From IMG/VR virus record IMGVR_UViG_3300045999_009250, positions 107,685 through 171,684 of that record: 64,000 nucleotides of DNA. One strand, given 5' to 3'. This DNA comes from a virus. Below are positions 1-64,000 of this stretch, piece after piece (the stretch's first letter is position 1; each line of letters starts with the position of its first letter). Below the pieces are notes generated by a model. It was not told the DNA's origin. It worked only from the letters and a program-made list of their open reading frames with translations, and ran no database searches. The position numbers and the translations under genes are program-made.

Positions 1-2
1 CA

Positions 3-317
3 GTAGATACTGGGTTAGGATTAGGTTTTAATATAGCTAGTTATGGATTGTTATTAGAGATTTTTGCTAAAGAAGTAAATATGGTTCCTGATGAGCTTAT
101 AGGTAATTTAGGAGATGTACATTTGTATTTGGATCATGTAGAACCTATTAAAGAACAATTAACAAGAGAACCATTCCAATTACCTAAACTAAAAATTAAA
201 CAACATTCTATTGATGAACCAAGTCCTTTAACAAAACCTCAATATTGGCATCCTGATGATTTTGTAGTTGAAAATTACCAATCTCATCCTACTATTAAAC
301 TTCCCTTATCAAATTAA
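3..317 (+). CDS. thyA: Thymidylate synthase, C-terminal part (5' end outside window)
   Basis: Makes dTMP from dUMP using methylene-tetrahydrofolate. The open frame runs in from the window edge, so only about the last 104 codons are present and the catalytic Cys is outside. Visible family hallmarks are the FNIASY block (the Asn contacts dUMP), the HLYLDH block (His and Tyr contact the deoxyribose), the LPKLKI segment and the closing YQSHPTIKLPLSN tail. Phage ThyA normally supplies dTMP for phage replication. A GIY-YIG endonuclease gene follows directly, recalling the T4 td gene, which carries the GIY-YIG enzyme I-TevI in an intron. The last 14 residues recur at the end of the ORF at 1168. Confidence 0.95.
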   Translation, partial: VDTGLGLGFNIASYGLLLEIFAKEVNMVPDELIGNLGDVHLYLDHVEPIKEQLTREPFQLPKLKIKQHSIDEPSPLTKPQYWHPDDFVVENYQSHPTIKLPLSN

Positions 318-370
318 TGTAGAAAATGTATTTTTCATATATTTATAATCAACGGAATGTTGATAGATTT

Positions 371-1150
371 ATGGAAAATTATTATTTATATTATCATAAA
401 AACCCACTAACTAAAGAGTTATTTTATATTGGGATAGGAACAAATAAAAGAGCATGGGATTTTACCTCAGGAAGAAATCCTCATTATAAAAATTATATTA
501 AAAAACATGGTGAACCTATAGTGGATATAATTAAAGAAAATCTTACTAAAGAAGAAGCATGTTCTATTGAAATGGAATATATAGCTAAATATGGAAGAAA
601 AGGAATAGAACCTAAAGGTATATTACTAAACAAAAGTATTGGAGGAGAGATTATTGCTTTAGGAAATAAATTTACTGAAGAGCAAAAACAAAAAATAGTT
701 CAAGCTAAAACAGGACAAAAATATAATATACCTGAAGGAAGAGCCCATGGTAGTAAAGGTAAACCTAAACCTGATGGATTTATGAGTGATGAAATAAAAG
801 AAAAAATTAGCAAAGGAAATAAAGGAAAAAAACATAGTAAAATTCACAGTAATAAAGGAATACCTATCTCTGAAGATACTAAGCAAAAAATAAGTAAGGC
901 TAATTCTAAACCCAAACCAGAAGGTTTTGGAAATACTATTAAACAAAATAGAAACCATAAATTAATAGGAGAAAAAAATAGTAAACCTATCATTCAATTA
1001 GATACTCAAAATAATATAATTTGTGAATTTAAATCTGTTAAAGAAGCACTTAAATATTTTAAAAAATCAATAAATAACTCTTGCATAACAGCTTGCCTAA
1101 AAGGAAGACAAAAAACAGCTTTTGAGTATGTTTGGAAATACAAAGAATAA
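371..1150 (+). CDS. GIY-YIG homing endonuclease with NUMOD-type DNA-binding repeats
   Basis: Site-specific DNA endonuclease of the homing type. The N-terminal GIY-YIG nuclease domain shows YYLYYHKN, then FYIGIGTNKRAWDF with the catalytic-type Arg, and a Glu in ACSIEMEYI. It is followed by repeated basic segments of NUMOD3 type (TEEQKQKI, ISKGNKGKKHS, SEDTKQKISKAN) and a C-terminal NUMOD1-like block (IIQLDTQNNIICEFKSVKEA). An upstream ATG at 326 is in frame, but a late-type box (ATATTTATAA, about 336-345) lies between the two, so I prefer 371, which starts right at the GIY-YIG fold. The gene sits free-standing just after thyA and its last codons contain the TTGG of the next promoter. Confidence 0.88.
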   Translation: MENYYLYYHKNPLTKELFYIGIGTNKRAWDFTSGRNPHYKNYIKKHGEPIVDIIKENLTKEEACSIEMEYIAKYGRKGIEPKGILLNKSIGGEIIALGNKFTEEQKQKIVQAKTGQKYNIPEGRAHGSKGKPKPDGFMSDEIKEKISKGNKGKKHSKIHSNKGIPISEDTKQKISKANSKPKPEGFGNTIKQNRNHKLIGEKNSKPIIQLDTQNNIICEFKSVKEALKYFKKSINNSCITACLKGRQKTAFEYVWKYKE

Positions 1151-1160
1151 TTCGTATATT
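1132..1160 (+). promoter_or_regulatory. Early-type promoter before the 1168 ORF
   Basis: TTGG at 1132-1135, 19 nt, TATATT at 1155-1160. The TTGG lies inside the last codons of the endonuclease gene. The ATG is 7 nt after the TATATT. Confidence 0.7.
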
Positions 1161-1167
1161 AATAACA

Positions 1168-1380
1168 ATGATTAAATTAAAGTTAATAAATCCCGTAGGT
1201 GATATCGTTAAAGATATTGAATTATCAGAATGGACAGATATTGAAAGTTTTAAATCAAGTCATAGATTTATATTAGAGTCTAGCGATGGTTCAATATTCA
1301 ATTACTCAGAAAAAGAATGGATGGAATTACCTCCTGATTATCAATCACACCCAACAATTAAAGCACCTTTATCTAATTAA
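1168..1380 (+). CDS. Small protein ending in a copy of the ThyA C-terminus
   Basis: A 70-residue protein. Its first 55 residues are not recognised. Its last 16, PPDYQSHPTIKAPLSN, match the end of the ThyA fragment at 276-314 (NYQSHPTIKLPLSN), with DNA similar but not identical. The tail is closer to the usual ThyA ending (IKAP) than the one now on thyA. I read it as the displaced original thyA 3' end fused to another reading frame after endonuclease insertion, or as a separate protein that captured that end. The start at 1168 is 7 nt after the promoter; an upstream in-frame ATG at 1132 is inside the previous gene. Confidence 0.65.
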   Translation: MIKLKLINPVGDIVKDIELSEWTDIESFKSSHRFILESSDGSIFNYSEKEWMELPPDYQSHPTIKAPLSN

Positions 1381-1382
1381 TT

Positions 1383-1393
1383 AATATTTATAA
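1383..1393 (+). promoter_or_regulatory. Late-type box
   Basis: AATATTTATAA followed by TC and the ATG at 1396, the same arrangement as before 16230 and 62676. Confidence 0.6.
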
Positions 1394-1395
1394 TC

Positions 1396-1641
1396 ATGAT
1401 AAAATTAACTGACATTTTGGATGAAATTAAAACAGATATCAATGAAATAAGCGATGTGAAATATGCTTATTATATGCTTAAATATGATAATAATGAAAAA
1501 ACATATATGACTAGTGGTTATCTTAAAGTATTAAGTTTTATAAGTAGTAATAATATAACTGATTACGAATTATATGGTAGAAAATTTAATCCTAAAAATC
1601 GTTCAAATGAATGGGAATTTATTGAAAAAACTAATGTCTAA
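1396..1641 (+). CDS. Hypothetical protein with cargo-type N-terminus
   Basis: 81 residues, family not recognised. The start MIKLTDILDEI resembles MIKLLDILNEVLSE at 63792 and the other short amphipathic N-termini in this window, with an L-x-E site (LDE). It lies 2 nt after a late-type box and its 3' end overlaps the ClpP-like gene by 8 nt, so the two are probably translated from one late message. Confidence 0.7.
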   Translation: MIKLTDILDEIKTDINEISDVKYAYYMLKYDNNEKTYMTSGYLKVLSFISSNNITDYELYGRKFNPKNRSNEWEFIEKTNV

Positions 1642-2140
1642 AATTCTTTACCTGTCAGATAATGAAGATAATACTGTTGATGAAATTATCAAATCAATCT
1701 TAGAAATAAATGAGGAAGATCAAGGAACCGCATCACCACTTCCTATACACTTATATGTTAATTCATATGGTGGTGAAGTTTATTTGTTTCTCGGTTTAAT
1801 AGACATTATAAATGCGTCTAAAACGCCAGTTTATACATATGCTTTGGGAGCATCTATGAGTAGTGCTTTATTAGTCGTATTAGCAGGTCATAAGCGATTT
1901 GCATATAAACATTCAACATTTATGTACCATCAAATTAGTACTGGTGAATGGGGTACAACAAAACATCTAGAAGAAGATTTAGTTGAATCAAAACGTTTAC
2001 AGAAAATAATTGACAATATTATTTTAACTAAGACTAAAATAACTAAACGACAATTAACAAGTATATATAACAATAAAAAAGATTGGTATATGAATTCTGA
2101 AGATGCTTTAAAATATCAAATAATAGATACAATTATTTAA
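1634..2140 (+). CDS. ClpP-like serine protease
   Basis: Serine peptidase of the ClpP/crotonase fold, 168 residues, a little shorter than host ClpP (about 190-200). Visible features: VNSYGGEV (the family's glycine-rich oxyanion strand), GASMSSA with the nucleophile Ser near residue 74, FMYHQ with the catalytic His near 98, KKDWYMN with the likely Asp near 150, and a closing NSEDALKYQIID. An in-frame ATG at 1574 would extend it into the previous ORF, but the ClpP fold starts at 1634 and the 8-nt overlap suggests coupling. The upstream late-type box and cargo-type partner hint at a role in head maturation; a Clp-like housekeeping role is the alternative. Confidence 0.85.
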   Translation: MSKILYLSDNEDNTVDEIIKSILEINEEDQGTASPLPIHLYVNSYGGEVYLFLGLIDIINASKTPVYTYALGASMSSALLVVLAGHKRFAYKHSTFMYHQISTGEWGTTKHLEEDLVESKRLQKIIDNIILTKTKITKRQLTSIYNNKKDWYMNSEDALKYQIIDTII

Positions 2141-2147
2141 AATAAAC

Positions 2148-2180
2148 TTGGATTCCTAAATTCTATTTCGTATGTTGACA
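2148..2180 (+). promoter_or_regulatory. Early-type promoter before 2199
   Basis: TTGG at 2148-2151, 19 nt, TATGTT at 2171-2176, then GACA. Probably drives 2199, 2413, 2718 and 3302. Confidence 0.75.
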
Positions 2181-2198
2181 TCATTAAATAAAAATAAT

Positions 2199-2393
2199 AT
2201 GTCAGAAAATAGTAGTAGCAGTAGTTTTGGTTTAGGAACAATTTTATTCATTATATTCTTAACCTTAAAATTAGGGGGTTGGGGTGTAGTAGCAACTTGG
2301 TCTTGGTGGTGGATATTTAGTCCGTTGTGGATTCCATTATTAATAGTATTAGGAATTGGTATTGTTGCACTTATTGTACATATCTTAAAGTAA
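2199..2393 (+). CDS. Small membrane protein
   Basis: 64 residues: a polar, Ser-rich start (SENSSSSSFG), then two closely spaced hydrophobic stretches (TILFIIFLTLKLGG and IPLLIVLGIGIVALIVHIL) with a Trp-rich turn between them. This fits a two-span inner-membrane protein. An upstream in-frame ATG at 2172 lies inside the promoter, so 2199 is the likelier start. Function unknown. Confidence 0.65.
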   Translation: MSENSSSSSFGLGTILFIIFLTLKLGGWGVVATWSWWWIFSPLWIPLLIVLGIGIVALIVHILK

Positions 2394-2412
2394 AATAAAA
2401 TAAATAAAGGTT

Positions 2413-2712
2413 ATGGAAGTTATAAAAGAAAAATGTCATCACTGCGGTAAAGAAAAAGAAAACTGTTACCATGGATTTATAGCAATGACTATCCCTATTC
2501 CTGAAGCAGAAGCTTTAATTGACAAATGGAGTAGAAATAATTGGTGGTCTAATTTAGAAAGAACAGATCTTAATGAAGAAGACTACAAAGAATTAGAAAG
2601 TCTTGCTACATATGATCAATTATTAAATACAGTTGGAAGAGGAATCCAATGTAATGAATGTGCAATAAAGGAAGAGGAATTATATAAAAAATATTACCCA
2701 AAAAATAAATAA
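2413..2712 (+). CDS. Hypothetical protein with a four-cysteine zinc site
   Basis: 99 residues. CHHCGKEKENC near the N-terminus and CNECAIKEEE near the C-terminus could bind zinc. The start follows AATAAAGGTTATG, an A-rich leader with a weak Shine-Dalgarno core that is repeated before 2718 and 15338. Family not recognised. Confidence 0.65.
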   Translation: MEVIKEKCHHCGKEKENCYHGFIAMTIPIPEAEALIDKWSRNNWWSNLERTDLNEEDYKELESLATYDQLLNTVGRGIQCNECAIKEEELYKKYYPKNK

Positions 2713-2717
2713 AGGTT

Positions 2718-3302
2718 ATGAGAATTTATAAACAAAATGAAGTAGACATGTCTGTAAAAGACATAACATTTAATTACAAGGTTAAAAATGTATTAGCAGG
2801 ATTATTTGTAGCTAGTGTAATGTTAATTGCTTTATCTTCTTTTATTCCAGTTAAACAAAACTTTATAATTAAAACAGTTGTAGTTCATGATACTATTAAA
2901 GAGTTAGTTGTAATGAAACATGGATTAACAGAAATCACAGTAGATCGAAATGCGAATATTCCTACATTCTGTAACAATCCAGGAGCGTTAAGACCATCTT
3001 CAATTAAAGAGGTAAACAATTTAGCAATTGGTACTATTCAAGCACCATCAGGTGAGTTTTTACATTTTGCTAATGAGGAACATGGTTATAAAGCTTTGGA
3101 AATAGTATTGAAAAAAGTATATTGGAATACTTCAATTAAGGAATGTATTAAAAGGTATGCTCCATCATTTGAAAATGATACTGAAGGTTATATTTCTAAA
3201 ATAGTAAAGAAAATGAATATTAATCCAAACACATTAGTAAAGGATTGTAATATTAAAAAATTAATGAAAACAATAGCGGAAATAGAAGGATTTAAACAAT
3301 AA
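2718..3302 (+). CDS. Membrane-anchored NNPG-type putative muralytic protein
   Basis: 194 residues. One transmembrane segment near residues 25-45 (VLAGLFVASVMLIALSSF) anchors a periplasmic domain. From about residue 84 it shows CNNPGALRPS, then GEFLHFANEEHGYKALEIVL and YAPSFENDTEGYISKIVKKM, the pattern of small peptidoglycan-hydrolase-like domains that start with NNPGN and are found in phage structural lysozymes. I infer cell-wall cleavage or binding; the catalytic Glu is not certain. The stop overlaps the next start (TAATG). Confidence 0.65.
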   Translation: MRIYKQNEVDMSVKDITFNYKVKNVLAGLFVASVMLIALSSFIPVKQNFIIKTVVVHDTIKELVVMKHGLTEITVDRNANIPTFCNNPGALRPSSIKEVNNLAIGTIQAPSGEFLHFANEEHGYKALEIVLKKVYWNTSIKECIKRYAPSFENDTEGYISKIVKKMNINPNTLVKDCNIKKLMKTIAEIEGFKQ

Positions 3303-3820
3303 TGAAAAAATATATAAACATAATTAAAAACCTAATTAGATGGTTCCCAGTAATAGTAAAAGATAGAGATTATGATGATTATTTTATCTTTGAAATACTT
3401 AAAACAAAACTCAAACACCAAGCCAAATACATTGGAGATAGAGATTGGCATACTCGAGCTAAAAGAGATGCTGAAATAATGATGACTTGTGTTCGTTTGA
3501 TTGAAAAAACTCAAGATGAATTTTATTCTGGAGATTACATGAATTATCATGAATCAAGATTTAATTGGTTAGATATTGAAGAAAGACCAGATTGTAAAGA
3601 ATTAAAAATTGAACATATTTCTGAGGACTATGATTCTTATTTTGCAAAACATAAATCAGCTGTTAAAAGAGTTTTAGCAGATAAAAAATTACAAATATTT
3701 AAATTAAATGGTGATGATAAACAAAGATTAGCAATGAATTTAGGTTATTATAATGAAAAAAGAGCCCAAGATTTATTATTTAAGTTAATAAATAGAAATA
3801 TTAGAGGATGGTGGGATTAG
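3302..3820 (+). CDS. Hypothetical phage protein
   Basis: 172 residues, predicted soluble and helical after a hydrophobic first turn (INIIKNLIRWFPVIV). Dense in charged residues and Trp. No family recognised. Translationally coupled to 2718 by a 1-nt overlap. Confidence 0.65.
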   Translation: MKKYINIIKNLIRWFPVIVKDRDYDDYFIFEILKTKLKHQAKYIGDRDWHTRAKRDAEIMMTCVRLIEKTQDEFYSGDYMNYHESRFNWLDIEERPDCKELKIEHISEDYDSYFAKHKSAVKRVLADKKLQIFKLNGDDKQRLAMNLGYYNEKRAQDLLFKLINRNIRGWWD

Positions 3821-3821
3821 T

Positions 3822-3854
3822 TTGGAGATTTAAAAATTCGTTCGTATATTCACA
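3822..3854 (+). promoter_or_regulatory. Early-type promoter for RNA ligase
   Basis: TTGG at 3822-3825, 19 nt, TATATT at 3845-3850, then CACA. ATG 19 nt further on. Confidence 0.8.
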
Positions 3855-3872
3855 ATATAAATAAAAATAAAA

Positions 3873-5210
3873 ATGAAGTTATCAATTAAAGAAAATAGTA
3901 CTAATTATGTTTGTACTGTAGTAGAAATTAAAGATTTATTTCCTATTGAAGGAGCAGATAAAATTCAAAGATGTGTAGTCAATGGAAATGATGTTGTTGT
4001 AAGTAAAGATGTAAAATTAGGTGATAAAATGCTTTATTTTGTATCTGGAACTAGATTAAATGAAGATTATTGTAAGTACAATAATTTGTTAGATAAAGCA
4101 GAATCAAATAATGATACTACTAAAAAAGGATTTATTAGTTATAAACAATTTAGAGTTAAAGCTATTAGATTAAAAGGTATTGTTTCTGATGGTATGTTGA
4201 TGCCTTTAGAAAGTTTAGGTTTTGATGATAATGCTTGGGATAGTGATTTAAAACCAGGAAATGAATTTACAGATATTAATGGTATTTCAATTTGTGAAAA
4301 ATATTTTGTACCTTGTAGAAATTCTAATCCAGGAGGTAAAGCACCAGCTAAAACTCCTAAAATTAGTAGATTAGTTGAAAATCAATTTTTCTTACATAAC
4401 GATACAGATAATTTAAGAAAAAATATTCATAAATTAGATGCTAATGACATTATTAGTATTCATTATAAAAAACACGGTACATCAGCTGTTTTTGGTAATG
4501 TTTTAGTTAAAAAGAATCTAAAATGGTTTGAAAAATTAGCTAAAAAATTAGGTGTGAATATTGTTGATACTCACTATGATATTGTTTATTCAAGTAGAAA
4601 AGTAGTTAAAAACGAATATTTAAACCCAAATCAAGATGGTGGTTATTATAGTGAAGATATTTGGGGAGTAGTAGTTAAAGAAATTAGCCATTTAATTCCT
4701 AAAAACTGGACTTTGTATGGTGAAATTTTAGGTTATACACCTTCAGGCGCTTACATTCAAGATGGTTTTGATTATGGTTGCCAAAAAGGAGAACACAAAT
4801 TTTATGTTTATAAAATATCTGTTGTTAATCCTGATGGTCAAGTTATTTATTTAACTGATAAACAAATCCAAGAATGGTGTGAAAAAGTAGGTTTATTATT
4901 TAAAGATACTTTTATTTATTATGGTAACATAGATAATTTATTTGAAAGTAAAGAATTCCAAGATTGGGATGTTTTAGTTAGAGAAGAAATAAGAGATTCA
5001 TGGAAAGAAACATTATTAGATTATTTAGAATTCAAATATAATGAAAAAGATTGTTATATGTGTGTAAATAAAGTTCCTGAAGAAGGTATTATTTTAAGAA
5101 TAGAAAAATTAGAACACTACGAGGCTTATAAATTAAAATCTAAAAGATTTATTTTAGGTGAATCTGAAGCTCAGGAAAAAGGACAAGAAAATTTAGAAGA
5201 CAATCAATAA
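3873..5210 (+). CDS. RNA ligase with N-terminal OB-type domain (DraRnl/Rnl5-like)
   Basis: ATP-dependent RNA end-joining enzyme, 445 residues. The first 150 residues look like the OB-type domain in front of Deinococcus-type RNA ligase (FPIEGADKIQ, VSDGMLMPL). The nucleotidyltransferase follows: motif I KKHGTS with the adenylated Lys near residue 199, motif III LYGEILGY, motif IV EGIILRIE, motif V YKLKSKRF. The substrate is not visible from sequence; nicked or cleaved tRNA is the usual idea for phage RNA ligases. The neighbouring cyclic-phosphate-processing protein (6619) and two phosphoesterases would fit an RNA-repair role. Confidence 0.85.
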   Translation: MKLSIKENSTNYVCTVVEIKDLFPIEGADKIQRCVVNGNDVVVSKDVKLGDKMLYFVSGTRLNEDYCKYNNLLDKAESNNDTTKKGFISYKQFRVKAIRLKGIVSDGMLMPLESLGFDDNAWDSDLKPGNEFTDINGISICEKYFVPCRNSNPGGKAPAKTPKISRLVENQFFLHNDTDNLRKNIHKLDANDIISIHYKKHGTSAVFGNVLVKKNLKWFEKLAKKLGVNIVDTHYDIVYSSRKVVKNEYLNPNQDGGYYSEDIWGVVVKEISHLIPKNWTLYGEILGYTPSGAYIQDGFDYGCQKGEHKFYVYKISVVNPDGQVIYLTDKQIQEWCEKVGLLFKDTFIYYGNIDNLFESKEFQDWDVLVREEIRDSWKETLLDYLEFKYNEKDCYMCVNKVPEEGIILRIEKLEHYEAYKLKSKRFILGESEAQEKGQENLEDNQ

Positions 5211-5233
5211 AAAAACAATTAAATAAAATAAAA

Positions 5234-5479
5234 ATGAGAGAAGAATTAAACCCAGAACCAGTTATGGAAAAAATGTCAGAAGAGTACAAACCATCAAAAG
5301 CAGAAGCACTTAGAGAATATGAAATTAGTATTCGTTTTTTAAGTAGAGGATGTGTTGTAAGAGTAGGATGTAAAGAAATTGCTTTTGAAGATGTTAATAA
5401 AGCAATGTCTCAACTTAATGAGTATGTAACAGGAGATACATATGAAGTTCAAAAACAATGGCGTAAAATTTTAGGTTAA
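5234..5479 (+). CDS. Hypothetical protein
   Basis: 81 residues, acidic N-terminus then a compact alpha/beta-like section (YEISIRFLSRGCVVRVGCKEIAF). Family not recognised. Lies 23 nt after the RNA ligase and is closed by the terminator at 5502. Confidence 0.6.
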   Translation: MREELNPEPVMEKMSEEYKPSKAEALREYEISIRFLSRGCVVRVGCKEIAFEDVNKAMSQLNEYVTGDTYEVQKQWRKILG

Positions 5480-5501
5480 TAACTAAAATAATTTTAAAGA
5501 T

Positions 5502-5526
5502 AGGCTTGGTTTTCCAAGCCTTCTTT
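5502..5526 (+). terminator. Terminator fused to promoter
   Basis: Stem AGGCTTGG / CCAAGCCT with TTTT loop, then TTCTTT. The 5' arm contains the TTGG of the next promoter. Confidence 0.8.
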
Positions 5527-5538
5527 CGTATATTCACA
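5506..5538 (+). promoter_or_regulatory. Early-type promoter for DNA ligase
   Basis: TTGG at 5506-5509 inside the terminator stem, 19 nt, TATATT at 5529-5534, CACA; ATG 2 nt later, giving an almost leaderless message. Confidence 0.85.
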
Positions 5539-5540
5539 AT

Positions 5541-6626
5541 ATGAAATTAAGTAAATTATATTCAAGAGCAACAAATGGTAAAATAAATACCTTTGAAATT
5601 GAAGTAGAAGGTAATAAATACCGTACAATAACAGGTTACAAAGATATGAAACTTACAACAAGTGAGTGGACAGTTTGTGATGCAAAATCATATTGTAGTG
5701 CTGAGGAACAAGCATTAAAAGAAGCAACAGCGATTCATCGTAAAAAAATAGAAACAGGTTCATTTGAAGATATTAGCCAAATTGATAATAAAGTATTTTT
5801 TGAACCAATGCTCGCTAAAGACTGGAATAAAGAAAAAAGTAAAGTTAAATTTCCTCTTTTCAGTCAGCCAAAACTCGATGGTATTCGTTGTATTGTTAGA
5901 GTAGATGGAATGTGGAGCAGAAATGGTAAACAAATCATTTCAGCACCTCATATTTTTGAAATACTAAAACCACTATTTGAAATTAATCCTGATTTAATAT
6001 TTGATGGAGAGTTATATGCTGATAAATTTGCAAATGATTTTAATGCTATTTGTTCATTAGTTAAGAAAACTAAACCAACAGAAGAAGATTTATTAGAATC
6101 AGCTAAAGCAATTCAATATCACATTTATGATTTGCCAAGTTATAATGCTGTGTTTACACAACGTTATAAACATTTACATAAAATGCTAACTAATTATCAT
6201 TCATCTATAGTTGTAGTTACAACAGATCAAATTGATAATATGAATGATGTTGCTGGTTATTATGAAGACTATGTTAATGAAGGTTATGAAGGTCAAATGA
6301 TTCGTTTAGATGGAAATTATGAGAACAAACGTTCTAAGTATTTACTTAAACATAAATCATTTATTGATGAAGAATATACAATTTTAGATGTTGTTGAAGG
6401 TATTGGTAATAAAACAGGAATGGTTGGTTCATTTGTATTTGAAAGTAAAACAGGTAAACGATTTAATTCATCACCTAAATTTAATTGGGAAGAATGTACT
6501 AAAATGTGGAATGAAAGAGAAAGTTTAATAGGCAAATCAGCAACAGTTAAGTATTTTAACTTAACACCAGATGGTGTACCTCGTTTCCCATATGTAATTA
6601 AAATAGCAAGAGAAGATTATGAATAA
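5541..6626 (+). CDS. ATP-dependent DNA ligase
   Basis: Seals nicks in phage DNA; 361 residues. The first 85 residues form a WGR-like module (GNKYRTITGYKDMKLTTSEWT, then AEEQALKEATA). The catalytic core has motif I QPKLDGIRC (Lys near residue 111), motif III DGELYAD, motif IV EGQMIR, motif V LLKHKSF and a C-terminal OB region ending GVPRFPYVIKIARE. The size is typical of small phage ligases. It overlaps the following gene by 8 nt. Confidence 0.93.
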   Translation: MKLSKLYSRATNGKINTFEIEVEGNKYRTITGYKDMKLTTSEWTVCDAKSYCSAEEQALKEATAIHRKKIETGSFEDISQIDNKVFFEPMLAKDWNKEKSKVKFPLFSQPKLDGIRCIVRVDGMWSRNGKQIISAPHIFEILKPLFEINPDLIFDGELYADKFANDFNAICSLVKKTKPTEEDLLESAKAIQYHIYDLPSYNAVFTQRYKHLHKMLTNYHSSIVVVTTDQIDNMNDVAGYYEDYVNEGYEGQMIRLDGNYENKRSKYLLKHKSFIDEEYTILDVVEGIGNKTGMVGSFVFESKTGKRFNSSPKFNWEECTKMWNERESLIGKSATVKYFNLTPDGVPRFPYVIKIAREDYE

Positions 6627-7041
6627 AAAAATATATTTAGACGACATACGTACACCACATGATCCATCATGGGTTGTAGTAAGAAATTATGATGAATTTG
6701 TAAATAAAATCACTGAAATTGGTTTAGAAAATATTGAGCTAATTTCATTAGACCATGATTTAGGTGATTCAGCAATGAAAGAATGGCATACAAACGTATA
6801 TCACAACTATACTTTAGATTATAATAACATCACTGAAAAAACAGGAATGGATTGTACTAAATGGTTAGTTGAACAGTGGTTAAACGGAGCGCCTGTTTGT
6901 AAAGTAATGATTCATTCAGCCAATGCTATTGGAAGTGCTAATATGATGGGGTTAATTAATAATTACAAACATATTCATAGATCACCACAAGACTGTGTTA
7001 GATGGAATATACCACATACAATAGAAACAATAATTGAATAA
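6619..7041 (+). CDS. Cyclic-phosphate-processing receiver-like (cREC) protein
   Basis: 140 residues. Starts IYLDDIRTP, then ISLDHDLGD, TGMDCTKWLVEQW, and VMIHSANAIGSANM, which is the pattern of the receiver-like family predicted to process 2',3'-cyclic phosphate ends in RNA repair (Pfam cREC-type). It overlaps DNA ligase by 8 nt, so the two are co-expressed. Together with RNA ligase it suggests RNA end healing and sealing; that role is inference from the family. Confidence 0.75.
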   Translation: MNKKIYLDDIRTPHDPSWVVVRNYDEFVNKITEIGLENIELISLDHDLGDSAMKEWHTNVYHNYTLDYNNITEKTGMDCTKWLVEQWLNGAPVCKVMIHSANAIGSANMMGLINNYKHIHRSPQDCVRWNIPHTIETIIE

Positions 7042-7042
7042 A

Positions 7043-7228
7043 ATGAGTGATCTTAGAGTTAAAGTAAAATATTATGATATTGAAATAGAATATTCAGTAC
7101 CATTAACAGAACGAGATTATTTAGAAGTTGGCAAAACAACTCAGGCCTCAATAGTTGATTTTGTTAAACAAACTACCGAATGTGTAGAACAACTTATAAT
7201 TACTGGAAGAAAAAGTTTGGAGAACTAA
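7043..7228 (+). CDS. Hypothetical protein
   Basis: 61 residues, mixed charge, beta-rich start (LRVKVKYYDIEIEYSVPL). Begins 1 nt after the previous stop; an upstream TTG at 7034 is less likely. Its final KSLEN codons contain the TTGG of the next promoter. Not recognised. Confidence 0.6.
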   Translation: MSDLRVKVKYYDIEIEYSVPLTERDYLEVGKTTQASIVDFVKQTTECVEQLIITGRKSLEN

Positions 7229-7249
7229 AATAAAGATTGTATATTCACA
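7217..7249 (+). promoter_or_regulatory. Early-type promoter before 7252
   Basis: TTGG at 7217-7220 in the end of the upstream ORF, 19 nt, TATATT at 7240-7245, CACA; ATG 2 nt later. Confidence 0.8.
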
Positions 7250-7251
7250 AT

Positions 7252-7911
7252 ATGAAAATAATATTAAAACCAGAACAACAATTATTTTTTACTTCAGATA
7301 CACACTACAGTCATAAAAATATCTGTAGAGCAACTACTGAATGGAAAGATGCTGATGATAAAACTCGTGATTTTAAATCATTAAATCATATGAACGATAC
7401 TATTGTTAACAACATTAATAGAATGGTTGGTGAAGATGATATATTATTTCATCTAGGTGATTGGTCATTTGGTGGGTTTGAAAAAATACAAGAGTTTAGA
7501 GATAGAATTGTTTGTAAAAATATTCACTTGATTTTAGGCAACCATGACGAACATATTGAGCGTAATAAAGACGATATAAGGTGTTTATTTACATCAGTAA
7601 ACCACTATATTAATCTAGATATACGTCGACCATCAATAAAAGGTAAAGGACAAATAGACAAATATAGATTTATTTGTATGCACTTTCCAATTGCGTCTTG
7701 GGATGAAATGAATAATAATGTTATACACTTGCATGGTCATGTACACCTTCCAAAACATCAAAGGATTGGAAACGGAAGGAGTCTTGATGTAGGTGTAGAT
7801 GGTAATGGTTTAGAACCAATTTCATTAGATGAAGTAGTATCATTACTCAAAGATCAACCAATAGACAAACTTTGCCTTCCTCGTGATCATCATGTTAAAA
7901 GATTAATTTAA
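7252..7911 (+). CDS. Calcineurin-like metallophosphoesterase
   Basis: Two-metal phosphoesterase, 219 residues. Motifs in order: FTSDTHYSH, GDWSFGG, GNHDEH, a mid-chain CMHFPIASW, and HGHVHLP. The substrate cannot be read from sequence; small phage members act on nucleic-acid ends or cyclic nucleotides. The ATG at 7252 directly follows the promoter; the in-frame ATG at 7237 is part of the promoter. The stop overlaps the next ATG. Confidence 0.88.
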   Translation: MKIILKPEQQLFFTSDTHYSHKNICRATTEWKDADDKTRDFKSLNHMNDTIVNNINRMVGEDDILFHLGDWSFGGFEKIQEFRDRIVCKNIHLILGNHDEHIERNKDDIRCLFTSVNHYINLDIRRPSIKGKGQIDKYRFICMHFPIASWDEMNNNVIHLHGHVHLPKHQRIGNGRSLDVGVDGNGLEPISLDEVVSLLKDQPIDKLCLPRDHHVKRLI

Positions 7912-8078
7912 TGAAAAGTCCAATATTAGATAAAGTTTTTAAGGATATGGAAAAAGATCCTTGGCATGTTAAATTAAAACGTTGGTGGAGAGTAACAATA
8001 TGGATTTGGGTGTGTATAACTCGTTTTATATGGGACTTAGACTATCAACATAACATATTTAAAAAAAGAAAAAAATGA
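7911..8078 (+). CDS. Small single-span membrane protein
   Basis: 55 residues, too short for many gene finders. A charged start (DKVFKDMEKDP) leads into a Trp-rich hydrophobic stretch (WWRVTIWIWVCITRFIW) and a basic tail KKRKK. The start shares bases with the upstream stop (TAATG) and its stop overlaps the next ATG (ATGA), so it is tightly placed between two phosphoesterases. Function unknown. Confidence 0.65.
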   Translation: MKSPILDKVFKDMEKDPWHVKLKRWWRVTIWIWVCITRFIWDLDYQHNIFKKRKK

Positions 8079-8827
8079 AATTAATAGCATTAGGAGATAC
8101 ACACGGAAGAGGAATATGGCAACACATAATCCAAAAAGAAAACCCAGACCACATTGTGTTTATAGGGGATTATTTTGATTCATTTGATATTCCATACATT
8201 GATCAAATGTATAATTTTAAACAAATTATCAATTATAAAAAAACTAACCCTGATAAATGTACATTGTTAATAGGAAACCACGATGTTCATTATCAAAGAT
8301 GGGCCATTACAGGTTTTGAAAATTACTCAGGTTTTCAAAGAGCTCATACTCTTGATATTTGTCAAGAGTTTGAATTGAATGAAGATTTATTTCAAATGGC
8401 TTACAAAATGGATAATTTTTTATTTACTCATGCTGGTGTAACTAAAACATGGCTTGAAAATATGGAAATTGAAAACGATGAAAACATGGTTGATGTTATT
8501 AATGATTACGCTAAATTTAAACCTCAATTATTTGGTTTTGGAATTGTTGGTAGAACAGGTTATGTTGATCCTTATGGTGATAATATTTGGCAAAATCCAA
8601 CTTGGGTAAGGGAAAGATCGTTAATGAAAGATTCTAAAGATTTAGGCTACATTCAAATAGTAGGTCATACTACTAAAAATCAAATAGATATTGAAGGTAA
8701 AAGTACTAACTCAAAATATTTTTTCATAGACACATTAGAAACTTCAGGTGAATATTTGATTATTGAAGATGGAGAAATAATGTGTAATAGTTGGAAAAAA
8801 GATAATTTAAGAAAAAATAAACAATAA
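8075..8827 (+). CDS. Serine/threonine-phosphatase-like metallophosphoesterase
   Basis: 250 residues of the PPP-type calcineurin fold: GDTHGRG, GDYFDS, GNHDVHYQRW, FTHAGVTKTW and IVGHTTK, which supply the metal and phosphate ligands. Distinct from the enzyme at 7252, which has a different spacing. Protein phosphatase or nucleotide hydrolase activity is possible. A strong terminator follows at once. Confidence 0.87.
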   Translation: MKLIALGDTHGRGIWQHIIQKENPDHIVFIGDYFDSFDIPYIDQMYNFKQIINYKKTNPDKCTLLIGNHDVHYQRWAITGFENYSGFQRAHTLDICQEFELNEDLFQMAYKMDNFLFTHAGVTKTWLENMEIENDENMVDVINDYAKFKPQLFGFGIVGRTGYVDPYGDNIWQNPTWVRERSLMKDSKDLGYIQIVGHTTKNQIDIEGKSTNSKYFFIDTLETSGEYLIIEDGEIMCNSWKKDNLRKNKQ

Positions 8828-8853
8828 GAGCCCTGTAAAAGGGCTCAAATTTT
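8828..8853 (+). terminator. Rho-independent terminator
   Basis: GAGCCC / GGGCTC stem with a 7-nt loop, followed by AAATTTT. Confidence 0.75.
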
Positions 8854-8855
8854 GT

Positions 8856-8866
8856 AATATTTATTA
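8856..8866 (+). promoter_or_regulatory. Late-type box
   Basis: AATATTTATTA, 18 nt before the HNH gene; one base away from the consensus. Confidence 0.45.
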
Positions 8867-8884
8867 TCGACCAAAACAATAAAT

Positions 8885-9583
8885 ATGATGATAAATATAT
8901 CTAAAAAATGCTCCAAATGTGGAGATAATAAAGAAATTACTGAATTTTCTAAAGACAAATCAAGAAAAGATGGTTATGCTAATTATTGTAAATTATGTAA
9001 GGGTTCTTTAGATAAAAAAATATATGATGGTATAGATAAACAAGTTATTAAATCTAAAAATAAAAATTTATATATAAAAAATAAAGATATTAAGAAAAAA
9101 CAAAACATTATATATTATCATAATAATAAAGAAAAATATCTAATAAAATTGAGAGAATATAATAAAATTTATTCTCTTAATAATAAAGAAAAAAGAAATA
9201 TTTATCAACGTGTTAGGAGAACTAAAATAAAATATCAAACAAGATGGAGAAATTTATTACTAGACACTCTTAAAAGATTAGGTAAAACTAAAGAATCATC
9301 AACCCAAGAATTATTAAATTATTCAGCTTTAGATTTAAAAAATCACTTAGATAATCTAGGGATGGATTGGAACAATGACCATATAGATCATAAAATTCCT
9401 GTTACTTGGTTTAAACCTGAAACACCACCCTATATAGTTAATGATTTAAGAAATTTACAACCATTAAATGAAAATGATAATAAATCAAAAGGTAATTTAT
9501 ATATGCATCCTGTTTCTATAGATTTTTTAGAATTAGTTAAACCCCATATTTTAGAAAAATATCAAAATAGTTTGGGATTATAA
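8885..9583 (+). CDS. HNH endonuclease with N-terminal zinc site
   Basis: 232 residues. The N-terminus has CSKCGDNK and CKLCKG, a treble-clef-like zinc site common in phage HNH proteins. A long Lys-rich helical linker follows, then the HNH core IDHKIPVTWF and LRNLQPLNENDNKSKGN. It looks like a free-standing homing or mobile endonuclease set between the phosphatase terminator and the next promoter. A second ATG at 8888 is equally possible. Its last codons carry the TTGG of the next promoter. Confidence 0.85.
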   Translation: MMINISKKCSKCGDNKEITEFSKDKSRKDGYANYCKLCKGSLDKKIYDGIDKQVIKSKNKNLYIKNKDIKKKQNIIYYHNNKEKYLIKLREYNKIYSLNNKEKRNIYQRVRRTKIKYQTRWRNLLLDTLKRLGKTKESSTQELLNYSALDLKNHLDNLGMDWNNDHIDHKIPVTWFKPETPPYIVNDLRNLQPLNENDNKSKGNLYMHPVSIDFLELVKPHILEKYQNSLGL

Positions 9584-9600
9584 ATTTTTATTTATATATT
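9572..9600 (+). promoter_or_regulatory. Early-type promoter before 9610
   Basis: TTGG at 9572-9575 inside the HNH gene end, 19 nt, TATATT at 9595-9600. Confidence 0.65.
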
Positions 9601-9609
9601 CATGCTAAT

Positions 9610-9813
9610 ATGATAACACAATCACAATTAAACTCAATAGGTTATTTCACTTGTAGTAATCAACATGAATTTTTTAATGGTTCATTTGATTACTTATTTA
9701 ACATTAGAACTCAAGATTTATGGAGTGTTAATGATGGAATTGGAGAAAATGAGTTTTTGTGTAAGTGTACAGATATAGAAGAATTAGTTAAATTATTAGA
9801 ATTAAATCCTTAA
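9610..9813 (+). CDS. Hypothetical protein
   Basis: 67 residues, soluble, with a Cys pair (FTCSNQHEFF and FLCKCTD). Not recognised. Its stop overlaps the sigma factor start (TAATG), so the two are coupled. Confidence 0.6.
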   Translation: MITQSQLNSIGYFTCSNQHEFFNGSFDYLFNIRTQDLWSVNDGIGENEFLCKCTDIEELVKLLELNP

Positions 9814-10355
9814 TGATATCAGAAAGTAGTATAATAGAAGGTTGTTTGAATGAAAACAAAACATACCAAAATGAGTTATATAAACGATACTCAAGTAAAA
9901 TGATGGTAGTGTGTTTGAGATACGCAAAGGATAAAATGGAAGCCGAAGATATTTTGCAAGAAGGTTTCATAAAAATTTATGATAATATTTCTAAATTTAG
10001 GATGCAAGGTTCTTTCGAGGGTTGGATTAGACGAATTATGGTGAATACTGCTCTTAATAAAATAAAAACCACCAAAATGGTGTTTGAAAATATAGATGAT
10101 ATTGGTGATGAATTTATTGAACCGATTATTGAAGATACAACATTGAATGAAAAAGTATTATTAGATATAATAAGTAAATTACCTAAAGGATACAAATATG
10201 TATTTAATATGTACGCAATTGAAGGTTTTAATCATAAAGAAATTGCTAATAGTTTAGGGATAGAAGAAGCGAGCTCAAGAAGCCAATACGCGAAAGCAAA
10301 AAAATATTTACAACAAAAATTAATTGAATTACAAAATGGAGAAATTAACAAATAA
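9813..10355 (+). CDS. ECF-type RNA polymerase sigma factor
   Basis: 180 residues, the usual ECF length. Region 2 is seen at about 20-85 (LYKRYSSKMMVVCLRYAKD, AEDILQEGFIKIYDN, GSFEGWIRRIMVNTALN) and region 4 at about 118-170 (LPKGYKYVFNMYAIEGFNHKEIANSLG, then the HTH). No anti-sigma gene is adjacent. It could redirect host polymerase to a phage promoter class; which one is not shown. The closest relatives are likely host Bacteroidota ECF sigmas, suggesting capture from a host. Confidence 0.88.
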   Translation: MISESSIIEGCLNENKTYQNELYKRYSSKMMVVCLRYAKDKMEAEDILQEGFIKIYDNISKFRMQGSFEGWIRRIMVNTALNKIKTTKMVFENIDDIGDEFIEPIIEDTTLNEKVLLDIISKLPKGYKYVFNMYAIEGFNHKEIANSLGIEEASSRSQYAKAKKYLQQKLIELQNGEINK

Positions 10356-10617
10356 AACAGATAAATTGATTAGATCTACTTTAAAAGTAGAAAAAAGATA
10401 TGATTGGGAAAGAATTGATGGTAAAAAAACATTAGCAGAAAAAATGACACAACAAACAATAGAATTAATGAAAGGGTTTCACATTTGGATTGATACTCAC
10501 TATCTTCAAGGTACACACTTTGAAGTAAATGCTTTTTATGTTCCTAAAGTAGGTAAATTTGAAAACTATACTTTAGATGAATTAGCTATCAAATACTTAG
10601 AAGAATGTACCTTATAG
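10336..10617 (+). CDS. Hypothetical protein
   Basis: 93 residues starting MEKLTNKTDKLIRSTLKVEKRYDWERIDGKKT. Overlaps the sigma gene by 20 nt. A TTG start at 10324 is less likely. Not recognised. Confidence 0.55.
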   Translation: MEKLTNKTDKLIRSTLKVEKRYDWERIDGKKTLAEKMTQQTIELMKGFHIWIDTHYLQGTHFEVNAFYVPKVGKFENYTLDELAIKYLEECTL

Positions 10618-10772
10618 AAAATAAAGAAAATGAACAATGGTTAACAGTTGGAGGTAATACAACTAAAGATACAACACACCCCGGCTTAATATCATTTGAT
10701 AATAAAGAAGAAGCAGAACTTACCTTATTATCTTTAAAAACAGACAATTGGAGAATAATTAAAATAAAATAA
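10605..10772 (+). CDS. Small hypothetical protein
   Basis: 55 residues, starting MYLIENKENEQWLTVGG and ending NWRIIKIK. It overlaps the previous gene by 13 nt and ends 1 nt before the next ATG; this packing and the absence of other coding in the gap support it. Not recognised. Confidence 0.6.
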   Translation: MYLIENKENEQWLTVGGNTTKDTTHPGLISFDNKEEAELTLLSLKTDNWRIIKIK

Positions 10773-10773
10773 T

Positions 10774-11040
10774 ATGCCTAGATTTTTAGAGTACGTAGAA
10801 ACAGAAGCCGAATTAGATATTTCAGTAAGTGATTTTTATAATGAATTAAATCATAAAGAAGTAAAAGAACTTATTAATATACTAATTGAAGAAGATTACA
10901 TCAAAAGAAATGATGTTGTTGAAGATGAATCAATATATGAATGGGAATTCAATAAAATAATTACTAAAATAGCAAATAATAGAGTGATGTTAACCGCAGA
11001 AGAAGAGGAATTACTTAAAAAAATATCTGATAGATTCTAA
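10774..11040 (+). CDS. Hypothetical acidic protein
   Basis: 88 residues, very acidic, helical, no recognised family. Reads VETEAELDISVSDFYNEL near its start and EEEELLKKISDRF at its end. Last gene of the run that begins at 9610. Confidence 0.55.
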   Translation: MPRFLEYVETEAELDISVSDFYNELNHKEVKELINILIEEDYIKRNDVVEDESIYEWEFNKIITKIANNRVMLTAEEEELLKKISDRF

Positions 11041-11049
11041 TATTTATAA
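11039..11049 (+). promoter_or_regulatory. Late-type box
   Basis: AATATTTATAA, 2 nt before the ATG at 11052. Confidence 0.6.
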
Positions 11050-11051
11050 GC

Positions 11052-11261
11052 ATGACATTCAATGATTTTAACTTAAGAAAAAAACAATGGTTCCTTGAAT
11101 GGAGTGAGAAATGGGGACCTATGGATGTAGATTTAAAAACATTCATGTTAATGCATGGTGTCACGGAAGATCAATTTAATGAATTGAGTAATTATAAACC
11201 TAATGTACCATCTCCAAGTAAAGATGATTATGATGATTTTCATCCTCACGAATCCTTTTAA
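11052..11261 (+). CDS. Hypothetical protein
   Basis: 69 residues, aromatic-rich N-terminal half (KKQWFLEWSEKWG) and an acidic, His-containing tail. Under a late-type box, so possibly a virion or assembly protein. Not recognised. Confidence 0.6.
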   Translation: MTFNDFNLRKKQWFLEWSEKWGPMDVDLKTFMLMHGVTEDQFNELSNYKPNVPSPSKDDYDDFHPHESF

Positions 11262-11271
11262 ATATTTATTA
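11261..11271 (+). promoter_or_regulatory. Late-type box
   Basis: AATATTTATTA, 2 nt before the ATG at 11274. Confidence 0.55.
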
Positions 11272-11273
11272 TT

Positions 11274-11873
11274 ATGAATAATGAGTTTAAAAGATTACAG
11301 CAGTTAGCTGGTATTAAAGAAATAACTATAAGTGATCCAACTAAACCAAATATAAATAATTTAGAAATAGGAGATAAATTATTAGTTAAGTATATAGATC
11401 CATTAGATATTTTTTTGGGTTTTAAAGTAGGGGAGGTTTGGGAAGTAGTGGAAATTGATGATGATCGTAGTTATTATAGATTAGAAAGAAATAACTCAAG
11501 TATTGGTTTTCGAGGAAAAAACATGAAAGACTTAGTTAATAAAGGTACATTTGAATATGCTAGAGGACCTGAAATTAATGAGATGGTAGTTAAAGATCCT
11601 CGAACTAAAAACCTAATTGGTGATATAGTTCTTTTAGATAAAAAGTTTATTGATAAAATATCAAAAATGCCATCTGATTTTAATCAAACAAAATTAGCCA
11701 ATGATTTTTATGGTAAATATGAAGACTATGGAATTATAGATGCATTAGATATGGATTATGATGAATTAAGAGAAAAACTTGGGAATCAACAATATAAATC
11801 ATTAATGAAATTATATGAAGAACTAAAGTTAATGATGAATAAATTACCAAACACTATTGATGAAATATTTTAA
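11274..11873 (+). CDS. Cargo-family protein (LAGIKE N-terminus plus GDKL domain)
   Basis: 199 residues. The N-terminus MNNEFKRLQQLAGIKEI is shared with 16230, 26804 and 27129 and ends in an (I)-x-E site. Residues 17-100 form a small beta-rich unit (ISDP, LEIGDKLLVKY, GEVWEVVEI, FEYARG) also found in 26804 and twice in 27129. The C-terminal 90 residues are helical and unrelated. I infer a late, possibly capsid-packaged protein; the molecular function is unknown. Confidence 0.7.
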   Translation: MNNEFKRLQQLAGIKEITISDPTKPNINNLEIGDKLLVKYIDPLDIFLGFKVGEVWEVVEIDDDRSYYRLERNNSSIGFRGKNMKDLVNKGTFEYARGPEINEMVVKDPRTKNLIGDIVLLDKKFIDKISKMPSDFNQTKLANDFYGKYEDYGIIDALDMDYDELREKLGNQQYKSLMKLYEELKLMMNKLPNTIDEIF

Positions 11874-11881
11874 AACATTAT

Positions 11882-11922
11882 AATATTTATACAAAATAAC
11901 AAAATAACAAAATAACAAAATA
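11882..11922 (+). repeat. Late-type box plus tandem 8-nt repeat
   Basis: AATATTTATAC (11882-11892) runs into about four tandem copies of ACAAAATA up to 11922, just before the ATG at 11927. Copy-number change would alter the box-to-start distance. Confidence 0.6.
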
Positions 11923-11926
11923 ACAA

Positions 11927-12262
11927 ATGAAAAAAGCAGACAACTTTAACCCAGGAAAGTGGTTAGTAGAAAACAAATTAACTAGTACTTCCAAATTATT
12001 AAACGAAAACAAAAATTTAGGTCCTAATGATTTTGATACATTTCAGTGGAAAGATGCCCCCGCAAACCCAAATGCTCAAGTAAAAGACTTAGAAGAAGGT
12101 GATACTATGTCTAAAAAAGATTTTTGGGATGGAAATGTTACAGACCGTGGAGATGATAGTATACCATCATATGGTAGTGAAGATGAAAACGGTGTATGGA
12201 CATTTTCTTGGGATTCTGGTGAATTTGAAGGATTTGTTGAAGGTGAAGATTTCACAATTTAA
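11927..12262 (+). CDS. Hypothetical protein with cargo-type N-terminus
   Basis: 111 residues. The start NPGKWLVENKLTSTSKLLNENK matches the pattern at 59201 (FLTENKLTKASILREG) with L-x-E sites. The rest is strongly acidic and aromatic (FWDGNVTDRGDD, WTFSWDSGEFEGF). Under a late-type box. Function unknown. Confidence 0.68.
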   Translation: MKKADNFNPGKWLVENKLTSTSKLLNENKNLGPNDFDTFQWKDAPANPNAQVKDLEEGDTMSKKDFWDGNVTDRGDDSIPSYGSEDENGVWTFSWDSGEFEGFVEGEDFTI

Positions 12263-12286
12263 CTAATTACAAAATATTTTTAATTT

Positions 12287-12313
12287 AAGGCTTGGGAAAC
12301 CAAGCCTTTTTTT
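12287..12313 (+). terminator. Terminator fused to promoter
   Basis: Stem AAGGCTTGG / CCAAGCCTT with GAAA loop, then a T-run. Confidence 0.85.
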
Positions 12314-12320
12314 GTATATT
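12292..12320 (+). promoter_or_regulatory. Early-type promoter for the aminotransferase
   Basis: TTGG at 12292-12295 in the terminator stem, 19 nt, TATATT at 12315-12320, then AAGGTAT and ATG. Confidence 0.8.
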
Positions 12321-12327
12321 AAGGTAT

Positions 12328-13575
12328 ATGGTTAAACTTTCACACGCAGGAAACAATATAGTTGGTTCCGAAATTATTAAAATCTCACAACACATAAAGC
12401 AAGTACAAAAAACAAAACGTGTCTTAAATTTAACAATGGGTGATTTTGATCCTTACGTTAATCCAATTCCTGAAACGTTAAAAGAGGAAATAATAAATGC
12501 TTATTCAATTGATTTAACTAATTATCCATTATCTTCAGGTGAATTATCTTTAAGACAATCAGTTAGTAGTTATTTTAAATATAGGAGAGGTATTAAATAT
12601 AATGAAAACGAGATATTGGTAGGATGTGGCGTCAGACCATTGATTTATACCGTATTTAAAGCGATTGTAGATGAAGGTGATGTAGTTGTGTATCCTGTAC
12701 CTTCTTGGAATAATAACCACTACTCATTTTTACACAATGCTGATTTAGAACCAATTGAATGTACACCTGAGAATGCTTTCTTTCCAACAGTTGAGGATAT
12801 TGAATTAAGAATACATTACACAACATTGGTTTGTTTATGTTCACCTCAAAACCCAACAGGTAGAATAATTGATAAACAAGTATTAAAAGGTATATGTGAT
12901 GTTATTGTTAATGAAAATAAACGTAGAGGTAGTTATGAAAAACCTTGTTATTTATTCTTTGACCAAATTTATTCTGATTTAGTTGGTAAGGAATTTACAC
13001 ATCCATTAGATGTTTGTCCTGAAATTAGAGAATATTTAATATGTGCTGATGGTATTTCAAAATCGTTATGTGCAACAGGTGTTAGAGTAGGTTGGTTAAT
13101 GGGGCCTCAAAACATTATAGATAAAATGACTGAAATATTTTCACATATTGGGGCTTGGGCTGCTAAACCGGAACAAAACGCTGTAGCATTTTATTTAAAT
13201 AATAGAGAAGATATTGGTGAATTTATTCAACAAAAACAACAACAATATGATTTTATATCCTCTAAAATAATAAATTTATTTAACTTAATGAAAGTAAAAG
13301 ATTATGATGTTGATTGTCAGAATTCAGATGGTGGTATTTATATTTCAGTTTATTTAGGTTATGTTAATAATTTTCCAACCACTGAAGAATATATTAATTT
13401 TTTAATTGAAAAATGTGGTTTAGGAATTGTACCTTTTGAGTATTTTGGTTCAAAAGAAAATAAAGGTTGGTTTAGAATATCAATTGGTAGTATTGATTCT
13501 AATAATATACACAATGTATTAGAAATAATTCATAATGCAATTATAAAATCTTCAAAAACAGATTTGGTTGCTTAA
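12328..13575 (+). CDS. Class I/II PLP-dependent aminotransferase
   Basis: 415 residues, full length for fold-type I aminotransferases. Seen: VGCGVRPLIYTVFKAIVDEGD (cofactor phosphate side), PSWNNN, CLCSPQNPTGR (the NPTG substrate loop), FDQIYSDL (Asp and Tyr on the PLP ring), and GISKSLCATGVRVGW with the PLP Lys near residue 245. The amino-acid substrate cannot be read; aspartate or aromatic transaminases are the nearest type. The in-frame ATG at 12292 lies in the terminator. A stand-alone aminotransferase is unusual in a phage and suggests host-derived metabolism. Its closing DLVA codons hold the next TTGG. Confidence 0.9.
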   Translation: MVKLSHAGNNIVGSEIIKISQHIKQVQKTKRVLNLTMGDFDPYVNPIPETLKEEIINAYSIDLTNYPLSSGELSLRQSVSSYFKYRRGIKYNENEILVGCGVRPLIYTVFKAIVDEGDVVVYPVPSWNNNHYSFLHNADLEPIECTPENAFFPTVEDIELRIHYTTLVCLCSPQNPTGRIIDKQVLKGICDVIVNENKRRGSYEKPCYLFFDQIYSDLVGKEFTHPLDVCPEIREYLICADGISKSLCATGVRVGWLMGPQNIIDKMTEIFSHIGAWAAKPEQNAVAFYLNNREDIGEFIQQKQQQYDFISSKIINLFNLMKVKDYDVDCQNSDGGIYISVYLGYVNNFPTTEEYINFLIEKCGLGIVPFEYFGSKENKGWFRISIGSIDSNNIHNVLEIIHNAIIKSSKTDLVA

Positions 13576-13596
13576 AATCAATTTCGTACATTCACA
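13564..13596 (+). promoter_or_regulatory. Early-type promoter before 13616
   Basis: TTGG at 13564-13567, 19 nt, TACATT at 13587-13592, CACA. Confidence 0.75.
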
Positions 13597-13615
13597 ACAT
13601 AATAAAAAATAATAT

Positions 13616-14062
13616 ATGAATAATAGAGTATGTTTTAAAGCTGATGGAACTGATGAAACAGGTGTTAAAATTATTAATGAATTAATAAGATTGGGTGGAA
13701 AGAACCCAAGTGATTATTATGGTACTTCTAATAACCGTTATTATTATATCAATGATAAAGGTAATGTAGATTTGGAATATGCTATTCCTGAAGGATATAC
13801 ATTAACAGAGTTACCATCTGAAGTAAAACTTAATATTAATAATAAAGTGTGTTTTAAATCTGATGGAACTGATAAAACAGGTACTAAAATTATTAATGAA
13901 TTAATAAGATTGGGTGGAAATAATTCAGGTAAATATAGTGGAAATGGTATAACATATCCTTTTTATTATATTACTGATGAAGGATATATTACTCAGGAAA
14001 GTTATGTTCCTGAAGGATACACATTAACAGAGTTACCATCTGAAGTGAAACTTAATATTGGT
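13616..14062 (+). repeat. Direct repeat of about 222 bp
   Basis: Two tandem in-frame copies (about 13616-13837 and 13838-14062) inside the coding region; the strongest identity is at the block ends. Confidence 0.75.
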
Positions 14063-14707
14063 GATGCTGTTAGGGTAAAACCGGATGCTCGTTATAGAAC
14101 AGCTGTAGAGAATGATTGGAGAAGTGGTCCATTTAAACAAACAGCAAGAGAAATCCAATATATCTTTAAAATAGAAGGAGATCTTATTTGTATAGATTAT
14201 AAAGATTATTGGGACCGAGATTACTTTGTAGTAGAAAGAAAAAACGTAGAATTAGTAGAATCAAAAATAAAAGAAATAAATATGAAAAATAGAATATTAA
14301 CACCACAAAATGCAACTCGAATTATTACCATTGCTTGCTCAACTTGGAAACCAAAATTAGCTGAAAAATGGGCAACAAATATTGTCTTAAACAAAGACAC
14401 TGAAATCTCAGAGGAATTTTATCAAGAAATGAGAAAAGCTTGTACCTCAGACCAAAACACATTATTTGATGAAATATTTGGTAGTGATGAACAATTAATT
14501 AATATCAGTGATTTAGAGATAGGTGAGGCAATGAAAATTTATGATAATAATTCTCGTTGGAATGGTATAATTATAATGAGAATATGGGCTGAGGTTGATG
14601 AAGTTAGATATGTTGATATTAATAATCCTAGAAGTACTTGGAATAATAATCCTAAATTTATAGGTAAAAAAGTTAAATTAACAATTACACACGAGGAAAT
14701 AAATTAA
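13616..14707 (+). CDS. Hypothetical protein with recent N-terminal tandem duplication
   Basis: 363 residues. Residues 1-74 and 75-148 are near copies: both run VCFKxDGTDxTGxKIINELIR to PEGYTLTELPSEVKLNI, and their DNA is also very similar, so the duplication is recent. After a middle section with basic and aromatic residues comes a region with INISDLEIGEAMKI that recalls the GDKL unit of the 11274 family. Function unknown; possibly a repeat-based binding protein. Confidence 0.68.
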   Translation: MNNRVCFKADGTDETGVKIINELIRLGGKNPSDYYGTSNNRYYYINDKGNVDLEYAIPEGYTLTELPSEVKLNINNKVCFKSDGTDKTGTKIINELIRLGGNNSGKYSGNGITYPFYYITDEGYITQESYVPEGYTLTELPSEVKLNIGDAVRVKPDARYRTAVENDWRSGPFKQTAREIQYIFKIEGDLICIDYKDYWDRDYFVVERKNVELVESKIKEINMKNRILTPQNATRIITIACSTWKPKLAEKWATNIVLNKDTEISEEFYQEMRKACTSDQNTLFDEIFGSDEQLINISDLEIGEAMKIYDNNSRWNGIIIMRIWAEVDEVRYVDINNPRSTWNNNPKFIGKKVKLTITHEEIN

Positions 14708-14730
14708 GTAAATTTAAAAATAATTGATTA

Positions 14731-14757
14731 GAGGGTTGGTTTCCAACCCTCTTTTTT
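14731..14757 (+). terminator. Terminator fused to promoter
   Basis: GAGGGTTGG / CCAACCCTC stem, short T loop, six T residues. Confidence 0.85.
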
Positions 14758-14768
14758 GTATGTTTACA
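14736..14768 (+). promoter_or_regulatory. Early-type promoter before 14772
   Basis: TTGG at 14736-14739 in the stem, 19 nt, TATGTT at 14759-14764, TACA. Confidence 0.85.
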
Positions 14769-14771
14769 TCA

Positions 14772-15035
14772 ATGAAACAAACAGTAATAAAATATTATAC
14801 AAACCAACAAATTACATTGGGTGAAGCTATTGAAATAATGGAAGAATATACCAAGTTAATAGATAAAGAAGGTGCATTAACTAAAGCTATGATTGATCAA
14901 ATAATTAACCCAATGAATCCATTTGGTCCTGGTATGCTTCAACAAGCTGTTAAAATATCTGTTGAAACAGTTGAACACACTTTAGATATTACAAAAGTTC
15001 ACAACAAAGAAGGAAAACTAATCAAAATATTTTAG
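14772..15035 (+). CDS. Hypothetical protein
   Basis: 87 residues, helical (TLGEAIEIMEEYTKLIDKEGAL, PFGPGMLQQAVKISVETVE). The start at 14772 is set by the promoter. Family not recognised. Confidence 0.6.
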   Translation: MKQTVIKYYTNQQITLGEAIEIMEEYTKLIDKEGALTKAMIDQIINPMNPFGPGMLQQAVKISVETVEHTLDITKVHNKEGKLIKIF

Positions 15036-15042
15036 AAAAAAT

Positions 15043-15075
15043 TTGGAGCAATAAAAATCAATTCGTATGTTTACA
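15043..15075 (+). promoter_or_regulatory. Early-type promoter before 15078
   Basis: TTGG at 15043-15046, 19 nt, TATGTT at 15066-15071, TACA; ATG 2 nt later. Confidence 0.85.
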
Positions 15076-15077
15076 CT

Positions 15078-15278
15078 ATGTTATTAGAAGAAGCAAAAAT
15101 ACTAGCCCAACAAGGAATTAAAGTAACACATCGTTATTTCACATCTGATGAATATATGACAATGCGCGGTAATATGATTGTGTTTGAAGATGGTTGTGAA
15201 ATATTCTTCAATGATTGGGTTGAAGGTAAAGATTATTTAAAAGAAGGTTGGGAAAAATTTGAAAAAGATTTGGAGTAG
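15078..15278 (+). CDS. Hypothetical protein
   Basis: 66 residues (LLEEAKILAQQGIKVTHRYF, then CEIFFNDWVEGKDYLKEGWEKF), alpha/beta type, resembling small phage proteins of unknown role. Its KDLE ending is encoded by the next promoter's TTGG. Confidence 0.6.
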   Translation: MLLEEAKILAQQGIKVTHRYFTSDEYMTMRGNMIVFEDGCEIFFNDWVEGKDYLKEGWEKFEKDLE

Positions 15279-15302
15279 TGAGATTCGATTCGTATGTTTA
15301 CA
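15270..15302 (+). promoter_or_regulatory. Early-type promoter before 15338
   Basis: TTGG at 15270-15273, 19 nt, TATGTT at 15293-15298, TACA; 35-nt A-rich leader ending AAAGGTTATG. Confidence 0.8.
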
Positions 15303-15337
15303 TCAATAAAAAAATAAAAAATAAATAAATAAAGGTT

Positions 15338-15727
15338 ATGTCAAAAAAATCATCAAAAACAGCAAAAGTTGCAGAAACAGTAGTAGAAACAGTAGCAACA
15401 GTAGAAACAGCAGTAGTTGAAACAGTAGTAGAAACACCTGCAGTAGAAGAAGTAGCAACAGCAGTAGAAGCAGTTGCTGAACCAAAACAATTAGGCCGTA
15501 AAGTTAATCCTAATTCAGTTCGTCAACAAAAATTAGCTAAAATTGCAGAATTAAAAGCTCAAGGTGTTGAAATTAAAAGAGGTCGTAATGCAAACCCAGA
15601 ATCAAAGAACCAACAAAAACAAATGAGATTTGAAGCGTTGCGTGCTCAAGGTTTTGAAGTAAAAAGAGGTAGACCAAAAATGATTAAAGCTGAAGTAGTA
15701 AATGTTGAAGCTGTAGTTGAAAATTAA
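15338..15727 (+). CDS. Low-complexity basic protein with GRP/GRK-type repeats
   Basis: 129 residues. Residues 10-50 are a low-complexity Val/Glu/Thr/Ala tract. Three basic blocks follow, GRKVNPNSVRQQK, KRGRNANPESKNQQKQ and KRGRPKM, which resemble AT-hook or Lsr2/MvaT-like GRP motifs. I infer minor-groove DNA binding, perhaps as a chromatin or transcription modulator, but the family is not certain. Confidence 0.6.
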   Translation: MSKKSSKTAKVAETVVETVATVETAVVETVVETPAVEEVATAVEAVAEPKQLGRKVNPNSVRQQKLAKIAELKAQGVEIKRGRNANPESKNQQKQMRFEALRAQGFEVKRGRPKMIKAEVVNVEAVVEN

Positions 15728-15753
15728 TTAGAACACTTGAAAACAATTTAAGA

Positions 15754-15780
15754 AAGGCTTGATTTTCCAAGCCTTCTTTT
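15754..15780 (+). terminator. Terminator fused to promoter
   Basis: AAGGCTTG / CAAGCCTT stem with ATTTTC loop, then TTCTTTT. Confidence 0.8.
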
Positions 15781-15792
15781 ATATATTTATAA
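15759..15792 (+). promoter_or_regulatory. Mixed early/late box before 15809
   Basis: TTGA at 15759-15762, 19 nt, TATATT at 15782-15787, which is also the start of a late-type box ATATTTATAA. Confidence 0.55.
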
Positions 15793-15808
15793 CATAATAA
15801 AAAATCAA

Positions 15809-16207
15809 ATGAAAATAAATAATCCAGTAAATGCTCTTATTAAAATAGGCAAGTACGTAGTTAATCCATCAACATCAACAAATAAACAACTAACTAGATA
15901 TACTTGGGATGATGCTGTTAGTAAAAAAATAGTTAAAAGTGTAACTAAAAACAATGTTGAAAATTTATTCAACACTTTAGGAATAAAACCAACCAAAGTA
16001 GAAGTAGAAGATATTTATGGTCGTGCATCTATTTATGTGTTTGGTGAAGTAAACGGAACTAAAATAATATATGCTAGAAGAGAAAGTGATTCACCAATGG
16101 CAGGACAAACTAAAGTTTATTCACCATACGCTGTAGTTAGATTATTACATATAAAAAATCTACCTAAAGATGAAATATTACAAGCATTAAAAATACCTAA
16201 CTCTTAA
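15809..16207 (+). CDS. Hypothetical protein
   Basis: 132 residues, beta-rich centre (KVEVEDIYGRASIYVFGEVNGTKIIYARRE) and helical C-terminus. Not recognised. Followed by another late-box gene, so probably late-expressed. Confidence 0.6.
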   Translation: MKINNPVNALIKIGKYVVNPSTSTNKQLTRYTWDDAVSKKIVKSVTKNNVENLFNTLGIKPTKVEVEDIYGRASIYVFGEVNGTKIIYARRESDSPMAGQTKVYSPYAVVRLLHIKNLPKDEILQALKIPNS

Positions 16208-16216
16208 AAATATTTA

Positions 16217-16227
16217 AATATTTATAA
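16217..16227 (+). promoter_or_regulatory. Late-type box
   Basis: AATATTTATAA then TC and ATG at 16230. Confidence 0.6.
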
Positions 16228-16229
16228 TC

Positions 16230-16586
16230 ATGAAAAAAGAAGTATTAAACGAAGAATTTCTTAGAATGCAAGAATTAGCAGGTATTGTTAATGAAATGCC
16301 TATAATAAAAAATCCATTATTAAATAAACGTGCAATTGAAGTAATTAAAGAATGGATTTGGTATACTTGTGATGAAGGACAAGCAACAGATGATATCAAC
16401 AAATATAATAAAATGGTTGACGAATATTTTGCTAATAAGAATGAAGTTATTTCAAAAGAGGATTTTCACAAAATTTGGGAAAAAGTAGTTGAAAAATGGG
16501 GAGTTGGAGATGTGGGAGCTGATTGGGAAGCTTTTGACGAAACATGGGAAGATGTTCAAAACGGTACTTTAATGGGAACATATTAA
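16230..16586 (+). CDS. Cargo-family protein (LAGI N-terminus)
   Basis: 118 residues. Starts KKEVLNEEFLRMQELAGIVNE, the same pattern as 26804, with candidate (L/I)-x-E sites. The body is acidic and Trp-rich (EWIWYTCDEGQA, GADWEAFDETWEDVQNG). I infer packaging in the head by analogy with T4 internal proteins; activity unknown. Confidence 0.7.
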   Translation: MKKEVLNEEFLRMQELAGIVNEMPIIKNPLLNKRAIEVIKEWIWYTCDEGQATDDINKYNKMVDEYFANKNEVISKEDFHKIWEKVVEKWGVGDVGADWEAFDETWEDVQNGTLMGTY

Positions 16587-16608
16587 TAAAAATATATAAT
16601 ATTTTAAG

Positions 16609-16636
16609 AGAGGCTTGGGAAACTAAGCCTCTTTTT
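16609..16636 (+). terminator. Terminator fused to promoter
   Basis: AGAGGCTT / AAGCCTCT stem, then TTTTT. Confidence 0.85.
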
Positions 16637-16647
16637 GTATGTTCACC
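16615..16647 (+). promoter_or_regulatory. Early-type promoter before 16650
   Basis: TTGG at 16615-16618, 19 nt, TATGTT at 16638-16643, CACC; ATG 2 nt later. Confidence 0.85.
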
Positions 16648-16649
16648 GT

Positions 16650-16892
16650 ATGAAAAAATTATCAGAAAAAACAACACAAATATACAATGTTGAAACATAC
16701 AGTGCAATTGATGTTTCTTTAGTATACAAAGGTGAAGATTATAATGTAGAAATAAAAGTATATGATGGGTTTGATAGTGGAAAAATTAATGCTCCTGTTA
16801 TATATGATTTAAGTGATAATAAATTGATTAATCCCTTAGATCCTATTTTTGATGAAATAATCGAGTATGTTGAATCTCAAGTAATAAAATGA
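16650..16892 (+). CDS. Hypothetical protein, paralogue of 19860
   Basis: 80 residues. The pattern YNVETYSAIDVSLVYKGEDYNVEIKVY, then DPIFDEIIEYVE, matches the C-terminal half of the protein at 19860 (VNIYLTYKEIKYSVEIRYY, DPIVDEIITYIE). A small beta-beta-helix unit of unknown role. The in-frame ATG at 16635 is in the promoter. Its stop overlaps the next ATG (ATGA). Confidence 0.62.
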   Translation: MKKLSEKTTQIYNVETYSAIDVSLVYKGEDYNVEIKVYDGFDSGKINAPVIYDLSDNKLINPLDPIFDEIIEYVESQVIK

Positions 16893-17005
16893 AACCATTA
16901 ACAAGAGAACAATTAATTAAAAACGGAACATGCTGTGGATTAAAATGTATGAATTGTCCTTACATTCCAAAAGCAGTTAAAGGTAATAAAAATTTAACTA
17001 AATAA
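16889..17005 (+). CDS. Tiny cysteine-rich protein (DUF5522-like CCG-C-CPY motif)
   Basis: 38 residues. TCCGLKCMNCPYIPK is the metal-binding type signature of a small bacteroidete family (CCGxxCxxCPY). Starts in the stop of 16650. Function unknown; probably a host-derived small zinc or iron-binding protein. Confidence 0.62.
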   Translation: MKPLTREQLIKNGTCCGLKCMNCPYIPKAVKGNKNLTK

Positions 17006-17013
17006 AAACATAT

Positions 17014-17046
17014 TTGGTTACCTGAGATAAATTTCGTATATTCACA
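17014..17046 (+). promoter_or_regulatory. Early-type promoter before 17062
   Basis: TTGG at 17014-17017, 19 nt, TATATT at 17037-17042, CACA. Confidence 0.8.
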
Positions 17047-17061
17047 TCATAATAAAAAAAT

Positions 17062-17208
17062 ATGAGTAATATAAAAAATTTAACAATCGAGGATATTAAT
17101 GAAATAATGGAAGCAATTGAAACTACATCTGTTAAAGTGTATTGGAAAGAGTTTGATGAAATTAAATTAGCATTAATGAAATTAGTAGTTGATAAAAAAC
17201 AAGCGTAA
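17062..17208 (+). CDS. Small hypothetical protein
   Basis: 48 residues, acidic helical (IEDINEIMEAIETTSVKVYWKEFDEI). Supported by the promoter 16 nt upstream and the following gene 6 nt downstream. Not recognised. Confidence 0.55.
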   Translation: MSNIKNLTIEDINEIMEAIETTSVKVYWKEFDEIKLALMKLVVDKKQA

Positions 17209-17214
17209 ATAATA

Positions 17215-18159
17215 ATGAAAAACATACATTTAATACCAACAGATAAATTAAGTAGGTTAGGTAGATTTATTGATACTGACAATTTAGTTTTAAGAACGGA
17301 TGATGATATACCAAGAGGTGAAAACATAAACATTTACATTACTTCTGATGAAGAAATTAAAGAAGGGGATTTGATTTTACCACCATCTAATATTCCTGTT
17401 AGATACGATGGACAAAAATACAAAGGTGATGAACCATTAAAATGTTGGAAAAAAATAATCCTAACAACAGACCGAGACTTAATCAAAGATGGTGTTCAAG
17501 AAATTGATGATGAGTTTTTAGTATGGTTTGTAAATAATCCAAGTTGTGAGTGGGTTGATGTTACTGATTGGATGGACACGAATGGTAATATTGCTTTTGG
17601 TGGGGATGTAAGATATCAAATATCTTCTTCTACATATAACAAAATCATCATTCCACAAGAAGAACCTAAACAAATTAAATGTTATTGTGGTCATACTATA
17701 ACTTGTGATTGTGAACCTTTACAAGAAACACTTGAAGAAGCTGCTGAAATGTATATTCAATCAAAAAATCCACAATGGACACCATATCATAAACAATCTT
17801 TTAAAGATGGTGCTAAATGGCAAGATGAGAGAAGCCAAAAAATAGTACCTTTTGATGCTGTAGATATTGAAGTATTTGCAATAAAACCAAATGAAGATGG
17901 GAAATTATTTGCTTATATTGGGTATAAAATTGCTAATGGAAATTTCGAATTCAATGTTGTACCTTTTACTGAACCTCAAGCAGAAAGAATGTATAGTGAG
18001 GAAGATATGTTTGAATTTTCTCAATGGATTTCTCATGAAGATTGGGTTTATTTACCAAGTAAAGATTATTGGGTAAATGAAGAACAAGAAGAATTAGAAC
18101 AGAAATTAAGCTCAAAGGAAATATTGAATCTATGGTTTGAACAACTTAAAAAGAAATAA
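17215..18159 (+). CDS. Hypothetical phage protein with internal CxC cluster
   Basis: 314 residues. The N-terminus IHLIPTDKLSRLGRF begins a section common in uncharacterised Bacteroidota phage proteins. Near residue 157 is CYCGHTITCDC, a possible metal site, followed by a helical AAEMYIQSKNPQW and KWQDERS block, then ERMYSEEDMFEFSQWIS. The last block recurs in 18161 with identical DNA over about 27 nt. Function unknown. Confidence 0.62.
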   Translation: MKNIHLIPTDKLSRLGRFIDTDNLVLRTDDDIPRGENINIYITSDEEIKEGDLILPPSNIPVRYDGQKYKGDEPLKCWKKIILTTDRDLIKDGVQEIDDEFLVWFVNNPSCEWVDVTDWMDTNGNIAFGGDVRYQISSSTYNKIIIPQEEPKQIKCYCGHTITCDCEPLQETLEEAAEMYIQSKNPQWTPYHKQSFKDGAKWQDERSQKIVPFDAVDIEVFAIKPNEDGKLFAYIGYKIANGNFEFNVVPFTEPQAERMYSEEDMFEFSQWISHEDWVYLPSKDYWVNEEQEELEQKLSSKEILNLWFEQLKKK

Positions 18160-18160
18160 T

Positions 18161-18397
18161 ATGAAAGAAGAAACAATAGAAGAAGTTGCTGAAAGATTGT
18201 TTAATAATTTTCAAAAAGAAAATCCTATTATACCAACAGAAGATATTAGACCTTTTAAATTAGGATTTATTAAAGGTACTAAATGGCAACAAGAAAGAAT
18301 GTATAGTGAGGAAGATATGTTAAGATTTGCACAAAAATACTCAGTAAATAAATTAGATAAATCTCATATTCAACAATTTAAAAAGAAATTTGGCTAA
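18161..18397 (+). CDS. Hypothetical protein sharing a block with 17215
   Basis: 78 residues. FIKGTKWQQERMYSEEDMLRFAQKYS parallels two separate blocks of 17215, so the two genes exchanged or duplicated sequence. Begins 1 nt after the previous stop. Confidence 0.58.
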   Translation: MKEETIEEVAERLFNNFQKENPIIPTEDIRPFKLGFIKGTKWQQERMYSEEDMLRFAQKYSVNKLDKSHIQQFKKKFG

Positions 18398-18422
18398 GCA
18401 AAATCAAAATCGTATATTCACA
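18390..18422 (+). promoter_or_regulatory. Early-type promoter before 18428
   Basis: TTGG at 18390-18393, 19 nt, TATATT at 18413-18418, CACA. Confidence 0.8.
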
Positions 18423-18427
18423 GCATA

Positions 18428-18802
18428 ATGAAACAAGAGATTAAACCAACATACACAACCTTTGAACAAGCCAAATGGCTAAAAGAAAAAGGATTTGATA
18501 TACCTTGTAGAGAAGGATGGTATATAGCTCAATTAGACCCTTATAAAGGTCAGCTATTTCCTGATGATACAGGAGGTAAACACGAAATAGAAAAACCAGA
18601 ACAACACCAAGTTGTTGAATGGTTAAGGATTAACCATGGTATTTGGATTAGTGTTCAACAAGATGTTAATAAATACGATGCTTACATAAAAAATAAAAAA
18701 TATGATAGAACAAAAGTTCAACATGTAACCAACCAATTTAATTTACCGCAAGAAGCATATTCAGGAGCATTTGATTACATTAAAGACAATAATTTGATAT
18801 AA
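18428..18802 (+). CDS. Hypothetical phage protein
   Basis: 124 residues. The composition (TTFEQAKWLKEKGFD, then QHQVVEWLRINHGIWISV) is of a type often seen in Bacteroidota phage and prophage genomes with no assigned role. Soluble, alpha/beta. Confidence 0.65.
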   Translation: MKQEIKPTYTTFEQAKWLKEKGFDIPCREGWYIAQLDPYKGQLFPDDTGGKHEIEKPEQHQVVEWLRINHGIWISVQQDVNKYDAYIKNKKYDRTKVQHVTNQFNLPQEAYSGAFDYIKDNNLI

Positions 18803-18804
18803 GC

Positions 18805-19038
18805 ATGGAAATAATATTTTTTATAATATCAATTATGATAACTACTTTAATAATATGGAGTATTGGTAGGTCAGTATTTGAAACCAATAAACAATTAATA
18901 AAAGCATATGAAACCTCAGAATTTTTAGGTCTAATACATCTTATAATGGGAATATTATTAATGTCAACTTTATTTATAACATTGTGTGCTTGTAATAATA
19001 CTTTTTGGCATTTACCTTATTTAATAACAAAACAATAA
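18805..19038 (+). CDS. Two-span membrane protein
   Basis: 77 residues with hydrophobic spans at about 2-20 (IIFFIISIMITTLIIWSI) and 43-65 (LIHLIMGILLMSTLFITLC). Starts 2 nt after 18428 ends. Function unknown. Confidence 0.6.
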   Translation: MEIIFFIISIMITTLIIWSIGRSVFETNKQLIKAYETSEFLGLIHLIMGILLMSTLFITLCACNNTFWHLPYLITKQ

Positions 19039-19044
19039 TTTAAT

Positions 19045-19287
19045 ATGAATTGTACAGATAGACAAAAAGAATTAATGATTGATTTAATTAATAAACAGTT
19101 AAATAAATTAGAAGAATCTATTAAATGTATAGAAGGAAATATTAAACATAATTTAGCAAAAATACCTAACAAAAATAAGTTAATGGAAGCCGAATTATTT
19201 CATGCAATTGGACAACACTATATAAAACTTGCTCAATGTTTAGCGGATAAATTTAATTTGGAAACTGTTTTAAAGACAATAACTTAA
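19045..19287 (+). CDS. Hypothetical helical protein
   Basis: 80 residues, one long amphipathic helix (KQLNKLEESIKCIEGNI) and a second helix with His and Cys. Not recognised. In the same run of closely spaced genes as 18428. Confidence 0.55.
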   Translation: MNCTDRQKELMIDLINKQLNKLEESIKCIEGNIKHNLAKIPNKNKLMEAELFHAIGQHYIKLAQCLADKFNLETVLKTIT

Positions 19288-19288
19288 T

Positions 19289-19534
19289 ATGACAACAAAA
19301 GAAGAATTAGCAAAAGAAATATTAATTAGAAAATTAGTTGGTACTCATGTTACAATAGAACAAAATGACCGTTGGGGTACTATATTTAATGAAAGTGGTA
19401 GATTAAGTAGTGATAGTTCAGTTGAATTAATGAAAATATTTAAAATATATTTTGAAGTGAAATATGAAGATGAATTAGAAGCCAAAAATCAAGAAATAAA
19501 ACAATTAAAAGAGGAATTGGCTAAGCAAAATTAA
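19289..19534 (+). CDS. Hypothetical protein with C-terminal coiled coil
   Basis: 81 residues; the last 25 (DELEAKNQEIKQLKEELAKQ) are a clear coiled coil. Begins 1 nt after 19045 ends. Not recognised. Confidence 0.58.
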   Translation: MTTKEELAKEILIRKLVGTHVTIEQNDRWGTIFNESGRLSSDSSVELMKIFKIYFEVKYEDELEAKNQEIKQLKEELAKQN

Positions 19535-19549
19535 AACCATATATTCACA
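19517..19549 (+). promoter_or_regulatory. Early-type promoter before 19555
   Basis: TTGG at 19517-19520, 19 nt, TATATT at 19540-19545, CACA. Confidence 0.75.
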
Positions 19550-19554
19550 ACATA

Positions 19555-19800
19555 ATGATAAAAGTATTAACTAGAAAAGAATATAAAAGACTAAGAACAA
19601 TAGAAAGCGCTGCTCATCGTTATGCTTACTCTTTAAAAAACCATTCAGAAAGTATAAAACTAAATCAGTATAGAATATTGTGGAAACAAATAGCAGAGGA
19701 ATTAAATATATTACAACCAAATGGAGAAGAGGTAAAATATAGAACAGATATGGGTGAAGATTATTCATATGGATATAATTTTGGAGATATTTTAGCTTAA
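19555..19800 (+). CDS. Hypothetical protein
   Basis: 81 residues, basic helical N-terminal half (TRKEYKRLRTIESAAHRYAY) and a Tyr/Gly-rich tail. Not recognised. Confidence 0.55.
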   Translation: MIKVLTRKEYKRLRTIESAAHRYAYSLKNHSESIKLNQYRILWKQIAEELNILQPNGEEVKYRTDMGEDYSYGYNFGDILA

Positions 19801-19808
19801 AAACAGAT

Positions 19809-19841
19809 TTGGAGAAGCAAAACAGAAATCGTATATTCACA
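19809..19841 (+). promoter_or_regulatory. Early-type promoter before 19860
   Basis: TTGG at 19809-19812, 19 nt, TATATT at 19832-19837, CACA. Confidence 0.8.
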
Positions 19842-19859
19842 GCATAATAAAAAATAATA

Positions 19860-20276
19860 ATGAAAGAAAATAAAGTATTAAGTCCAATTAAATTAGTTGT
19901 AATGGCATTAACAGATTATAATATTAATGGTGAAGAATTAGAAACATTGATTAGAGATTTAGGGATGGAAGATCAAATGTTAAGACAATTGGTTATGAAA
20001 GCAGATATTGATGTTGTAAATGAATTGATTAGAGAAAAAGAGGAATTGGAGTTAATAAATGAAACAAAAGTACATAATATAGTTTCATTTACTACAGTTA
20101 ATATTTATTTAACATATAAAGAAATAAAATATAGTGTTGAAATTAGATATTATAATGATAGTGATATTGATTATATCGTATCTGACTCAGTTACAGGAGA
20201 TAAATTACATAGTAAAGATCCTATAGTTGATGAAATAATTACTTACATTGAAGAAAATGTTGATTTGGCTAATTAA
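19860..20276 (+). CDS. Hypothetical protein, C-terminal half paralogous to 16650
   Basis: 138 residues. An N-terminal helical part (LIRDLGMEDQMLRQLVMK) is joined to the unit seen alone in 16650 (VNIYLTYKEIKYSVEIRYY ending DEIITYIE). Looks like a fusion of two small modules. Function unknown. The DLAN ending contains the next promoter's TTGG. Confidence 0.6.
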   Translation: MKENKVLSPIKLVVMALTDYNINGEELETLIRDLGMEDQMLRQLVMKADIDVVNELIREKEELELINETKVHNIVSFTTVNIYLTYKEIKYSVEIRYYNDSDIDYIVSDSVTGDKLHSKDPIVDEIITYIEENVDLAN

Positions 20277-20297
20277 AATCAATTTCGTATATTCACA
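20265..20297 (+). promoter_or_regulatory. Early-type promoter before 20309
   Basis: TTGG at 20265-20268, 19 nt, TATATT at 20288-20293, CACA. Confidence 0.8.
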
Positions 20298-20308
20298 GCA
20301 TAATAAAA

Positions 20309-20488
20309 ATGAAACATCAACTAATAGGAATAACAGTAGTAACAATTATAATGTACTTGTTTGGGAGTGTATGTGCAGGAACATTAAATATAGGAGAATG
20401 GAGCAAAGCAGGAAGAGTGATATTAGCATTAATATGGCTTATAATATTACCAAACATTGTAGTAGAAAAATACACAGGAGAAAAATAA
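20309..20488 (+). CDS. Two-span membrane protein
   Basis: 59 residues with spans at about 5-25 (LIGITVVTIIMYLFGSVCA) and 37-52 (VILALIWLIILPNIVV) and a charged tail. The promoter 11 nt upstream picks this frame over a longer overlapping frame at 20248. Function unknown. Confidence 0.6.
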   Translation: MKHQLIGITVVTIIMYLFGSVCAGTLNIGEWSKAGRVILALIWLIILPNIVVEKYTGEK

Positions 20489-20510
20489 ATAATATAATTC
20501 AGAAACATAA

Positions 20511-20756
20511 ATGAGACAATATAGAATAAAACAAACGGACGATAACAAATACTATGCTCAAACAAGACAATTAGCAACGGTAGTACGTTTCATTGATTTG
20601 GATTGGTATTCTATAACTAATGAATTAGAGGAAGTAGAGGATTATGAGTGTGAGGATTGGGGAAATCCATTATCAACAATGGAACAAGCACAAGAACGAA
20701 TAGAGCAATTTAAATTAAAAACACAATACCCTAAATATCATCCGTTTAATAGTTAA
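20511..20756 (+). CDS. Hypothetical protein
   Basis: 81 residues: basic beta-type start (YRIKQTDDNKYYAQTRQL), then acidic ELEEVEDYECEDWG. Resembles small phage proteins that precede non-coding regions; not recognised. It is the last gene before the long non-coding tract. Confidence 0.58.
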   Translation: MRQYRIKQTDDNKYYAQTRQLATVVRFIDLDWYSITNELEEVEDYECEDWGNPLSTMEQAQERIEQFKLKTQYPKYHPFNS

Positions 20757-20779
20757 AATAACGGTATATAACAACGTCT

Positions 20780-20810
20780 GATAAGGTCTCTGATAAGGGA
20801 TATGATAAGG
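20780..20810 (+). repeat. GATAAGG triple repeat with 12-nt period
   Basis: GATAAGG at 20780-20786, 20792-20798 and 20804-20810, a period close to one helical turn, as for protein-binding iterons. Confidence 0.7.
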
Positions 20811-20930
20811 ATTCTATTACGGTTAATACAACTATAAATAATAGTAACGTGTGACAAACTGATATGAAAGGGGATATGGAAATTGATAAGGAAAATTGAT
20901 ATGTGACTAACATGAAAATGGATATGTGGT

Positions 20931-20959
20931 GTGGTGGGTTAAGGGATATAACCACCCAC
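20931..20959 (+). repeat. Inverted repeat / hairpin
   Basis: GTGGTGGGTT pairs with AACCACCCAC around a 9-nt loop, with a 2x2 internal mismatch. Confidence 0.55.
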
Positions 20960-21169
20960 GTCATCGCCCCGTCCCATTTTACTACTACTAAAAGTATATA
21001 CAACAAATCGCAAAAACGCGCATCTCTTTGATAGGGCCCTTTGATAAAAGGAATTTTACATGATGAAGATTTAAAAACCATCAATCCATTGAGGGATTGC
21101 TTTAATAGGGCCCTTTTGATATGGAATTTAGCGCGTTTTTTTGTGATTTTGGAAAAATTGAATAACAAT

Positions 21170-21187
21170 CTATCAATAGATTGATAG
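21170..21187. repeat. Perfect inverted repeat
   Basis: CTATCAAT AG ATTGATAG, 8-bp arms and 2-nt centre. Confidence 0.65.
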
Positions 21188-21328
21188 CTTTATAAGTTCT
21201 TTGACAAGTTTTTTTGATAAGGGGAATTTTACGGGCGGAAGGGGATGCCGGCCCCGCAAAGAGCGGTGAGGATCGCGAGAGGGGAGGAATTTTACCCGCG
21301 GAAGATTTTAAAAGTCTGATAAGGAATT

Positions 21329-21361
21329 TTGGCAATGTAGGAAACCTTTCGTATGTTTACA
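21329..21361 (+). promoter_or_regulatory. Early-type promoter before 21379
   Basis: TTGG at 21329-21332, 19 nt, TATGTT at 21352-21357, TACA. Confidence 0.8.
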
Positions 21362-21378
21362 TCAAATAAATAAATAAT

Positions 21379-21813
21379 ATGGCAAAAAGATTAACACAGT
21401 ACGAAATTGATGCAATTTTGGGACAAGTAGTTTCAGAAATTGAGAACAACAAGAAAGATTTGACAAGTGATTCTGACGTGGTTAAGATGGAGAAATTAGC
21501 TAAAGCTGATAAGATTCACTTAATAACTCTAGAAAAAGAAATAGATGGGTTAAGAGAAAAATATGATGAACTCAAATCCCAAATTCAGGATAAACACTTA
21601 GGATTTGCTAAGGAAAAAGGGTTATATGTGAATAAATGGGATTTTGAAAGAGTACATGATCATGATTATGATATTGGTGAACAATTTTATAGTGTTCAAT
21701 CACTAGATTATGATGTTAAGACCCAAATTAGAAATCATATTATATTGAGTGGCTTGAAATTAGATAACTTAGATTCTTTGATAGGGGATTTGGTAAAGAA
21801 ATTTAGTAAATAA
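21379..21813 (+). CDS. Coiled-coil protein
   Basis: 144 residues. Residues 30-75 form a coiled coil (LITLEKEIDGLREKYDELKS). The C-terminal part has a His/Asp-rich FERVHDHDYDIGEQF. Not recognised. It precedes the DUF932 gene by 2 nt and probably shares its message. Confidence 0.62.
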   Translation: MAKRLTQYEIDAILGQVVSEIENNKKDLTSDSDVVKMEKLAKADKIHLITLEKEIDGLREKYDELKSQIQDKHLGFAKEKGLYVNKWDFERVHDHDYDIGEQFYSVQSLDYDVKTQIRNHIILSGLKLDNLDSLIGDLVKKFSK

Positions 21814-21815
21814 TT

Positions 21816-22619
21816 ATGCCATTAAATATCAATTCAGAAACATTTTTGACAGGGGCTCAGGTGCGAGCCAAGGCCCCGTCAATATTCACTACCCAAGGGT
21901 CTCCAGAAACAAGTGAACGCTACGCTCACATCCAAACTGATAGGATCATCTCTGATATGGAGCTCTTGGGGTGGGGTGTCGTGGATGCTAAGGAGGTTAA
22001 GGCTAGGAAAGGGGTAGGATTCCAGAAGCACCTAGTGGTGTTTAGAAATCCGGACCTAATGATCTCGGCTGAAGATGGGGACGATGTGTTCCCACAGATC
22101 CTTTTAACAAATTCTCACGACGGGAAGAACGCGTTTACTTTTACCGCTGGCCTATTTAGAATAATATGTGAGAATGGGCTAGTGATCTCCACTACGGAAT
22201 TCGAGAGCATGAAAATCAGGCACTACGGGTATTCATTTGAGGAGCTCCAGATCACGATCAGGGCTATGATTGAGCGCTTACCGTTGACAATTGAGTCACT
22301 TAACAAGTTCCGTGCCGTGGAATTGGGACAGGAGCAGATGCTAGAGTTTGCCCAGAGGGCACTAGCAACCAGATTTACAGCCGATGAATTAGAGAACATT
22401 GAAGTGGACCTAGCGCAACTGCTAGAGCCGACCAGAGCAGAGGATAGGGGATCAGATCTGTGGAGCGTGTTTAACGTGGTTCAGGAGAAATTGGTGGGCG
22501 GAATGTTCAGCTACACTTATGGGGATAAGACCCGCAAGGCTAGACGGATAAAGAACTTTAAACAGGATATCGCCGTTAATGAAAAATTATATGATTTAGC
22601 ATTGTCATACGCGGCTTAA
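21816..22619 (+). CDS. DUF932 family protein
   Basis: 267 residues matching the phage/plasmid DUF932 pattern: GWGVVDAKEVKARK, HLVVFRNPDL, LLTNSHDGKNAFTFTAGLFRIICENGLV, and MKIRHYGYSFEEL. The family's role is unknown; it often sits near mobile-element replication or defence genes. Codon use is strikingly richer in GC than neighbouring genes (many GGG, AGG, CTA, ATC and GAG codons), as in 22677 and 25330, suggesting separate origin or different selection. Confidence 0.85.
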   Translation: MPLNINSETFLTGAQVRAKAPSIFTTQGSPETSERYAHIQTDRIISDMELLGWGVVDAKEVKARKGVGFQKHLVVFRNPDLMISAEDGDDVFPQILLTNSHDGKNAFTFTAGLFRIICENGLVISTTEFESMKIRHYGYSFEELQITIRAMIERLPLTIESLNKFRAVELGQEQMLEFAQRALATRFTADELENIEVDLAQLLEPTRAEDRGSDLWSVFNVVQEKLVGGMFSYTYGDKTRKARRIKNFKQDIAVNEKLYDLALSYAA

Positions 22620-22635
22620 AGAAATAACTATGATA

Positions 22636-22663
22636 GGGGATTTGGGTAACTAGATCCCCTTTT
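22636..22663 (+). terminator. Terminator fused to promoter
   Basis: GGGGAT / ATCCCC stem, then TTTT. Confidence 0.8.
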
Positions 22664-22674
22664 GTATGTTTACA
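22642..22674 (+). promoter_or_regulatory. Early-type promoter before 22677
   Basis: TTGG at 22642-22645 in the hairpin, 19 nt, TATGTT at 22665-22670, TACA; ATG 2 nt later. Confidence 0.85.
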
Positions 22675-22676
22675 GA

Positions 22677-23552
22677 ATGAGTAATTATCTATATTTTGAC
22701 AAGGCACAAACCAAAAGAGGTCGTGGTAGACCAAAAATTCAGAACGTAATGCCTGTTCCTTCTATTATTGATTTCACAGGCATTGACAAGCTAGGTAATC
22801 TAGAGATTGATCCCCGAATGATGGAGACAATGACATCTGGAATGAGAATGGACCAGTTGATGTCTCATGAAGGTGGGATACCGTGTGCCACGAACATTAT
22901 GTGTATTGGGGATCCCGGGGTAGGGAAGACCACTATTCTGCTAGACTATCTGGCAGGGATCCAGACCGCGGGGCGCAAGTGTCTATTCATATCAGGTGAG
23001 ATGGGCAAGAAGCAGATGTTCAAGTACTCACAAAGGTTCCCTCAATTCCAGATACTAAAAACATTGTTCGTGTCTGATTATATTAACTACAATACTAAGG
23101 ATGTCATTGAACAGTCTCTTAACATGGGTTGGGATCTGGTGCTTATAGATAGTATAGCCGAAATTATAGGCGGCGTGCGAGATGATAATGGGTGGGACAG
23201 GAAGACTGCTGAGTCTTGGCTCGTAGACGTGTGCCAGCAGAATAATAAGGGTGAGAACGATGATAATAAGTTCACGTCATTTCTTTTGATACAGCAGGTG
23301 ACAAAGGGAGGTGTGTTCGTAGGGTCTAATGCCCTGAAACATCTAGTAGACGCGTTCATGGAGATGAGGAGAGAAGGGACAAGAGCCGGAGGTGGTAGCT
23401 ACATGGAGTTCAATAAGAACAGAAACGGACAAGTTGGGGTTAGATTGCCCTATGAACTAGACGCTAATAAGATCATTTATAGACAAATATTAGACGTTAA
23501 AGAAGATGATACAAAAACACCTGTAGAAGAAGATTTGGATACTGAAGAATAA
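22677..23552 (+). CDS. RecA-fold ATPase, RadA/DnaB-like
   Basis: 291 residues. Walker A is GDPGVGKTT (near residue 83), a sensor-like ISGEMG follows, Walker B is LVLIDSIAE, then LLIQQVTKGG, HLVDAFMEMRR and YMEFNKNRNG, which is the KNRxG loop of RadA and DnaB families. RadA proteins act in recombination branch processing; a helicase or recombinase role in phage replication is inferred. There is no RadA zinc finger or Lon-like domain, so it is a core-only version. The in-frame ATG at 22662 is in the promoter. Its centre is GC-rich. Confidence 0.85.
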   Translation: MSNYLYFDKAQTKRGRGRPKIQNVMPVPSIIDFTGIDKLGNLEIDPRMMETMTSGMRMDQLMSHEGGIPCATNIMCIGDPGVGKTTILLDYLAGIQTAGRKCLFISGEMGKKQMFKYSQRFPQFQILKTLFVSDYINYNTKDVIEQSLNMGWDLVLIDSIAEIIGGVRDDNGWDRKTAESWLVDVCQQNNKGENDDNKFTSFLLIQQVTKGGVFVGSNALKHLVDAFMEMRREGTRAGGGSYMEFNKNRNGQVGVRLPYELDANKIIYRQILDVKEDDTKTPVEEDLDTEE

Positions 23553-23567
23553 AATTGTATGTTTACA
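23535..23567 (+). promoter_or_regulatory. Early-type promoter before 23584
   Basis: TTGG at 23535-23538 in the end of the ATPase gene, 19 nt, TATGTT at 23558-23563, TACA. Confidence 0.8.
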
Positions 23568-23583
23568 GCATAATAAAATAACA

Positions 23584-23862
23584 ATGAAATTAAATTCAAA
23601 AACAAACCCAGTAGTAATTGCATTAACTGAATCAATGTTAAATGTAACAAACAAAGAACTTAACTTTAAAATTAGTCAAGTTAAAGAAGGTACAAGTGTT
23701 AAGTTTAATGACTTAAGATTGTATGGTAAAAACGTAATTAGTGTTAAACGAAGTATGGCTCGAAAAGGTTTCAAAATGGTAAAACAAGATTATTCTACAG
23801 GTACAGCTGATATGAGATCAAGTAGAAAAGGTATTAGATTCGTTTACGAAAATAAAAGATAA
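23584..23862 (+). CDS. Hypothetical basic protein
   Basis: 92 residues, pI basic, mixed alpha/beta (LNFKISQVKEGTSVKFNDLR, then MARKGFKMVKQDYS). Possible nucleic-acid binding; not recognised. Confidence 0.6.
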   Translation: MKLNSKTNPVVIALTESMLNVTNKELNFKISQVKEGTSVKFNDLRLYGKNVISVKRSMARKGFKMVKQDYSTGTADMRSSRKGIRFVYENKR

Positions 23863-23882
23863 GTTTTATTATTATTATGAAG

Positions 23883-23910
23883 AGGGATTTGGGTAACTGA
23901 ATCCCTTTTT
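23883..23910 (+). terminator. Terminator fused to promoter
   Basis: GGGATT / AATCCC stem, then TTTTT. Confidence 0.85.
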
Positions 23911-23921
23911 GTATGTTTACA
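23889..23921 (+). promoter_or_regulatory. Early-type promoter before 23939
   Basis: TTGG at 23889-23892, 19 nt, TATGTT at 23912-23917, TACA. Confidence 0.85.
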
Positions 23922-23938
23922 TCATAATAATAATTAAT

Positions 23939-24220
23939 ATGAAAGTAGAAAACGTAATCGAATTGTTAGGAGATAAAATCTTCACAGTTACATTTATTAA
24001 GAAAGATGGTACAGTAAGAGTGTTGAATGGTAGAAGAAAAGTAACAAAACACCTTAAAGGTGGAGAGTTAGCTTATGATCCTATTGAAAAAGGTTTAATA
24101 CCTGTTTATGATTTAAAAAGTGAAGGTTATAGAATGATTAATTCTCAGACTGTAACAGAAATTAAATCAGAAAAACAAATATACACTTTTGAAGAAGGTG
24201 AATTAGTAGAAAATTGGTAA
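23939..24220 (+). CDS. Hypothetical SH3-like small protein
   Basis: 93 residues. The pattern FTVTFIKKDGTVRVLNGRRKVTKHLKGG, then GLIPVYDLKSEGYRMINSQTV, is a known small phage type (WYL-less SH3-like, sometimes annotated only as DUF), probably nucleic-acid related. The start at 23939 follows the promoter leader; the ATG at 23909 is in the promoter. Confidence 0.6.
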   Translation: MKVENVIELLGDKIFTVTFIKKDGTVRVLNGRRKVTKHLKGGELAYDPIEKGLIPVYDLKSEGYRMINSQTVTEIKSEKQIYTFEEGELVENW

Positions 24221-24242
24221 TTGGGTTATTATGTTTTAAAGA

Positions 24243-24270
24243 AGAGACTTGGGTAACTAAGTCTCTTTTT
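24243..24270 (+). terminator. Terminator fused to promoter
   Basis: AGAGACTT / AAGTCTCT stem, then TTTTT. Confidence 0.85.
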
Positions 24271-24281
24271 GTATGTTCACA
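24249..24281 (+). promoter_or_regulatory. Early-type promoter before 24302
   Basis: TTGG at 24249-24252, 19 nt, TATGTT at 24272-24277, CACA. Confidence 0.85.
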
Positions 24282-24301
24282 GTATAATAATAAATAATAA
24301 T

Positions 24302-24493
24302 ATGACAGTACAAGAATTAATTAACAGACTAAACAAAGTTAAAGACAAAAGTGTTGAAGTAATCATTAGAGGTACAGATCCTACAGATTGGACTTATAAT
24401 AATGAAATTGACAGTTGTGGAGTAGAAAAGGTGTATTTTGAAGATGATGAAGAAGAAAGAAAATGTTTTGTAATTGACGGAGGAATGTTTTAA
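24302..24493 (+). CDS. Small hypothetical protein
   Basis: 63 residues: TVQELINRLNKVKDKSVEVIIRG, then VYFEDDEEERKCFVIDGGMF. This is a common small phage and prophage type in which a helix is followed by beta strands. Function unknown. Confidence 0.6.
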   Translation: MTVQELINRLNKVKDKSVEVIIRGTDPTDWTYNNEIDSCGVEKVYFEDDEEERKCFVIDGGMF

Positions 24494-24506
24494 AAAACAA
24501 TTAAGG

Positions 24507-24534
24507 AGAGAGTTTGAAATATAACTCTCTTTTT
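24507..24534 (+). terminator. Terminator fused to promoter
   Basis: AGAGAGTT / AACTCTCT stem, then TTTT. Confidence 0.85.
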
Positions 24535-24545
24535 GTATGTTCACA
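24513..24545 (+). promoter_or_regulatory. Early-type promoter before 24548
   Basis: TTTG at 24513-24516 (in place of TTGG), 19 nt, TATGTT at 24536-24541, CACA; ATG 2 nt later. Confidence 0.78.
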
Positions 24546-24547
24546 GT

Positions 24548-24769
24548 ATGAAAATAATAAATAAAAAAGATAAAGAATATCAACAAATAATTGATTGGTT
24601 ATGTAATGAATATGAATTAGAAGAAGCTGAAGAACAAGTTAATGGGGCATTTATAATTGAGGAAGATGATAATACTATTACCATTAGATATGATAATGGA
24701 GTTAAAGATAAAGTTATGATTGTAGGTGAAAATGTAATACATTTAAATCCTTTTGGAGGAACAAAATAA
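24548..24769 (+). CDS. Hypothetical acidic protein
   Basis: 73 residues, acidic (EYELEEAEEQVNGAFIIEEDD). Ends NPFGGTK, whose codons contain the next TTGG. Not recognised. Confidence 0.58.
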   Translation: MKIINKKDKEYQQIIDWLCNEYELEEAEEQVNGAFIIEEDDNTITIRYDNGVKDKVMIVGENVIHLNPFGGTK

Positions 24770-24785
24770 AAATTGTATGTTCACA
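24753..24785 (+). promoter_or_regulatory. Early-type promoter before 24788
   Basis: TTGG at 24753-24756, 19 nt, TATGTT at 24776-24781, CACA; ATG 2 nt later. Confidence 0.85.
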
Positions 24786-24787
24786 TT

Positions 24788-24940
24788 ATGAATAATAATA
24801 ACAACAACAAAACAAACAACTTTAACAAAGAACAAAGAATATTTTGGTTAGGTCGTGGAGGTAAATGTATACATTATATTATTAATTGGAATGCAGGATT
24901 AAGTGCTTTTGGAGATAAAAGAATAGATTTGGAGAAATAA
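24788..24940 (+). CDS. Small hypothetical protein
   Basis: 50 residues with an Asn run at the start and FWLGRGGKCIHYIINWNAGLSAFGD. Supported by its own promoter; ends DLEK, set by the next promoter's TTGG. Function unknown. Confidence 0.55.
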   Translation: MNNNNNNKTNNFNKEQRIFWLGRGGKCIHYIINWNAGLSAFGDKRIDLEK

Positions 24941-24961
24941 AACTAACATTGTATATTCACA
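24929..24961 (+). promoter_or_regulatory. Early-type promoter before 24964
   Basis: TTGG at 24929-24932, 19 nt, TATATT at 24952-24957, CACA; ATG 2 nt later. Confidence 0.85.
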
Positions 24962-24963
24962 TT

Positions 24964-25062
24964 ATGAATATAAAAAGAATAATATTAAAAGGAATTGAAG
25001 CAGGTTTATTCTGCACTATGTTAGGTTCAATAATTTATATTTTAGCAACATTAATATTTTAA
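24964..25062 (+). CDS. Micro-protein with one membrane span
   Basis: 32 residues: a basic start (NIKRIILKG) and one hydrophobic span (GLFCTMLGSIIYILATLIF). Very short, but it has its own full promoter with the ATG 2 nt after it. Confidence 0.5.
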   Translation: MNIKRIILKGIEAGLFCTMLGSIIYILATLIF

Positions 25063-25103
25063 AGATATTTTCTAGCAATAGAAGATTGGCGACAGGCTTA
25101 AAG

Positions 25104-25131
25104 AGGGATTTGGATAACCAGATCCCTTTTT
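25104..25131 (+). terminator. Terminator fused to promoter
   Basis: GGGAT...TGG ATAA CCA...ATCCC stem, then TTTTT. Confidence 0.85.
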
Positions 25132-25142
25132 GTATGTTCACA
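25110..25142 (+). promoter_or_regulatory. Early-type promoter before 25148
   Basis: TTGG at 25110-25113, 19 nt, TATGTT at 25133-25138, CACA. Confidence 0.85.
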
Positions 25143-25147
25143 ATATT

Positions 25148-25330
25148 ATGATACCAAAAAGAATAAAACTAATCAAAATGGATGATTTTGATCCAGTAGA
25201 ACCAGGAACATTAGGAACCGTTATTAAAGAAAACGTGGTACAGGGCCAAAACATCCTTGAGGTAAAATGGGATAATGGTAGAGGTTTAAATATAATTGAC
25301 GGTATAGACGAATACGAAATAATAGAATAA
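25148..25330 (+). CDS. DUF4314-like protein
   Basis: 60 residues: RIKLIKMDDFDPVEPGTLGTV, then EVKWDNGRGLNIIDGIDEYEII, the pattern of DUF4314, a small SH3-like domain common in phages and mobile elements. Its role is unknown. The stop overlaps the next ATG (TAATG). Confidence 0.78.
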   Translation: MIPKRIKLIKMDDFDPVEPGTLGTVIKENVVQGQNILEVKWDNGRGLNIIDGIDEYEIIE

Positions 25331-25878
25331 TGAAAACATTAATAATACACCCTAAAGATAGGTCGACGGATTTCCTGAAGCCTATCTACGCTGGGATCCC
25401 AGATAAGATAGTGATTACTGGGGGTACGACCCGGAAAGAGCTACATGAGCTGATCCAAGCACACGATCGAATCATTATGATGGGGCATGGGTACCCAGGG
25501 GGCCTGTTTAGTGTGGGTCAGTTCCCCTCGCCTGGAGTAATTATAGGCCCAGATGAGGTTTATTATCTTCAAGGTAAAGAGAACATATTCATATGGTGCA
25601 ATGCAGATCAATTTGTTAGGAGATATAGCTTGAAGGGATTTTCCACGGGCATGTTTATATCTGAGGTGAGTGAGGCTGAATGGTGTGGGTTGTCGGGCAC
25701 GAAGCAGGATGAAGTGGATGAGTCGAACGACACGTTTGCCCAGTTCATGAGTGAAGGCCTTAACGAGGGCCTGGGTGCGCGTGAACTGAAAGAGACCATT
25801 AAGGACAGATATGGTGTCCTAAGTGATATAAACCGAGTAGCCCTATATAATAATTATAGAATATATTTGTTTGATTAA
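25330..25878 (+). CDS. Hypothetical protein with GC-rich codon use
   Basis: 182 residues. LIIHPKDRSTDFLKPIY, IVITGGTTRKELHELI, then RIIMMGHGYPGGLFSVG suggest a caspase/CHAT-like or Rossmann-like fold with a His-Gly turn, and FIWCNADQFVRRY supplies a Cys, but I cannot assign catalysis. The centre of the gene is unusually GC-rich compared with its neighbours, like 21816. Confidence 0.65.
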   Translation: MKTLIIHPKDRSTDFLKPIYAGIPDKIVITGGTTRKELHELIQAHDRIIMMGHGYPGGLFSVGQFPSPGVIIGPDEVYYLQGKENIFIWCNADQFVRRYSLKGFSTGMFISEVSEAEWCGLSGTKQDEVDESNDTFAQFMSEGLNEGLGARELKETIKDRYGVLSDINRVALYNNYRIYLFD

Positions 25879-25899
25879 GGATAAGATTGTATGTTCACA
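25867..25899 (+). promoter_or_regulatory. Early-type promoter before 25902
   Basis: TTGT at 25867-25870 (variant), 19 nt, TATGTT at 25890-25895, CACA; ATG 2 nt later. Probably also transcribes tRNA-like elements A and B. Confidence 0.7.
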
Positions 25900-25901
25900 T
25901 T

Positions 25902-26048
25902 ATGAAAAATAAATTAGAAATAATAATAATCTTATCCATGGTGATGTTTGTAGTAATGTTAGTAGCTAAACATTTATTTGGAATTATTTGTATGGGTGGA
26001 GCTGTAATTGCAAGTATAATGACTTATAGAGAATATATGGGGAAATAA
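25902..26048 (+). CDS. Small two-span membrane protein
   Basis: 48 residues; IIIILSMVMFVVMLVAKHLF and IICMGGAVIASIM are hydrophobic spans. Ends 4 nt before tRNA-like element A. Function unknown. Confidence 0.55.
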   Translation: MKNKLEIIIILSMVMFVVMLVAKHLFGIICMGGAVIASIMTYREYMGK

Positions 26049-26052
26049 AAAT

Positions 26053-26132
26053 AGTCAGGTGGCGGAAAGGTAGCGCAGAAGCAAGACATAAAAATCAAGC
26101 CGATATTGCAAGTTCAAATCTTGTCCTGACTA
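26053..26132 (+). tRNA. tRNA-like element A (anticodon not assignable)
   Basis: 80 nt. Acceptor AGTCAGG pairs with CCTGACT, discriminator A, no encoded CCA. D stem GCG/CGC with a GG-containing loop, T arm GCAAG-TTCAAAT-CTTGT. The start GTGGCGGAA resembles tRNA-Leu. Between the D and T arms no normal 5+7+5 anticodon arm can be drawn; a hairpin AAAATC/GATATT is possible. It shares acceptor stem and T-arm style with elements B to E. I infer a tRNA-derived RNA processed by RNase P and RNase Z, not an ordinary decoding tRNA. Confidence 0.6.
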
Positions 26133-26149
26133 CTAAATAAAAAAAAGTT

Positions 26150-26311
26150 ATGAAAGAAGCATACATATTAATAAAACAATACCCAGGTTCAGAGAAATTA
26201 GGTACAATATTTACATTTAGTAAGAGTTGGGGTAAGTATAAAACAAAAGATAAAATCAATGGTAAGTGGGATAAAAACTATTTTCTAAAAGAATATTACG
26301 AAGCTCTTTAA
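26150..26311 (+). CDS. Small hypothetical protein between two tRNA-like elements
   Basis: 53 residues (AYILIKQYPGSEKLGTIFTF, then KSWGKYKTKDKINGKW). Starts after an A-rich leader ending AAAAGTTATG, the same leader as after element D. Flanked by elements A and B. Function unknown. Confidence 0.58.
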   Translation: MKEAYILIKQYPGSEKLGTIFTFSKSWGKYKTKDKINGKWDKNYFLKEYYEAL

Positions 26312-26315
26312 ACAT

Positions 26316-26430
26316 AGTCAGGTGGCGGAATTGGTAGACGCTATACCGATAAACATTCATAGAAATATGGATGTGTAAGGTATGATTAATCATGGTGGAT
26401 TAAATGCAGGTTCGATTCCTGTCCTGACTA
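26316..26430 (+). tRNA. tRNA-like element B, Leu-type shell with hairpin in the anticodon loop
   Basis: 115 nt. Acceptor AGTCAGG/CCTGACT, Leu-like D arm (GCGGAATTGGTAGACGC), stem ATACC (26343-26347) with GGTAT (26379-26383), long variable arm TTAATC/GATTAA, T arm GCAGG-TTCGATT-CCTGT. The anticodon loop is 31 nt and holds a 9-bp hairpin ACATTCATA-GAAA-TATGGATGT (26353-26374, one G-U). Either an intron-like insert or a tRNA-derived RNA no longer used for decoding. No anticodon assigned. Confidence 0.68.
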
Positions 26431-26435
26431 CTCAT

Positions 26436-26468
26436 TTGGAACCACAAAACATAAATCGTATGTTCACA
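26436..26468 (+). promoter_or_regulatory. Early-type promoter before 26471
   Basis: TTGG at 26436-26439, just after element B, 19 nt, TATGTT at 26459-26464, CACA; ATG 2 nt later. Confidence 0.85.
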
Positions 26469-26470
26469 GT

Positions 26471-26629
26471 ATGAATATTAAAACCAAAGTCATAACATTA
26501 TTAGTATTAACAAGCATAACATTTGTTGTACTATTAGCATTTAGAGACATCATGGGGATGTTTTTAATGTGTATTATTTCAATTTATTTAGGAGTAGCTC
26601 TCAAATCAATCAAACAATATGAACAATAA
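26471..26629 (+). CDS. Small two-span membrane protein
   Basis: 52 residues with spans ITLLVLTSITFVVLLAF and GMFLMCIISIYLGVAL and a polar tail. Similar in layout to 25902. Overlaps the next ORF by 11 nt. Confidence 0.56.
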   Translation: MNIKTKVITLLVLTSITFVVLLAFRDIMGMFLMCIISIYLGVALKSIKQYEQ

Positions 26630-26735
26630 ATCAATAACAATGAACCCAACAGACAGGATCAAAGTGGGGATTATCACCACATTCACAGTTGCATTAATAG
26701 TGTTTATTACACTGTTAAGTACAAATAATCTTTAG
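26619..26735 (+). CDS. Micro-protein with one membrane span
   Basis: 38 residues, polar start then VGIITTFTVALIVFITLL. A later ATG at 26640 is also possible. Followed by a strong terminator. Confidence 0.5.
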   Translation: MNNKSITMNPTDRIKVGIITTFTVALIVFITLLSTNNL

Positions 26736-26756
26736 TGCTGTTTTATTATTAAGGTT

Positions 26757-26781
26757 GGGGTGCTCATAGAGCATCCCTTCT
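26757..26781 (+). terminator. Rho-independent terminator
   Basis: GGGGTGCTC / GAGCATCCC 9-bp stem with ATA loop, then TTCT. No TTGG overlap here. Confidence 0.7.
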
Positions 26782-26790
26782 ATTACGAAC

Positions 26791-26801
26791 AATATTTATG
26801 A
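26791..26801 (+). promoter_or_regulatory. Late-type box
   Basis: AATATTTATGA then TT and ATG at 26804. Confidence 0.55.
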
Positions 26802-26803
26802 TT

Positions 26804-27103
26804 ATGAAAAAGCAAATATTAAATGAAGAATTTAAACGCATGCAAAAACTTGCAGGCATAAAGGAGATAACAGTAAGAAATCCAATCCCAACATATGATG
26901 AACTTAAGATAGGGGATAAACTACGAGCAACTAAAGATCATCCTCCATATGTTATGAGTGGTGATGTGTGGAAAGTAGAACGTCTTGGCCAGTTTGGTCA
27001 ATTAAATTTTGTTCAAGGTCAAGGAAAGGCACGTACTATGATGGGCAGTTACCATATTCAAAGAATGCTAGATTATGCAGCATTTAGGTATGTACAAGAA
27101 TAG
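26804..27103 (+). CDS. Cargo-family protein (LAGIKE N-terminus plus GDKL domain)
   Basis: 99 residues. N-terminus KKQILNEEFKRMQKLAGIKE with (L/I)-x-E sites, then one beta-rich unit: VRNPIP, LKIGDKLRATKD, GDVWKVERL, closing FRYV. It is the minimal member of the family with 11274 and 27129. The ATG at 26798 belongs to the late box; 26804 matches the spacing in related genes. Function unknown. Confidence 0.7.
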   Translation: MKKQILNEEFKRMQKLAGIKEITVRNPIPTYDELKIGDKLRATKDHPPYVMSGDVWKVERLGQFGQLNFVQGQGKARTMMGSYHIQRMLDYAAFRYVQE

Positions 27104-27116
27104 TTAATCCGGTTCT

Positions 27117-27126
27117 ATATTTATGA
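27117..27126 (+). promoter_or_regulatory. Late-type box
   Basis: TATATTTATG, 2 nt before the ATG at 27129. Confidence 0.5.
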
Positions 27127-27128
27127 TT

Positions 27129-27821
27129 ATGAATGATGAATTTAGACGTCTACAGGAACTAGCAGGCATAAAGGAGATGAAAGTGGATAATCCACTTACA
27201 GTTAATATTAAACGTCTTGAAACAGGAGATAAACTGATAGTAATTAAAACAGTATACTGGGATGAAGAAGGAGATAAACCAACATTAACACCCCAACAAG
27301 GAGAATATGGGGTATTTACATATAAGGATGATGTGTGGGAATTAAAAAAAGATAATATTTTAGTGGCAACATGTATTCAAAGTAATGATCCATATTCTGT
27401 AGGTAATACAATATTAATTGCAACAATTATCTCAATATCAAGATTAGGAGCATTTAAACATATTAGAAAGTCTGAGGTAAAGGAGATAAAAATAGGTAAT
27501 CCAATAAAAGTAGACCCACGTAGGTTAAAAGTAGGAGATAAGCTCCGAGTAAAGAAAGAAGTGTATCGGGTTTCCGATCCAGAGAATCCTCGTAGCCCTA
27601 GCCTTTATTTCAATACTGCTGAAGAAGCTAATGCTGTAGAACCTAGAGGTAACAGATTATCATATATTGATGTGGGTGATGTTTATACTGTAACAGGATT
27701 TGCCCCAGGAATTGATCCATCTAAACCCAAAATCTATCTAGAGTGCCGTGAAATAGGAGATGATATAGGTCCCACTACAGCATTAAGACTAATTAATTTT
27801 GGTGTGTTTGAGTATGCCTAA
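27129..27821 (+). CDS. Cargo-family protein with two GDKL domains
   Basis: 230 residues. N-terminus MNDEFRRLQELAGIKEM, then unit 1 (VDNPLT, LETGDKLIVIK, FKHI) and, after a second junction EVKEIKIGNPIK, unit 2 (LKVGDKLRVKKE, GDVYTVTGF, FGVFEYA). The junction repeats the IKE-like site, so cleavage there would release two similar domains. Late box upstream. Confidence 0.7.
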   Translation: MNDEFRRLQELAGIKEMKVDNPLTVNIKRLETGDKLIVIKTVYWDEEGDKPTLTPQQGEYGVFTYKDDVWELKKDNILVATCIQSNDPYSVGNTILIATIISISRLGAFKHIRKSEVKEIKIGNPIKVDPRRLKVGDKLRVKKEVYRVSDPENPRSPSLYFNTAEEANAVEPRGNRLSYIDVGDVYTVTGFAPGIDPSKPKIYLECREIGDDIGPTTALRLINFGVFEYA

Positions 27822-27828
27822 ATAATAT

Positions 27829-27861
27829 TTGGATACACAATATTTTATTTGTATGTTCACC
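27829..27861 (+). promoter_or_regulatory. Early-type promoter before 27879
   Basis: TTGG at 27829-27832, 19 nt, TATGTT at 27852-27857, CACC. Confidence 0.8.
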
Positions 27862-27878
27862 CCATAATAAATAACAGT

Positions 27879-28256
27879 ATGCAAATAATTTTAACACCAC
27901 AAGAAAGCGAAGAATTTTTTTACAATGCCCTATGTAATGGTTTATCTGAAATGAATGGCTACGGCTTAGAATTCAATTACAACAAAGACCATTATGCTCA
28001 AGCAAAATCAAAACTCACAAGCCCATGCTTTGAAGACGTGTTGATGCAAATCCTGAGAGACGGAAACACATTCGGGTTCGAAGATGTTGAGTGCGATGGA
28101 GAGTACAGCAAGCAGATCACCCTAGAGGATGTACACACTAAAATGTCCAGTGTAGATCCAGAGCGCCTACTAGAAATGAAGAACGAAACCGACGATGCAG
28201 GAACAGCAGATGTGATCCTTCAGACCATAATGTACGGTGAAGTGATTTTCGGATAA
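27879..28256 (+). CDS. Hypothetical protein
   Basis: 125 residues: TPQESEEFFYNALCNGLSEM, then CFEDVLMQILRDGNTFGFEDVECDGEYSK. A phage protein type seen in Bacteroidota phages, function unknown. The second half has balanced GC and the first half is AT-rich. Ends in a strong terminator 24 nt downstream. Confidence 0.65.
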   Translation: MQIILTPQESEEFFYNALCNGLSEMNGYGLEFNYNKDHYAQAKSKLTSPCFEDVLMQILRDGNTFGFEDVECDGEYSKQITLEDVHTKMSSVDPERLLEMKNETDDAGTADVILQTIMYGEVIFG

Positions 28257-28280
28257 TAGGATCACGCCCCACAAAACATG

Positions 28281-28312
28281 AAGGCCGGGACCAATGGGTT
28301 CCGGCCTTTTTG
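28281..28312 (+). terminator. Strong rho-independent terminator
   Basis: AAGGCCGGGACC / GGTTCCGGCCTT stem with AATG loop, then TTTTT. Confidence 0.92.
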
Positions 28313-28632
28313 TCTCTAGCGGGTCTGGGGCTCTGGCCCCTAGAAAGAGGGGGGGGTCTATCTGTTGGCCGTACGTACGCCGTACGGTATACATAAATAG
28401 TAGAGCCCCACGCATGCCGTTGTCCATATACCGTATGCATATATGTCAAAAAAAGTGTGATTAATTTATAGATCGAATATAGGTATAACCCGCCGACAAA
28501 TATATACAAATATACCAACCGCGACAAAACATAATCCCAAAATCCAAATAAGCCATAATTGGATTATTGATTCCATATAGGCATTTTTTCTCAAAAATCG
28601 CAAAATCAAAAAAAGATTTCTTTAATAAAAAT
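28313..28632. other. Gene-free region with GC-rich palindromes
   Basis: About 320 nt with no convincing ORF. Contains GGGGCTCTGGCCCC (28327-28340), a G-run, and CCGTACG-TACGC-CGTACGG (28369-28387) followed by repeats of ATATACCGTATGCATATATG type. The first half is GC-rich, the second AT-rich. Could hold a structured RNA or protein-binding sites; I see no function. Confidence 0.45.
28369..28387. repeat. Inverted repeat
   Basis: CCGTACG / CGTACGG arms around TACGC. Confidence 0.65.
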
Positions 28633-28665
28633 TTGGCTATATGAAAGGATATACGTATATTTACT
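28633..28665 (+). promoter_or_regulatory. Early-type promoter of the C-D-E tRNA-like operon
   Basis: TTGG at 28633-28636, 19 nt, TATATT at 28656-28661, TAC; element C starts 15 nt later. Confidence 0.78.
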
Positions 28666-28676
28666 ACATAAAATAT

Positions 28677-28753
28677 AGTCAGGTGGAAGAGTTTGGTACT
28701 TCGCTCGGTGGGAAACTGCTGAGAGGCCACAGGTTCGAATCCTGTCCTGACTA
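28677..28753 (+). tRNA. tRNA-like element C (normal length, atypical anticodon arm)
   Basis: 77 nt. AGTCAGG/CCTGACT acceptor, D stem GAAG/CTTC with GG loop, T arm ACAGG-TTCGAAT-CCTGT, discriminator A. The anticodon stem CTCGG/CTGAG closes a 10-nt loop (TGGGAAACTG) instead of 7, and no U33-type position precedes a triplet. First element of the second operon, directly after its promoter. Overall fold is tRNA; decoding ability is doubtful. Confidence 0.68.
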
Positions 28754-28760
28754 CTAAAAT

Positions 28761-28901
28761 ATGAAAACTATGAAAGAAGCATTGAAAGTTATTTTATTAT
28801 TCAAAAAACCAACATGGGATGATTACAGATTACCATATATATTTTTTGGAATAATTGGGTGGTCATTGATTATATCCATTGTAATTGAAATGATAAAATA
28901 A
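28761..28901 (+). CDS. Small membrane protein between tRNA-like elements C and D
   Basis: 46 residues: TMKEALKVILLFKKPTWDD, then YIFFGIIGWSLIISIVIEMI, a single span. Sits 7 nt after element C and 7 nt before element D. Function unknown. Confidence 0.55.
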   Translation: MKTMKEALKVILLFKKPTWDDYRLPYIFFGIIGWSLIISIVIEMIK

Positions 28902-28908
28902 ATAATAT

Positions 28909-29035
28909 AGTCAGGTGGCGAAAAGATATTGATAATGCAGTTGCAACTAAATATCGTGGTAGACGCTATACGTAGAACACAACCGTTATTAAAATAGGGC
29001 GTGTGTTCGTACAGGTTCGAGTCCTGTCCTGACTG
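28909..29035 (+). tRNA. tRNA-like element D with hairpin inserted in the D loop
   Basis: 127 nt. AGTCAGG/CCTGACT acceptor, discriminator G, T arm ACAGG-TTCGAGT-CCTGT. The D arm GCGAA...GGTAGACGC is Leu-like, but its loop carries an extra hairpin GATATT/AATATC (28925-28955). The core forms a long extended hairpin: TACG/CGTA (28969-28972, 29008-29011) and AACACA/TGTGTT (28976-28981, 29002-29007). No ordinary anticodon. It is the most elaborate of the five elements. Confidence 0.62.
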
Positions 29036-29051
29036 CTAACATAAAAAAGTT

Positions 29052-29273
29052 ATGAAACAAAAATATGTAACATGTAAAAATGCTTCTGAATGTGATTATA
29101 CTCTTCATAATATGAAGGATTACCTTGTTGTTGCTTATGATACACAACCTTATGGTATTGGTTGGGTTGTAATTTTATTACCTAATGGTAATACTAAATG
29201 TTACCCTAAAACCAAGTTTAGTAAAGTGTTTGAAAAACAGTCAGGTGGCGGAATGGTAGACGTAGGCCGTTGA
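29052..29273 (+). CDS. Small hypothetical protein whose end is encoded in a tRNA-like element
   Basis: 73 residues, beta-rich (DYLVVAYDTQPYGIGWVVILL). The last 12 residues (KQSGGGMVDVGR) are read from the first 35 nt of element E. If RNase P cuts at 29239, the message loses its stop codon. Not recognised. Confidence 0.58.
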   Translation: MKQKYVTCKNASECDYTLHNMKDYLVVAYDTQPYGIGWVVILLPNGNTKCYPKTKFSKVFEKQSGGGMVDVGR

Positions 29274-29348
29274 AAGTTAAGTGGTTCAGAGTTGGTCGTC
29301 TGATTACCTAAATTAGTAAACATACAGGTTCGAATCCTGTCCTGACTA
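29239..29348 (+). tRNA. tRNA-like element E with long variable arm
   Basis: 110 nt. AGTCAGG/CCTGACT acceptor, Leu-like D arm (GCGGAATGGTAGACGT), T arm ACAGG-TTCGAAT-CCTGT, variable arm CTGATT/AATTAG (29300-29316). The anticodon stem GGCC/GGTC closes a loop of about 25 nt that can form an inner hairpin TTGAA/TTCAG. No anticodon assigned. Overlaps the end of ORF 29052. Confidence 0.66.
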
Positions 29349-29353
29349 CAAAG

Positions 29354-29551
29354 ATGAAAAACAAAAAATTATTTACATATTTTAGAGAAGGTGACTACTG
29401 GATGTGCTATAGTCAAAAACTAAAAATAATAGGCTATGGTAAATCAAAGCAAGACGCTTATGAACTGTTCCTATTTGTTTGGAATTATATATTAACCGAA
29501 TATAAACACAAGAAAAATGAAGTATCTAAAACCAGAAGAAATTCTAAATAA
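29354..29551 (+). CDS. Hypothetical protein
   Basis: 65 residues: FTYFREGDYWMCYSQKLKIIGYGKSKQDAYELF resembles a HicB/DUF1902-type strand-helix unit, but no toxin partner is visible. Begins 5 nt after element E and overlaps the next ORF by 35 nt. Confidence 0.58.
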   Translation: MKNKKLFTYFREGDYWMCYSQKLKIIGYGKSKQDAYELFLFVWNYILTEYKHKKNEVSKTRRNSK

Positions 29552-29717
29552 TCCTGATTACATCCAAATGAAACCAAAAACGTACGTTTGGGGTGTAAGT
29601 AATGTAAATGATATTACTCACTACACTTGTATACCATTTAATGACAATGGGTGGGAAGCCGTGTTATATTACCGATTTGTAGGGTCTATAACGCAAGATC
29701 AACCGCAAAATACATAA
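29517..29717 (+). CDS. Hypothetical protein
   Basis: 66 residues (YLKPEEILNNPDYIQMKPKTY, then GWEAVLYYRFVG). Not recognised. Last gene of the tRNA-like operon; 150 nt without a gene follow up to 29870. Confidence 0.55.
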   Translation: MKYLKPEEILNNPDYIQMKPKTYVWGVSNVNDITHYTCIPFNDNGWEAVLYYRFVGSITQDQPQNT

Positions 29718-29825
29718 GGCATCGCCTAACGTAATATACACTTATAGACATATAAGGGATCGTATATATGGATTGATGGATTGAGTAGGGTCAACTGCTG
29801 TTTATAAAGAATCTTCCACTATAGC

Positions 29826-29854
29826 TTGGATATTAAATAATTTTATAGTATATT
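29826..29854 (+). promoter_or_regulatory. Early-type promoter before 29870
   Basis: TTGG at 29826-29829, 19 nt, TATATT at 29849-29854. Confidence 0.7.
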
Positions 29855-29869
29855 GATATTTTAAAAGTT

Positions 29870-30103
29870 ATGAGTCAAAAACTAAACCGCACAGCAAAAC
29901 AAGCGTTCTTCTCAGCTCGCCAAAGAAAAGGCGACGCTGTTCGCTTATCAGAAAAAACAGGCTACTCTGTTTCTCACGTTAATAACGTGATGGCAGGTAG
30001 ACGCAACGTTCCACAATTACTTGCTAATGAAATGTACAAAATTTCAAAACGCAGAATGAAGAATAGTGAAAAAGAAATCACTGTCTTTGTTTTTGAGTGG
30101 TAA
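29870..30103 (+). CDS. Helix-turn-helix DNA-binding protein (XRE-like)
   Basis: 77 residues, basic. GDAVRLSEKTGYSVSHVNNVMAGRRNVP is an HTH of the Cro/XRE type, where the second helix is SVSHVNNVM. Likely a small transcription regulator acting on DNA near its own gene; target unknown. Stands alone between a promoter and a terminator. The 5' half of the coding DNA has balanced codon use. Confidence 0.78.
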   Translation: MSQKLNRTAKQAFFSARQRKGDAVRLSEKTGYSVSHVNNVMAGRRNVPQLLANEMYKISKRRMKNSEKEITVFVFEW

Positions 30104-30128
30104 CATCAAATCCATTTTATTTATTTTC

Positions 30129-30155
30129 AAGCCCCTTTTCAGGGGCTTTTTTTAT
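30129..30155 (+). terminator. Rho-independent terminator
   Basis: AAGCCCC / GGGGCTT stem with TTTTCA loop, then a long T-run. Confidence 0.9.
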
Positions 30156-30161
30156 TTTAGT

Positions 30162-30195
30162 TTGGCAATAAGAAAAAAAGGCGCTATATTTATAA
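30162..30195 (+). promoter_or_regulatory. Promoter of the tRNA cluster
   Basis: TTGG at 30162-30165, 19 nt, TATATT at 30185-30190, then TATAAC, so it also reads as a late-type box. Confidence 0.7.
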
Positions 30196-30340
30196 CATAA
30201 CAATGCAGTACCACGATGCTTCCCGTAAGAACAGCACACTTCAGTGGTCTTTTCGTCAAACAAGTGAATAGCCCAAGGCATAAGCTAAATTGACACCCCT
30301 AAATAAGACTACTTGATCAATAGACACTGTTTAGGATTTG
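30196..30340 (+). other. Leader RNA region of the tRNA cluster
   Basis: About 145 nt transcribed ahead of tRNA-Thr with no ORF. Possible pairings (CCAC with GTGG, ACTT with AAGT) hint at structure, but none is decisive. Could be plain leader or another small RNA. Confidence 0.4.
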
Positions 30341-30413
30341 GCCACTTTAGCTCAGCTGGTAGAGTAACTGATTTGTAATCAGTAGGTCGTTGGTTCGATC
30401 CCGACAAGTGGCT
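30341..30413 (+). tRNA. tRNA-Thr (TGT)
   Basis: Complete cloverleaf: acceptor GCCACTT/AAGTGGC, D arm with AGCTGGTAGAG, anticodon stem CTGAT/ATCAG with loop TTTGTAA (anticodon TGT, reads ACA), T arm GTTGG-TTCGATC-CCGAC, discriminator T followed by CCC. Reads an A-ending codon, which suits this AT-rich genome. Confidence 0.95.
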
Positions 30414-30418
30414 CCCGG

Positions 30419-30511
30419 ATATTAATATATCGAGAAACGCTTCTTTGGTAGATATATTAGTATAAACAACCAGTCACTGTAGTCTCTAAGGAGCGGTGTG
30501 AACGAAGAAGC
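30419..30511 (+). ncRNA. Structured RNA between tRNA-Thr and tRNA-Met (possible pseudoknot)
   Basis: A 13-bp stem pairs 30419-30431 with 30451-30463 (one G-U) around a 19-nt loop. The loop segment GCTTCTT (30439-30445) is complementary to AAGAAGC (30505-30511), which would form an H-type pseudoknot. A CTC/GAG hairpin lies between. It has no ORF and no T-tract, so it is unlikely to be a terminator. Function unknown; it could aid tRNA processing or be a separate small RNA. Confidence 0.45.
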
Positions 30512-30517
30512 AAAAAT

Positions 30518-30588
30518 TGCGGTGGTAGTGTAATGGTAACATTCAGGCCTCATAAGCCCGAGTCACGGTTCGAATCCGGCGACCGCAA
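30518..30588 (+). tRNA. tRNA-Met-type (CAT)
   Basis: Anticodon arm CAGGC-CTCATAA-GCCCG with anticodon CAT, D loop with AATGGTAA, T loop GGTTCGAATCC, acceptor based on GCGGT/ACCGC. The acceptor/T-stem junction has one or two mismatches, so exact ends are uncertain by 1-2 nt. CAT could also be a lysidine-modified Ile tRNA. Mismatches hint at relaxed constraint. Confidence 0.78.
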
Positions 30589-30593
30589 CAAAT

Positions 30594-30667
30594 AGGTCTA
30601 TGGTGAAATGGTATCATAATGAGCTCCAACCTCATTGTTTAGGGTTCGAATCCTTATAGGCCTGCCA
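30594..30667 (+). tRNA. tRNA-Trp (CCA)
   Basis: Acceptor AGGTCTA/TAGGCCT, anticodon arm ATGAG-CTCCAAC-CTCAT with anticodon CCA, T arm TAGGG-TTCGAAT-CCTTA, discriminator G and an encoded CCA tail (30665-30667). It is the only one of the three with encoded CCA. Confidence 0.93.
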
Positions 30668-30730
30668 AATATGCTATAATTAATACGCTTTGTTATTAAA
30701 AAATTAATCTAATATTTTATTTGTTTATCC

Positions 30731-30739
30731 ATATTTATT
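30731..30739 (+). promoter_or_regulatory. Late-type box, partial
   Basis: ATATTTATT directly before the ATG at 30740. Confidence 0.45.
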
Positions 30740-31636
30740 ATGGACAAACTTATGAAAGTCTATAATTTATCAGGAGGAGCCACTAAAATTGGAGCATTAT
30801 TTGCTAAATCAGAGCGAATTATAAAAGAATTTGGATATAGGCCAGACATTATTACTGGTGTATCTTCAGGTGCTTTATTATCTTTACCTATTGCCTTAGG
30901 TAAGTGGGATCAATTAAAGAGTTTAGTACTTAGTATTACTCCAGATGATATATTTGATAATAAACCTGTAAATAAAAAAGGACAAATAACTTTCAAAGGT
31001 GTATGGAGATTGTTATTAGGTAAACCTTCGTTAGGAACTCAAAATAATTTATATTTAAAACTGTCTAGTTTAGTCACTGAAAAAGATTTCTATAAATATG
31101 TGAATGGCGATTATCCTAAAATATATGTTGGAGTAGTTAATTTTAACACAGGTGGATTTGAATTAATTGATATTAGTAGTTGTACTTATGATCAATATTT
31201 AGATTATACAATGGCTTCTGCATCAATTCCTTTTGCTGTTGAGGGTGTTGAAATTAATGGTGATATATATTTTGACGGAGGTGTATTACACCACACATGT
31301 ACTAATGAATTAATAAGAAAATACAAAGATAAAATAACACATTGTATTACAGTATTTTCTAGACCAAAAACAATCGACACTTCTTACGAGCTATTTAGTC
31401 AAATTGATATAACTCAAGTATTAAAACAATATGAATATATTACAACATCTTTTACAAGTCTTAATGATCAAAAGATAGAAAAAGAATTGTGTAAACAATA
31501 TAAAATAAAAAATTTACAAGTATTTAGTCCTAAGGTATTAAAATCATTATATGATACAGATCCTGATAGGTTAAAAGAATTATATGTAAGAAGTTATAAT
31601 ATAGAAGATAAAAAATATTACACAGATTATATATGA
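30740..31636 (+). CDS. Patatin-like phospholipase
   Basis: 298 residues. Glycine-rich oxyanion loop LSGGATKIGA near the start, nucleophile in GVSSGA (Ser near residue 41), and the catalytic Asp in FDGGV near residue 179, giving the patatin Ser-Asp dyad. Hydrolyses acyl chains of phospholipids. It is directly upstream of, and overlaps by 4 nt, a holin-like gene followed by an endolysin, so I infer a role in host lysis, perhaps on the outer membrane. A role in defence escape is an alternative. No signal peptide. Confidence 0.88.
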   Translation: MDKLMKVYNLSGGATKIGALFAKSERIIKEFGYRPDIITGVSSGALLSLPIALGKWDQLKSLVLSITPDDIFDNKPVNKKGQITFKGVWRLLLGKPSLGTQNNLYLKLSSLVTEKDFYKYVNGDYPKIYVGVVNFNTGGFELIDISSCTYDQYLDYTMASASIPFAVEGVEINGDIYFDGGVLHHTCTNELIRKYKDKITHCITVFSRPKTIDTSYELFSQIDITQVLKQYEYITTSFTSLNDQKIEKELCKQYKIKNLQVFSPKVLKSLYDTDPDRLKELYVRSYNIEDKKYYTDYI

Positions 31637-31872
31637 AAAAGTTTATAACAGATATGTTTTCCTCTAAAGAGGGAGTATCTCATAAAAGAGTACTAGGAGC
31701 TATAGGATTTATTTCCTTAATAGTTTATATGTTTATATATCAAACAGATATCTCAGTAGAAGCTGTAGAATATACAACTATAGCTTACGGTTTAGGAACT
31801 GTAGCTGAAAAATTTAGTAGAAGAAATAAAAAAGAAACCGAAGAACCCGTTATAGAACAAATACAAGAATAA
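31633..31872 (+). CDS. Holin-like membrane protein
   Basis: 79 residues. SHKRVLGAIGFISLIVYMFIY and a second, weaker span EAVEYTTIAYGLGTVAEKF, then a charged tail. This order (SxKR-VLG..., GLG-x-x-EKF) is typical of small holins of Bacteroidota phages. Forms inner-membrane holes for lysis. It overlaps patatin by 4 nt and precedes the endolysin by 2 nt. Confidence 0.78.
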   Translation: MKKFITDMFSSKEGVSHKRVLGAIGFISLIVYMFIYQTDISVEAVEYTTIAYGLGTVAEKFSRRNKKETEEPVIEQIQE

Positions 31873-31874
31873 TT

Positions 31875-32399
31875 ATGGATAATTTAACTTTAGAAAGAAT
31901 TAAAACACTTCACCCAGATATAAGAACTGAGGCTTTACAGATGTACACTGAAATATGTTCTGTGTTACCTAAAAATGTAATTTGTAGATTTGCTCATACT
32001 CTTAGAACTAATGAAGAACAAAATCAACTTTATGCTCAAGGAAGAACAAAATTATTTGATAGTAAAGGTAAAAGATTAGGTATTGTAACTAATGCTAAAG
32101 GTGGTCAAAGTTATCACAACTATGGTTTAGCTATTGATATTGTTTTATTAGTAGATAGAGATGGAAATGGTACTTATGAATCAGCATCTTGGGATGTAAA
32201 TGGTGATTTTGATAAAGACGGTGTAGCAGATTGGAATGAAATTACTATAATATTTTTAAAATACGGTTGGAAATATCTTATAGATAAAAAAGGTAAAAGA
32301 TGGGATTTTCCTCATTTTCAAAAAACCTTTGGTAAAACAATTAAACAACTACAAACAATTAAAAAACAACCTGGAACCTCGTATCCTTTGTTTAAATAA
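31875..32399 (+). CDS. Endolysin, M15-family peptidase
   Basis: 174 residues. Zinc peptidase of the D-Ala-D-Ala carboxypeptidase / L-Ala-D-Glu endopeptidase group: R-F-A-H-TLRTNEEQNQLYAQGRT, the SYHNYGLAID zinc motif (His and Asp near residues 81-88) and DFPHFQ with the third ligand near 147. Cleaves peptidoglycan peptide stems. No signal peptide, so it depends on the holin. Confidence 0.92.
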   Translation: MDNLTLERIKTLHPDIRTEALQMYTEICSVLPKNVICRFAHTLRTNEEQNQLYAQGRTKLFDSKGKRLGIVTNAKGGQSYHNYGLAIDIVLLVDRDGNGTYESASWDVNGDFDKDGVADWNEITIIFLKYGWKYLIDKKGKRWDFPHFQKTFGKTIKQLQTIKKQPGTSYPLFK

Positions 32400-32465
32400 T
32401 ATTTTTATATATAATCGATGTACTTATTGATTATTATAAGATAATACGTTATATACACTATAAAT

Positions 32466-32882
32466 ATGAATATAGACAAAATTTTCAATATGTTTGAACC
32501 AGAAGTTAAACCAGCTCCTGAAAATATTGTATTGGTAGATTTTAAAGATCATCCTTATTACTGGGTAGGGATGTTTAAAAAAATTATGTTAAATTATGAT
32601 TTATTTAGTAAAAAATTTATTTCATTATTTCGTGAAGATGGTTCTAAAGTAAATATGGCTGATGTTGAAAAAGCAGGTGAACATTTTGTGTATGAAAGAG
32701 CCTGGGAGTATATTAGTAAATTAGATATTACAATACCACTTCATTTATCATCATTATTACAACTCAGAGATCATACATTAATTAAAAATCTAAACAAAAT
32801 ACTTTTACATCTTCAGGACAATGAAGAATATGAAAAATGTGCTCATATTTTTAAAATAGTAGAAGCTTTAAAAAAAGATTAA
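32466..32882 (+). CDS. Hypothetical protein
   Basis: 138 residues, helical C-terminal part (LHLSSLLQLRDHTLIKNLNKILLHLQ). Of a type common in Bacteroidota T4-like phages, role unknown. The leader has a weak TTGA-N19-TATATA, ACAC block. Confidence 0.62.
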   Translation: MNIDKIFNMFEPEVKPAPENIVLVDFKDHPYYWVGMFKKIMLNYDLFSKKFISLFREDGSKVNMADVEKAGEHFVYERAWEYISKLDITIPLHLSSLLQLRDHTLIKNLNKILLHLQDNEEYEKCAHIFKIVEALKKD

Positions 32883-32889
32883 CTTTAGC

Positions 32890-32918
32890 TTGGATACCCA
32901 GGATTTCTCTTGTATCTT
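32890..32918 (+). promoter_or_regulatory. Early-type promoter before 32944
   Basis: TTGG at 32890-32893, 19 nt, TATCTT at 32913-32918. Confidence 0.6.
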
Positions 32919-32943
32919 CTTAATCATATTAAAAAATGTAATT

Positions 32944-33141
32944 ATGAAAAACAGAGAAATAATAATGAGGAGATTAGAAACAATAGAATCTAATATGTCT
33001 AAATTAGACTTTATCCTAAAAAGACAGGGTAGTAGAGAAGAATTTGAAGATGTAATAGCCGATGTTAAAGATAAAGTTAATGAAGCTAAAGCGTTTGTTC
33101 AACAAGAACCACTATCACCGGGAGAAATTAATCAATATTAA
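32944..33141 (+). CDS. Small coiled-coil protein
   Basis: 65 residues, mainly helix (RRLETIESNMSKLDFILKR) ending EPLSPGEINQY. A longer frame from 32890 would include the promoter and is rejected. Not recognised. Confidence 0.6.
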   Translation: MKNREIIMRRLETIESNMSKLDFILKRQGSREEFEDVIADVKDKVNEAKAFVQQEPLSPGEINQY

Positions 33142-33146
33142 TAGTT

Positions 33147-33917
33147 ATGCAGTTAGAAGCTAAAGAAATCCAACAAAATTGGGTTCGAATGATGGGTTTT
33201 ATTGAAGACCACATTTCTGAACCACGTAGAACTAAGTTAATGGAATTTTATAATAAATTTCAAGAGCGAATTATTATGATGCCTGCTGCACATAAAAAAG
33301 AATACCACAATTCATTCCCTGGAGGTTATGTAGATCATGTTAATCGTGTTATTACATGTGCTCTTAATTTACATGATTTGTGGGGTCAAATGGGAGCTGA
33401 TTTGAATACTTATACTAAAGAAGAATTAGTATTTTCTGCTCTAAATCATGATTTAGGTAAAATGGGGGATGAAGAACATGAATCTTATATTGAACAAGAT
33501 GATAAATGGAGACGCGAAAAATTAGGTGAAGATTATAAATTTAATAATAAATTAGCATTTGCATCTGTACCTGATAGAGGATTATTCTTATTACAAGATC
33601 ATGATATAAAATATACATTTAATGAAATGATTACTATTCAGACTCATGATGGTTTATATGATGAAGGTAATAAAAAATATTTAATGTCTTATTCTCCAGA
33701 ACAAAAACCACGTACTTCATTACCTTTTATTGTTCATCAAGCTGATTTAATGGCTGCTCGTATTGAATTTGAAAAAGAATGGTTACCTAAATTTAATGGT
33801 GAAATTACAGAAGCTCCTAAAAAAATATCTACTTCAGAAACTAAAACTAATGTTAAACAAAAAGCACTAGGTACAGTTAAAAGTGAAGGATTAAAAAATT
33901 TATTAGATAGTCTATGA
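33147..33917 (+). CDS. HD-domain phosphohydrolase
   Basis: 256 residues. Metal-binding HD superfamily: first His in GGYVDHVNRVI (near residue 60), the HD pair in SALNHDLGKMGD (near 111), further His in LLQDHDIKY and TIQTHDGLYDE, and an Asp in VHQADLMAAR. Related to HDIG-type nucleotide or nucleic-acid phosphohydrolases; substrate unknown. The position next to the late sigma gene is common in T4-like genomes of this host group. Confidence 0.82.
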   Translation: MQLEAKEIQQNWVRMMGFIEDHISEPRRTKLMEFYNKFQERIIMMPAAHKKEYHNSFPGGYVDHVNRVITCALNLHDLWGQMGADLNTYTKEELVFSALNHDLGKMGDEEHESYIEQDDKWRREKLGEDYKFNNKLAFASVPDRGLFLLQDHDIKYTFNEMITIQTHDGLYDEGNKKYLMSYSPEQKPRTSLPFIVHQADLMAARIEFEKEWLPKFNGEITEAPKKISTSETKTNVKQKALGTVKSEGLKNLLDSL

Positions 33918-34189
33918 TATTCTTACTTATTTTTCTAGTAATATTATGTGCTGTACTAGGATTTACTACTTATAATCTTCTAAAGAAAAACGAAGCCCAA
34001 GAAGATATATTATCCAGTTATATGACATACTTAAATAAAATGTCAGATATAATTGAATTTTCAGATAAAAAAATGAAAGAAGTAGATGAAAAAGGTTCCT
34101 TTAAAAGTGATGATGAGGTTGGTTTTTTCTTTGAGCAAATTAAAGCTCTTCAAGATATACTAAATTCATTTAACGTAAAAAATATCTAA
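33914..34189 (+). CDS. Single-span membrane protein
   Basis: 91 residues: N-terminal span IFLLIFLVILCAVLGFTTY, then a charged helix-rich domain with KMSDIIEFSDKKMKEV. Overlaps the HD gene by 4 nt and ends 1 nt before the sigma gene, a conserved-looking arrangement. Function unknown. Confidence 0.65.
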   Translation: MIFLLIFLVILCAVLGFTTYNLLKKNEAQEDILSSYMTYLNKMSDIIEFSDKKMKEVDEKGSFKSDDEVGFFFEQIKALQDILNSFNVKNI

Positions 34190-34190
34190 T

Positions 34191-34901
34191 ATGGAAGAAT
34201 TAGTAGTAAAGAAAAAGAAAAAAAGTGTTCAATATTTTACTAAAGAAACAGAAGATGCTATTGTAAGATATAATAATACTGAGGATCCTGAGGAACGTTC
34301 GAATATCTATAGAGATGAAATCCATTATGCTTTCTTTAAATTAACAGAAAACATTATTCATACTTTTAAATTTTATTATACTGAAGTAGAAAATATAGAA
34401 GATTTACAACACGAAATTATAACATTTTTATTATCTAAAATACACAGATTTAATCCTGAAAATGGAGCTAAAGCATATTCCTATTTTGGAACTATTACCA
34501 AAAGATGGCTAATTTTATATAATCAGAAAAACTATAAAAAAAGAGTTGATAATATTGATATAGAAGTATTAGAAGAAGATGAAAATCACTCATATGAACT
34601 TGAAGATACTCAACCAATAGAACGTTTATCTTATTATATAGATGAATATGTTAAATATTGTACCGAAAATATATTTATAATGTTTCCTAAATCAGAAGAT
34701 GCTCAAATAGCTGATGCTGTATTAGAATTATTTCGTAAAAGAGAACATTTAGATATTTTTAATAAAAAAGCACTTTACATCTATATTCGTGAAATAATAG
34801 ATGCTAAAACACCTAAAATTACAAAAATAACAAATCAACTATACGATGTATTTAGAAAAGGATACTCGTTTTATTTAGAAAATGAATATATAAAATTCTA
34901 A
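34191..34901 (+). CDS. Late sigma factor, T4 gp55-like
   Basis: 236 residues. The centre reads EDLQHEIITFLLSKIHRFNPENGAKAYSYFGTITKRWLI, the sigma region 2 type helix pair shared by T4 gp55-like proteins and ending in the aromatic core element. An acidic linker and a helical C-terminus follow. It would direct host RNA polymerase to late promoters; the AATATTTATAA boxes before the structural genes are the obvious candidates. It lies just before the baseplate genes. The DNA-loading clamp and coactivator partners are not in the window. Confidence 0.8.
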   Translation: MEELVVKKKKKSVQYFTKETEDAIVRYNNTEDPEERSNIYRDEIHYAFFKLTENIIHTFKFYYTEVENIEDLQHEIITFLLSKIHRFNPENGAKAYSYFGTITKRWLILYNQKNYKKRVDNIDIEVLEEDENHSYELEDTQPIERLSYYIDEYVKYCTENIFIMFPKSEDAQIADAVLELFRKREHLDIFNKKALYIYIREIIDAKTPKITKITNQLYDVFRKGYSFYLENEYIKF

Positions 34902-34915
34902 CATTAATATTTATA

Positions 34916-34926
34916 ATAAAAAATTA
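34916..34926 (+). promoter_or_regulatory. Late-type box
   Basis: AATATTTATAA before 34934; a second ATATATTTAT lies just before the ATG. Confidence 0.6.
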
Positions 34927-34933
34927 TATATTT

Positions 34934-35269
34934 ATGTCACAATTTGATAATATTGTTTTTGGTAAAAAGAAATTTTCACATCTGTTAGAAGAAATCTATA
35001 ATAATCAAAAGAAAAAAGACACTCAATTAGTAGCTCTTATAAATGAATTAAAACCATTAATATCTGAGATAGGAGATGCTACATTGATTGTTCCTTTAAT
35101 AAAAGAATACTTAGAAATAAGTGTTAAAAATGATGATTTATTAATTAAAATGGCAGCATTAGCACAACGTGCTATGCAAACACAATCAGTAGATGGGACA
35201 TTAACAATTTCAGATGAAGAAAAAGAACAATTACTTTCAGCTGTAAATGAATTAAAAGGAGGTAAATAA
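34934..35269 (+). CDS. Hypothetical virion-region protein
   Basis: 111 residues, helical (FSHLLEEIYNNQKKKDTQLVALINELKP). First gene of the structural block; ends in the next start (TAATG). Possibly a small tail or baseplate protein; not recognised. Confidence 0.6.
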   Translation: MSQFDNIVFGKKKFSHLLEEIYNNQKKKDTQLVALINELKPLISEIGDATLIVPLIKEYLEISVKNDDLLIKMAALAQRAMQTQSVDGTLTISDEEKEQLLSAVNELKGGK

Positions 35270-36477
35270 TGAGTACCTATGGTTTTAAGAAAGTTAATAA
35301 TATTATTACTAATAATCAAATTCCAAATACAGGAATTAACAATGAATTATTAACTGTAGTACGTGTTAAAAGTATAGTTTTAGATGAAACTCATCCTAGA
35401 TTTAAAGATCTTGGAGAGTGGGATGCTTTAGGTACTATAGAATACGAAAATGTAATAAAACCAAATATTATAAATCCTCTTCCAACAGCAAAACCATTAT
35501 ATGGTAATATAAAAAATTATCCATTAATTAATGAAATTGTTTATATATTATCTCTTCCAAGTACATTAATAGGACAACTAACATCAAATACAATTTCATA
35601 TTATGTTAGTACTGTTGCTCTTTGGAATCATCCACACCACAATGCTTATCCTTCTAATTCTAATGAAAAACCACCAACACAACAAAAAGGATATAATCAA
35701 ACAGAATTAGGAAATACTAGCAAAATAACTAACCAAACATTAAAAGTAAATTTAGGTAACACTTTTGAAGAACGTTCTAATATACATCCATTATTACCTT
35801 TTGAAGGTGATGTTATATATGAAGGAAGATGGGGGAATAGTATAAGATTAGGATCAACTGTTACTACAAAACCACCAATTGATAGTCCTTTAAATAATTG
35901 GTCTAAACGTCCAAGTACTTCAGGAGATCCTATTTTAATATTAAGAAATGGACAAGGTAAACAAACCGAAGAAGGTTGGTTACCAATAGAAGAAGATATT
36001 AATAATAATGAATCTTCTATTTATTTAACAAGTACACAAAATATTCCTTTAGAAGCAGCTAGTACTAATTATACTAGCTATAAAACAGCACCAACCTCAC
36101 CAAACAAATACTCAGGCAAACAAGTAATGATAAGTTCAGGTAGATTAGTTTTTGATTCTTCGGAAGATCATATTTTACTAAGTTCAGCAAAAAGTATTAG
36201 TCTAAGCTCTAATTCAGGAGTTAATATTGATACTTCTCAGTTTATAGTTCAAAGTTCAAATGTTTATTTAGGATCTAAAGATGCTACTGAATCAATGATT
36301 AAAGGAGATTTATTAATAGCTGAATTACAAAAGTTATTAATTCAAATACAGTTATTATCAACTGCATTACAATCGGTTCCTCAAGCAGCATCAGCCGCAC
36401 AGTTAGTATTATCTGAATTACCTAAAATATCTGCTGATTTAGAAAAAACAAAATCTAATGTAAATAAATTAATATAA
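35269..36477 (+). CDS. Baseplate hub/spike protein (gp5-type, no lysozyme)
   Basis: 402 residues. The N-terminal VVRVKSIVLDETHPRF begins an OB-like domain; PFEGDVIYEGRWGNSIRLGST is the conserved block of phage baseplate spike proteins of the gp5 group. The second half has serine-rich beta repeats (LLSSAKSISLSSNSGVNI) as in beta-helical spikes and ends in a helix (LIQIQLLSTALQSVPQAASAAQ). No lysozyme motif is seen. Likely forms the central spike. Confidence 0.72.
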   Translation: MSTYGFKKVNNIITNNQIPNTGINNELLTVVRVKSIVLDETHPRFKDLGEWDALGTIEYENVIKPNIINPLPTAKPLYGNIKNYPLINEIVYILSLPSTLIGQLTSNTISYYVSTVALWNHPHHNAYPSNSNEKPPTQQKGYNQTELGNTSKITNQTLKVNLGNTFEERSNIHPLLPFEGDVIYEGRWGNSIRLGSTVTTKPPIDSPLNNWSKRPSTSGDPILILRNGQGKQTEEGWLPIEEDINNNESSIYLTSTQNIPLEAASTNYTSYKTAPTSPNKYSGKQVMISSGRLVFDSSEDHILLSSAKSISLSSNSGVNIDTSQFIVQSSNVYLGSKDATESMIKGDLLIAELQKLLIQIQLLSTALQSVPQAASAAQLVLSELPKISADLEKTKSNVNKLI

Positions 36478-37331
36478 TGGCTACTATAGATTTACAATTA
36501 TTCGAAAATTCATTACCTGATAGTCTAAAATCAACAGGCTCAGAAAAATTAGGGCAACTTATTTTAGAAAAAGGAATACAAATAAATGACATTGTTCAAC
36601 CTCAATTAGATTTACTTTTATCTAATTTAACAACACCTGATGGTTTATGTTTACCTGAAGCTCAATTAAACGAGTTTATAACTCAAAGAAATAATATAGT
36701 AAATACCTTAAATCAAATTAATAAATATTTAGATTTAACTACTGGTACTATAGGAATAACATCAACTATATTAGATACTTTAATATCCACAGCAAGAACA
36801 TTAAAAGGACTCAAACCAGCAGCAATAGCGGCAACAGCCGCAAGTCCAGTTCCAGGTCCTTTTGCAAGTTTAGTATTACAAGCCAATGAAGTATCAAATA
36901 ATTTAACATTTGATATTTTAGGAAATTCAAAATTAAATAAGATAAAACTAATAATTGATAGAACAGCAGTTCCTATATCTTTAACATCACGATTTATATC
37001 TAACGCTGTTACAGCATTAGGTCTTATAGATGTAATATTAAAAAAATGCTCACCCAATTCAACTATTTCCCCAATATCTCAAAACCTAGTAAATATAACA
37101 GAAGCTCAATTAAGATCAACACAAACAATAAATGATATTACTTATAAAGGTTTTATTATTGAAATTCAAGAAGTACCATTTAACGATACAATAATTCGTA
37201 GAAAAGCAGTTGGTAAAAATGTACAAGGAATCCCATTAATTGAAACTGAATTATCATTTACAACAAACTCACAAATTCTCATCAATGAATTAAAATTAAT
37301 AATTGATAGAGATAATTTAAAAGCCTATTAA
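36477..37331 (+). CDS. Baseplate/tail structural protein
   Basis: 284 residues. Starts MATIDLQLFENSLP, mostly helical, with an Ala-rich part (AAIAATAASPVPGPF). Starts 1 nt before the previous stop. In location it fits a baseplate hub or wedge protein; family not recognised. Confidence 0.65.
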   Translation: MATIDLQLFENSLPDSLKSTGSEKLGQLILEKGIQINDIVQPQLDLLLSNLTTPDGLCLPEAQLNEFITQRNNIVNTLNQINKYLDLTTGTIGITSTILDTLISTARTLKGLKPAAIAATAASPVPGPFASLVLQANEVSNNLTFDILGNSKLNKIKLIIDRTAVPISLTSRFISNAVTALGLIDVILKKCSPNSTISPISQNLVNITEAQLRSTQTINDITYKGFIIEIQEVPFNDTIIRRKAVGKNVQGIPLIETELSFTTNSQILINELKLIIDRDNLKAY

Positions 37332-37334
37332 TTT

Positions 37335-37345
37335 AATATTTATAA
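37335..37345 (+). promoter_or_regulatory. Late-type box
   Basis: AATATTTATAA, 3 nt before the ATG at 37349. Confidence 0.6.
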
Positions 37346-37348
37346 ACA

Positions 37349-37693
37349 ATGAAACCGTCAGATTTTAAAAACATCATCAAAGAATCAGTAAAAGAAGCTA
37401 TTCAAGAAGAATTAAAAGAAATTCTTTTAGAGGCTATTCGTACCCCTAAAACAATTGTTACCGAACAAGTTAAAAATACATATGCTCAACCACAAATAAA
37501 CAATCCTAAAAAATTAACACCTGCAGAAAGACATGCAATGTTTGGAGGGATTTTAGGTGAAATGCAAAATGGAGGAGTAGCTAATACTAATAATATTCCT
37601 TTTAACTCAACAGGTCCAGTAGACCCAGTTAATGGAGCTTTACCTGAAGGCGAAGTAGGATTAGATATGATAATGGGTTTAATGAATAAATAA
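37349..37693 (+). CDS. Virion-region protein with cargo-type N-terminus
   Basis: 114 residues. The first 32 residues (SDFKNIIKESVKEAIQEELK) are an amphipathic helix with several (I/L)-x-E sites. Ends LDMIMGLMNK. Starts after a late box and overlaps gp25-like by 1 nt. Might be a baseplate-region assembly protein or packaged protein. Confidence 0.65.
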   Translation: MKPSDFKNIIKESVKEAIQEELKEILLEAIRTPKTIVTEQVKNTYAQPQINNPKKLTPAERHAMFGGILGEMQNGGVANTNNIPFNSTGPVDPVNGALPEGEVGLDMIMGLMNK

Positions 37694-38100
37694 TGGCTTT
37701 TGGAGCGAAAAAAATATTTCCTATAGATACACGCCCTGGAACGGGTGTAGGAATTGGTTTACCTTTTAATGCTCCGGCTGTTTTTCCTATTACTTATACT
37801 ACAAAAGATGCTATCAAAAATAATTTAATTAACTATTTTTTAACAAATAAAGATGAAAGATATTTAAATCCAACTTTTGGTGGAAATTTAAGAGCATTTA
37901 TATTTCAACAAATAGATGAAGGTAATGTAAATTATTTAAAAGAAGATATTCAAAATCAAATTGGATTATTTTTTCCAAATGTTATTATAGGGAGTCTAGA
38001 AATAGATTCGTTCCCAGATATAAATCAAATATCAGTAACTTTAAAATATAATATTAAAGATACAGGTTTAACAGATACAATACAATTAGCATTTACATAA
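37693..38100 (+). CDS. Baseplate wedge protein, gp25-like
   Basis: 135 residues, standard size of the gp25/W family. TKDAIKNNLINYFLTNKDERYLNPTFGGNLRAFIF is the diagnostic block, then LEIDSFPDINQISVTLKYNI. Part of the baseplate wedge that triggers sheath assembly. Ends with TAATG shared with the gp6-like gene. Confidence 0.9.
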   Translation: MAFGAKKIFPIDTRPGTGVGIGLPFNAPAVFPITYTTKDAIKNNLINYFLTNKDERYLNPTFGGNLRAFIFQQIDEGNVNYLKEDIQNQIGLFFPNVIIGSLEIDSFPDINQISVTLKYNIKDTGLTDTIQLAFT

Positions 38101-39959
38101 TGGCTACTAAAAAAAGAAATATACAATATATAAATAAAGATTTTAGTGAATTAAGAGCAAACTTAATTGACTATGCTAGAACTTATTTTCCAACAACCTA
38201 TAATGACTTTACAGAAGCATCACCTGGAATGATGTTTATGGAAATGGCAGCGTATGTTGGAGATGTTTTATCATTTTATCTTGATAATCAATTACAAGAA
38301 ACTTATTTACAATATGCTCGTCAAACAAATAATTTGTATGAATTAGCTTATATGTTTGGTTATAAACCAAATGTAACTCAAGTTGCAACAACTGAAATTG
38401 ATTTTTATCAACAAGTACCTGCTAAATTATCTGGTTCAACATATATTCCTGATTTTGATTATGCTTTATTTATTAACCAAAATGCTAGAGCAGCATCACC
38501 CAATATTCAAAATACATCATTCTTAATAGAAGATCCGATTGATTTTTCAGTATCAAGTTCAGGTGATCCTACAGAAGTAACTGTATTTTCTACTTCAGGA
38601 GGTAACCCAACTTATTTTTTACTAAAGAAAACAAGAAAAGCAATATCTTCAACTATTAGTACTACTACTTTTAGTTTTGGTTCTCCAGTACAATTTTCAA
38701 CTGTAACTATTAATACACCACGAATTGTAGGAATTTTAGATGTAATTGATACTGATGGAAATAAATGGTATGAAGTAGATTATTTAGCTCAAGATACTGT
38801 ATATGATTCTATTAAAAATACAAATATAAATAATCCTAACTTATCACAGTATAGTGGAGATACTCCTTATATTTTAAAATTAAGACAAGTTCAAAGAAGA
38901 TTTACATCAAGATTTTTAGATTCTCAAACTTTACAATTACAATTTGGAGCAGGAACAGCTAATGATACTGATGAAGAAATTATACCTAATCCAAATAACG
39001 TAGGTATTGGTTTACCTTTTGAAAAATCAAAATTAACAGCAGCATATTCACCTACAAACTTTATGTTTACTAAAACATATGGTATTGCTCCTTCTAATAC
39101 TACTTTAACAGTAAGATATTTAACCGGTGGAGGAGTTACAGCAAATGTACCTGCTAATAGCTTAACTAATTTAATTGCAAATACTACATTTTTAAAATCA
39201 AATTTAAATTCAGTAACATCAGATACTATATTTAATTCATTAGCTATTACAAATCCAACAGCAGCAAGTGGTGGTGGAGATGGAGATACAATAGAAGAAA
39301 TTAGACAAAATGCATCCTCAAATTTTTCATCTCAATTACGTAACGTAACTCAAGATGATTATTTAGTTAGAACATTATCTTTACCTGCTAAATATGGTGT
39401 TGTATCTAAAGCGTATATTGAACCTACAAAAGCACAATCCATATCTTCTGGTGAATCTAATTCAATATTAGATCTATACGTTTTATCATACGATGTAAAT
39501 AATAGATTAACTATAGCTTCACCATCAATAAAACAAAATGTTGTAAATTATTTATCACAATATAAAATGGTAAATGATGCTGTAAATATTAAAGATGGTT
39601 TTATTATTAATATTGGATTGAATTTTGATATTATTATATTACCTAATTATAATAGTAATCAAATTTTATCAAATTGTATTACTGCTTTACAAGATTATTT
39701 TCTAATAGATAAATGGCAAATAAATCAACCAATTTTATTAAGAGATATTTATATTTTATTAGATAGAATTGAAGGAGTTCAAACAGTTAAAAACGTAGAA
39801 ATAACAAATTTAGTTGGAGAAAATTTAGGATATTCACCTTATGCTTATGATATAGCAGGAGCAACAATTAGTAATGTTGTTTATCCATCATTAGATCCTT
39901 CAATTTTTGAGGTAAAATATCCAACACAAGATATTCAAGGAAGAGTAGTAAACTTATAA
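38100..39959 (+). CDS. Baseplate wedge protein, gp6-like (baseplate J family)
   Basis: 619 residues. The start (NIQYINKDFSELRANLIDYARTYFP, then FTEASPGMMFMEMAAYVGD) is the N-terminus of T4 gp6-like proteins; the baseplate-J core follows with DTIEEIRQNASSNFSSQLRNVTQDDYLVRTLSLPAKYG. The C-terminal part (QNVVNYLSQYKMVNDAVNIKDG, LRDIYILLDRIEGVQTV) is the dimerising domain. Forms the wedge ring around the hub. Confidence 0.93.
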   Translation: MATKKRNIQYINKDFSELRANLIDYARTYFPTTYNDFTEASPGMMFMEMAAYVGDVLSFYLDNQLQETYLQYARQTNNLYELAYMFGYKPNVTQVATTEIDFYQQVPAKLSGSTYIPDFDYALFINQNARAASPNIQNTSFLIEDPIDFSVSSSGDPTEVTVFSTSGGNPTYFLLKKTRKAISSTISTTTFSFGSPVQFSTVTINTPRIVGILDVIDTDGNKWYEVDYLAQDTVYDSIKNTNINNPNLSQYSGDTPYILKLRQVQRRFTSRFLDSQTLQLQFGAGTANDTDEEIIPNPNNVGIGLPFEKSKLTAAYSPTNFMFTKTYGIAPSNTTLTVRYLTGGGVTANVPANSLTNLIANTTFLKSNLNSVTSDTIFNSLAITNPTAASGGGDGDTIEEIRQNASSNFSSQLRNVTQDDYLVRTLSLPAKYGVVSKAYIEPTKAQSISSGESNSILDLYVLSYDVNNRLTIASPSIKQNVVNYLSQYKMVNDAVNIKDGFIINIGLNFDIIILPNYNSNQILSNCITALQDYFLIDKWQINQPILLRDIYILLDRIEGVQTVKNVEITNLVGENLGYSPYAYDIAGATISNVVYPSLDPSIFEVKYPTQDIQGRVVNL

Positions 39960-39965
39960 TAAAAA

Positions 39966-41159
39966 ATGGCAGTATATAAATTATTTCCGACTAAAGACGC
40001 AACGTTATATTCATTATTTCCAACAATGAATACAGGATTAGATCCTATTATGGAAGCTACTCTTACAACATTTGCTTATTCTACCCCAAATCCTCAAACA
40101 AGTAGATTTTTAATTTCATTTGATGAAACAGAAATTGAAGATGTATTAGAAAATAAAATAGGCATAAGTAGCTCAGCACAATTATTAAGTACATCTAGTT
40201 GGAAAGCAACATTAAACTGTTTTATAGCAACAGCAACTGGATTAGAAATATTACCAACAGGTACTACTTTAGAATGTTATCCTGTATCTGGGGCTTGGAG
40301 TATGGGAACAGGACAATATTTGGATGATCCTCAAACCACAGATGGAACAAGTTGGATATGGCAAGGATATTCAGGTTCTAACACTTGGGCAACATCAAAC
40401 TATAATACTTGTTCAACAGGATCTTATAATACAAATTATGCACCAGCTGGTGGAGGAACATGGTATACTGGATCTGTAATACCTTCTAGATTAAATTCTA
40501 ATATATATCCTATAACAGCTTCTCAATCATTTAATTATAAATCTACTAAAGATACTAATTTTAATGTATCTAATATGATTAGAGCATGGTATACAGGAGC
40601 TATACCTAATAATACATTTGATGGATTTATAATAAAACAAGAACCTGAATTTATAGATAATATTAATTACCAACCAGAATTAAAATATTATTCAGTAGAT
40701 ACTAATACTATTTATCCTCCGCAATTACAATTTAGCTGGAGAGATTATACTTTTAATACAGGATCTTCTACACAAACAATATTAAATACCTTACCAGCTA
40801 CTATTACAGTAGCTAATAACCCAGGCACATTTTTTCCAAATAGTATAAATAAATTTAGAGTAAATGCTAGACCAGAATTTCCAATTCAAGTATGGCAAAC
40901 ATCATCAGTTTATACTAATAATTTTTATTTACCTACTACGTCATATTATGCTATTAAAGATGTATACACGAATGAATATGTTATAGATTTTGATGATTTA
41001 TATACACAGATAAGCGCGGATTCTACGTCAAGTTACTTTGAAGTATACATGAATGGATTAGAACCAGAAAGATATTATACTATTATAATAAAAACAATAA
41101 TTGACGGAACAACAATTGTTTTCGATAATCAATACTCATTTAAAATTGTTAATGGATAA
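39966..41159 (+). CDS. Tail/baseplate structural protein with DNRLRE-like part
   Basis: 397 residues. The first half (YKLFPTKDATLYSLFPTMNTGLDP) has the start of DNRLRE-like beta domains known in virion and surface proteins, then Ser/Thr/Trp-rich beta sections and a C-terminal fold with EVYMNGLEPERYYTIIIK. Probably part of the wedge or tail periphery. Ends with TAATGG shared with the next gene. Confidence 0.72.
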   Translation: MAVYKLFPTKDATLYSLFPTMNTGLDPIMEATLTTFAYSTPNPQTSRFLISFDETEIEDVLENKIGISSSAQLLSTSSWKATLNCFIATATGLEILPTGTTLECYPVSGAWSMGTGQYLDDPQTTDGTSWIWQGYSGSNTWATSNYNTCSTGSYNTNYAPAGGGTWYTGSVIPSRLNSNIYPITASQSFNYKSTKDTNFNVSNMIRAWYTGAIPNNTFDGFIIKQEPEFIDNINYQPELKYYSVDTNTIYPPQLQFSWRDYTFNTGSSTQTILNTLPATITVANNPGTFFPNSINKFRVNARPEFPIQVWQTSSVYTNNFYLPTTSYYAIKDVYTNEYVIDFDDLYTQISADSTSSYFEVYMNGLEPERYYTIIIKTIIDGTTIVFDNQYSFKIVNG

Positions 41160-41497
41160 TGGAAAATATTACACCAAATAAAACAATATTTGATAAAAAT
41201 CAATATAAAAGAGTAATAGATACTTCTTTTACTCAATTGGTACAACCACAACCAACAGGTTCTTTACCAACCATTTCTGTAGCTGAATTTTTTCAAAATT
41301 ATCAAACATTATTTTTTTCAATACCTAAATTTGGAGATACAAATTCTCATGAATATCTTATTAAAACGAGTAGTGAATATGTTGGTTCAACAAATTTAAA
41401 TGATGATTTAATTCAAGCATTATTAGAAGAAACAAATCAATTAAGACAAGAAAATCTTGAATTACAACAAAGTATATTAGGAAATATAACACAATAA
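41159..41497 (+). CDS. Small virion-region protein
   Basis: 112 residues. An extended Pro/Thr-rich N-terminal half (FTQLVQPQPTGSLPTISV) and a coiled-coil C-terminus (LLEETNQLRQENLELQQSI). Location suggests a baseplate connector. Not recognised. Confidence 0.62.
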   Translation: MENITPNKTIFDKNQYKRVIDTSFTQLVQPQPTGSLPTISVAEFFQNYQTLFFSIPKFGDTNSHEYLIKTSSEYVGSTNLNDDLIQALLEETNQLRQENLELQQSILGNITQ

Positions 41498-41502
41498 AAT
41501 AA

Positions 41503-44500
41503 ATGGCTGAAATAGTTAATATACAAAATATAAACCCAACAACATTTGAACTACAAACCTATTCTCCAGAAGATAGTGCTCTTATAAATTCAACAACAAT
41601 AGATCGTATTTTTAATTCTTCTACGGATATTATAGAATATTTTATCTATGATTTAAATTCAAATATATTATTCGAAAATGTAGATGGTTATTCTAGTTAT
41701 TATATAAATAATAATATAATAACTTTAACACCAGAAGAAAATTTAAAAAATGCTGGTTTTACAGAAGGAAATTATAATACTTTATATAATTTTTTAACCC
41801 CAAGACTAGGTTCAAATTCACTTAATCGTTACTTTATATCAGAAATAAGTTCCGATAGAACAGAAATTAGATTAGATACAACTGCTATTCCAAACGAAGT
41901 TGTGGTTTCTTCTGCTAATGAATTATCTAATGAAATTAGTACAACAGTAGGTAGTTATTATGATTTTTATTTAGATTTTGGTAACAATCAATTAATAATA
42001 GCTAATAACGTATTACTAGATAATTCTATTGAAACTAATCCAACAGTATTAATAAAATTATATGATGCTTTACCTTCTCAATTTTCAATCAAAGATGAAT
42101 TATGGGTTGTAGTTAAAGCATCTGATTCTGTTGCTTATAATATTAGTATTATAAATACATTTGATATAGAAGATGAGTTTATTTATTTAAAAGGTCCTAA
42201 TACTAACATTAATATTAAGGATCAAATAAATAATTCTACTAATTATATTAATTTAGCTAATCTTAATAATACATCAACATCACAAGGATCAGGTAGCTCT
42301 CAATATCAACTAAATAGTTTATTAGCTGAAACAGGAATAGAAATCAATATAGATTATTCCGATTATTCAAATTTTATACATTTCTCTTCAGCACAAACTC
42401 GTTTAGAAAATTTTTACTATAAATTATCATTAATAGAACAATATAATTATAGTGCTAGTTTGTCTAGTGGAACACCAACAAATTATTATGTTTCATCAAG
42501 TAATATAGTATATCAAAATAAAATTGATGAAATTATTACAGGATTTGATGGATATGAATATTTTTTATATTACGAATCAGGTTCAACTTGTTGGCCTAAA
42601 AGTAATGATACTCCACCATATGTAAATGTTTTAACTACTTCATTAAATGGTCAAAATTGGTTAATAAGTCAATCTTTAGTAGCTGAAAACTATGATTTAG
42701 AAAATAATAATGCTTTAACTTTAGCTATTCCTTCATATATTACTGATGACCCTAGTAATTTTCAATTTAATTTATTTATTGAAATGATTGGTCAAAGTTT
42801 TGATAATACATTTGTATATTTACAAGATATTACTAACAAATATAATGCTGATAATAGATTAAATTATGGTGTATCTAAAGACTTAGTAGCAGATATACTA
42901 AGAGATATGGGTATAAAAATATACCAAAATAATTTTTCATCAAACGATTTATATTCTGCATTAATAGGTTTTACACCATCAGGAAGTTTATATAATTTAC
43001 CATATACAACAACACAATATCCTGTACCATCAGGTTCGTTTTTAGATTATATAACAACGTATATAACTGCTTCTTCTACATCTTCATTGACACCCACTAG
43101 TGATATAAATAAAGAACAATATAAACGAATATACCATAATTTACCTTTATTATTAAAGAAAAAAGGTAGTACTCAAGGTTTAAAAGATTTAATTACTACT
43201 TTTGGAGTCCCAGATACTATTTTAAGAATAAATGAATTTGGAGGTAAAGATAAAAATCCAAATACATGGGATTACGGACAAAATGAATATAATTATGCTT
43301 TTTATACTAGTGGCTCTGCTTTTATATCATCATCTTTTGTTTTAAATTCATCATGGGGTTCTTTAAATGATAGACCTCAAGCAGTAGAATTTAGATTTAA
43401 AACTAATACTTTACCACAAAATACAGCTAGTATAGCTTTACAAAACTTATGGTCAACAGACAATGGAGTTACATTAAGATTAAGATACACAGGCTCAGGT
43501 TATATTACTGCTTCTTATAGTGGTGGTCCCTTAAATCCTTATTATCAATATGCTTTATTAGAATTTATACCTAATACATCATCTGCTTCAGTATCTGCTA
43601 GTATTTATTTACCATTTTATAATGAAGAATGGTGGTCAGTTTTAATCAATAGTGGAAGTAATGGATTTACTTTATATGCTGGAAATAAAAATAATGAATC
43701 ACCAAATTCAATAAATTTTAAAGAATCATCATCAGTAACTGGAAGTAATGTGTGGAATAGTAGTTTAATATCTACTTTTGGCTCATCGTCATTAAAAATA
43801 TTTACAGGATCATTTCAAGAAATCAGATATTATACTCAACCACTATTGGAAGATTATTTTAATGATTATATAATGAATCCATCATCAATAGAATCAAGTG
43901 AATATTTAGCTTTTAGAGCATCTTTAGGAGGAGAATTATATACTTCATCTATTTCTATTCATCCTAAAATCACAGGTTCTTGGATATCAACTTCTTCATT
44001 TACATCAAATAGTGATTTTTATATAAGTTTAGAAGGAAAATATATTCCAAATACTGAGATTCATTATTATGATCAAGTTCCAGCAGGTATTCAGAATGCA
44101 ATATCTCAAAAAATACAACAACAAAATATAGTTTTACCTTATAGTAATAATAAAAATAATACTCCTAATCCTAAAGTACTGTCTCCTTTTATTTCAGTCC
44201 AACAATCATCACCAATAAGTCAAAGTTATACTAGAGATGTTGATTATGTAGAAGTAGGTTTTTCACCACAAAACGAAATAAATGAAGATATAAATAATCA
44301 ATTAGGTTATTTTAATATTGGAGAATTTATAGGAGATCCTAGACAACAAACATCTCCATCTTTATCATATCCTGATTTAGATGGTTTAAGAGACTCTTAT
44401 TTTAAAAAGTATTTAACAGATTATCAAGAATGGGATTATATAAGATTAATTCAGTTTTTTGATAATTCATTATTTAAAACAGTAGCTGATTGGATTCCTG

Positions 44501-46635
44501 CTAGAGCAAGTTTAGCATCAGGTATTATAATTAAACAACATTTACTAGAAAGAAATAAATACCCTGTACCACAAGCAGAAATTTCTACATCAATAGCTAA
44601 TGTGGCTAGTGGTTCAACTAATATTCCTTTTTACCAAGAAAATATATTATTTACAGGTTCAATTCCAGTAGGAACAATTACTGGAAGTAATGGAGGTACA
44701 TTACCTGATTTAAATGGACAAACATCATCTGTTATATTACCTGGTAATTATAATACAACTGTAACCCAAATTTGGGGTGGAAGCAACTCAGGACCTTTAG
44801 GAATAGTTCCATTTACTGATTCATATCAAACAGAATTTTTTGATGGAGAATTAAGTGGTTCTGTAATAACTGTTACTACTCAAAGTCTAAATCCAGATAA
44901 TATATTATTAAATAATCAATCATTTTATCCTACAATAGGTGATTATCAAAATTTAAATGTTAGTGTAACTAATAATACTGTAATAAGTAGTTCTTTTCCT
45001 GCATTTTTTCCATTTAATATATTAAATAGATATATAGATTATTATAATATTTCTACATATGAATATAGTCCTAAATATAATACTGTAGCTGATTTTAATA
45101 TTTATATAACAGGATCATTTTATTTTGGCGATTCTGCTGATATATTATATATTTATGCTTTTGAAAATACAAATGGAAATTATAAATATTTAAGTAGTGA
45201 TTTTGAAATTACAAATCAGGTAGGTAATGTAAATATAAACACAAATGTAAATATAAATAATATTTCATTAAAAAGTGGTTCTATATATGTTGTTGGGTAT
45301 AATTTTTATAATACTGGTATAGACGATTCAACAGGTTCACTTAATTCTGCTACTAATTGGACTGTTAATGTTGTTAATCCTCAAACTATAGGTTATCCTA
45401 ATGATCCTAACATTTATCAACAATCAACATTTCCCGGTAATTTAGAATTATATCCTGAATATAATGCTGTTTTAAACAATGTCTATAGTAATAGATTATC
45501 TGAAAAATATTTTGATGTTGATTATTCACAACAAGGTGTATTACCTGTAAATCAACAAGTAATTTTGTCACAATCCGCTACTTATGCTCAAATACAAGAT
45601 TCAAATTATACTTTAGCTTCAAATATTAATCCACGTTATGTTGGATCTAAAAATACAAGTGCTAAATATAATACTTATACTATTGGAGATTCATCATATG
45701 GTAAAACAGCAGCTATAGATAACTATGTAAACTATTTTGCTTATTGGGATTTTAGAGGTACATCATCTCCACATTATCCAGGAGGCGGAAACATCCATTT
45801 AACTTATTTAGTAGATACAGAAGGTAATGCTATTCCATTAACTGGAAATAATAAATGGTTAGAAACAGTATCAAATATATTTGTAAAAAACCAAACAGCT
45901 TATATTTTACCAGTAGTTTATTCACCTGGTGAACCTAATATCCCCGTTACTATTGTAGAAGGAGGGGCTATATATGAAACAATTGTAGTTAAATCAGGAT
46001 CAGGAACTATATCAGATGCTGGATTTACAGTAAATGCTGATGTAATAAATAATTTCCCATCAGTATTTTTTATTTCAGGTTCAAGTATTACAAGTTCATT
46101 ATTATTAAATAATCCAGTTTCACCAAACCCTAACTTTTTAGATTTTTTCATACCAGGTACTAATTTTAATAATGTAACTTCTTATACAACTAGAGGAACA
46201 CCTGGATTATTTAAAATATTTAATAAATCAAATAATGGGTTAGGTGAGGGAGTAATACCAGTAGAAAATACCCTTTTCCCTATACAATATGGAGATTTTA
46301 TTAGATTTGGAACATCTAATTCTCCTGATCCTATTCAATCAGGTTCATTAGACTATAAATGGAATAATGGATTTTTATATCAAATATTAGATACTAATAC
46401 ATCAGATATTCTTTCTGGAATATCAAGTAGTCTTCAAATAGTACCATCAGCACATAGTTATCCTCAATTAACTTCAAATCAATCATTTAGAATAATGAGA
46501 AGAGTACCAAATGAGACCTTTGTACTAGTTAATATTATACCATCATATAAAGATGGAGGATTTTTAATTCCTGAAAATTTTAATCCAAATTTTGATCCAT
46601 ATGATTTAGCTAGAAAAGCAGGATTAATTCAATAA
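41503..46635 (+). CDS. Giant tail/baseplate protein (gp7-like position)
   Basis: 1710 residues, by far the longest gene here. After a 450-residue beta-rich part comes a conserved section, YKRIYHNLPLLLKKKGSTQGLKDLITTFGVPDTILRINEFGG, typical of large structural proteins in Bacteroidota phages. A LamG/concanavalin-like stretch follows (FTLYAGNKNNESPNSINF), then long Ser/Thr/Asn-rich beta repeats, ending RIMRRVPNETFVLVNIIPSYKDGGFLIP. Its place after gp6-like suggests the wedge role of T4 gp7, but sequence alone does not prove this. Could also bind host glycans. Confidence 0.75.
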   Translation: MAEIVNIQNINPTTFELQTYSPEDSALINSTTIDRIFNSSTDIIEYFIYDLNSNILFENVDGYSSYYINNNIITLTPEENLKNAGFTEGNYNTLYNFLTPRLGSNSLNRYFISEISSDRTEIRLDTTAIPNEVVVSSANELSNEISTTVGSYYDFYLDFGNNQLIIANNVLLDNSIETNPTVLIKLYDALPSQFSIKDELWVVVKASDSVAYNISIINTFDIEDEFIYLKGPNTNINIKDQINNSTNYINLANLNNTSTSQGSGSSQYQLNSLLAETGIEINIDYSDYSNFIHFSSAQTRLENFYYKLSLIEQYNYSASLSSGTPTNYYVSSSNIVYQNKIDEIITGFDGYEYFLYYESGSTCWPKSNDTPPYVNVLTTSLNGQNWLISQSLVAENYDLENNNALTLAIPSYITDDPSNFQFNLFIEMIGQSFDNTFVYLQDITNKYNADNRLNYGVSKDLVADILRDMGIKIYQNNFSSNDLYSALIGFTPSGSLYNLPYTTTQYPVPSGSFLDYITTYITASSTSSLTPTSDINKEQYKRIYHNLPLLLKKKGSTQGLKDLITTFGVPDTILRINEFGGKDKNPNTWDYGQNEYNYAFYTSGSAFISSSFVLNSSWGSLNDRPQAVEFRFKTNTLPQNTASIALQNLWSTDNGVTLRLRYTGSGYITASYSGGPLNPYYQYALLEFIPNTSSASVSASIYLPFYNEEWWSVLINSGSNGFTLYAGNKNNESPNSINFKESSSVTGSNVWNSSLISTFGSSSLKIFTGSFQEIRYYTQPLLEDYFNDYIMNPSSIESSEYLAFRASLGGELYTSSISIHPKITGSWISTSSFTSNSDFYISLEGKYIPNTEIHYYDQVPAGIQNAISQKIQQQNIVLPYSNNKNNTPNPKVLSPFISVQQSSPISQSYTRDVDYVEVGFSPQNEINEDINNQLGYFNIGEFIGDPRQQTSPSLSYPDLDGLRDSYFKKYLTDYQEWDYIRLIQFFDNSLFKTVADWIPARASLASGIIIKQHLLERNKYPVPQAEISTSIANVASGSTNIPFYQENILFTGSIPVGTITGSNGGTLPDLNGQTSSVILPGNYNTTVTQIWGGSNSGPLGIVPFTDSYQTEFFDGELSGSVITVTTQSLNPDNILLNNQSFYPTIGDYQNLNVSVTNNTVISSSFPAFFPFNILNRYIDYYNISTYEYSPKYNTVADFNIYITGSFYFGDSADILYIYAFENTNGNYKYLSSDFEITNQVGNVNINTNVNINNISLKSGSIYVVGYNFYNTGIDDSTGSLNSATNWTVNVVNPQTIGYPNDPNIYQQSTFPGNLELYPEYNAVLNNVYSNRLSEKYFDVDYSQQGVLPVNQQVILSQSATYAQIQDSNYTLASNINPRYVGSKNTSAKYNTYTIGDSSYGKTAAIDNYVNYFAYWDFRGTSSPHYPGGGNIHLTYLVDTEGNAIPLTGNNKWLETVSNIFVKNQTAYILPVVYSPGEPNIPVTIVEGGAIYETIVVKSGSGTISDAGFTVNADVINNFPSVFFISGSSITSSLLLNNPVSPNPNFLDFFIPGTNFNNVTSYTTRGTPGLFKIFNKSNNGLGEGVIPVENTLFPIQYGDFIRFGTSNSPDPIQSGSLDYKWNNGFLYQILDTNTSDILSGISSSLQIVPSAHSYPQLTSNQSFRIMRRVPNETFVLVNIIPSYKDGGFLIPENFNPNFDPYDLARKAGLIQ

Positions 46636-46649
46636 AATTGAAGCTTTAA

Positions 46650-46660
46650 TGTATTTATAA
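46650..46660 (+). promoter_or_regulatory. Late-type box
   Basis: TGTATTTATAA, 4 nt before the ATG at 46664. Confidence 0.5.
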
Positions 46661-46663
46661 TAA

Positions 46664-47398
46664 ATGCCAATGTTTAATACAGTACCTGGGTTAATTCCTT
46701 TAAAGATATTTAACGGAAATGATCTAATTACATCTAATGTTAATTTAATTAATTTTACAGGATCAGGTGTAACAGCATCTGTTGGTGAATTTAATAATTT
46801 AATTATTACTGTAGGTGGAGGAGGCGGAGGAATAACTGTTAATACAGGTTCATTATTATCAACGGCATCGTTTTCAAATCCTAATTTAACATTTATAAAA
46901 GGGGATGGAAGTACATTTTTTATAAATTTATCTACTTTAGTACCCACAAGCGCATCTTATGCTTTAACATCTTCCTTTTCAATAACCTCTTCTTTATCTT
47001 TACAAGGTATAACAACAGCATCTGTATCTAATACAACAATAACTTTTACAAAAGGAGACGGAACAACATTTCCAATAACAGTAGCACAGTCAGGTTCAGT
47101 ATCAACAGCTTCTTATGCTTTATTTGCTGAACAAGCTCTAAGTTCTTCATATGCAGCAACAGCATCTTATGCTTTAAATTCAGATTCTAATCCTTTTAGA
47201 ATAACTACAGGTAGTATTTCTGCTAGTGTAAATACAGGACCTAACATTTTTATTATTACTAATAATAATATTCCCTTATTTACAGTATCTCAAAGTGGTG
47301 TAATTATATTAGCAACTCAATCACAAGAATTAACAAACTCAGCACCAAACGGTGGAATTTATTTTACTTCTGGTTCTTTTTTCGTAGGTCTTGATTAA
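46664..47398 (+). CDS. Tail fibre-like protein with ASYA repeats
   Basis: 244 residues. Two KGDGTTF-type units (TFIKGDGSTFFINL and TFTKGDGTTFPITV) separate Ser/Ala repeats of the SASYALTSSFSITSS and STASYALFAEQALSSSYA kind. Such heptad-like repeats form trimeric fibre shafts. Probably a short fibre segment. Confidence 0.75.
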   Translation: MPMFNTVPGLIPLKIFNGNDLITSNVNLINFTGSGVTASVGEFNNLIITVGGGGGGITVNTGSLLSTASFSNPNLTFIKGDGSTFFINLSTLVPTSASYALTSSFSITSSLSLQGITTASVSNTTITFTKGDGTTFPITVAQSGSVSTASYALFAEQALSSSYAATASYALNSDSNPFRITTGSISASVNTGPNIFIITNNNIPLFTVSQSGVIILATQSQELTNSAPNGGIYFTSGSFFVGLD

Positions 47399-47411
47399 TC
47401 TTAAATTCTTC

Positions 47412-47422
47412 ATATATTTATA
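47412..47422 (+). promoter_or_regulatory. Late-type box
   Basis: ATATATTTATAA region followed by tandem AAAAT repeats up to the ATG at 47444. Confidence 0.5.
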
Positions 47423-47443
47423 AATAAAATAAAATAAAATAAA

Positions 47444-48706
47444 ATGGCAACTTGGAAAAAAGTAATAACCTCGGGAAGTACAGCTAATTTAGCAGCACTT
47501 CAAGTAGATAATTTAACATCAGGTAGTGTAGTAATTGGTGGAGGTTCTAATAATTTATCTGTTAGAACCATCAATGGAACAGGAAGTATACTAGCTACAA
47601 CAGGAGCAACAGGGGTTTCAATATCCGGTTCATTTAGTGGTTCTTATTTTGGTGATGGTTCTGGATTAAGTGGTGTAGCTGCTAATTTTCCTATAGTTGC
47701 TAAAACAGATTTAGCATCTACTGATCAATTTTTTATTAGTGATGGTGCTAGTAAATTTATTACCTATGGTAATTTATTAACTGATTTAGCAGGTACTAAT
47801 TTAGCAGTTGAAGGTACAGATAGTTTAACATTAGCTACTACTATTACAGGTATTACATCAATAACTTCTACTGGTTTTACTGGTTCATTAATTGGTACTT
47901 CAAGTTGGGCTACAAATGCATTAACATCTTCTAGATTTACAGTTACTGACACAACAACAGGTACAGGACCATATTATGTAGTATTTACAGATGGTACATC
48001 AGGAGCTCAGTTACCAAGAGTAGATTCTGCTGCTCTTACTTTTAATGCTACTACAAATACTTTAACAGTAACTTCTTCAAATGCAACTCAAGCTTTAAGT
48101 TCATCTTTTGCTACAACAGCTTTATCCTCAACATCATCTTCATTTGCTACAACTGCTTCATTTGCTACAACAGCATCATTTGTTACAAGTGCGTCATTTG
48201 CTTCAACTGTAGGAAGTATAGCTAATAATGTTACTAATAATGCTGATAATAGAATATTAACAGCAACCGGTGCTGGTACAATAAATGGTGAAGCCAATTT
48301 AACGTTTGATGGTACTACATTAAGTGTAACAGGAAATCAAGTATTAACAGGAAATTTAATAGTACAAGGTACAGCTTCATTTCAACAAACAACCAATTTA
48401 GAAGTTGCTGACCGATTTGTATTATTTGCTTCAGGTTCAAACTCAGCAGGAGATGGTGGTATTATTGTTCAACAAGCAACTCAAAATATAGGAGAATTAT
48501 TTGGTTATGAAAATTCAGTTAATCGTTGGGGATTCACATCATCTTTTAATGCTTCTAGTCCTTCATATACAGCAGCCGCTTTTGTAACTACAACACAAAT
48601 AGCGGCATCTAATCCTACAGCAGCTCCAATTTATGGTGGTGTTACAAATGGATTAGGTAATATTTGGGTTAATTCAACTTCAGAAGATATTTTTATATAT
48701 TCATAA
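47444..48706 (+). CDS. Tail fibre protein
   Basis: 420 residues. N-terminal attachment section ATWKKVITSGSTANLAALQV (compare SSWKRIITSGS in 49189), GDGSGLSGV, then a dense run of SSFATTASFATT-type repeats around residues 210-260, and a C-terminal part with RFVLFASGSNSAGDGGIIVQ. Likely a trimeric receptor-binding or structural fibre. It has no S74 domain, unlike 49189. Confidence 0.8.
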   Translation: MATWKKVITSGSTANLAALQVDNLTSGSVVIGGGSNNLSVRTINGTGSILATTGATGVSISGSFSGSYFGDGSGLSGVAANFPIVAKTDLASTDQFFISDGASKFITYGNLLTDLAGTNLAVEGTDSLTLATTITGITSITSTGFTGSLIGTSSWATNALTSSRFTVTDTTTGTGPYYVVFTDGTSGAQLPRVDSAALTFNATTNTLTVTSSNATQALSSSFATTALSSTSSSFATTASFATTASFVTSASFASTVGSIANNVTNNADNRILTATGAGTINGEANLTFDGTTLSVTGNQVLTGNLIVQGTASFQQTTNLEVADRFVLFASGSNSAGDGGIIVQQATQNIGELFGYENSVNRWGFTSSFNASSPSYTAAAFVTTTQIAASNPTAAPIYGGVTNGLGNIWVNSTSEDIFIYS

Positions 48707-48711
48707 AAATT

Positions 48712-48900
48712 ATGGGGATTTTAGATAAACTTAATAAACAAACAAACCCACAATTAGGTATTAATAATCTTAATCAAAAAGAAATAGAAATTTTACTTTC
48801 TATGATTAAGCGTACAACATTTCTTGGAGAAGACATAGAGTTTTTGTATACTTTAGTTGTTAAATTACAAGAACAATATTTAAATTCAAATCAAACATAA
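48712..48900 (+). CDS. Small fibre-cluster protein
   Basis: 62 residues; LNQKEIEILLSMIKRTTFLGEDIEFLYTLVVKLQEQY has the same helix-turn-helix layout as 48920. Possibly a fibre assembly helper. Role unknown. Confidence 0.62.
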   Translation: MGILDKLNKQTNPQLGINNLNQKEIEILLSMIKRTTFLGEDIEFLYTLVVKLQEQYLNSNQT

Positions 48901-48919
48901 ATAAATAAAACAAACAGTT

Positions 48920-49159
48920 ATGAATATATTTTCAATCGATTTTTCCCATGCTGAACTAAATTTTATTAGACAAGCCTTAGAAACTGTTCCAATTCAAGGA
49001 CGAGATGCTAAATTTTGTGCTTCTATTCAAATTAAAATTGAACAAGAGTTAGAACAAATAATACAATTTATTAAAAATGAAGAAGAAGCTAAAATGTTAG
49101 GTCTTCAACAAATTGTAAATAATGAGACAATGAAGCAATCAGCAAGAAAAAAATCTTAA
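48920..49159 (+). CDS. Small fibre-cluster protein, paralogue-like of 48712
   Basis: 79 residues. FSHAELNFIRQALETVPIQGRDAKFCASIQIKIEQEL mirrors the pattern in 48712, then a Lys-rich tail ending SARKKS. Such genes often sit between fibre genes in this phage type. Function unknown. Confidence 0.62.
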   Translation: MNIFSIDFSHAELNFIRQALETVPIQGRDAKFCASIQIKIEQELEQIIQFIKNEEEAKMLGLQQIVNNETMKQSARKKS

Positions 49160-49188
49160 CTTATTATATAATTATAATAAAATAAAAT

Positions 49189-50127
49189 ATGTCTAGTTGG
49201 AAGCGAATTATAACGTCAGGTTCGGATGCTGTTTTAAATACAGTCAGTGCTACCTCATTTATTGGACCTTTAAATGGTACCGCTTCATGGGCTGTATCAT
49301 CATCAAGAGCAATAACAGCATCATTTGCTACTCAAGCATTAAGTTCATCATTTACATCAACAGCTTCATTTATTAATACATTAAATCAAAACGTAACAGT
49401 AAATGGTACAATTAGTGGATCATCTTTATACTCAAATGGAGATGTTACTGCCGCACAATACCTAAGATCACTAAATTCATCAGGAGATGAAGGAGGGGAA
49501 ATCTTTCTTAGTAAAGCCGTTACAAACACATCTATTACAGGAGGTGTTACTATCGATGTTTGGCAAAATAGATTAAGATTTTTTGAGCAAGGGGGCACTG
49601 CACGAGGATATTTTTTAGATATCACCGCAGGTGGTGCAGGTGTGGGAACAAACCTAGCATCAGGAGGTAGTGGATTTCCATTTACTGGATCAGCACAAAT
49701 AACTGGTAGCTTAGGAGTAACAGGTAGTGCATATATAAGTGGTGCTTTAGGTGTAGGAACAAGTACTCCAACAACAATAGGTTTAATTCGAGCAACTAAT
49801 GACGTTATTGCTTTTTATTCATCAGATGAAAGATTAAAAACAAATAAAAAAATTATTTCCAATCCTGTAGAAATAATACAACAACTTAATGGATATAAGT
49901 TTACTTGGATTCCAAAAAAAGGTATTCATGAAAATAAAGGAAAAGATATAGGAATTATAGCTCAAGAAGTTGAAAAAGTCTTACCTGAAATTGTAGTTAC
50001 TCGTGATAATGGATATAAAGCTGTTAAATATGAAAAAATAATAGCAGTTTTAATTGAAGCAGTTAAAGAACTAAATAATAAAATTGAAATTTTAGAAGAA
50101 AAAATCAATAAAAATGACAATACCTAG
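49189..50127 (+). CDS. Tail fibre with C-terminal S74 chaperone domain
   Basis: 312 residues. N-terminal SSWKRIITSGSDAV attachment type, SSFTSTASFIN repeats, a variable middle (QNRLRFFEQGGTARGYFLDI), GSLGVTGSAYISGALGVG, then the intramolecular chaperone of the peptidase S74 family: SSDERLKTNKKI (Ser-Asp pair near residue 211), GYKFTWIPKKG, IGIIAQEVEKVLPEIV and a closing coiled coil KELNNKIEILEEKI. The domain trimerises the fibre and then cuts itself off. Overlaps 50114 by 14 nt. Confidence 0.92.
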   Translation: MSSWKRIITSGSDAVLNTVSATSFIGPLNGTASWAVSSSRAITASFATQALSSSFTSTASFINTLNQNVTVNGTISGSSLYSNGDVTAAQYLRSLNSSGDEGGEIFLSKAVTNTSITGGVTIDVWQNRLRFFEQGGTARGYFLDITAGGAGVGTNLASGGSGFPFTGSAQITGSLGVTGSAYISGALGVGTSTPTTIGLIRATNDVIAFYSSDERLKTNKKIISNPVEIIQQLNGYKFTWIPKKGIHENKGKDIGIIAQEVEKVLPEIVVTRDNGYKAVKYEKIIAVLIEAVKELNNKIEILEEKINKNDNT

Positions 50128-50797
50128 TTCAAGCATTTCATTTATTGATATATGGGAAGAAGCAAATGGAACTTATAGTTCAGGAGAACTTAGTTTATTT
50201 AAAATGTCAAATTTCTCTTATTTTTCAGGACCTAATGGATCAAATACAGTTTCAGATAATAATTGGGGAAGAGGAGAATTTTCAGGAGCCGACAGAATAT
50301 ATAATCTTACTGCTCAAACTTCTTCTTTTGGTGTAGGTGATTTTTCAAATTTAGATTATTTCTATGATAATACAAATTATAAAATTATTTTAGATGTAAC
50401 AAATAATGTGGCCGCACCCCCACCTTTTCCACCCCCACCACCTACAGCTAATGAATTTAATCCTATTTTGCAGTTTTTTGATAATTCATTAACTTATAAT
50501 TATATTAATGCAGGAACAGGATTTGTCTCACCGGGAGGAGGAAATATAAATACTGATATTAGTACAACAACTACCCCATTAATTAATACAGCTTATTGGG
50601 AATTAACCCTTGTTCCCGGAAGTCCTTTTCCTGCTAGTTTTGCCGATTTAACAATTAATGGAACTACTATTTTTACAGGAGTTGTTGTAAATGCTAGTCC
50701 TACTAATACAGTTTTTAATTCTACTACTTATGGTACAGTAGATATAGGAGCTATTACGGGGGGTGATGGTTTTGAATTTGTTTTAGATGTATATTAA
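50114..50797 (+). CDS. Virion structural protein (fibre-associated)
   Basis: 227 residues. ISFIDIWEEANGTYSSGELSLF, a Gly/Asn-rich section and a Pro-run (AAPPPFPPPPP), with a C-terminal beta domain (ADLTINGTTIFTGVVV). Position after a chaperone-tagged fibre suggests an adhesin tip or fibre partner. Not recognised. Confidence 0.65.
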   Translation: MTIPSSSISFIDIWEEANGTYSSGELSLFKMSNFSYFSGPNGSNTVSDNNWGRGEFSGADRIYNLTAQTSSFGVGDFSNLDYFYDNTNYKIILDVTNNVAAPPPFPPPPPTANEFNPILQFFDNSLTYNYINAGTGFVSPGGGNINTDISTTTTPLINTAYWELTLVPGSPFPASFADLTINGTTIFTGVVVNASPTNTVFNSTTYGTVDIGAITGGDGFEFVLDVY

Positions 50798-50801
50798 TAA
50801 T

Positions 50802-51011
50802 ATGATTAACTGGATTTCAACATATGATTTTTTAAATTATCAACCTGATCAAGAATTAGAATTAAAAATTTTTAACTTAGCAAAAGAAAATACAACTCCA
50901 TTTAAGATTGGAAATCCAATAAGTCCTAATTCTCCAATTCCGTATAATAAAAAAACATATTTTTACCCTTTAGAATTTTTACAACAAAATTTTCAAAATG
51001 AAGTAAAATAA
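50802..51011 (+). CDS. Small hypothetical protein
   Basis: 69 residues (NWISTYDFLNYQPDQELELKIF, then NPISPNSPIPYNKKTYFYPLEF). An in-frame start at 50787 would overlap the previous gene by 11 nt and is possible. Not recognised. Confidence 0.58.
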   Translation: MINWISTYDFLNYQPDQELELKIFNLAKENTTPFKIGNPISPNSPIPYNKKTYFYPLEFLQQNFQNEVK

Positions 51012-51022
51012 TTAAAAAATTA

Positions 51023-51034
51023 TATATTTATAAT
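51023..51034 (+). promoter_or_regulatory. Late-type box
   Basis: ATATATTTATAA, about 15 nt before the ATG at 51049. Confidence 0.5.
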
Positions 51035-51048
51035 AAAAATAAAAACAC

Positions 51049-51711
51049 ATGGGATATTTAAATAATACCGTAGTTACAGTAGATGCTATTTTAACTACTA
51101 AAGGCCGTCAATTATTAGCTCAAAATGATGGTTCGTTTCGTATAACACAATTTGCTTTAGCTGATGATGAAATTGATTATACTTTGTATAATCCTAATCA
51201 CCCATCAGGATCTGCTTATTATGGTGAGGCATTAATTAATATGCCTTTACTTGAAGCTTTTCCTAATGAAACTCAAGTAATGAAATATAAATTAACAACA
51301 TTACCTCGTGGTACAGCTAAGTTACCTATTTTAGCTATTCCTCCAAGTGTTCCTTTAAAACAAGGTCAATCACAAATAATTCGACCTGAAACTCTAAACT
51401 ATTTTGGAGGAAATACATCTGAACAATCAGGTTATACATTTACAATTTCTGATGTTAGATTAACATCTACATTTGAGGGTGTTGGTATTAATACTCCAAA
51501 TGCACAAGCACTAAATACTTCAACTCAAACAACAGGTACTGTAGTATCTAAAACAGTAATAGGTACTTCTTTAAATATAAGAGGTACTACTGTAAATGCT
51601 ATATTCCCTGCTACTGCTAATGCAGGATCAATTTTACAAGCTACATTAAATATTGTAGGTAGAGATAGTGGAGCTACAGCAACAATACCATTCCAATTAA
51701 CAAAAGTATAA
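51049..51711 (+). CDS. Conserved virion structural protein
   Basis: 220 residues. The start (NNTVVTVDAILTTKGRQLLA, NDGSFRITQFALADDEIDYTLYN, YYGEALINMPLLEAFPNE) is highly characteristic of a structural protein shared by Bacteroidota and cyanobacterial T4-like phages; the exact place in the virion is unknown. The C-terminal half is Thr-rich and beta. Confidence 0.8.
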   Translation: MGYLNNTVVTVDAILTTKGRQLLAQNDGSFRITQFALADDEIDYTLYNPNHPSGSAYYGEALINMPLLEAFPNETQVMKYKLTTLPRGTAKLPILAIPPSVPLKQGQSQIIRPETLNYFGGNTSEQSGYTFTISDVRLTSTFEGVGINTPNAQALNTSTQTTGTVVSKTVIGTSLNIRGTTVNAIFPATANAGSILQATLNIVGRDSGATATIPFQLTKV

Positions 51712-51721
51712 AATATAAGAC

Positions 51722-52768
51722 ATGGCATTTAAAGCATTTCAACCAACAGATATTGTAGTAAGTAGTGATTCAATTACAGCTACATTGTGGTCTACTAATA
51801 CACCTTCATTAACAACATTTTTTACCTCTTCTACACAGATAGCAAGTACAGCAGGTAATTATTATTATAATATTTTTCAAACAGCATCAACACAAATAGG
51901 TGCTGAAGTACAATTTGCTATAGCTTATGGTAATACTAATGGAAGTGGTAGTTTAAATTTTAATAACTTAGTAGATGGTTATTCTCCAACTTCTACAATC
52001 TATGGTCAATATCAAGATTTAGTTTTAGGAGATGAAAATTCTAATTTTATTTTTGGAGCAATTACTTCATCTGAATTTATTGCAATTTCTTTTGATAGAT
52101 CTAGATATAAAGAATCATTATTTTTAGGTTCATTAGCATTAACACTTAAAGGACAAGCAGCATCTTCAGGTTCTGTTACTTTAACAGATAATAGTAAATA
52201 TGTAAGTTCTGTTGTTTATACGAATGGCGGAATGAGAGTATTTCAATTAATGTCGGGGTCTCAAGGTATTAGATTTACAGGTTCAGCAACAACAGCAGAT
52301 GGATTTTCAAAAACAGGTTCTTATGGTTGGTTCTTACCAGATATTGGAACTATATTATTAAATCCGAGTGCATTAAGAGCAGTACCAGCTGACGGAGGTA
52401 TAGGATTTTTATTTAGTGGTTCTGCAACAGCATCAGTAGCTCCAATAGCACCACCACTAAGAGATATTTACACAGCAATTAGTGGAGGAGCTTCATTTTT
52501 AATTAATTCACAAGAAACTATTACATCAGATTATATATTTGTAAGACCACAAAGTTCTGAATTTAATTATTCTGAAAATCCAAGTTTTATTGCAGGTTCT
52601 ACAGGTGAAGTAATATATAGTGATTTTATTAATAATCCACAAACATATATTACAACTGTAGGTTTATATAATAATAATAATGAGTTATTAGCTGTAGCTA
52701 AATTATCAAGACCATTATCTAAAAATTTCACATCAGAAGCTCTTATACGTGTTAAATTAGATTTTTAA
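51722..52768 (+). CDS. Virion structural protein, paralogue of 52774
   Basis: 348 residues. Shares with 52774 the start FQPTDIVVSSDSI / FQASDIIVSPFEV, the middle pattern and the end (FNYSENPSFIAGSTGEV, TTVGLYNNNNELLAVAKLSRPL). Likely adjacent tail or baseplate components from gene duplication. Confidence 0.72.
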   Translation: MAFKAFQPTDIVVSSDSITATLWSTNTPSLTTFFTSSTQIASTAGNYYYNIFQTASTQIGAEVQFAIAYGNTNGSGSLNFNNLVDGYSPTSTIYGQYQDLVLGDENSNFIFGAITSSEFIAISFDRSRYKESLFLGSLALTLKGQAASSGSVTLTDNSKYVSSVVYTNGGMRVFQLMSGSQGIRFTGSATTADGFSKTGSYGWFLPDIGTILLNPSALRAVPADGGIGFLFSGSATASVAPIAPPLRDIYTAISGGASFLINSQETITSDYIFVRPQSSEFNYSENPSFIAGSTGEVIYSDFINNPQTYITTVGLYNNNNELLAVAKLSRPLSKNFTSEALIRVKLDF

Positions 52769-52773
52769 AATGA

Positions 52774-53754
52774 ATGAGCGTATACAAACAATTTCAAGCA
52801 TCTGATATAATTGTTTCTCCATTCGAGGTAAATAAATCATTTACTTTTAATGGTGCTGCTTCATTCACAGGTTCTAATGTTGGTATTGATAGATTTTTAG
52901 GTTTAAATACAGGTTCTTTATTTAATCCACTAAGCGATCCAACAACAGGACAAATATCTACTCAATACCAAAGATTAGTTTATAGTTCTATTAAAGAACT
53001 GTATTACTCAAATTTTTTAAATTCAACAGCAAGTTTAGGATCTCCAGTAACAACAGCAAGTTTAATACCTGGAGCAAACTCAGAAGGAGATGTTTTAGTA
53101 GGTCCTACATCTTCTGCAGGTAGATATTTTAATTATCCTCAAACAACTTTAACTTTTGAACATTATCTTCCTACAGCACCTAATTTATATATTGGTGTTT
53201 TATCAATTCCAGCAAAATTATTTGGAAATTATATACAACCTGGTTCATTTAGATGGAGTGCAGACAGTGGTTCGATTAATGATGATGGAGAAGGAAATTT
53301 AATATTTTCTTCTACTCAACAAATTTGTGGTCAAATATTTTATTCTCATGGGATTGCTGTATTAACTAGTGATTCAATGCCATTAGCTGATACTTATGGA
53401 ACTGGAATATTTGGTTCTTCTGTTTATGGATTATCTGATAGTATAGTAATTGAAAATTTTATAACATCATCTAACGTAACTTGTTCATTTTCATCCTCTC
53501 TAACAATTTATGAAACACAATATAAATGTACAGCAAGAGAAAATGAATTTAATTTTAGTTTAAATCCATCTATAATTTCAGGTTCTGAAGGTATACCATA
53601 TAGTTATGTAACATCATCTTTATTCTCACCATATGTAACAACAGTAGGATTATATGATGAAGATCAAAATTTATTAGCAATAGGAAAATTATCACAACCA
53701 TTACCTTCATCGCCTACAACAGATACTACAATACTTATTAATATAGATAGATAA
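52774..53754 (+). CDS. Virion structural protein, paralogue of 51722
   Basis: 326 residues. YKQFQASDIIVSPFEV start, FFSHGIAVLTS-type middle (FYSHGIAVLTSDSMPL) and end EFNFSLNPSIISGSEG, TTVGLYDEDQNLLAIGKLSQPL. The SHG-x-A-x-LTS and VGLYDxxxxLLAIGKLSxP patterns are hallmarks of a group of conserved structural proteins in related phages. Confidence 0.72.
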   Translation: MSVYKQFQASDIIVSPFEVNKSFTFNGAASFTGSNVGIDRFLGLNTGSLFNPLSDPTTGQISTQYQRLVYSSIKELYYSNFLNSTASLGSPVTTASLIPGANSEGDVLVGPTSSAGRYFNYPQTTLTFEHYLPTAPNLYIGVLSIPAKLFGNYIQPGSFRWSADSGSINDDGEGNLIFSSTQQICGQIFYSHGIAVLTSDSMPLADTYGTGIFGSSVYGLSDSIVIENFITSSNVTCSFSSSLTIYETQYKCTARENEFNFSLNPSIISGSEGIPYSYVTSSLFSPYVTTVGLYDEDQNLLAIGKLSQPLPSSPTTDTTILINIDR

Positions 53755-53757
53755 ATT

Positions 53758-54207
53758 ATGAATAATTGGTTATACGAAAATAAAGAAATAATATCACTGG
53801 ATGATTTCCCAACCGACACTTTTGGGTATATATACATGGTAACTCATACTCCGAGCGAAGTATCGTATTTAGGGAAAAAATCGCTATATCACAACGTAAA
53901 GCGCAAATTAACCAAAAAAGAATTAGCAGAAATGCCCGTAACAAGAGGACGAAAAGTATTAACAGAAATTGTTAAAAAAGAATCCGATTGGAAAACATAT
54001 TTTGGGTCCGCAAAACCAATCTTAGCACTGATAAAGGACGGTAAACAAGAGGAATTTACCCGTCAGATACTACAGTTGGTACCCAATAAAAAATTACTAA
54101 CATACTATGAGTGTAAATATATGTTTACTCATGGTGTGTTAGAAAATCCTGATAAATGGTTTAACGACAATATTTTAGGAAAATTCTACAGTAAAGACTT
54201 TTTATAA
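53758..54207 (+). CDS. SegE-type GIY-YIG-like nuclease domain protein
   Basis: 149 residues. FGYIYMVTHTPSEVSYLGKKSL corresponds to the YIY...YIGKK start of SegE-like GIY-YIG domains, and DWKTYFGSAK, QILQLVPNKKLLTYYECKYMFTHGV, NDNILGKFY follow, as in proteins annotated putative endonuclease SegE. It sits stably between structural genes, so it may serve assembly or packaging and need not be mobile. Confidence 0.65.
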   Translation: MNNWLYENKEIISLDDFPTDTFGYIYMVTHTPSEVSYLGKKSLYHNVKRKLTKKELAEMPVTRGRKVLTEIVKKESDWKTYFGSAKPILALIKDGKQEEFTRQILQLVPNKKLLTYYECKYMFTHGVLENPDKWFNDNILGKFYSKDFL

Positions 54208-54216
54208 TATTTATAA
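54206..54216 (+). promoter_or_regulatory. Late-type box
   Basis: AATATTTATAA, 3 nt before the ATG at 54220. Confidence 0.6.
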
Positions 54217-54219
54217 CAA

Positions 54220-54576
54220 ATGAAACTAACAGATTTAAGAAAACTAATTCTAGAAGAATTAGCAAATATCCAAGAAGAAGCACACATCCCAGTAGATGAA
54301 ATTGGTAAATTTTTTGTAGTTAAAAAACCTAAAAAAGGTATGACTAAAGAAAATATGGTTCAAGAAGCTACTGTTTTTGATGATATTAAAGCAGAAGAAA
54401 CATTGGGTGTTTATAAAAATAAATCTGAAGCAAATCGTTTAGCTGGTGAAGCATTAAAATCATTTGAAGATCAACTTAAAGAAGTTGAAACATCAATGGA
54501 AGAATATAGAAGTGCTCAAAAAGCTATTAAAGAAAAAGCTGAGGAAACAAAAGCAAAAATCAAAAAAATAAAATAA
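54220..54576 (+). CDS. Coiled-coil protein with cargo-type N-terminus
   Basis: 118 residues. N-terminus MKLTDLRKLILEELANIQEE with ILE and IQE sites; C-terminal 45 residues form a Lys/Glu coiled coil (KAIKEKAEETKAKIKKIK). Could be a prohead core or packaged protein. Late box upstream and terminator downstream make it a single-gene unit. Confidence 0.68.
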   Translation: MKLTDLRKLILEELANIQEEAHIPVDEIGKFFVVKKPKKGMTKENMVQEATVFDDIKAEETLGVYKNKSEANRLAGEALKSFEDQLKEVETSMEEYRSAQKAIKEKAEETKAKIKKIK

Positions 54577-54585
54577 TTTTAAATT

Positions 54586-54610
54586 AAGCTTGGAAAACCA
54601 AGCTTTTTTT
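54586..54610 (+). terminator. Terminator fused to promoter
   Basis: AAGCTTGG / CCAAGCTT stem with AAAA loop, then seven T residues. Confidence 0.88.
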
Positions 54611-54618
54611 ATTATATT
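54590..54618 (+). promoter_or_regulatory. Early-type promoter for primase
   Basis: TTGG at 54590-54593 in the stem, 19 nt, TATATT at 54613-54618, AAGGTTATG. Confidence 0.75.
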
Positions 54619-54624
54619 AAGGTT

Positions 54625-55554
54625 ATGTTAAATCAACCTTTAATAGCTTTGGTTAATTCTGTATTAGGAACAGGTAAATCTACTTCTAGAGGAAATTATG
54701 CATATCATTGTCCTTTTTGTAATCACCATAAACCAAAACTAGAAATTAATTTTAACGAAAATGAAAAGGGTGAAAATCCTTGGCATTGTTGGGCATGTGA
54801 TAAAAAAGGTAAAAAAGCATATCAAGTTTTAAAACTATCCCCATTATCACCTGAAATAATATCAGAATTAAAATCACTTACTAAAGGAGGATTCTCAGAA
54901 AAACAAATAACAGTAGAGGAAAAAGTAGAACTACCTAAAGAATATAAATCACTATTGAATATTAGTCAATTAAATATTATAGGTAGACATGCATTATCAT
55001 ACTTAAAATCTAGAAATATATTAGAAGAAGATATAATTAAATATAATATGGGTTATTGCGATTCAGGACCATATGCTAATATGATAATTATTCCTTCATA
55101 CGATGCAAATGGTAAATTAAATTATTTTACAGGACGTTCATTTAAAAAAGATTCATTTATAAAATATAAAAACCCAACAGTATCACGTGATATAATTCCT
55201 TTTGAATTATATATAAATTGGGAATTACCAATTATATTGTGTGAAGGACCATTTGATGCAACAACAATTAAAAGAAATACTATCCCACTACTAGGTAAAA
55301 ATATACAATCTAATTTAATGAAGAAAATTGTAAAATCTAGTGTTGACAAAATATATATCGCCTTAGACAGGGATGCTCAAAAACAAGCCTTGAGTTTTTG
55401 TGAAAAGCTAATGTCTGAAGGTAAAGAAGTTTATCTAGTAGATATGCAAGATAAAGACCCAAGCGAAATGGGTTTTGAAAACTTTACAAAATTAATTCAA
55501 GACACTTATCCATTAACCTTTTCTAGTTTACTAGGAAAAAAACTAACATTATGA
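54625..55554 (+). CDS. DNA primase, DnaG/T4 gp61-like
   Basis: 309 residues. N-terminal zinc site (YHCPFCNHHKPKLEI, WHCWACDKKG), then the Toprim fold: LCEGPFDATTI with the catalytic Glu, and YIALDRDAQKQA with the metal-binding Asp pair. Makes RNA primers at the fork. The replicative helicase partner is not in the window. It has an early-type promoter within the late region, which fits a replication gene. Confidence 0.9.
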   Translation: MLNQPLIALVNSVLGTGKSTSRGNYAYHCPFCNHHKPKLEINFNENEKGENPWHCWACDKKGKKAYQVLKLSPLSPEIISELKSLTKGGFSEKQITVEEKVELPKEYKSLLNISQLNIIGRHALSYLKSRNILEEDIIKYNMGYCDSGPYANMIIIPSYDANGKLNYFTGRSFKKDSFIKYKNPTVSRDIIPFELYINWELPIILCEGPFDATTIKRNTIPLLGKNIQSNLMKKIVKSSVDKIYIALDRDAQKQALSFCEKLMSEGKEVYLVDMQDKDPSEMGFENFTKLIQDTYPLTFSSLLGKKLTL

Positions 55555-56330
55555 TAGACAAAAACTCAAATATTATCCATGATCCTAAAATTAAACGAAT
55601 TATACAATATAGTTCTGATAATAAACAAATTAACGTATTAGATCAACGTTTTTACAGACGAAACGAGGAATATTATCCTTCAGTATCTAGTATATTAAAC
55701 TATTTTCCTAAAAATAAATTTTTTCACGATTGGCTTAAAGATGTAGGTCATAATAGTGAAATTATTGCTCAAAAAGCAGCATGGGAAGGTACACAAGTAC
55801 ACAATGCTATTGAACATTTTCTTAATGGAAATGAATTAAGTTGGATTGATGAGGATGGAAATGCTTTATACGGTTTAGAAATTTGGAAAATGATATTAAA
55901 ATTTGCTGATTTTTGGAATACACATAAACCAGAACTAATAGCAACAGAATATCATTTATTTTCAGATGAATATAAATTCGCAGGTACTGCAGATATTATA
56001 TGTAGAATAGCAGGAGTATTATATTTATTAGATATTAAAACATCAAATTCAATTCATAATTCATATAATTTACAACTAGCAGCCTATGCTCAAGCATGGA
56101 ATGAAACACATAGTGAAAAAGTAACAGATACAGGTATAGTATGGTTAAAAGCAGCTACACGAGGTCCTGCTAAAGATAAAATTCAAGGTAGTGGATGGCA
56201 ATTAAAACAAATAGGTAATATAGAACATAATTTTAATATGTTTACTAAAATATATGATATTTTTAAAATGGAAAATCCTGACTACAAACCATTAACTCAA
56301 ACACTCCCAACTACTATTAAAATATCATAA
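55551..56330 (+). CDS. PD-(D/E)XK nuclease (RecB/Cas4-like)
   Basis: 259 residues. VSSILNYFP and GTQVHNAIEHFL open the fold; the active site is FAGTADIICRI (Asp) and LLDIKTS (the D-x-K pair), then LQLAAYAQAW, as in PDDEXK_1 nucleases. It overlaps the primase by 4 nt, so it is likely a replication or recombination nuclease. Confidence 0.87.
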   Translation: MIDKNSNIIHDPKIKRIIQYSSDNKQINVLDQRFYRRNEEYYPSVSSILNYFPKNKFFHDWLKDVGHNSEIIAQKAAWEGTQVHNAIEHFLNGNELSWIDEDGNALYGLEIWKMILKFADFWNTHKPELIATEYHLFSDEYKFAGTADIICRIAGVLYLLDIKTSNSIHNSYNLQLAAYAQAWNETHSEKVTDTGIVWLKAATRGPAKDKIQGSGWQLKQIGNIEHNFNMFTKIYDIFKMENPDYKPLTQTLPTTIKIS

Positions 56331-56345
56331 TTTATTTTTTTCATT

Positions 56346-56356
56346 AATATTTATAA
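56346..56356 (+). promoter_or_regulatory. Late-type box
   Basis: AATATTTATAA, 3 nt before the ATG at 56360. Confidence 0.6.
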
Positions 56357-56359
56357 TTA

Positions 56360-57448
56360 ATGAATATCCTAGTTTCCTCATTAGTTGAACACCTTACCGA
56401 ACTTATTACAGCTACTGATATAATATGTAATAATTGTAATTGGAAGTGGTCTAAAGAAGATGGTGGGGATGATTTATATCTTTGCCATAAGTGTGGGTAT
56501 GATAATACTTCTGATACTTTAAATGAATTAGGAGAAGGAAATGTTAAACCATTTGAGTGGCGTACTTTAGGTAATTATAGCATAGAAACTTATGTTGATA
56601 AATTAAAAGAAATGGCACCCGAATATGGTGATGGTACATATCAATACGCCTTTAAATCAGATAATGCTGATTATGTTGTAAATGTTTTTATTAAAACTAT
56701 ACCACCTACAACAACTAATGGTAAACACCAAATGTATATGGCTTTTGGTTTTGGTTTAAAAAGTGGAGGAGAGGAAATAACTAACTATCAAGAACAATAT
56801 AGAATAATGGCTACTATGTTAGATATTATATCTAATTTTGTAAACACAGTAGATGATAATATAGACGATGTAATTATTAAAGAAATTCAATTTCACCCCA
56901 AAGCAGATGATGGTATTGGCAATGATGCTAATTCTAAAAGAGGTAAATTATATAAAGAATATATTGTTAAAAATTTAGATCGATTTCATAAAAAATATAA
57001 ATTTTCATCAACACCTAAAGCATTATATTTAATACCAACTAACGTATTTCCTGTAAAAGAAAATCAAACTAAAACTTTGGATCTTAAAGAAGGAATCGTA
57101 CGTTTATCGAAATACATGCTCGATAACGGATTAAATATTAAACCTCTACCTAAAATAAAATTTATAAGCAATGATAATGAAAATGCAAATAATATTTTAG
57201 GTAAAACAGCGTATTACAATCCATCAGAAAAATCAATTACTTTATTTACTTTAAACAGACATCCAAAAGATATTTTACGTTCATTTTCTCATGAAATGAT
57301 TCACCACATTCAAAATTTAGAAGGTAGATTAAATAATATTCAAACTACTAATACAAACGAAGATGGTGATTTACCTGAATTAGAAAAAGAAGCATATGAA
57401 AAAGGTAATATGATGTTACGTAATTGGGAAGATAGTATAAAAAATTAA
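56360..57448 (+). CDS. Zinc metallopeptidase with N-terminal zinc ribbon and cargo-type start
   Basis: 362 residues. Starts ILVSSLVEHLTELI with LVE and LTE sites, then a zinc ribbon (CNNCNWKWSKEDGGDDLYLCHKC is split over residues 23-45; Cys pairs at each end). The C-terminal third has SHEMIHHIQNLEGRL, an HExxH zinc site near residue 311, and LEKEAYEKGNMMLRNWED, whose Glu may be the third ligand. I infer a late protein carried in the virion that cuts host or phage proteins. Confidence 0.75.
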   Translation: MNILVSSLVEHLTELITATDIICNNCNWKWSKEDGGDDLYLCHKCGYDNTSDTLNELGEGNVKPFEWRTLGNYSIETYVDKLKEMAPEYGDGTYQYAFKSDNADYVVNVFIKTIPPTTTNGKHQMYMAFGFGLKSGGEEITNYQEQYRIMATMLDIISNFVNTVDDNIDDVIIKEIQFHPKADDGIGNDANSKRGKLYKEYIVKNLDRFHKKYKFSSTPKALYLIPTNVFPVKENQTKTLDLKEGIVRLSKYMLDNGLNIKPLPKIKFISNDNENANNILGKTAYYNPSEKSITLFTLNRHPKDILRSFSHEMIHHIQNLEGRLNNIQTTNTNEDGDLPELEKEAYEKGNMMLRNWEDSIKN

Positions 57449-57455
57449 TAACAAT

Positions 57456-57989
57456 ATGAATTACAATATTAGAGAAGACGAAGATAATCAATCATCATCA
57501 ATACGCTTAGATCAAGATCTTATTTTAACAACAACAGAAAATATTCAAAAAGTCGTAGATGCCTTAGAAAATATTGATAATTATGGAATATATTTATCAA
57601 ATATTAGAAAACCAAATACTAATAAAGCAATAGAAGATTATTTTGGTCCATCAAATCCTTCAAAAAAGAAAACAGCATTAAAAGCAAGAGGAGGAGAACC
57701 ATTTCCTCTTAGAACAAAACAATCAGTAGATGATTTTATCAAATCACTAACCAGTAAACCTAATTTATTAGATTATAAAGTAGAAGGTAATACTATTATA
57801 TTTCCTAAAGAATCAAATGAAACAAAAGAAAATATAAAAAGAATAATTGATACTGTTATGAAAAGTGCTGGCATTACTAAATATAAATTAATTAAAAAAG
57901 AAAGTGGTAGTTCTATAGAAGAAGGTAGAAAAATAAAACAAATCCGCCAGTTTATTAGAGAAGAAATCAAAAACATTATAAATAAATAA
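57456..57989 (+). CDS. Hypothetical protein with cargo-type C-terminus
   Basis: 177 residues, soluble. The end IKQIRQFIREEIKNIINK looks like the N-terminal segments of 60120 and 63322 but at the C-terminus. Follows the metallopeptidase by 7 nt and is probably co-expressed. Function unknown. Confidence 0.62.
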   Translation: MNYNIREDEDNQSSSIRLDQDLILTTTENIQKVVDALENIDNYGIYLSNIRKPNTNKAIEDYFGPSNPSKKKTALKARGGEPFPLRTKQSVDDFIKSLTSKPNLLDYKVEGNTIIFPKESNETKENIKRIIDTVMKSAGITKYKLIKKESGSSIEEGRKIKQIRQFIREEIKNIINK

Positions 57990-57995
57990 AATATA

Positions 57996-58562
57996 ATGAA
58001 AAATACGGTTTTAAAAAAAGAATTTAAGCAACGTGATGTAGAACGTCTTCGTAACCTTGTTCAAGGTAAATACGGGGATAGCACCACGATGGGGATAGGT
58101 TATGAAAAAGCAAAAGAATTCCATAGTGAGGGAGATGTGTGGGAAGAAGATAGTCGTACATGGACTATTAAGAATGGAATTAAACAAAATGTTACTAAAT
58201 TAGATAAAGCAAAAGAAGGTATAATTTTACCTTTATTTTGTCCTTGTTGTACTAAAGCATTAAAACCCCATTTAGACAAACAGTGGTATATAATGTATGG
58301 ACATTGTTTTAATTGTCAGGTAAATGCTGAGGCTGAATTACGTAAACAAGGTAAATTAGAAGAAGTCGAAAAACAAATAACAAATGATTATGTTGATGGA
58401 ATGACTAATGATTTTGAAGTTTGGTTTGAAGAGTTAATAAATCAAAAAGACCAATTTATAACTGAGGCTGGTGATGTTGAAAAATGGGATGGTTCTGGTA
58501 AACAACAATTATTAAAAAATAAAGAAGAAGCACTTAAATATTTACACAGTTTGAAAAAATGA
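57996..58562 (+). CDS. Hypothetical zinc-ribbon protein
   Basis: 188 residues. FKQRDVERLRNLVQGKYGDST near the start, then FCPCCTKALKPHLDKQWYIMYGHCFNCQV, a four-Cys zinc site, and a helical acidic C-terminus. This type is conserved in Bacteroidota and cyanobacterial T4-like phages without an assigned role. Its stop overlaps the next start (ATGA). Confidence 0.68.
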   Translation: MKNTVLKKEFKQRDVERLRNLVQGKYGDSTTMGIGYEKAKEFHSEGDVWEEDSRTWTIKNGIKQNVTKLDKAKEGIILPLFCPCCTKALKPHLDKQWYIMYGHCFNCQVNAEAELRKQGKLEEVEKQITNDYVDGMTNDFEVWFEELINQKDQFITEAGDVEKWDGSGKQQLLKNKEEALKYLHSLKK

Positions 58563-59170
58563 TAACTATGATTACTACTATAACCGTTGCATTAATAACA
58601 GCGGTAATTGGCCCTGCAGTACTAGAATGGATTAAACTTAAATTTAATAAACAATCTAACAAAGAATCCCTAATGAAAGAGGCAATTGATTTAAATGAAT
58701 TGGTTGATCATCAGTTAGATGGTATGATGGAAATTTTAGAATGTGATAGAATATGGATTGCCCAATTTCATAATGGAGGTCATTTTTATCCTACAGGAAA
58801 ATCAATACAAAAATTTTCATTATTTTACGAAAAAGTATCTCCAAATACACAATCAATACAACACATATTCCAAAATATTCCAGTAAGTTTATTTCCAAAA
58901 GCATTAGCTAAATTATATAAAGATGGTGAATTAGGTATTTTAAATTATAATGAACATGAAAATTATGATTTACATTCATTTGCTTGTGATTATGGAACAA
59001 AATCATTTTATATGTTAGCAATCGATGATTTAGACAGTCATTTTATTGGAGTAATAGGAATTGCATTTAATACAGAACATAAATTATCTAAAGAAGAATG
59101 GATATTTATACGTCAGAAAGTAGGAGCAATTGGTTCATTACTTACAGAATATTTAAATAAGAAAAGATAA
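58559..59170 (+). CDS. Membrane-anchored GAF-like protein
   Basis: 203 residues. N-terminal span (ITTITVALITAVIGPAVLEWI), a short basic stretch, then LECDRIWIAQFHNGGHFYPTGKSIQKFSLFYE, a GAF-like sensor domain pattern, and a C-terminal IGVIGIAFN strand. A bound ligand is not known. Unusual for a phage; it might sense a metabolite or act at the inner membrane. Confidence 0.68.
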   Translation: MITMITTITVALITAVIGPAVLEWIKLKFNKQSNKESLMKEAIDLNELVDHQLDGMMEILECDRIWIAQFHNGGHFYPTGKSIQKFSLFYEKVSPNTQSIQHIFQNIPVSLFPKALAKLYKDGELGILNYNEHENYDLHSFACDYGTKSFYMLAIDDLDSHFIGVIGIAFNTEHKLSKEEWIFIRQKVGAIGSLLTEYLNKKR

Positions 59171-59173
59171 TAT

Positions 59174-59184
59174 AATATTTATAA
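59174..59184 (+). promoter_or_regulatory. Late-type box
   Basis: AATATTTATAA, 16 nt before the ATG at 59201. Confidence 0.6.
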
Positions 59185-59200
59185 CAAAACACACAAAATA

Positions 59201-59917
59201 ATGGAAAAATTTGATTACAAAAAATTCTTAACTGAAAATAAATTAACCAAGGCCTCAATATTAAGAGAAGGTTTTGGTGCTTATGAATATGAAGAAGGTA
59301 AAGCTGAAGGTAAAGCCGAAGAAAAACAAAAAATGACCAAAGAAGAATTTAAGCAAAAAATCAAAGAAATGATTATTGCTGAGTTAGATGGTGCTGCAAT
59401 AACAGAAGGACCAGATGATGAAGATTATGAAAAAGCAGGTCGTGAAGTAGAATACGGTATTAATCCAAATGATGAAAAACTTGATTTCAAAGACTTCTTT
59501 AATGATGATGAAATGATGGATGATGAAATGATGGATGATGAAGAAGAATTATCATATGATATACCTGGTTTTGAAGGAACTAGAGATGCATTAAGTGCTC
59601 TTAAAATTAGAGAAGCTAAAAAAAAGAAAAAAGAAGATACTCCTGAAGAAGATATAAATCTTGATTTAGGTGAAGAAACACCAGAAGGTGAAGAAAATTT
59701 AGATATTAATTTTAGTGGAGATAATGCAGAACCTACAGATAATTTCAATATTGATACAAGTGCTGTAGATCCTAATATTAAAGCTGTTCAAGATGCTTTA
59801 ACACAAGCACAAGCCGCAGCTGAAAAAATTCAAGATGAAAAATTAACACAACAAATTGGTAATACAATTACAATGTTTACTCGTACTCACATTGCTAATA
59901 AAGAACCAATTCGTTAA
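59201..59917 (+). CDS. Acidic prohead core or internal protein
   Basis: 238 residues, very acidic. N-terminus YKKFLTENKLTKASILREG matches 11927 with LTE and LRE sites; a DDEMMDDEMMDDEEE run near residue 105; Gln/Ala-rich helix at the end (VQDALTQAQAAAEKI). Acidity and helices suit a scaffold-type core protein that is proteolysed, or a packaged internal protein. Confidence 0.68.
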   Translation: MEKFDYKKFLTENKLTKASILREGFGAYEYEEGKAEGKAEEKQKMTKEEFKQKIKEMIIAELDGAAITEGPDDEDYEKAGREVEYGINPNDEKLDFKDFFNDDEMMDDEMMDDEEELSYDIPGFEGTRDALSALKIREAKKKKKEDTPEEDINLDLGEETPEGEENLDINFSGDNAEPTDNFNIDTSAVDPNIKAVQDALTQAQAAAEKIQDEKLTQQIGNTITMFTRTHIANKEPIR

Positions 59918-59946
59918 TATAAAATAAACAATAAAAAACAAACAAT

Positions 59947-60120
59947 ATGAACACAACAGAGTTATTAGAAAAAATCGAGTCATTATTAGTAGAATTAAAA
60001 GTGGAAAACGCTAAAACTACTAAAGCTGCTCATGGTCGCGCACGTAAAATTGCAGGTGAAGTTAAAGCTTTAGCTAACGACTATAGAAAAGCTTCAATTG
60101 CTGAAGACAAAGCAAATTAA
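59947..60120 (+). CDS. Histone H1/Hc1-like DNA-binding protein
   Basis: 57 residues, missed by length cut-offs. ELLEKIESLLVELK, then AAHGRARKIAGEVKALANDYRKASIAEDK matches the short histone H1-like proteins of Bacteroidota (Hc1 family): a helical start, an RARK basic turn and the RKAS end. Predicted to coat and condense DNA. Its place in the run of cargo-type genes suggests DNA condensation in the head or early chromatin takeover. Ends TAATG, sharing a base with 60120. Confidence 0.78.
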   Translation: MNTTELLEKIESLLVELKVENAKTTKAAHGRARKIAGEVKALANDYRKASIAEDKAN

Positions 60121-61193
60121 TGAACAAAACCCAACTTAAAACAGTAATTAGAGAGTTCTTATCTGAAGATAAGGGCTCTCCTGTTATTGATGATAAGTAC
60201 AAAAACACATTTTTAAATAAACGCCAAGAATATATCAATGCGTTATTAAAAAATAAAAAGAATTTAGTAAAACGTTATGGTAAAGATGCTGAAAAAGTAT
60301 TAGTAGGTAGAGCAATTAAAGACGCTAAAAAATATATAGAAGACATGAAACAACAAGACATAAAAGAATTAGTAAGAAAACAATTAACAGCTGAATCAGA
60401 GTCAATAAACTCTAAACAATACATCTCAGAAAGAGAAGAAAATCCAGAAGATAAAATTACTATGGATGTTCCTTTATTTATTCGTATGTTAGAATATGCT
60501 CGTGAAGATGCTAGTACTGATGTTGATTTACACGATGTTGCTAAAAAAGCAATCGGTTTAAGTAGTGAAGATAAAACATTAACTATGGATGACTATGAAA
60601 CTATTATTGGTGAAATGGAATCATTAAATGAAGATGATTGGAAACAAGCGGATGATGAGTCTGATATGGCTGATTCACAATTAAAATCAATTCAATCAAA
60701 TGCTTCTAAATTAATGAATATGATTGATAACAATGAGCAATTAGATGCTTGGGTACAATCTAAATTAACTAAAGCACAAGATTATTTACAATCTGTTAGT
60801 GATTATTTAACAGGTGAAGAAGGTGAAGTTGAAGAACTTTACGAGAAAAAAGCAAAAAAAGATTATGATGGGGATAATAAAATAGAATCACCTGAAGAAG
60901 AATACAAAGGAGTAAAAGATAAAGCTATTAAAAACGCAAAAGGATTAGCAAAAACTATTGCTAAAAAATTAAAAGAATCTAGTTATAAAGCACCTTCAAA
61001 TTCAAAAGAAGCTCAATATTTAAAAAAAGGAGACGTTATAGGTAGTGGAGAAACAGTAGTTTCTGTATCATCGGGTGCATATACTCCAGGTGGAAAAGTT
61101 GATGTTACATTAGAAAAAGGCGGTAAAACTAGAACAGCTGTTTGGGGTAAATCTACTAAAATAGGTGTTAAAAAACCAGAAGACATTAAATAA
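60120..61193 (+). CDS. Virion protein with cargo-type N-terminus and repeated segment
   Basis: 357 residues. N-terminus TQLKTVIREFLSED and a second similar segment DIKELVRKQLTAESE near residue 80, so a two-step cleavage is possible. YDGDNKIESPEEEYKGVKDKAIKNA is an EF-hand-like, Asp-rich segment common in phage head-region proteins, and the C-terminus has a KGDVIGSGETVVSV beta part resembling the GDKL units. Likely a packaged or core protein. Confidence 0.7.
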   Translation: MNKTQLKTVIREFLSEDKGSPVIDDKYKNTFLNKRQEYINALLKNKKNLVKRYGKDAEKVLVGRAIKDAKKYIEDMKQQDIKELVRKQLTAESESINSKQYISEREENPEDKITMDVPLFIRMLEYAREDASTDVDLHDVAKKAIGLSSEDKTLTMDDYETIIGEMESLNEDDWKQADDESDMADSQLKSIQSNASKLMNMIDNNEQLDAWVQSKLTKAQDYLQSVSDYLTGEEGEVEELYEKKAKKDYDGDNKIESPEEEYKGVKDKAIKNAKGLAKTIAKKLKESSYKAPSNSKEAQYLKKGDVIGSGETVVSVSSGAYTPGGKVDVTLEKGGKTRTAVWGKSTKIGVKKPEDIK

Positions 61194-61717
61194 TGACTAA
61201 GTCAGAATTAAGAGATAAAATAAAAACATTAGCTAAACAAGCTCTAATACCTAAATCAGTTGATTTAGATAAAGGAAACGATGTGTCTCTTGATGCATTA
61301 AAATTTCCTGTTTTAGGTAAATTTCCTGATCTTAAAAAAGTAATTGTAAGTTTACTTACTAAACAGTATGAGGTTTTTATGACTGATATTCAATGGGTAG
61401 CACCTCGTCCTACTACTTTTCGTATTATATTAGGAAATAAAGAAACATTTTATTTAATTTATACTGAAAGAAGTTGGATAGCTAAAGTTGAAGGTAAAAA
61501 ATATTATTTATTAAATTTAAGTGAAGAAGAATCAGCAGCCGAATCAATATCTAGAATATTATCATACGGTGCTCCTAAAGAAGAAGAAGATCCAACTGGA
61601 AATTTCAAAGATGAAATCCCAGAAGTAAATCCAGAAGATTTTTCTATGCCTGATACAGAAACACCTGAAGAGGAAGTACCTGAAGAGGAAGCACCTGAAG
61701 AAGCACCAACAGCATAA
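61193..61717 (+). CDS. Hypothetical protein with acidic tail
   Basis: 174 residues. A compact alpha/beta part (TTFRIILGNKETFYLIYTERSWIAKVEGKKYYLL) and a Pro/Glu-rich disordered tail with EEEVPEEEAPEEAPTA. Overlaps 60120 by 1 nt. The tail resembles that of structural-region proteins; function unknown. Confidence 0.65.
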   Translation: MTKSELRDKIKTLAKQALIPKSVDLDKGNDVSLDALKFPVLGKFPDLKKVIVSLLTKQYEVFMTDIQWVAPRPTTFRIILGNKETFYLIYTERSWIAKVEGKKYYLLNLSEEESAAESISRILSYGAPKEEEDPTGNFKDEIPEVNPEDFSMPDTETPEEEVPEEEAPEEAPTA

Positions 61718-61758
61718 CCTTTAGATTTAAAATTCTTATTTTTAATAAAATAGAATAT

Positions 61759-62664
61759 ATGAAGAATATCTTCAAAAAAATAACAAATTATACTTATAAT
61801 CTATTTTTTTATAAAAAAATATTTAATTATTTGTTAAGAAAAAACATAAATACTAAAGAAAGTATTTACTTTTTACATTTATTAAATTCAATAAATAAAA
61901 CAAAAGTATTTTATAATTTAATAAAACAACCAGTATCTTTCGATATAACTAAAAATAATATATTTACACAAATCCCCGGTTTTATACCAGATGAATTAGA
62001 ATATATTTTTGTGTCTATGAAAGATTCAACTAAAGGTAATGTATCTTTAGGACCAGGTGAACTTTTTCTTATTATTTTCTTTGAAAATGTTACTCAAAAT
62101 AGTATTAAAGGGGATTTATATATAAAAGAAATAGGAGAAGTAGAATTAAAATCAAGAACAGGAAATCATGGTTCTTTATTTGTATCCAAATATTATACTC
62201 GAGGTAGTTTTTCAACATCTGTAAAACCTCACATCTCAACATTAATTAATAATCTTAGATTATCTACGGAACATACTTACCAATTAGAAAAATTTAATGT
62301 TAGTGGAGGACACAGTTGGTTAATTAAAATAAATAATATCTATAAACAATATTTAGAATATAGTGGGGATAAAGATTTATTTATACAAGAATTTAATAAT
62401 GTTCTTAAAATAATGTATCCTACATTTGGTATAAACATTACACCATTTATAACAGATACATTTAATTATGAAGCTTTTAATTTATATTTAACTCAATTAT
62501 CATCTACTGAATATATCCAAACTTCTACTTTTAAAGGAATAATATTCGCTAACTATATAGGACATTTTAAATTTTTTAAAAATGAAGATTTTGTAGAAGC
62601 AATAAATAAACAAGAAATAAAAATTTCATATCCTTCTGATTTATTTCCTAGATTAAAAATATAA
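61759..62664 (+). CDS. Possible PD-(D/E)XK-fold protein
   Basis: 301 residues. SLGPGELFLIIFFENV, then KGDLYIKEIGEVELKSRTGNHG has the G-E...G-D-L...E-x-K order of PD-(D/E)XK nucleases (Glu near residue 98, Asp near 119, ELK near 130). The N-terminus is Tyr/Phe/Lys-rich (YNLFFYKKIFNYLL). It precedes a late-box gene. A DNA nuclease role is possible; a structural role in related phages is the alternative. Confidence 0.6.
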   Translation: MKNIFKKITNYTYNLFFYKKIFNYLLRKNINTKESIYFLHLLNSINKTKVFYNLIKQPVSFDITKNNIFTQIPGFIPDELEYIFVSMKDSTKGNVSLGPGELFLIIFFENVTQNSIKGDLYIKEIGEVELKSRTGNHGSLFVSKYYTRGSFSTSVKPHISTLINNLRLSTEHTYQLEKFNVSGGHSWLIKINNIYKQYLEYSGDKDLFIQEFNNVLKIMYPTFGINITPFITDTFNYEAFNLYLTQLSSTEYIQTSTFKGIIFANYIGHFKFFKNEDFVEAINKQEIKISYPSDLFPRLKI

Positions 62665-62673
62665 TATTTATAA
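62663..62673 (+). promoter_or_regulatory. Late-type box
   Basis: AATATTTATAA then TC and ATG at 62676, which lies at the very end of the upstream ORF. Confidence 0.6.
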
Positions 62674-62675
62674 TC

Positions 62676-63320
62676 ATGCATAATTTAAAAGAATTAATAA
62701 GAAAAGTGCTATCAGAGACCTCTAAAAAACCAGATTGTGGTTGTGGTTGTAAGGGTACTGCTAAGTGTTTTGATGCACCTATATTAAATGAAAGTTTAAA
62801 AGCGCGTATTGTTATGACTGAAAATATGCAATACCATATAGACGCTAAAACACCGCTATTTGAAACAACTTTACCATACGGTTCAAAAGAATATTTAAAT
62901 TTATGGGCTGAAGCAAGATACTTATATTCTCGTGGTGCTTTAAATGTTGAAGGTATTGATAAAGAAAAAATTACTGAAACTAACTTGGGTGAATATGGAA
63001 TATATGAAGGTAAAAAAGTACCTTTAGACTTACCAATGCCTGATAATGATATATTAACCGAGGCAGAATACCAAGGTCGTAAAGTAACTTTAGGTAAACC
63101 AATGCAGGGTGATGTTAAGAAATTCAAAGTATATGTTAAAAATGATAAAGGTAATGTAGTAAAAGTTAACTTTGGATTTGGTGGTAAATCAGCTAAAGGT
63201 AAAAGAATGGTAATTAAGGATAAAAATCCTAAAAGACGTGCAGCCTTTAGAGCAAGACACAATTGCAAAAACCCAGGTCCAAGATGGAAAGCTCGTTACT
63301 GGTCTTGTAAAAAATGGTAA
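62676..63320 (+). CDS. Virion protein with cargo-type N-terminus and Cys/Arg-rich ends
   Basis: 214 residues. N-terminus NLKELIRKVLSETSKKP, then a CGCGCKGTAKC cluster. The C-terminal 75 residues (GRKVTLGKPMQGDVKKFKVYVKNDKGNVVKVNFG, then RRAAFRARHNCKNPGPRWKARYWSC) are a conserved module in T4-like phages of these hosts, probably basic and DNA-binding. Possibly packaged with the genome. An unrelated reverse-strand frame overlaps and is a shadow. Confidence 0.74.
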   Translation: MHNLKELIRKVLSETSKKPDCGCGCKGTAKCFDAPILNESLKARIVMTENMQYHIDAKTPLFETTLPYGSKEYLNLWAEARYLYSRGALNVEGIDKEKITETNLGEYGIYEGKKVPLDLPMPDNDILTEAEYQGRKVTLGKPMQGDVKKFKVYVKNDKGNVVKVNFGFGGKSAKGKRMVIKDKNPKRRAAFRARHNCKNPGPRWKARYWSCKKW

Positions 63321-63321
63321 T

Positions 63322-63795
63322 ATGAATACATCTGAATTACAACAACTTATTAGAGAAATACTTTCTGAAAAAAAAGTAAAACGAGACAGATGTCTTCGTA
63401 TTGCTGATCGTAAGTTTGATAAACCATCAGCTTACAAATCAGGAGCTGTTGTAAGATGTCGCGCTGGAAAAATTTGGAAAGATATAAAAGAAACAGACGA
63501 TCCTCAATCAGGTAAAGCAGCACCATATGGATCAGGATATGCTAAGGTTGAAGAAGAATTAATTCTTGAAAAAGTAAAAGAAACACTTAGAACTTGGTTT
63601 TCTCGTAAAGGTGCTCCTGGTAAAACAGGTGGGTGGGTTGATTGTAATGCTCCAATTAGAAAAGATGGTAAAATAACTGGTTACAAACCTTGTGGAAGAC
63701 AAAAAGGCGAAAAACGAGCATATCCAGCTTGCAGACCAACTCCAGCAGGATGTAAAGCAAAAGGTAAAGGTACTAAATGGGGTAAAACAAAATGA
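63322..63795 (+). CDS. Cargo-type protein with DUF5872-like module
   Basis: 157 residues. N-terminus MNTSELQQLIREILSEKK, then RCLRIADRKFDKPSAYKSGAVVRCRAGKIWKD, and a C-terminal KGAPGKTGGWVDCNAPIRKDGKITGYKPCGRQ...YPACRPTPAGC module with ordered Cys residues, as in DUF5872 proteins of phages and large viruses. The longer frame from 63238 is inside the previous gene. Function of the module is unknown. Confidence 0.75.
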   Translation: MNTSELQQLIREILSEKKVKRDRCLRIADRKFDKPSAYKSGAVVRCRAGKIWKDIKETDDPQSGKAAPYGSGYAKVEEELILEKVKETLRTWFSRKGAPGKTGGWVDCNAPIRKDGKITGYKPCGRQKGEKRAYPACRPTPAGCKAKGKGTKWGKTK

Positions 63796-64000
63796 TAAAA
63801 CTATTAGATATATTAAATGAGGTTTTATCTGAAAATGATCCTAAAAAAGGAACAGGTAAAAAACCTAAAGGATCAGGTCGTCGTTTATACACAGATGAAA
63901 ATCCAAAAGATACTGTATCTATTAAATTTAAAACTAAAGAAGATATAGTTGATACATTAAATAAAGATTCATTTAAATCTAAACCACATGCTCGTCAATC
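63792..64000 (+). CDS. Cargo-type protein, 3' end outside window
   Basis: The first 69 codons are visible. N-terminus MIKLLDILNEVLSEN resembles the gene at 1396 and includes LNE and LSE sites. It continues KGTGKKPKGSGRRLYTDENPKDT and FKTKEDIVDTLNKDSF, a pattern common in metagenomic phage proteins. Starts in the previous stop (ATGA). Incomplete at the window edge. Confidence 0.68.
   Translation, partial: MIKLLDILNEVLSENDPKKGTGKKPKGSGRRLYTDENPKDTVSIKFKTKEDIVDTLNKDSFKSKPHARQ

What the first reader, a model, noticed from the sequence alone, without database searches (positions are those of the whole stretch)
20757..21328. GATAAGG iteron-like tract without genes
Six GATAAGG copies (three at a 12-nt period), three GGAATTTTAC copies, two GGGCCCTTTGAT copies and several inverted repeats lie in about 570 bp, just before the DUF932 and RadA-like genes. 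GC content jumps within it. It could be the phage replication origin or a structured RNA locus; none of the feature types I recognise explains it.
Basis: partly seen in the sequence, partly recalled or inferred. Interest (0 to 1): 0.68.

Follow-up and report, generated by a model that had tools for sequence, protein, structure and literature searches.

The report
Conserved phage origin-like DNA element
The gene-free stretch contains a 175-base DNA element that large viruses of Flavobacterium-like bacteria keep, once each and always facing the same way, while the genes around it change; it looks like the place where the virus starts copying its DNA, though no experiment has tested this.

Summary
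The tract is real and non-coding, but the repeats that caught the eye are mostly private to this phage. A sequence model built from ten copies, without base pairs, found one strong copy in each of 21 of 50 related viral records, 11 of them not used in training (E 3e-24 to 1e-6), including 9 of the 10 records of 75 kb or more. Two further records came from a second batch and two from a pattern scan. With the window left out of the model, the window still scores E = 9e-10; shuffles never exceed 4 bits. Layout: box1 TGTGAC(A/C)AAC; box2 TATGTGA(T/C)AAAC, 52-53, 63 or 73 bp on (5, 6, 7 helical turns); a G-rich, nearly C-free run; TAACCCC 46-47 bp after box2; then AARTATATAC. Flanking genes are not conserved, and there is no conserved RNA fold. 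I read it as the replication origin (0.5): two phased initiator sites, a strand-composition switch and a melting region. The boxes resemble degenerate DnaA boxes, but DnaA-trio spacing fails and there is no skew switch. The structured-RNA reading is not supported. GGAATTTTAC and GGGCCC copies are unexplained.

The parts
20780..20815 (+). three GATAAGG at an exact 12-nt period (private to this phage)
20835..21008 (+). conserved origin-like element (whole)
   Evidence: model R1 match E 2.7e-24 (training member); leave-window-out model 20841-21013 E 9e-10, best score in 1.92 Mb of shuffles 4.0 bits
20850..20859 (+). box1 TGTGACAAAC; minus strand TTTGTCACA, 8/9 to DnaA box TTWTNCACA
20861..20899 (+). 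spacer with GATATGA/GATATGG/GATAAGG at 12-nt steps; corresponds to the GATATA-rich spacer of relatives
20900..20911 (+). box2 TATGTGACTAAC; minus strand TTAGTCACA, 8/9 to DnaA box
20912..20948 (+). C-free G-rich run (two-tetrad G-quadruplex motif at 20920)
20949..20975 (+). TAAC + C-rich block, start 47 bp after box2 (TAACCCCTTTTCC in most relatives)
20980..21001 (+). TACTACTACTA then GTATATAC: AT-rich end block; AARTATATAC is conserved
21005..21149 (+). long imperfect inverted repeat (arms 21005-21021 and 21131-21149), private to this phage
21040..21333 (+). private repeat family, consensus TTTGATAAGGGGAATTTTAC: 21040-21059, 21115-21132, 21213-21232, 21281-21295, 21315-21333; the last copy runs into the promoter -33 box
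   Evidence: absent from relatives
21327..21360 (+). Bacteroidota-type promoter TTTTGGC (21327-21333) .. TATGTTTAC (21352-21360) of the downstream operon
   Evidence: consensus TTTG/TANNTTTG from PMC6847099
21379..21813 (+). ORFan 144 aa, first gene after the tract
21816..22619 (+). DUF932 protein (PF06067)
22662..23552 (+). RecA/KaiC-like ATPase

Best explanation
The core of the tract (20835-21008) is the replication origin, or an initiator-binding origin core, of a large clade of Flavobacterium-type myoviruses. Shown: the element is non-coding, conserved, one strong copy per record, in one orientation, with two related boxes a whole number of helical turns apart, a fixed 46-47 bp from box2 to a point where the + strand switches from G-rich/C-free to C-rich, and an AT-rich TATATAC block at the end. 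Inferred: an initiator (host DnaA on degenerate boxes, or an unidentified phage protein) binds box1 and box2 on the same face of the helix with the spacer bent between them, strains the G/C switch, and opens the neighbouring AT-rich TATATAC block so that the phage helicase and primase can load. The 12-nt GATAAGG repeats would be auxiliary, lineage-specific sites. The downstream promoter serves the next operon.
For: Model R1 finds one strong copy per record in 21 of 50 related records, 11 of them new, plus G054 and G057 and G087 and G088; records fetched for unrelated reasons give none. Leave-window-out: window E 9e-10 against at most 4.0 bits in shuffles. Box1-box2 spacing 52-53, 63 or 73 bp; box2-TAAC 46-47 bp in 22 of 23. 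Mean G 17.2 / C 2.4 in 37 nt before TAAC and G 3.2 / C 13.5 in 28 nt after. No conserved neighbour gene; in close pairs the element is conserved while adjacent genes are swapped. Box2 matches the DnaA box at 8/9 or better in 15 of 25. No conserved RNA pairs. An isolated relative, phage immuto (DUF932 44% identical), has its own 12-nt iteron array around GTATATAC 2.3 kb from its DUF932 gene.
Against: No replication data. GC skew does not change sign at the element in the window or near the immuto array. No initiator gene sits next to it in all lineages. The DnaA-box match is degenerate, chosen after the fact, and in the window alone near chance (3 such sites; about 1 expected by my own estimate for uniform base composition). 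DnaA-trios are not within 16 bp of a box. Constant orientation may only reflect that nearly all genes point one way. Helical phasing rests on about three spacing changes.
Confidence: 0.5

Rival explanations
1. A transcription-control region: boxes 1 and 2 are phased operator/activator sites and the G/C switch is a roadblock or attenuator that insulates upstream genes and regulates the promoter downstream.
For: A promoter of the phage class lies 70-380 bp downstream in 16 of 23 copies, none in the 350 bp upstream; helical phasing also fits regulators; in the window the last GATAAGG copy abuts the -33 box.
Against: The downstream gene is not conserved and the distance to its promoter varies widely; the same promoters occur before many genes without the element; one strong copy per record is odd for a regulatory motif.
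Confidence: 0.25
2. A different single-copy cis-acting site: packaging (pac), recombination or partition site.
For: One strong copy per record, oriented, non-coding.
Against: Lies among small early genes near DUF932, usually 1-15 kb away; in immuto the terminase gene is about 55 kb from the DUF932 region.
Confidence: 0.12
3. An R-loop origin of the T4 oriF kind: read-through transcription of the G-rich strand makes a stable RNA-DNA hybrid that primes leading-strand synthesis.
For: The G-rich, C-poor strand is always the RNA-like strand of the surrounding genes; T4 origins are a promoter plus an AT-rich unwinding element (PMC3016281).
Against: T4 origins have a promoter that fires into the unwinding element; none was found inside or within about 350 bp upstream here.
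Confidence: 0.1
4. A structured non-coding RNA.
For: Window-specific inverted repeats fold locally.
Against: No Rfam match, no conserved pairs, mean z -0.6 over 23 copies.
Confidence: 0.03

Closest known systems
Bacterial DnaA-type origin with basal unwinding system (DnaA boxes plus DnaA-trios; PMC8287927)
   Same: two DnaA-box-like sites, a G/C cluster, an AT-rich block; the window has TACTACTACTA (3'-GAT-5' repeats on the minus strand) beside the AT block
   Different: boxes 52-73 bp apart rather than nearly adjacent; boxes deviate mainly at position 4; trio-like repeat about 70 bp from box2 instead of at most 16, on the other side, and not seen in relatives
Phage T4 oriF/oriG (promoter plus unwinding element, R-loop; PMC3016281)
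   Same: large myovirus, origin-sized non-coding site, AT-rich block, G-rich transcript strand would favour R-loops
   Different: no promoter firing into the element; strong sequence conservation, while oriF and oriG share little homology
Iteron origins of plasmids and lambdoid phages
   Same: short direct repeats in a non-coding stretch next to an AT-rich part
   Different: only two conserved boxes; 12-nt repeats are lineage-specific; no adjacent Rep/O gene found; no match among plasmids
Iteron tract of Flavobacterium phage immuto (NC_055915, 66.27-66.9 kb)
   Same: 12-nt period, non-coding, near DUF932, contains GTATATAC
   Different: motif ACCCGTT and opposite G/C strand; no significant hit with the element model

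Membership tests
DnaA-dependent origin (BUS) | DnaA box matching TTATCCACA with at most 2 mismatches | tested here: inconclusive
   8/9 to the looser TTWTNCACA in the window for both boxes; box2 at least 8/9 in 15 of 25, exact in 2; some lineages 4-7/9
DnaA-dependent origin (BUS) | at least three DnaA-trios within 16 bp of a DnaA box | tested here: not met
   trio-like TACTACTACTA (20980-20990) is about 70 bp from box2 and absent from relatives; criterion
Replication origin (general) | conserved non-coding site, single copy per genome | tested here: met
   one strong hit per record in 21 of 50 records
Replication origin (general) | local copy-number peak / autonomous replication | not testable with these tools
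   no reads, no experiment
Replication origin (general) | GC-skew sign change at the site | tested here: not met
   skew stays positive on both sides in the window and in immuto; all genes one way, so weak test
T4 oriF-type R-loop origin | promoter directed into the unwinding element | tested here: not met
   0 of 23 with a promoter match inside or in about 350 bp upstream
Iteron origin | array of conserved direct repeats plus adjacent initiator gene | tested here: not met
   12-nt repeats not conserved; no common neighbour gene
Structured RNA (Rfam or new) | conserved, covarying base pairs | tested here: not met
   0 consensus pairs; mean z -0.6

The most novel reading that the evidence does not exclude
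A new class of phage replication origin, conserved across a large uncultivated clade of Flavobacterium-type myoviruses: two DnaA-box-like sites phased by whole helical turns, at a fixed distance from a sharp G-to-C strand switch and a TATATAC melting block, kept in place while the genes around it turn over.
Probability: 0.35. Interest if true: 0.72.

Novelty: new variant of a known kind. Interest (0 to 1): 0.58.

Why it matters
I found no report of this element, and origins of large Bacteroidota phages appear to be undescribed in the papers I could search. This one can be recognised by sequence in fragmentary metagenomic contigs, gives a fixed point for ordering such genomes, and is compact enough (about 175 bp) to be tested on a plasmid. 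If the boxes bind host DnaA, these phages would take over the host initiator; if not, they encode an unknown initiator to be found by pull-down.

Tried and rejected
Protein-coding decay or minus-strand ORFs: no family match. Rfam: none. Direct similarity in named phages or plasmids: none. DNA patterns CTTTRAYAGGGCCCTTT and TTTGATAAGGGGAATTTTAC in viral contigs: only the same phage or chance. The first relatives (G022-G024) were suspected from a 17-nt match; by itself that was not significant against composition, and became convincing only after more relatives were found. The 16-mer ATGTGGTGTGGTGGGT elsewhere: chance. Weak model hits in three prophages (G094-G096): coding. DnaA-trio: spacing fails. 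boxA-like GTTCTTTGACAAG at 21196-21208: not followed, no conservation. IHF site: at most one mismatch in only 8 of 23, rejected as a shared feature. G-quadruplex: two-tetrad motif in 14 of 23 against 21 of 504 background windows, three-tetrad only in 2, so a by-product of G-richness at most.

Full report
WHAT IS THERE. The window is the last 64 kb (107,685-171,684) of a 171,684-bp virus record. Its genes are nearly all on the + strand. The gap 20757-21378 (622 bp) lies between an 81-aa ORFan and a 144-aa ORFan that precedes DUF932 (PF06067) and a RecA/KaiC-like ATPase. The only frames across the gap are TTG-started on the minus strand and match nothing. The last 34 bp are a promoter: TTTTGGC, 20 bp after TTTG, then TATGTTTAC. 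The same class stands before DUF932 in nearly all relatives and, as TTTCGTATATTCACATC, 12 times in the window against 0.58 expected. It fits the Bacteroidota consensus TTTG/TANNTTTG (PMC6847099). The nearest isolate by DUF932 and baseplate protein is Flavobacterium phage immuto, 44-47% identical, so the host is probably a flavobacterium.

FINDING THE CONSERVED ELEMENT. DUF932 relatives gave 80 viral loci at 65-100% identity; L001 is the same phage. None but L001 has the GATAAGG/GGAATTTTAC/GGGCCC repeats. A DNA search of related records with the tract gave only short matches, but three related records shared a 17-mer plus a second match in line with it in an intergenic gap. A scan of G-skewed gaps found more copies, and the shared 10-mer TGTGACHAAC collected ten. 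In the window this 10-mer occurs twice, both in the tract. The alignment shows box1 TGTGAC(A/C)AAC, box2 TATGTGA(T/C)(A/G)AAC, a G-rich C-poor run, (G)TTAACCCC, then AARTATATAC.

TESTING IT. A sequence-only model from these ten (R1) was run over 50 related records: 21 have one strong match each, 11 of them not in the training set, with E from 3e-24 to 1e-6. Of the ten records of 75 kb or longer, nine have it. A second batch added G054, G057 and a truncated G059, while the unrelated phage records in that batch gave nothing. Two more, G087 and G088, came from a pattern scan; G088 has the element about 1.1 kb before DUF932, as in the window, and G087 is a fragment in which no DUF932 gene was found. 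Because the window was in the training set, I rebuilt the model from 21 other elements: the window still scores 32.6 bits, E = 9e-10, at 20841-21013, while 1.92 Mb of dinucleotide shuffles reach 4.0 bits and 300 shuffled tracts reach 2.5.

GEOMETRY. Box1 to box2 is 52-53 bp in most copies, 63 in G014, G015 and G018, and 73 in G028 and G049: 5, 6 and 7 turns of 10.5 bp. Box2 to TAAC is 46-47 bp in 22 of 23. Composition flips at TAAC: on average 17.2 G and 2.4 C in the 37 nt before, 3.2 G and 13.5 C in the 28 nt after. In the window 20912-20949 has no C. Close pairs keep the element while neighbouring genes are swapped; no neighbour gene is shared by all. The element is on the same strand as DUF932 in every record where the two could be compared, mostly upstream of it.

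RNA OR DNA. RNAalifold finds no consensus pair; folding the G/C switch of 23 copies gives a mean z of -0.6; Rfam is silent. Rigid, helix-phased spacing is what protein sites on duplex DNA show. I therefore set aside the RNA reading for the conserved part. The phage-specific 3' part does contain a long inverted repeat, but it is not conserved.

MECHANISM. One strong copy per record, the non-coding setting, persistence through turnover of neighbours, two phased boxes, a composition switch and an AT-rich end block together fit an origin core better than a regulator of one operon. The boxes read on the minus strand are TTTGTCACA and TTAGTCACA, 8/9 to the DnaA box; box2 is 8/9 or better in 15 of 25 and exact in two. 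This is a lead, not a demonstration: by my own estimate such sites are near chance in one sequence this long, and the motif was chosen after the fact. The DnaA-trio rule (PMC8287927) is not met. The T4-type R-loop arrangement (PMC3016281) would need a promoter firing into the element; none was found. GC skew does not change sign in the window or in immuto, a weak test where all genes point one way. Phage immuto carries a 12-nt-period ACCCGTT array around GTATATAC 2.3 kb after its DUF932. The model does not recognise it, but it suggests that iteron-bearing gaps in this neighbourhood recur.

UNEXPLAINED. The 21005-21333 part (long inverted repeat, GGGCCC twice, five copies of TTTGATAAGGGGAATTTTAC-like units, a GC-rich patch) is in no relative. 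Its last unit runs into the -33 box, so a private operator cluster is possible. DUF932 and the RecA-like gene have GC3 of 0.53 and 0.45 in a genome whose other sampled genes are mostly near 0.06-0.24, so the GC step probably marks an imported module rather than the element.

Noticed in passing
26316-26430, 28677-28753, 29239-29348: Three tRNA-like genes share nearly identical ends (AGTCAGGTGG ... AGGTTCGAATCCTGTCCTGACTA) but have odd middles (77, 110 and 115 nt; ARAGORN reads a four-base anticodon in one and misses the other two). Similar ends occur in relatives L037 and L066.
   Followed up: partly
21816-23552 and 25330-25878: DUF932, the RecA-like gene and ORF 25330-25878 have GC3 of 0.45-0.53 while most other sampled genes have 0.06-0.24; relatives' DUF932 genes average GC 0.345, so this looks like a recently acquired module.
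   Followed up: partly
L141 21318-21383 and 21771-21898 (NC_055915.1 about 66317-66897): Flavobacterium phage immuto has two arrays of ACCCGTT at a 12-nt period flanking GTATATAC in a gap without credible genes: a candidate origin of an isolated phage.
   Followed up: partly
window, 12 sites such as 17032, 20283, 21347, 23907: Recurrent promoter/leader TTTCGTATATTCACATC before genes, 12 copies against 0.58 expected.
   Followed up: partly
upstream of DUF932 in many relatives, e.g. L023, L024 about 100 bp before the start codon: Conserved palindrome TTTAGAATNATTCTAAATGACATTTCC just before the DUF932 promoter, absent in the window.
   Followed up: no
21196-21208: GTTCTTTGACAAG resembles an rRNA-type boxA antitermination site (from memory); not conserved in relatives.
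   Followed up: no
small ORFs after the element in G016, G018, G028, G049: Short basic proteins with a KGRPV-like motif, possibly AT-hook DNA-binding, recur within 1.2 kb downstream.
   Followed up: no
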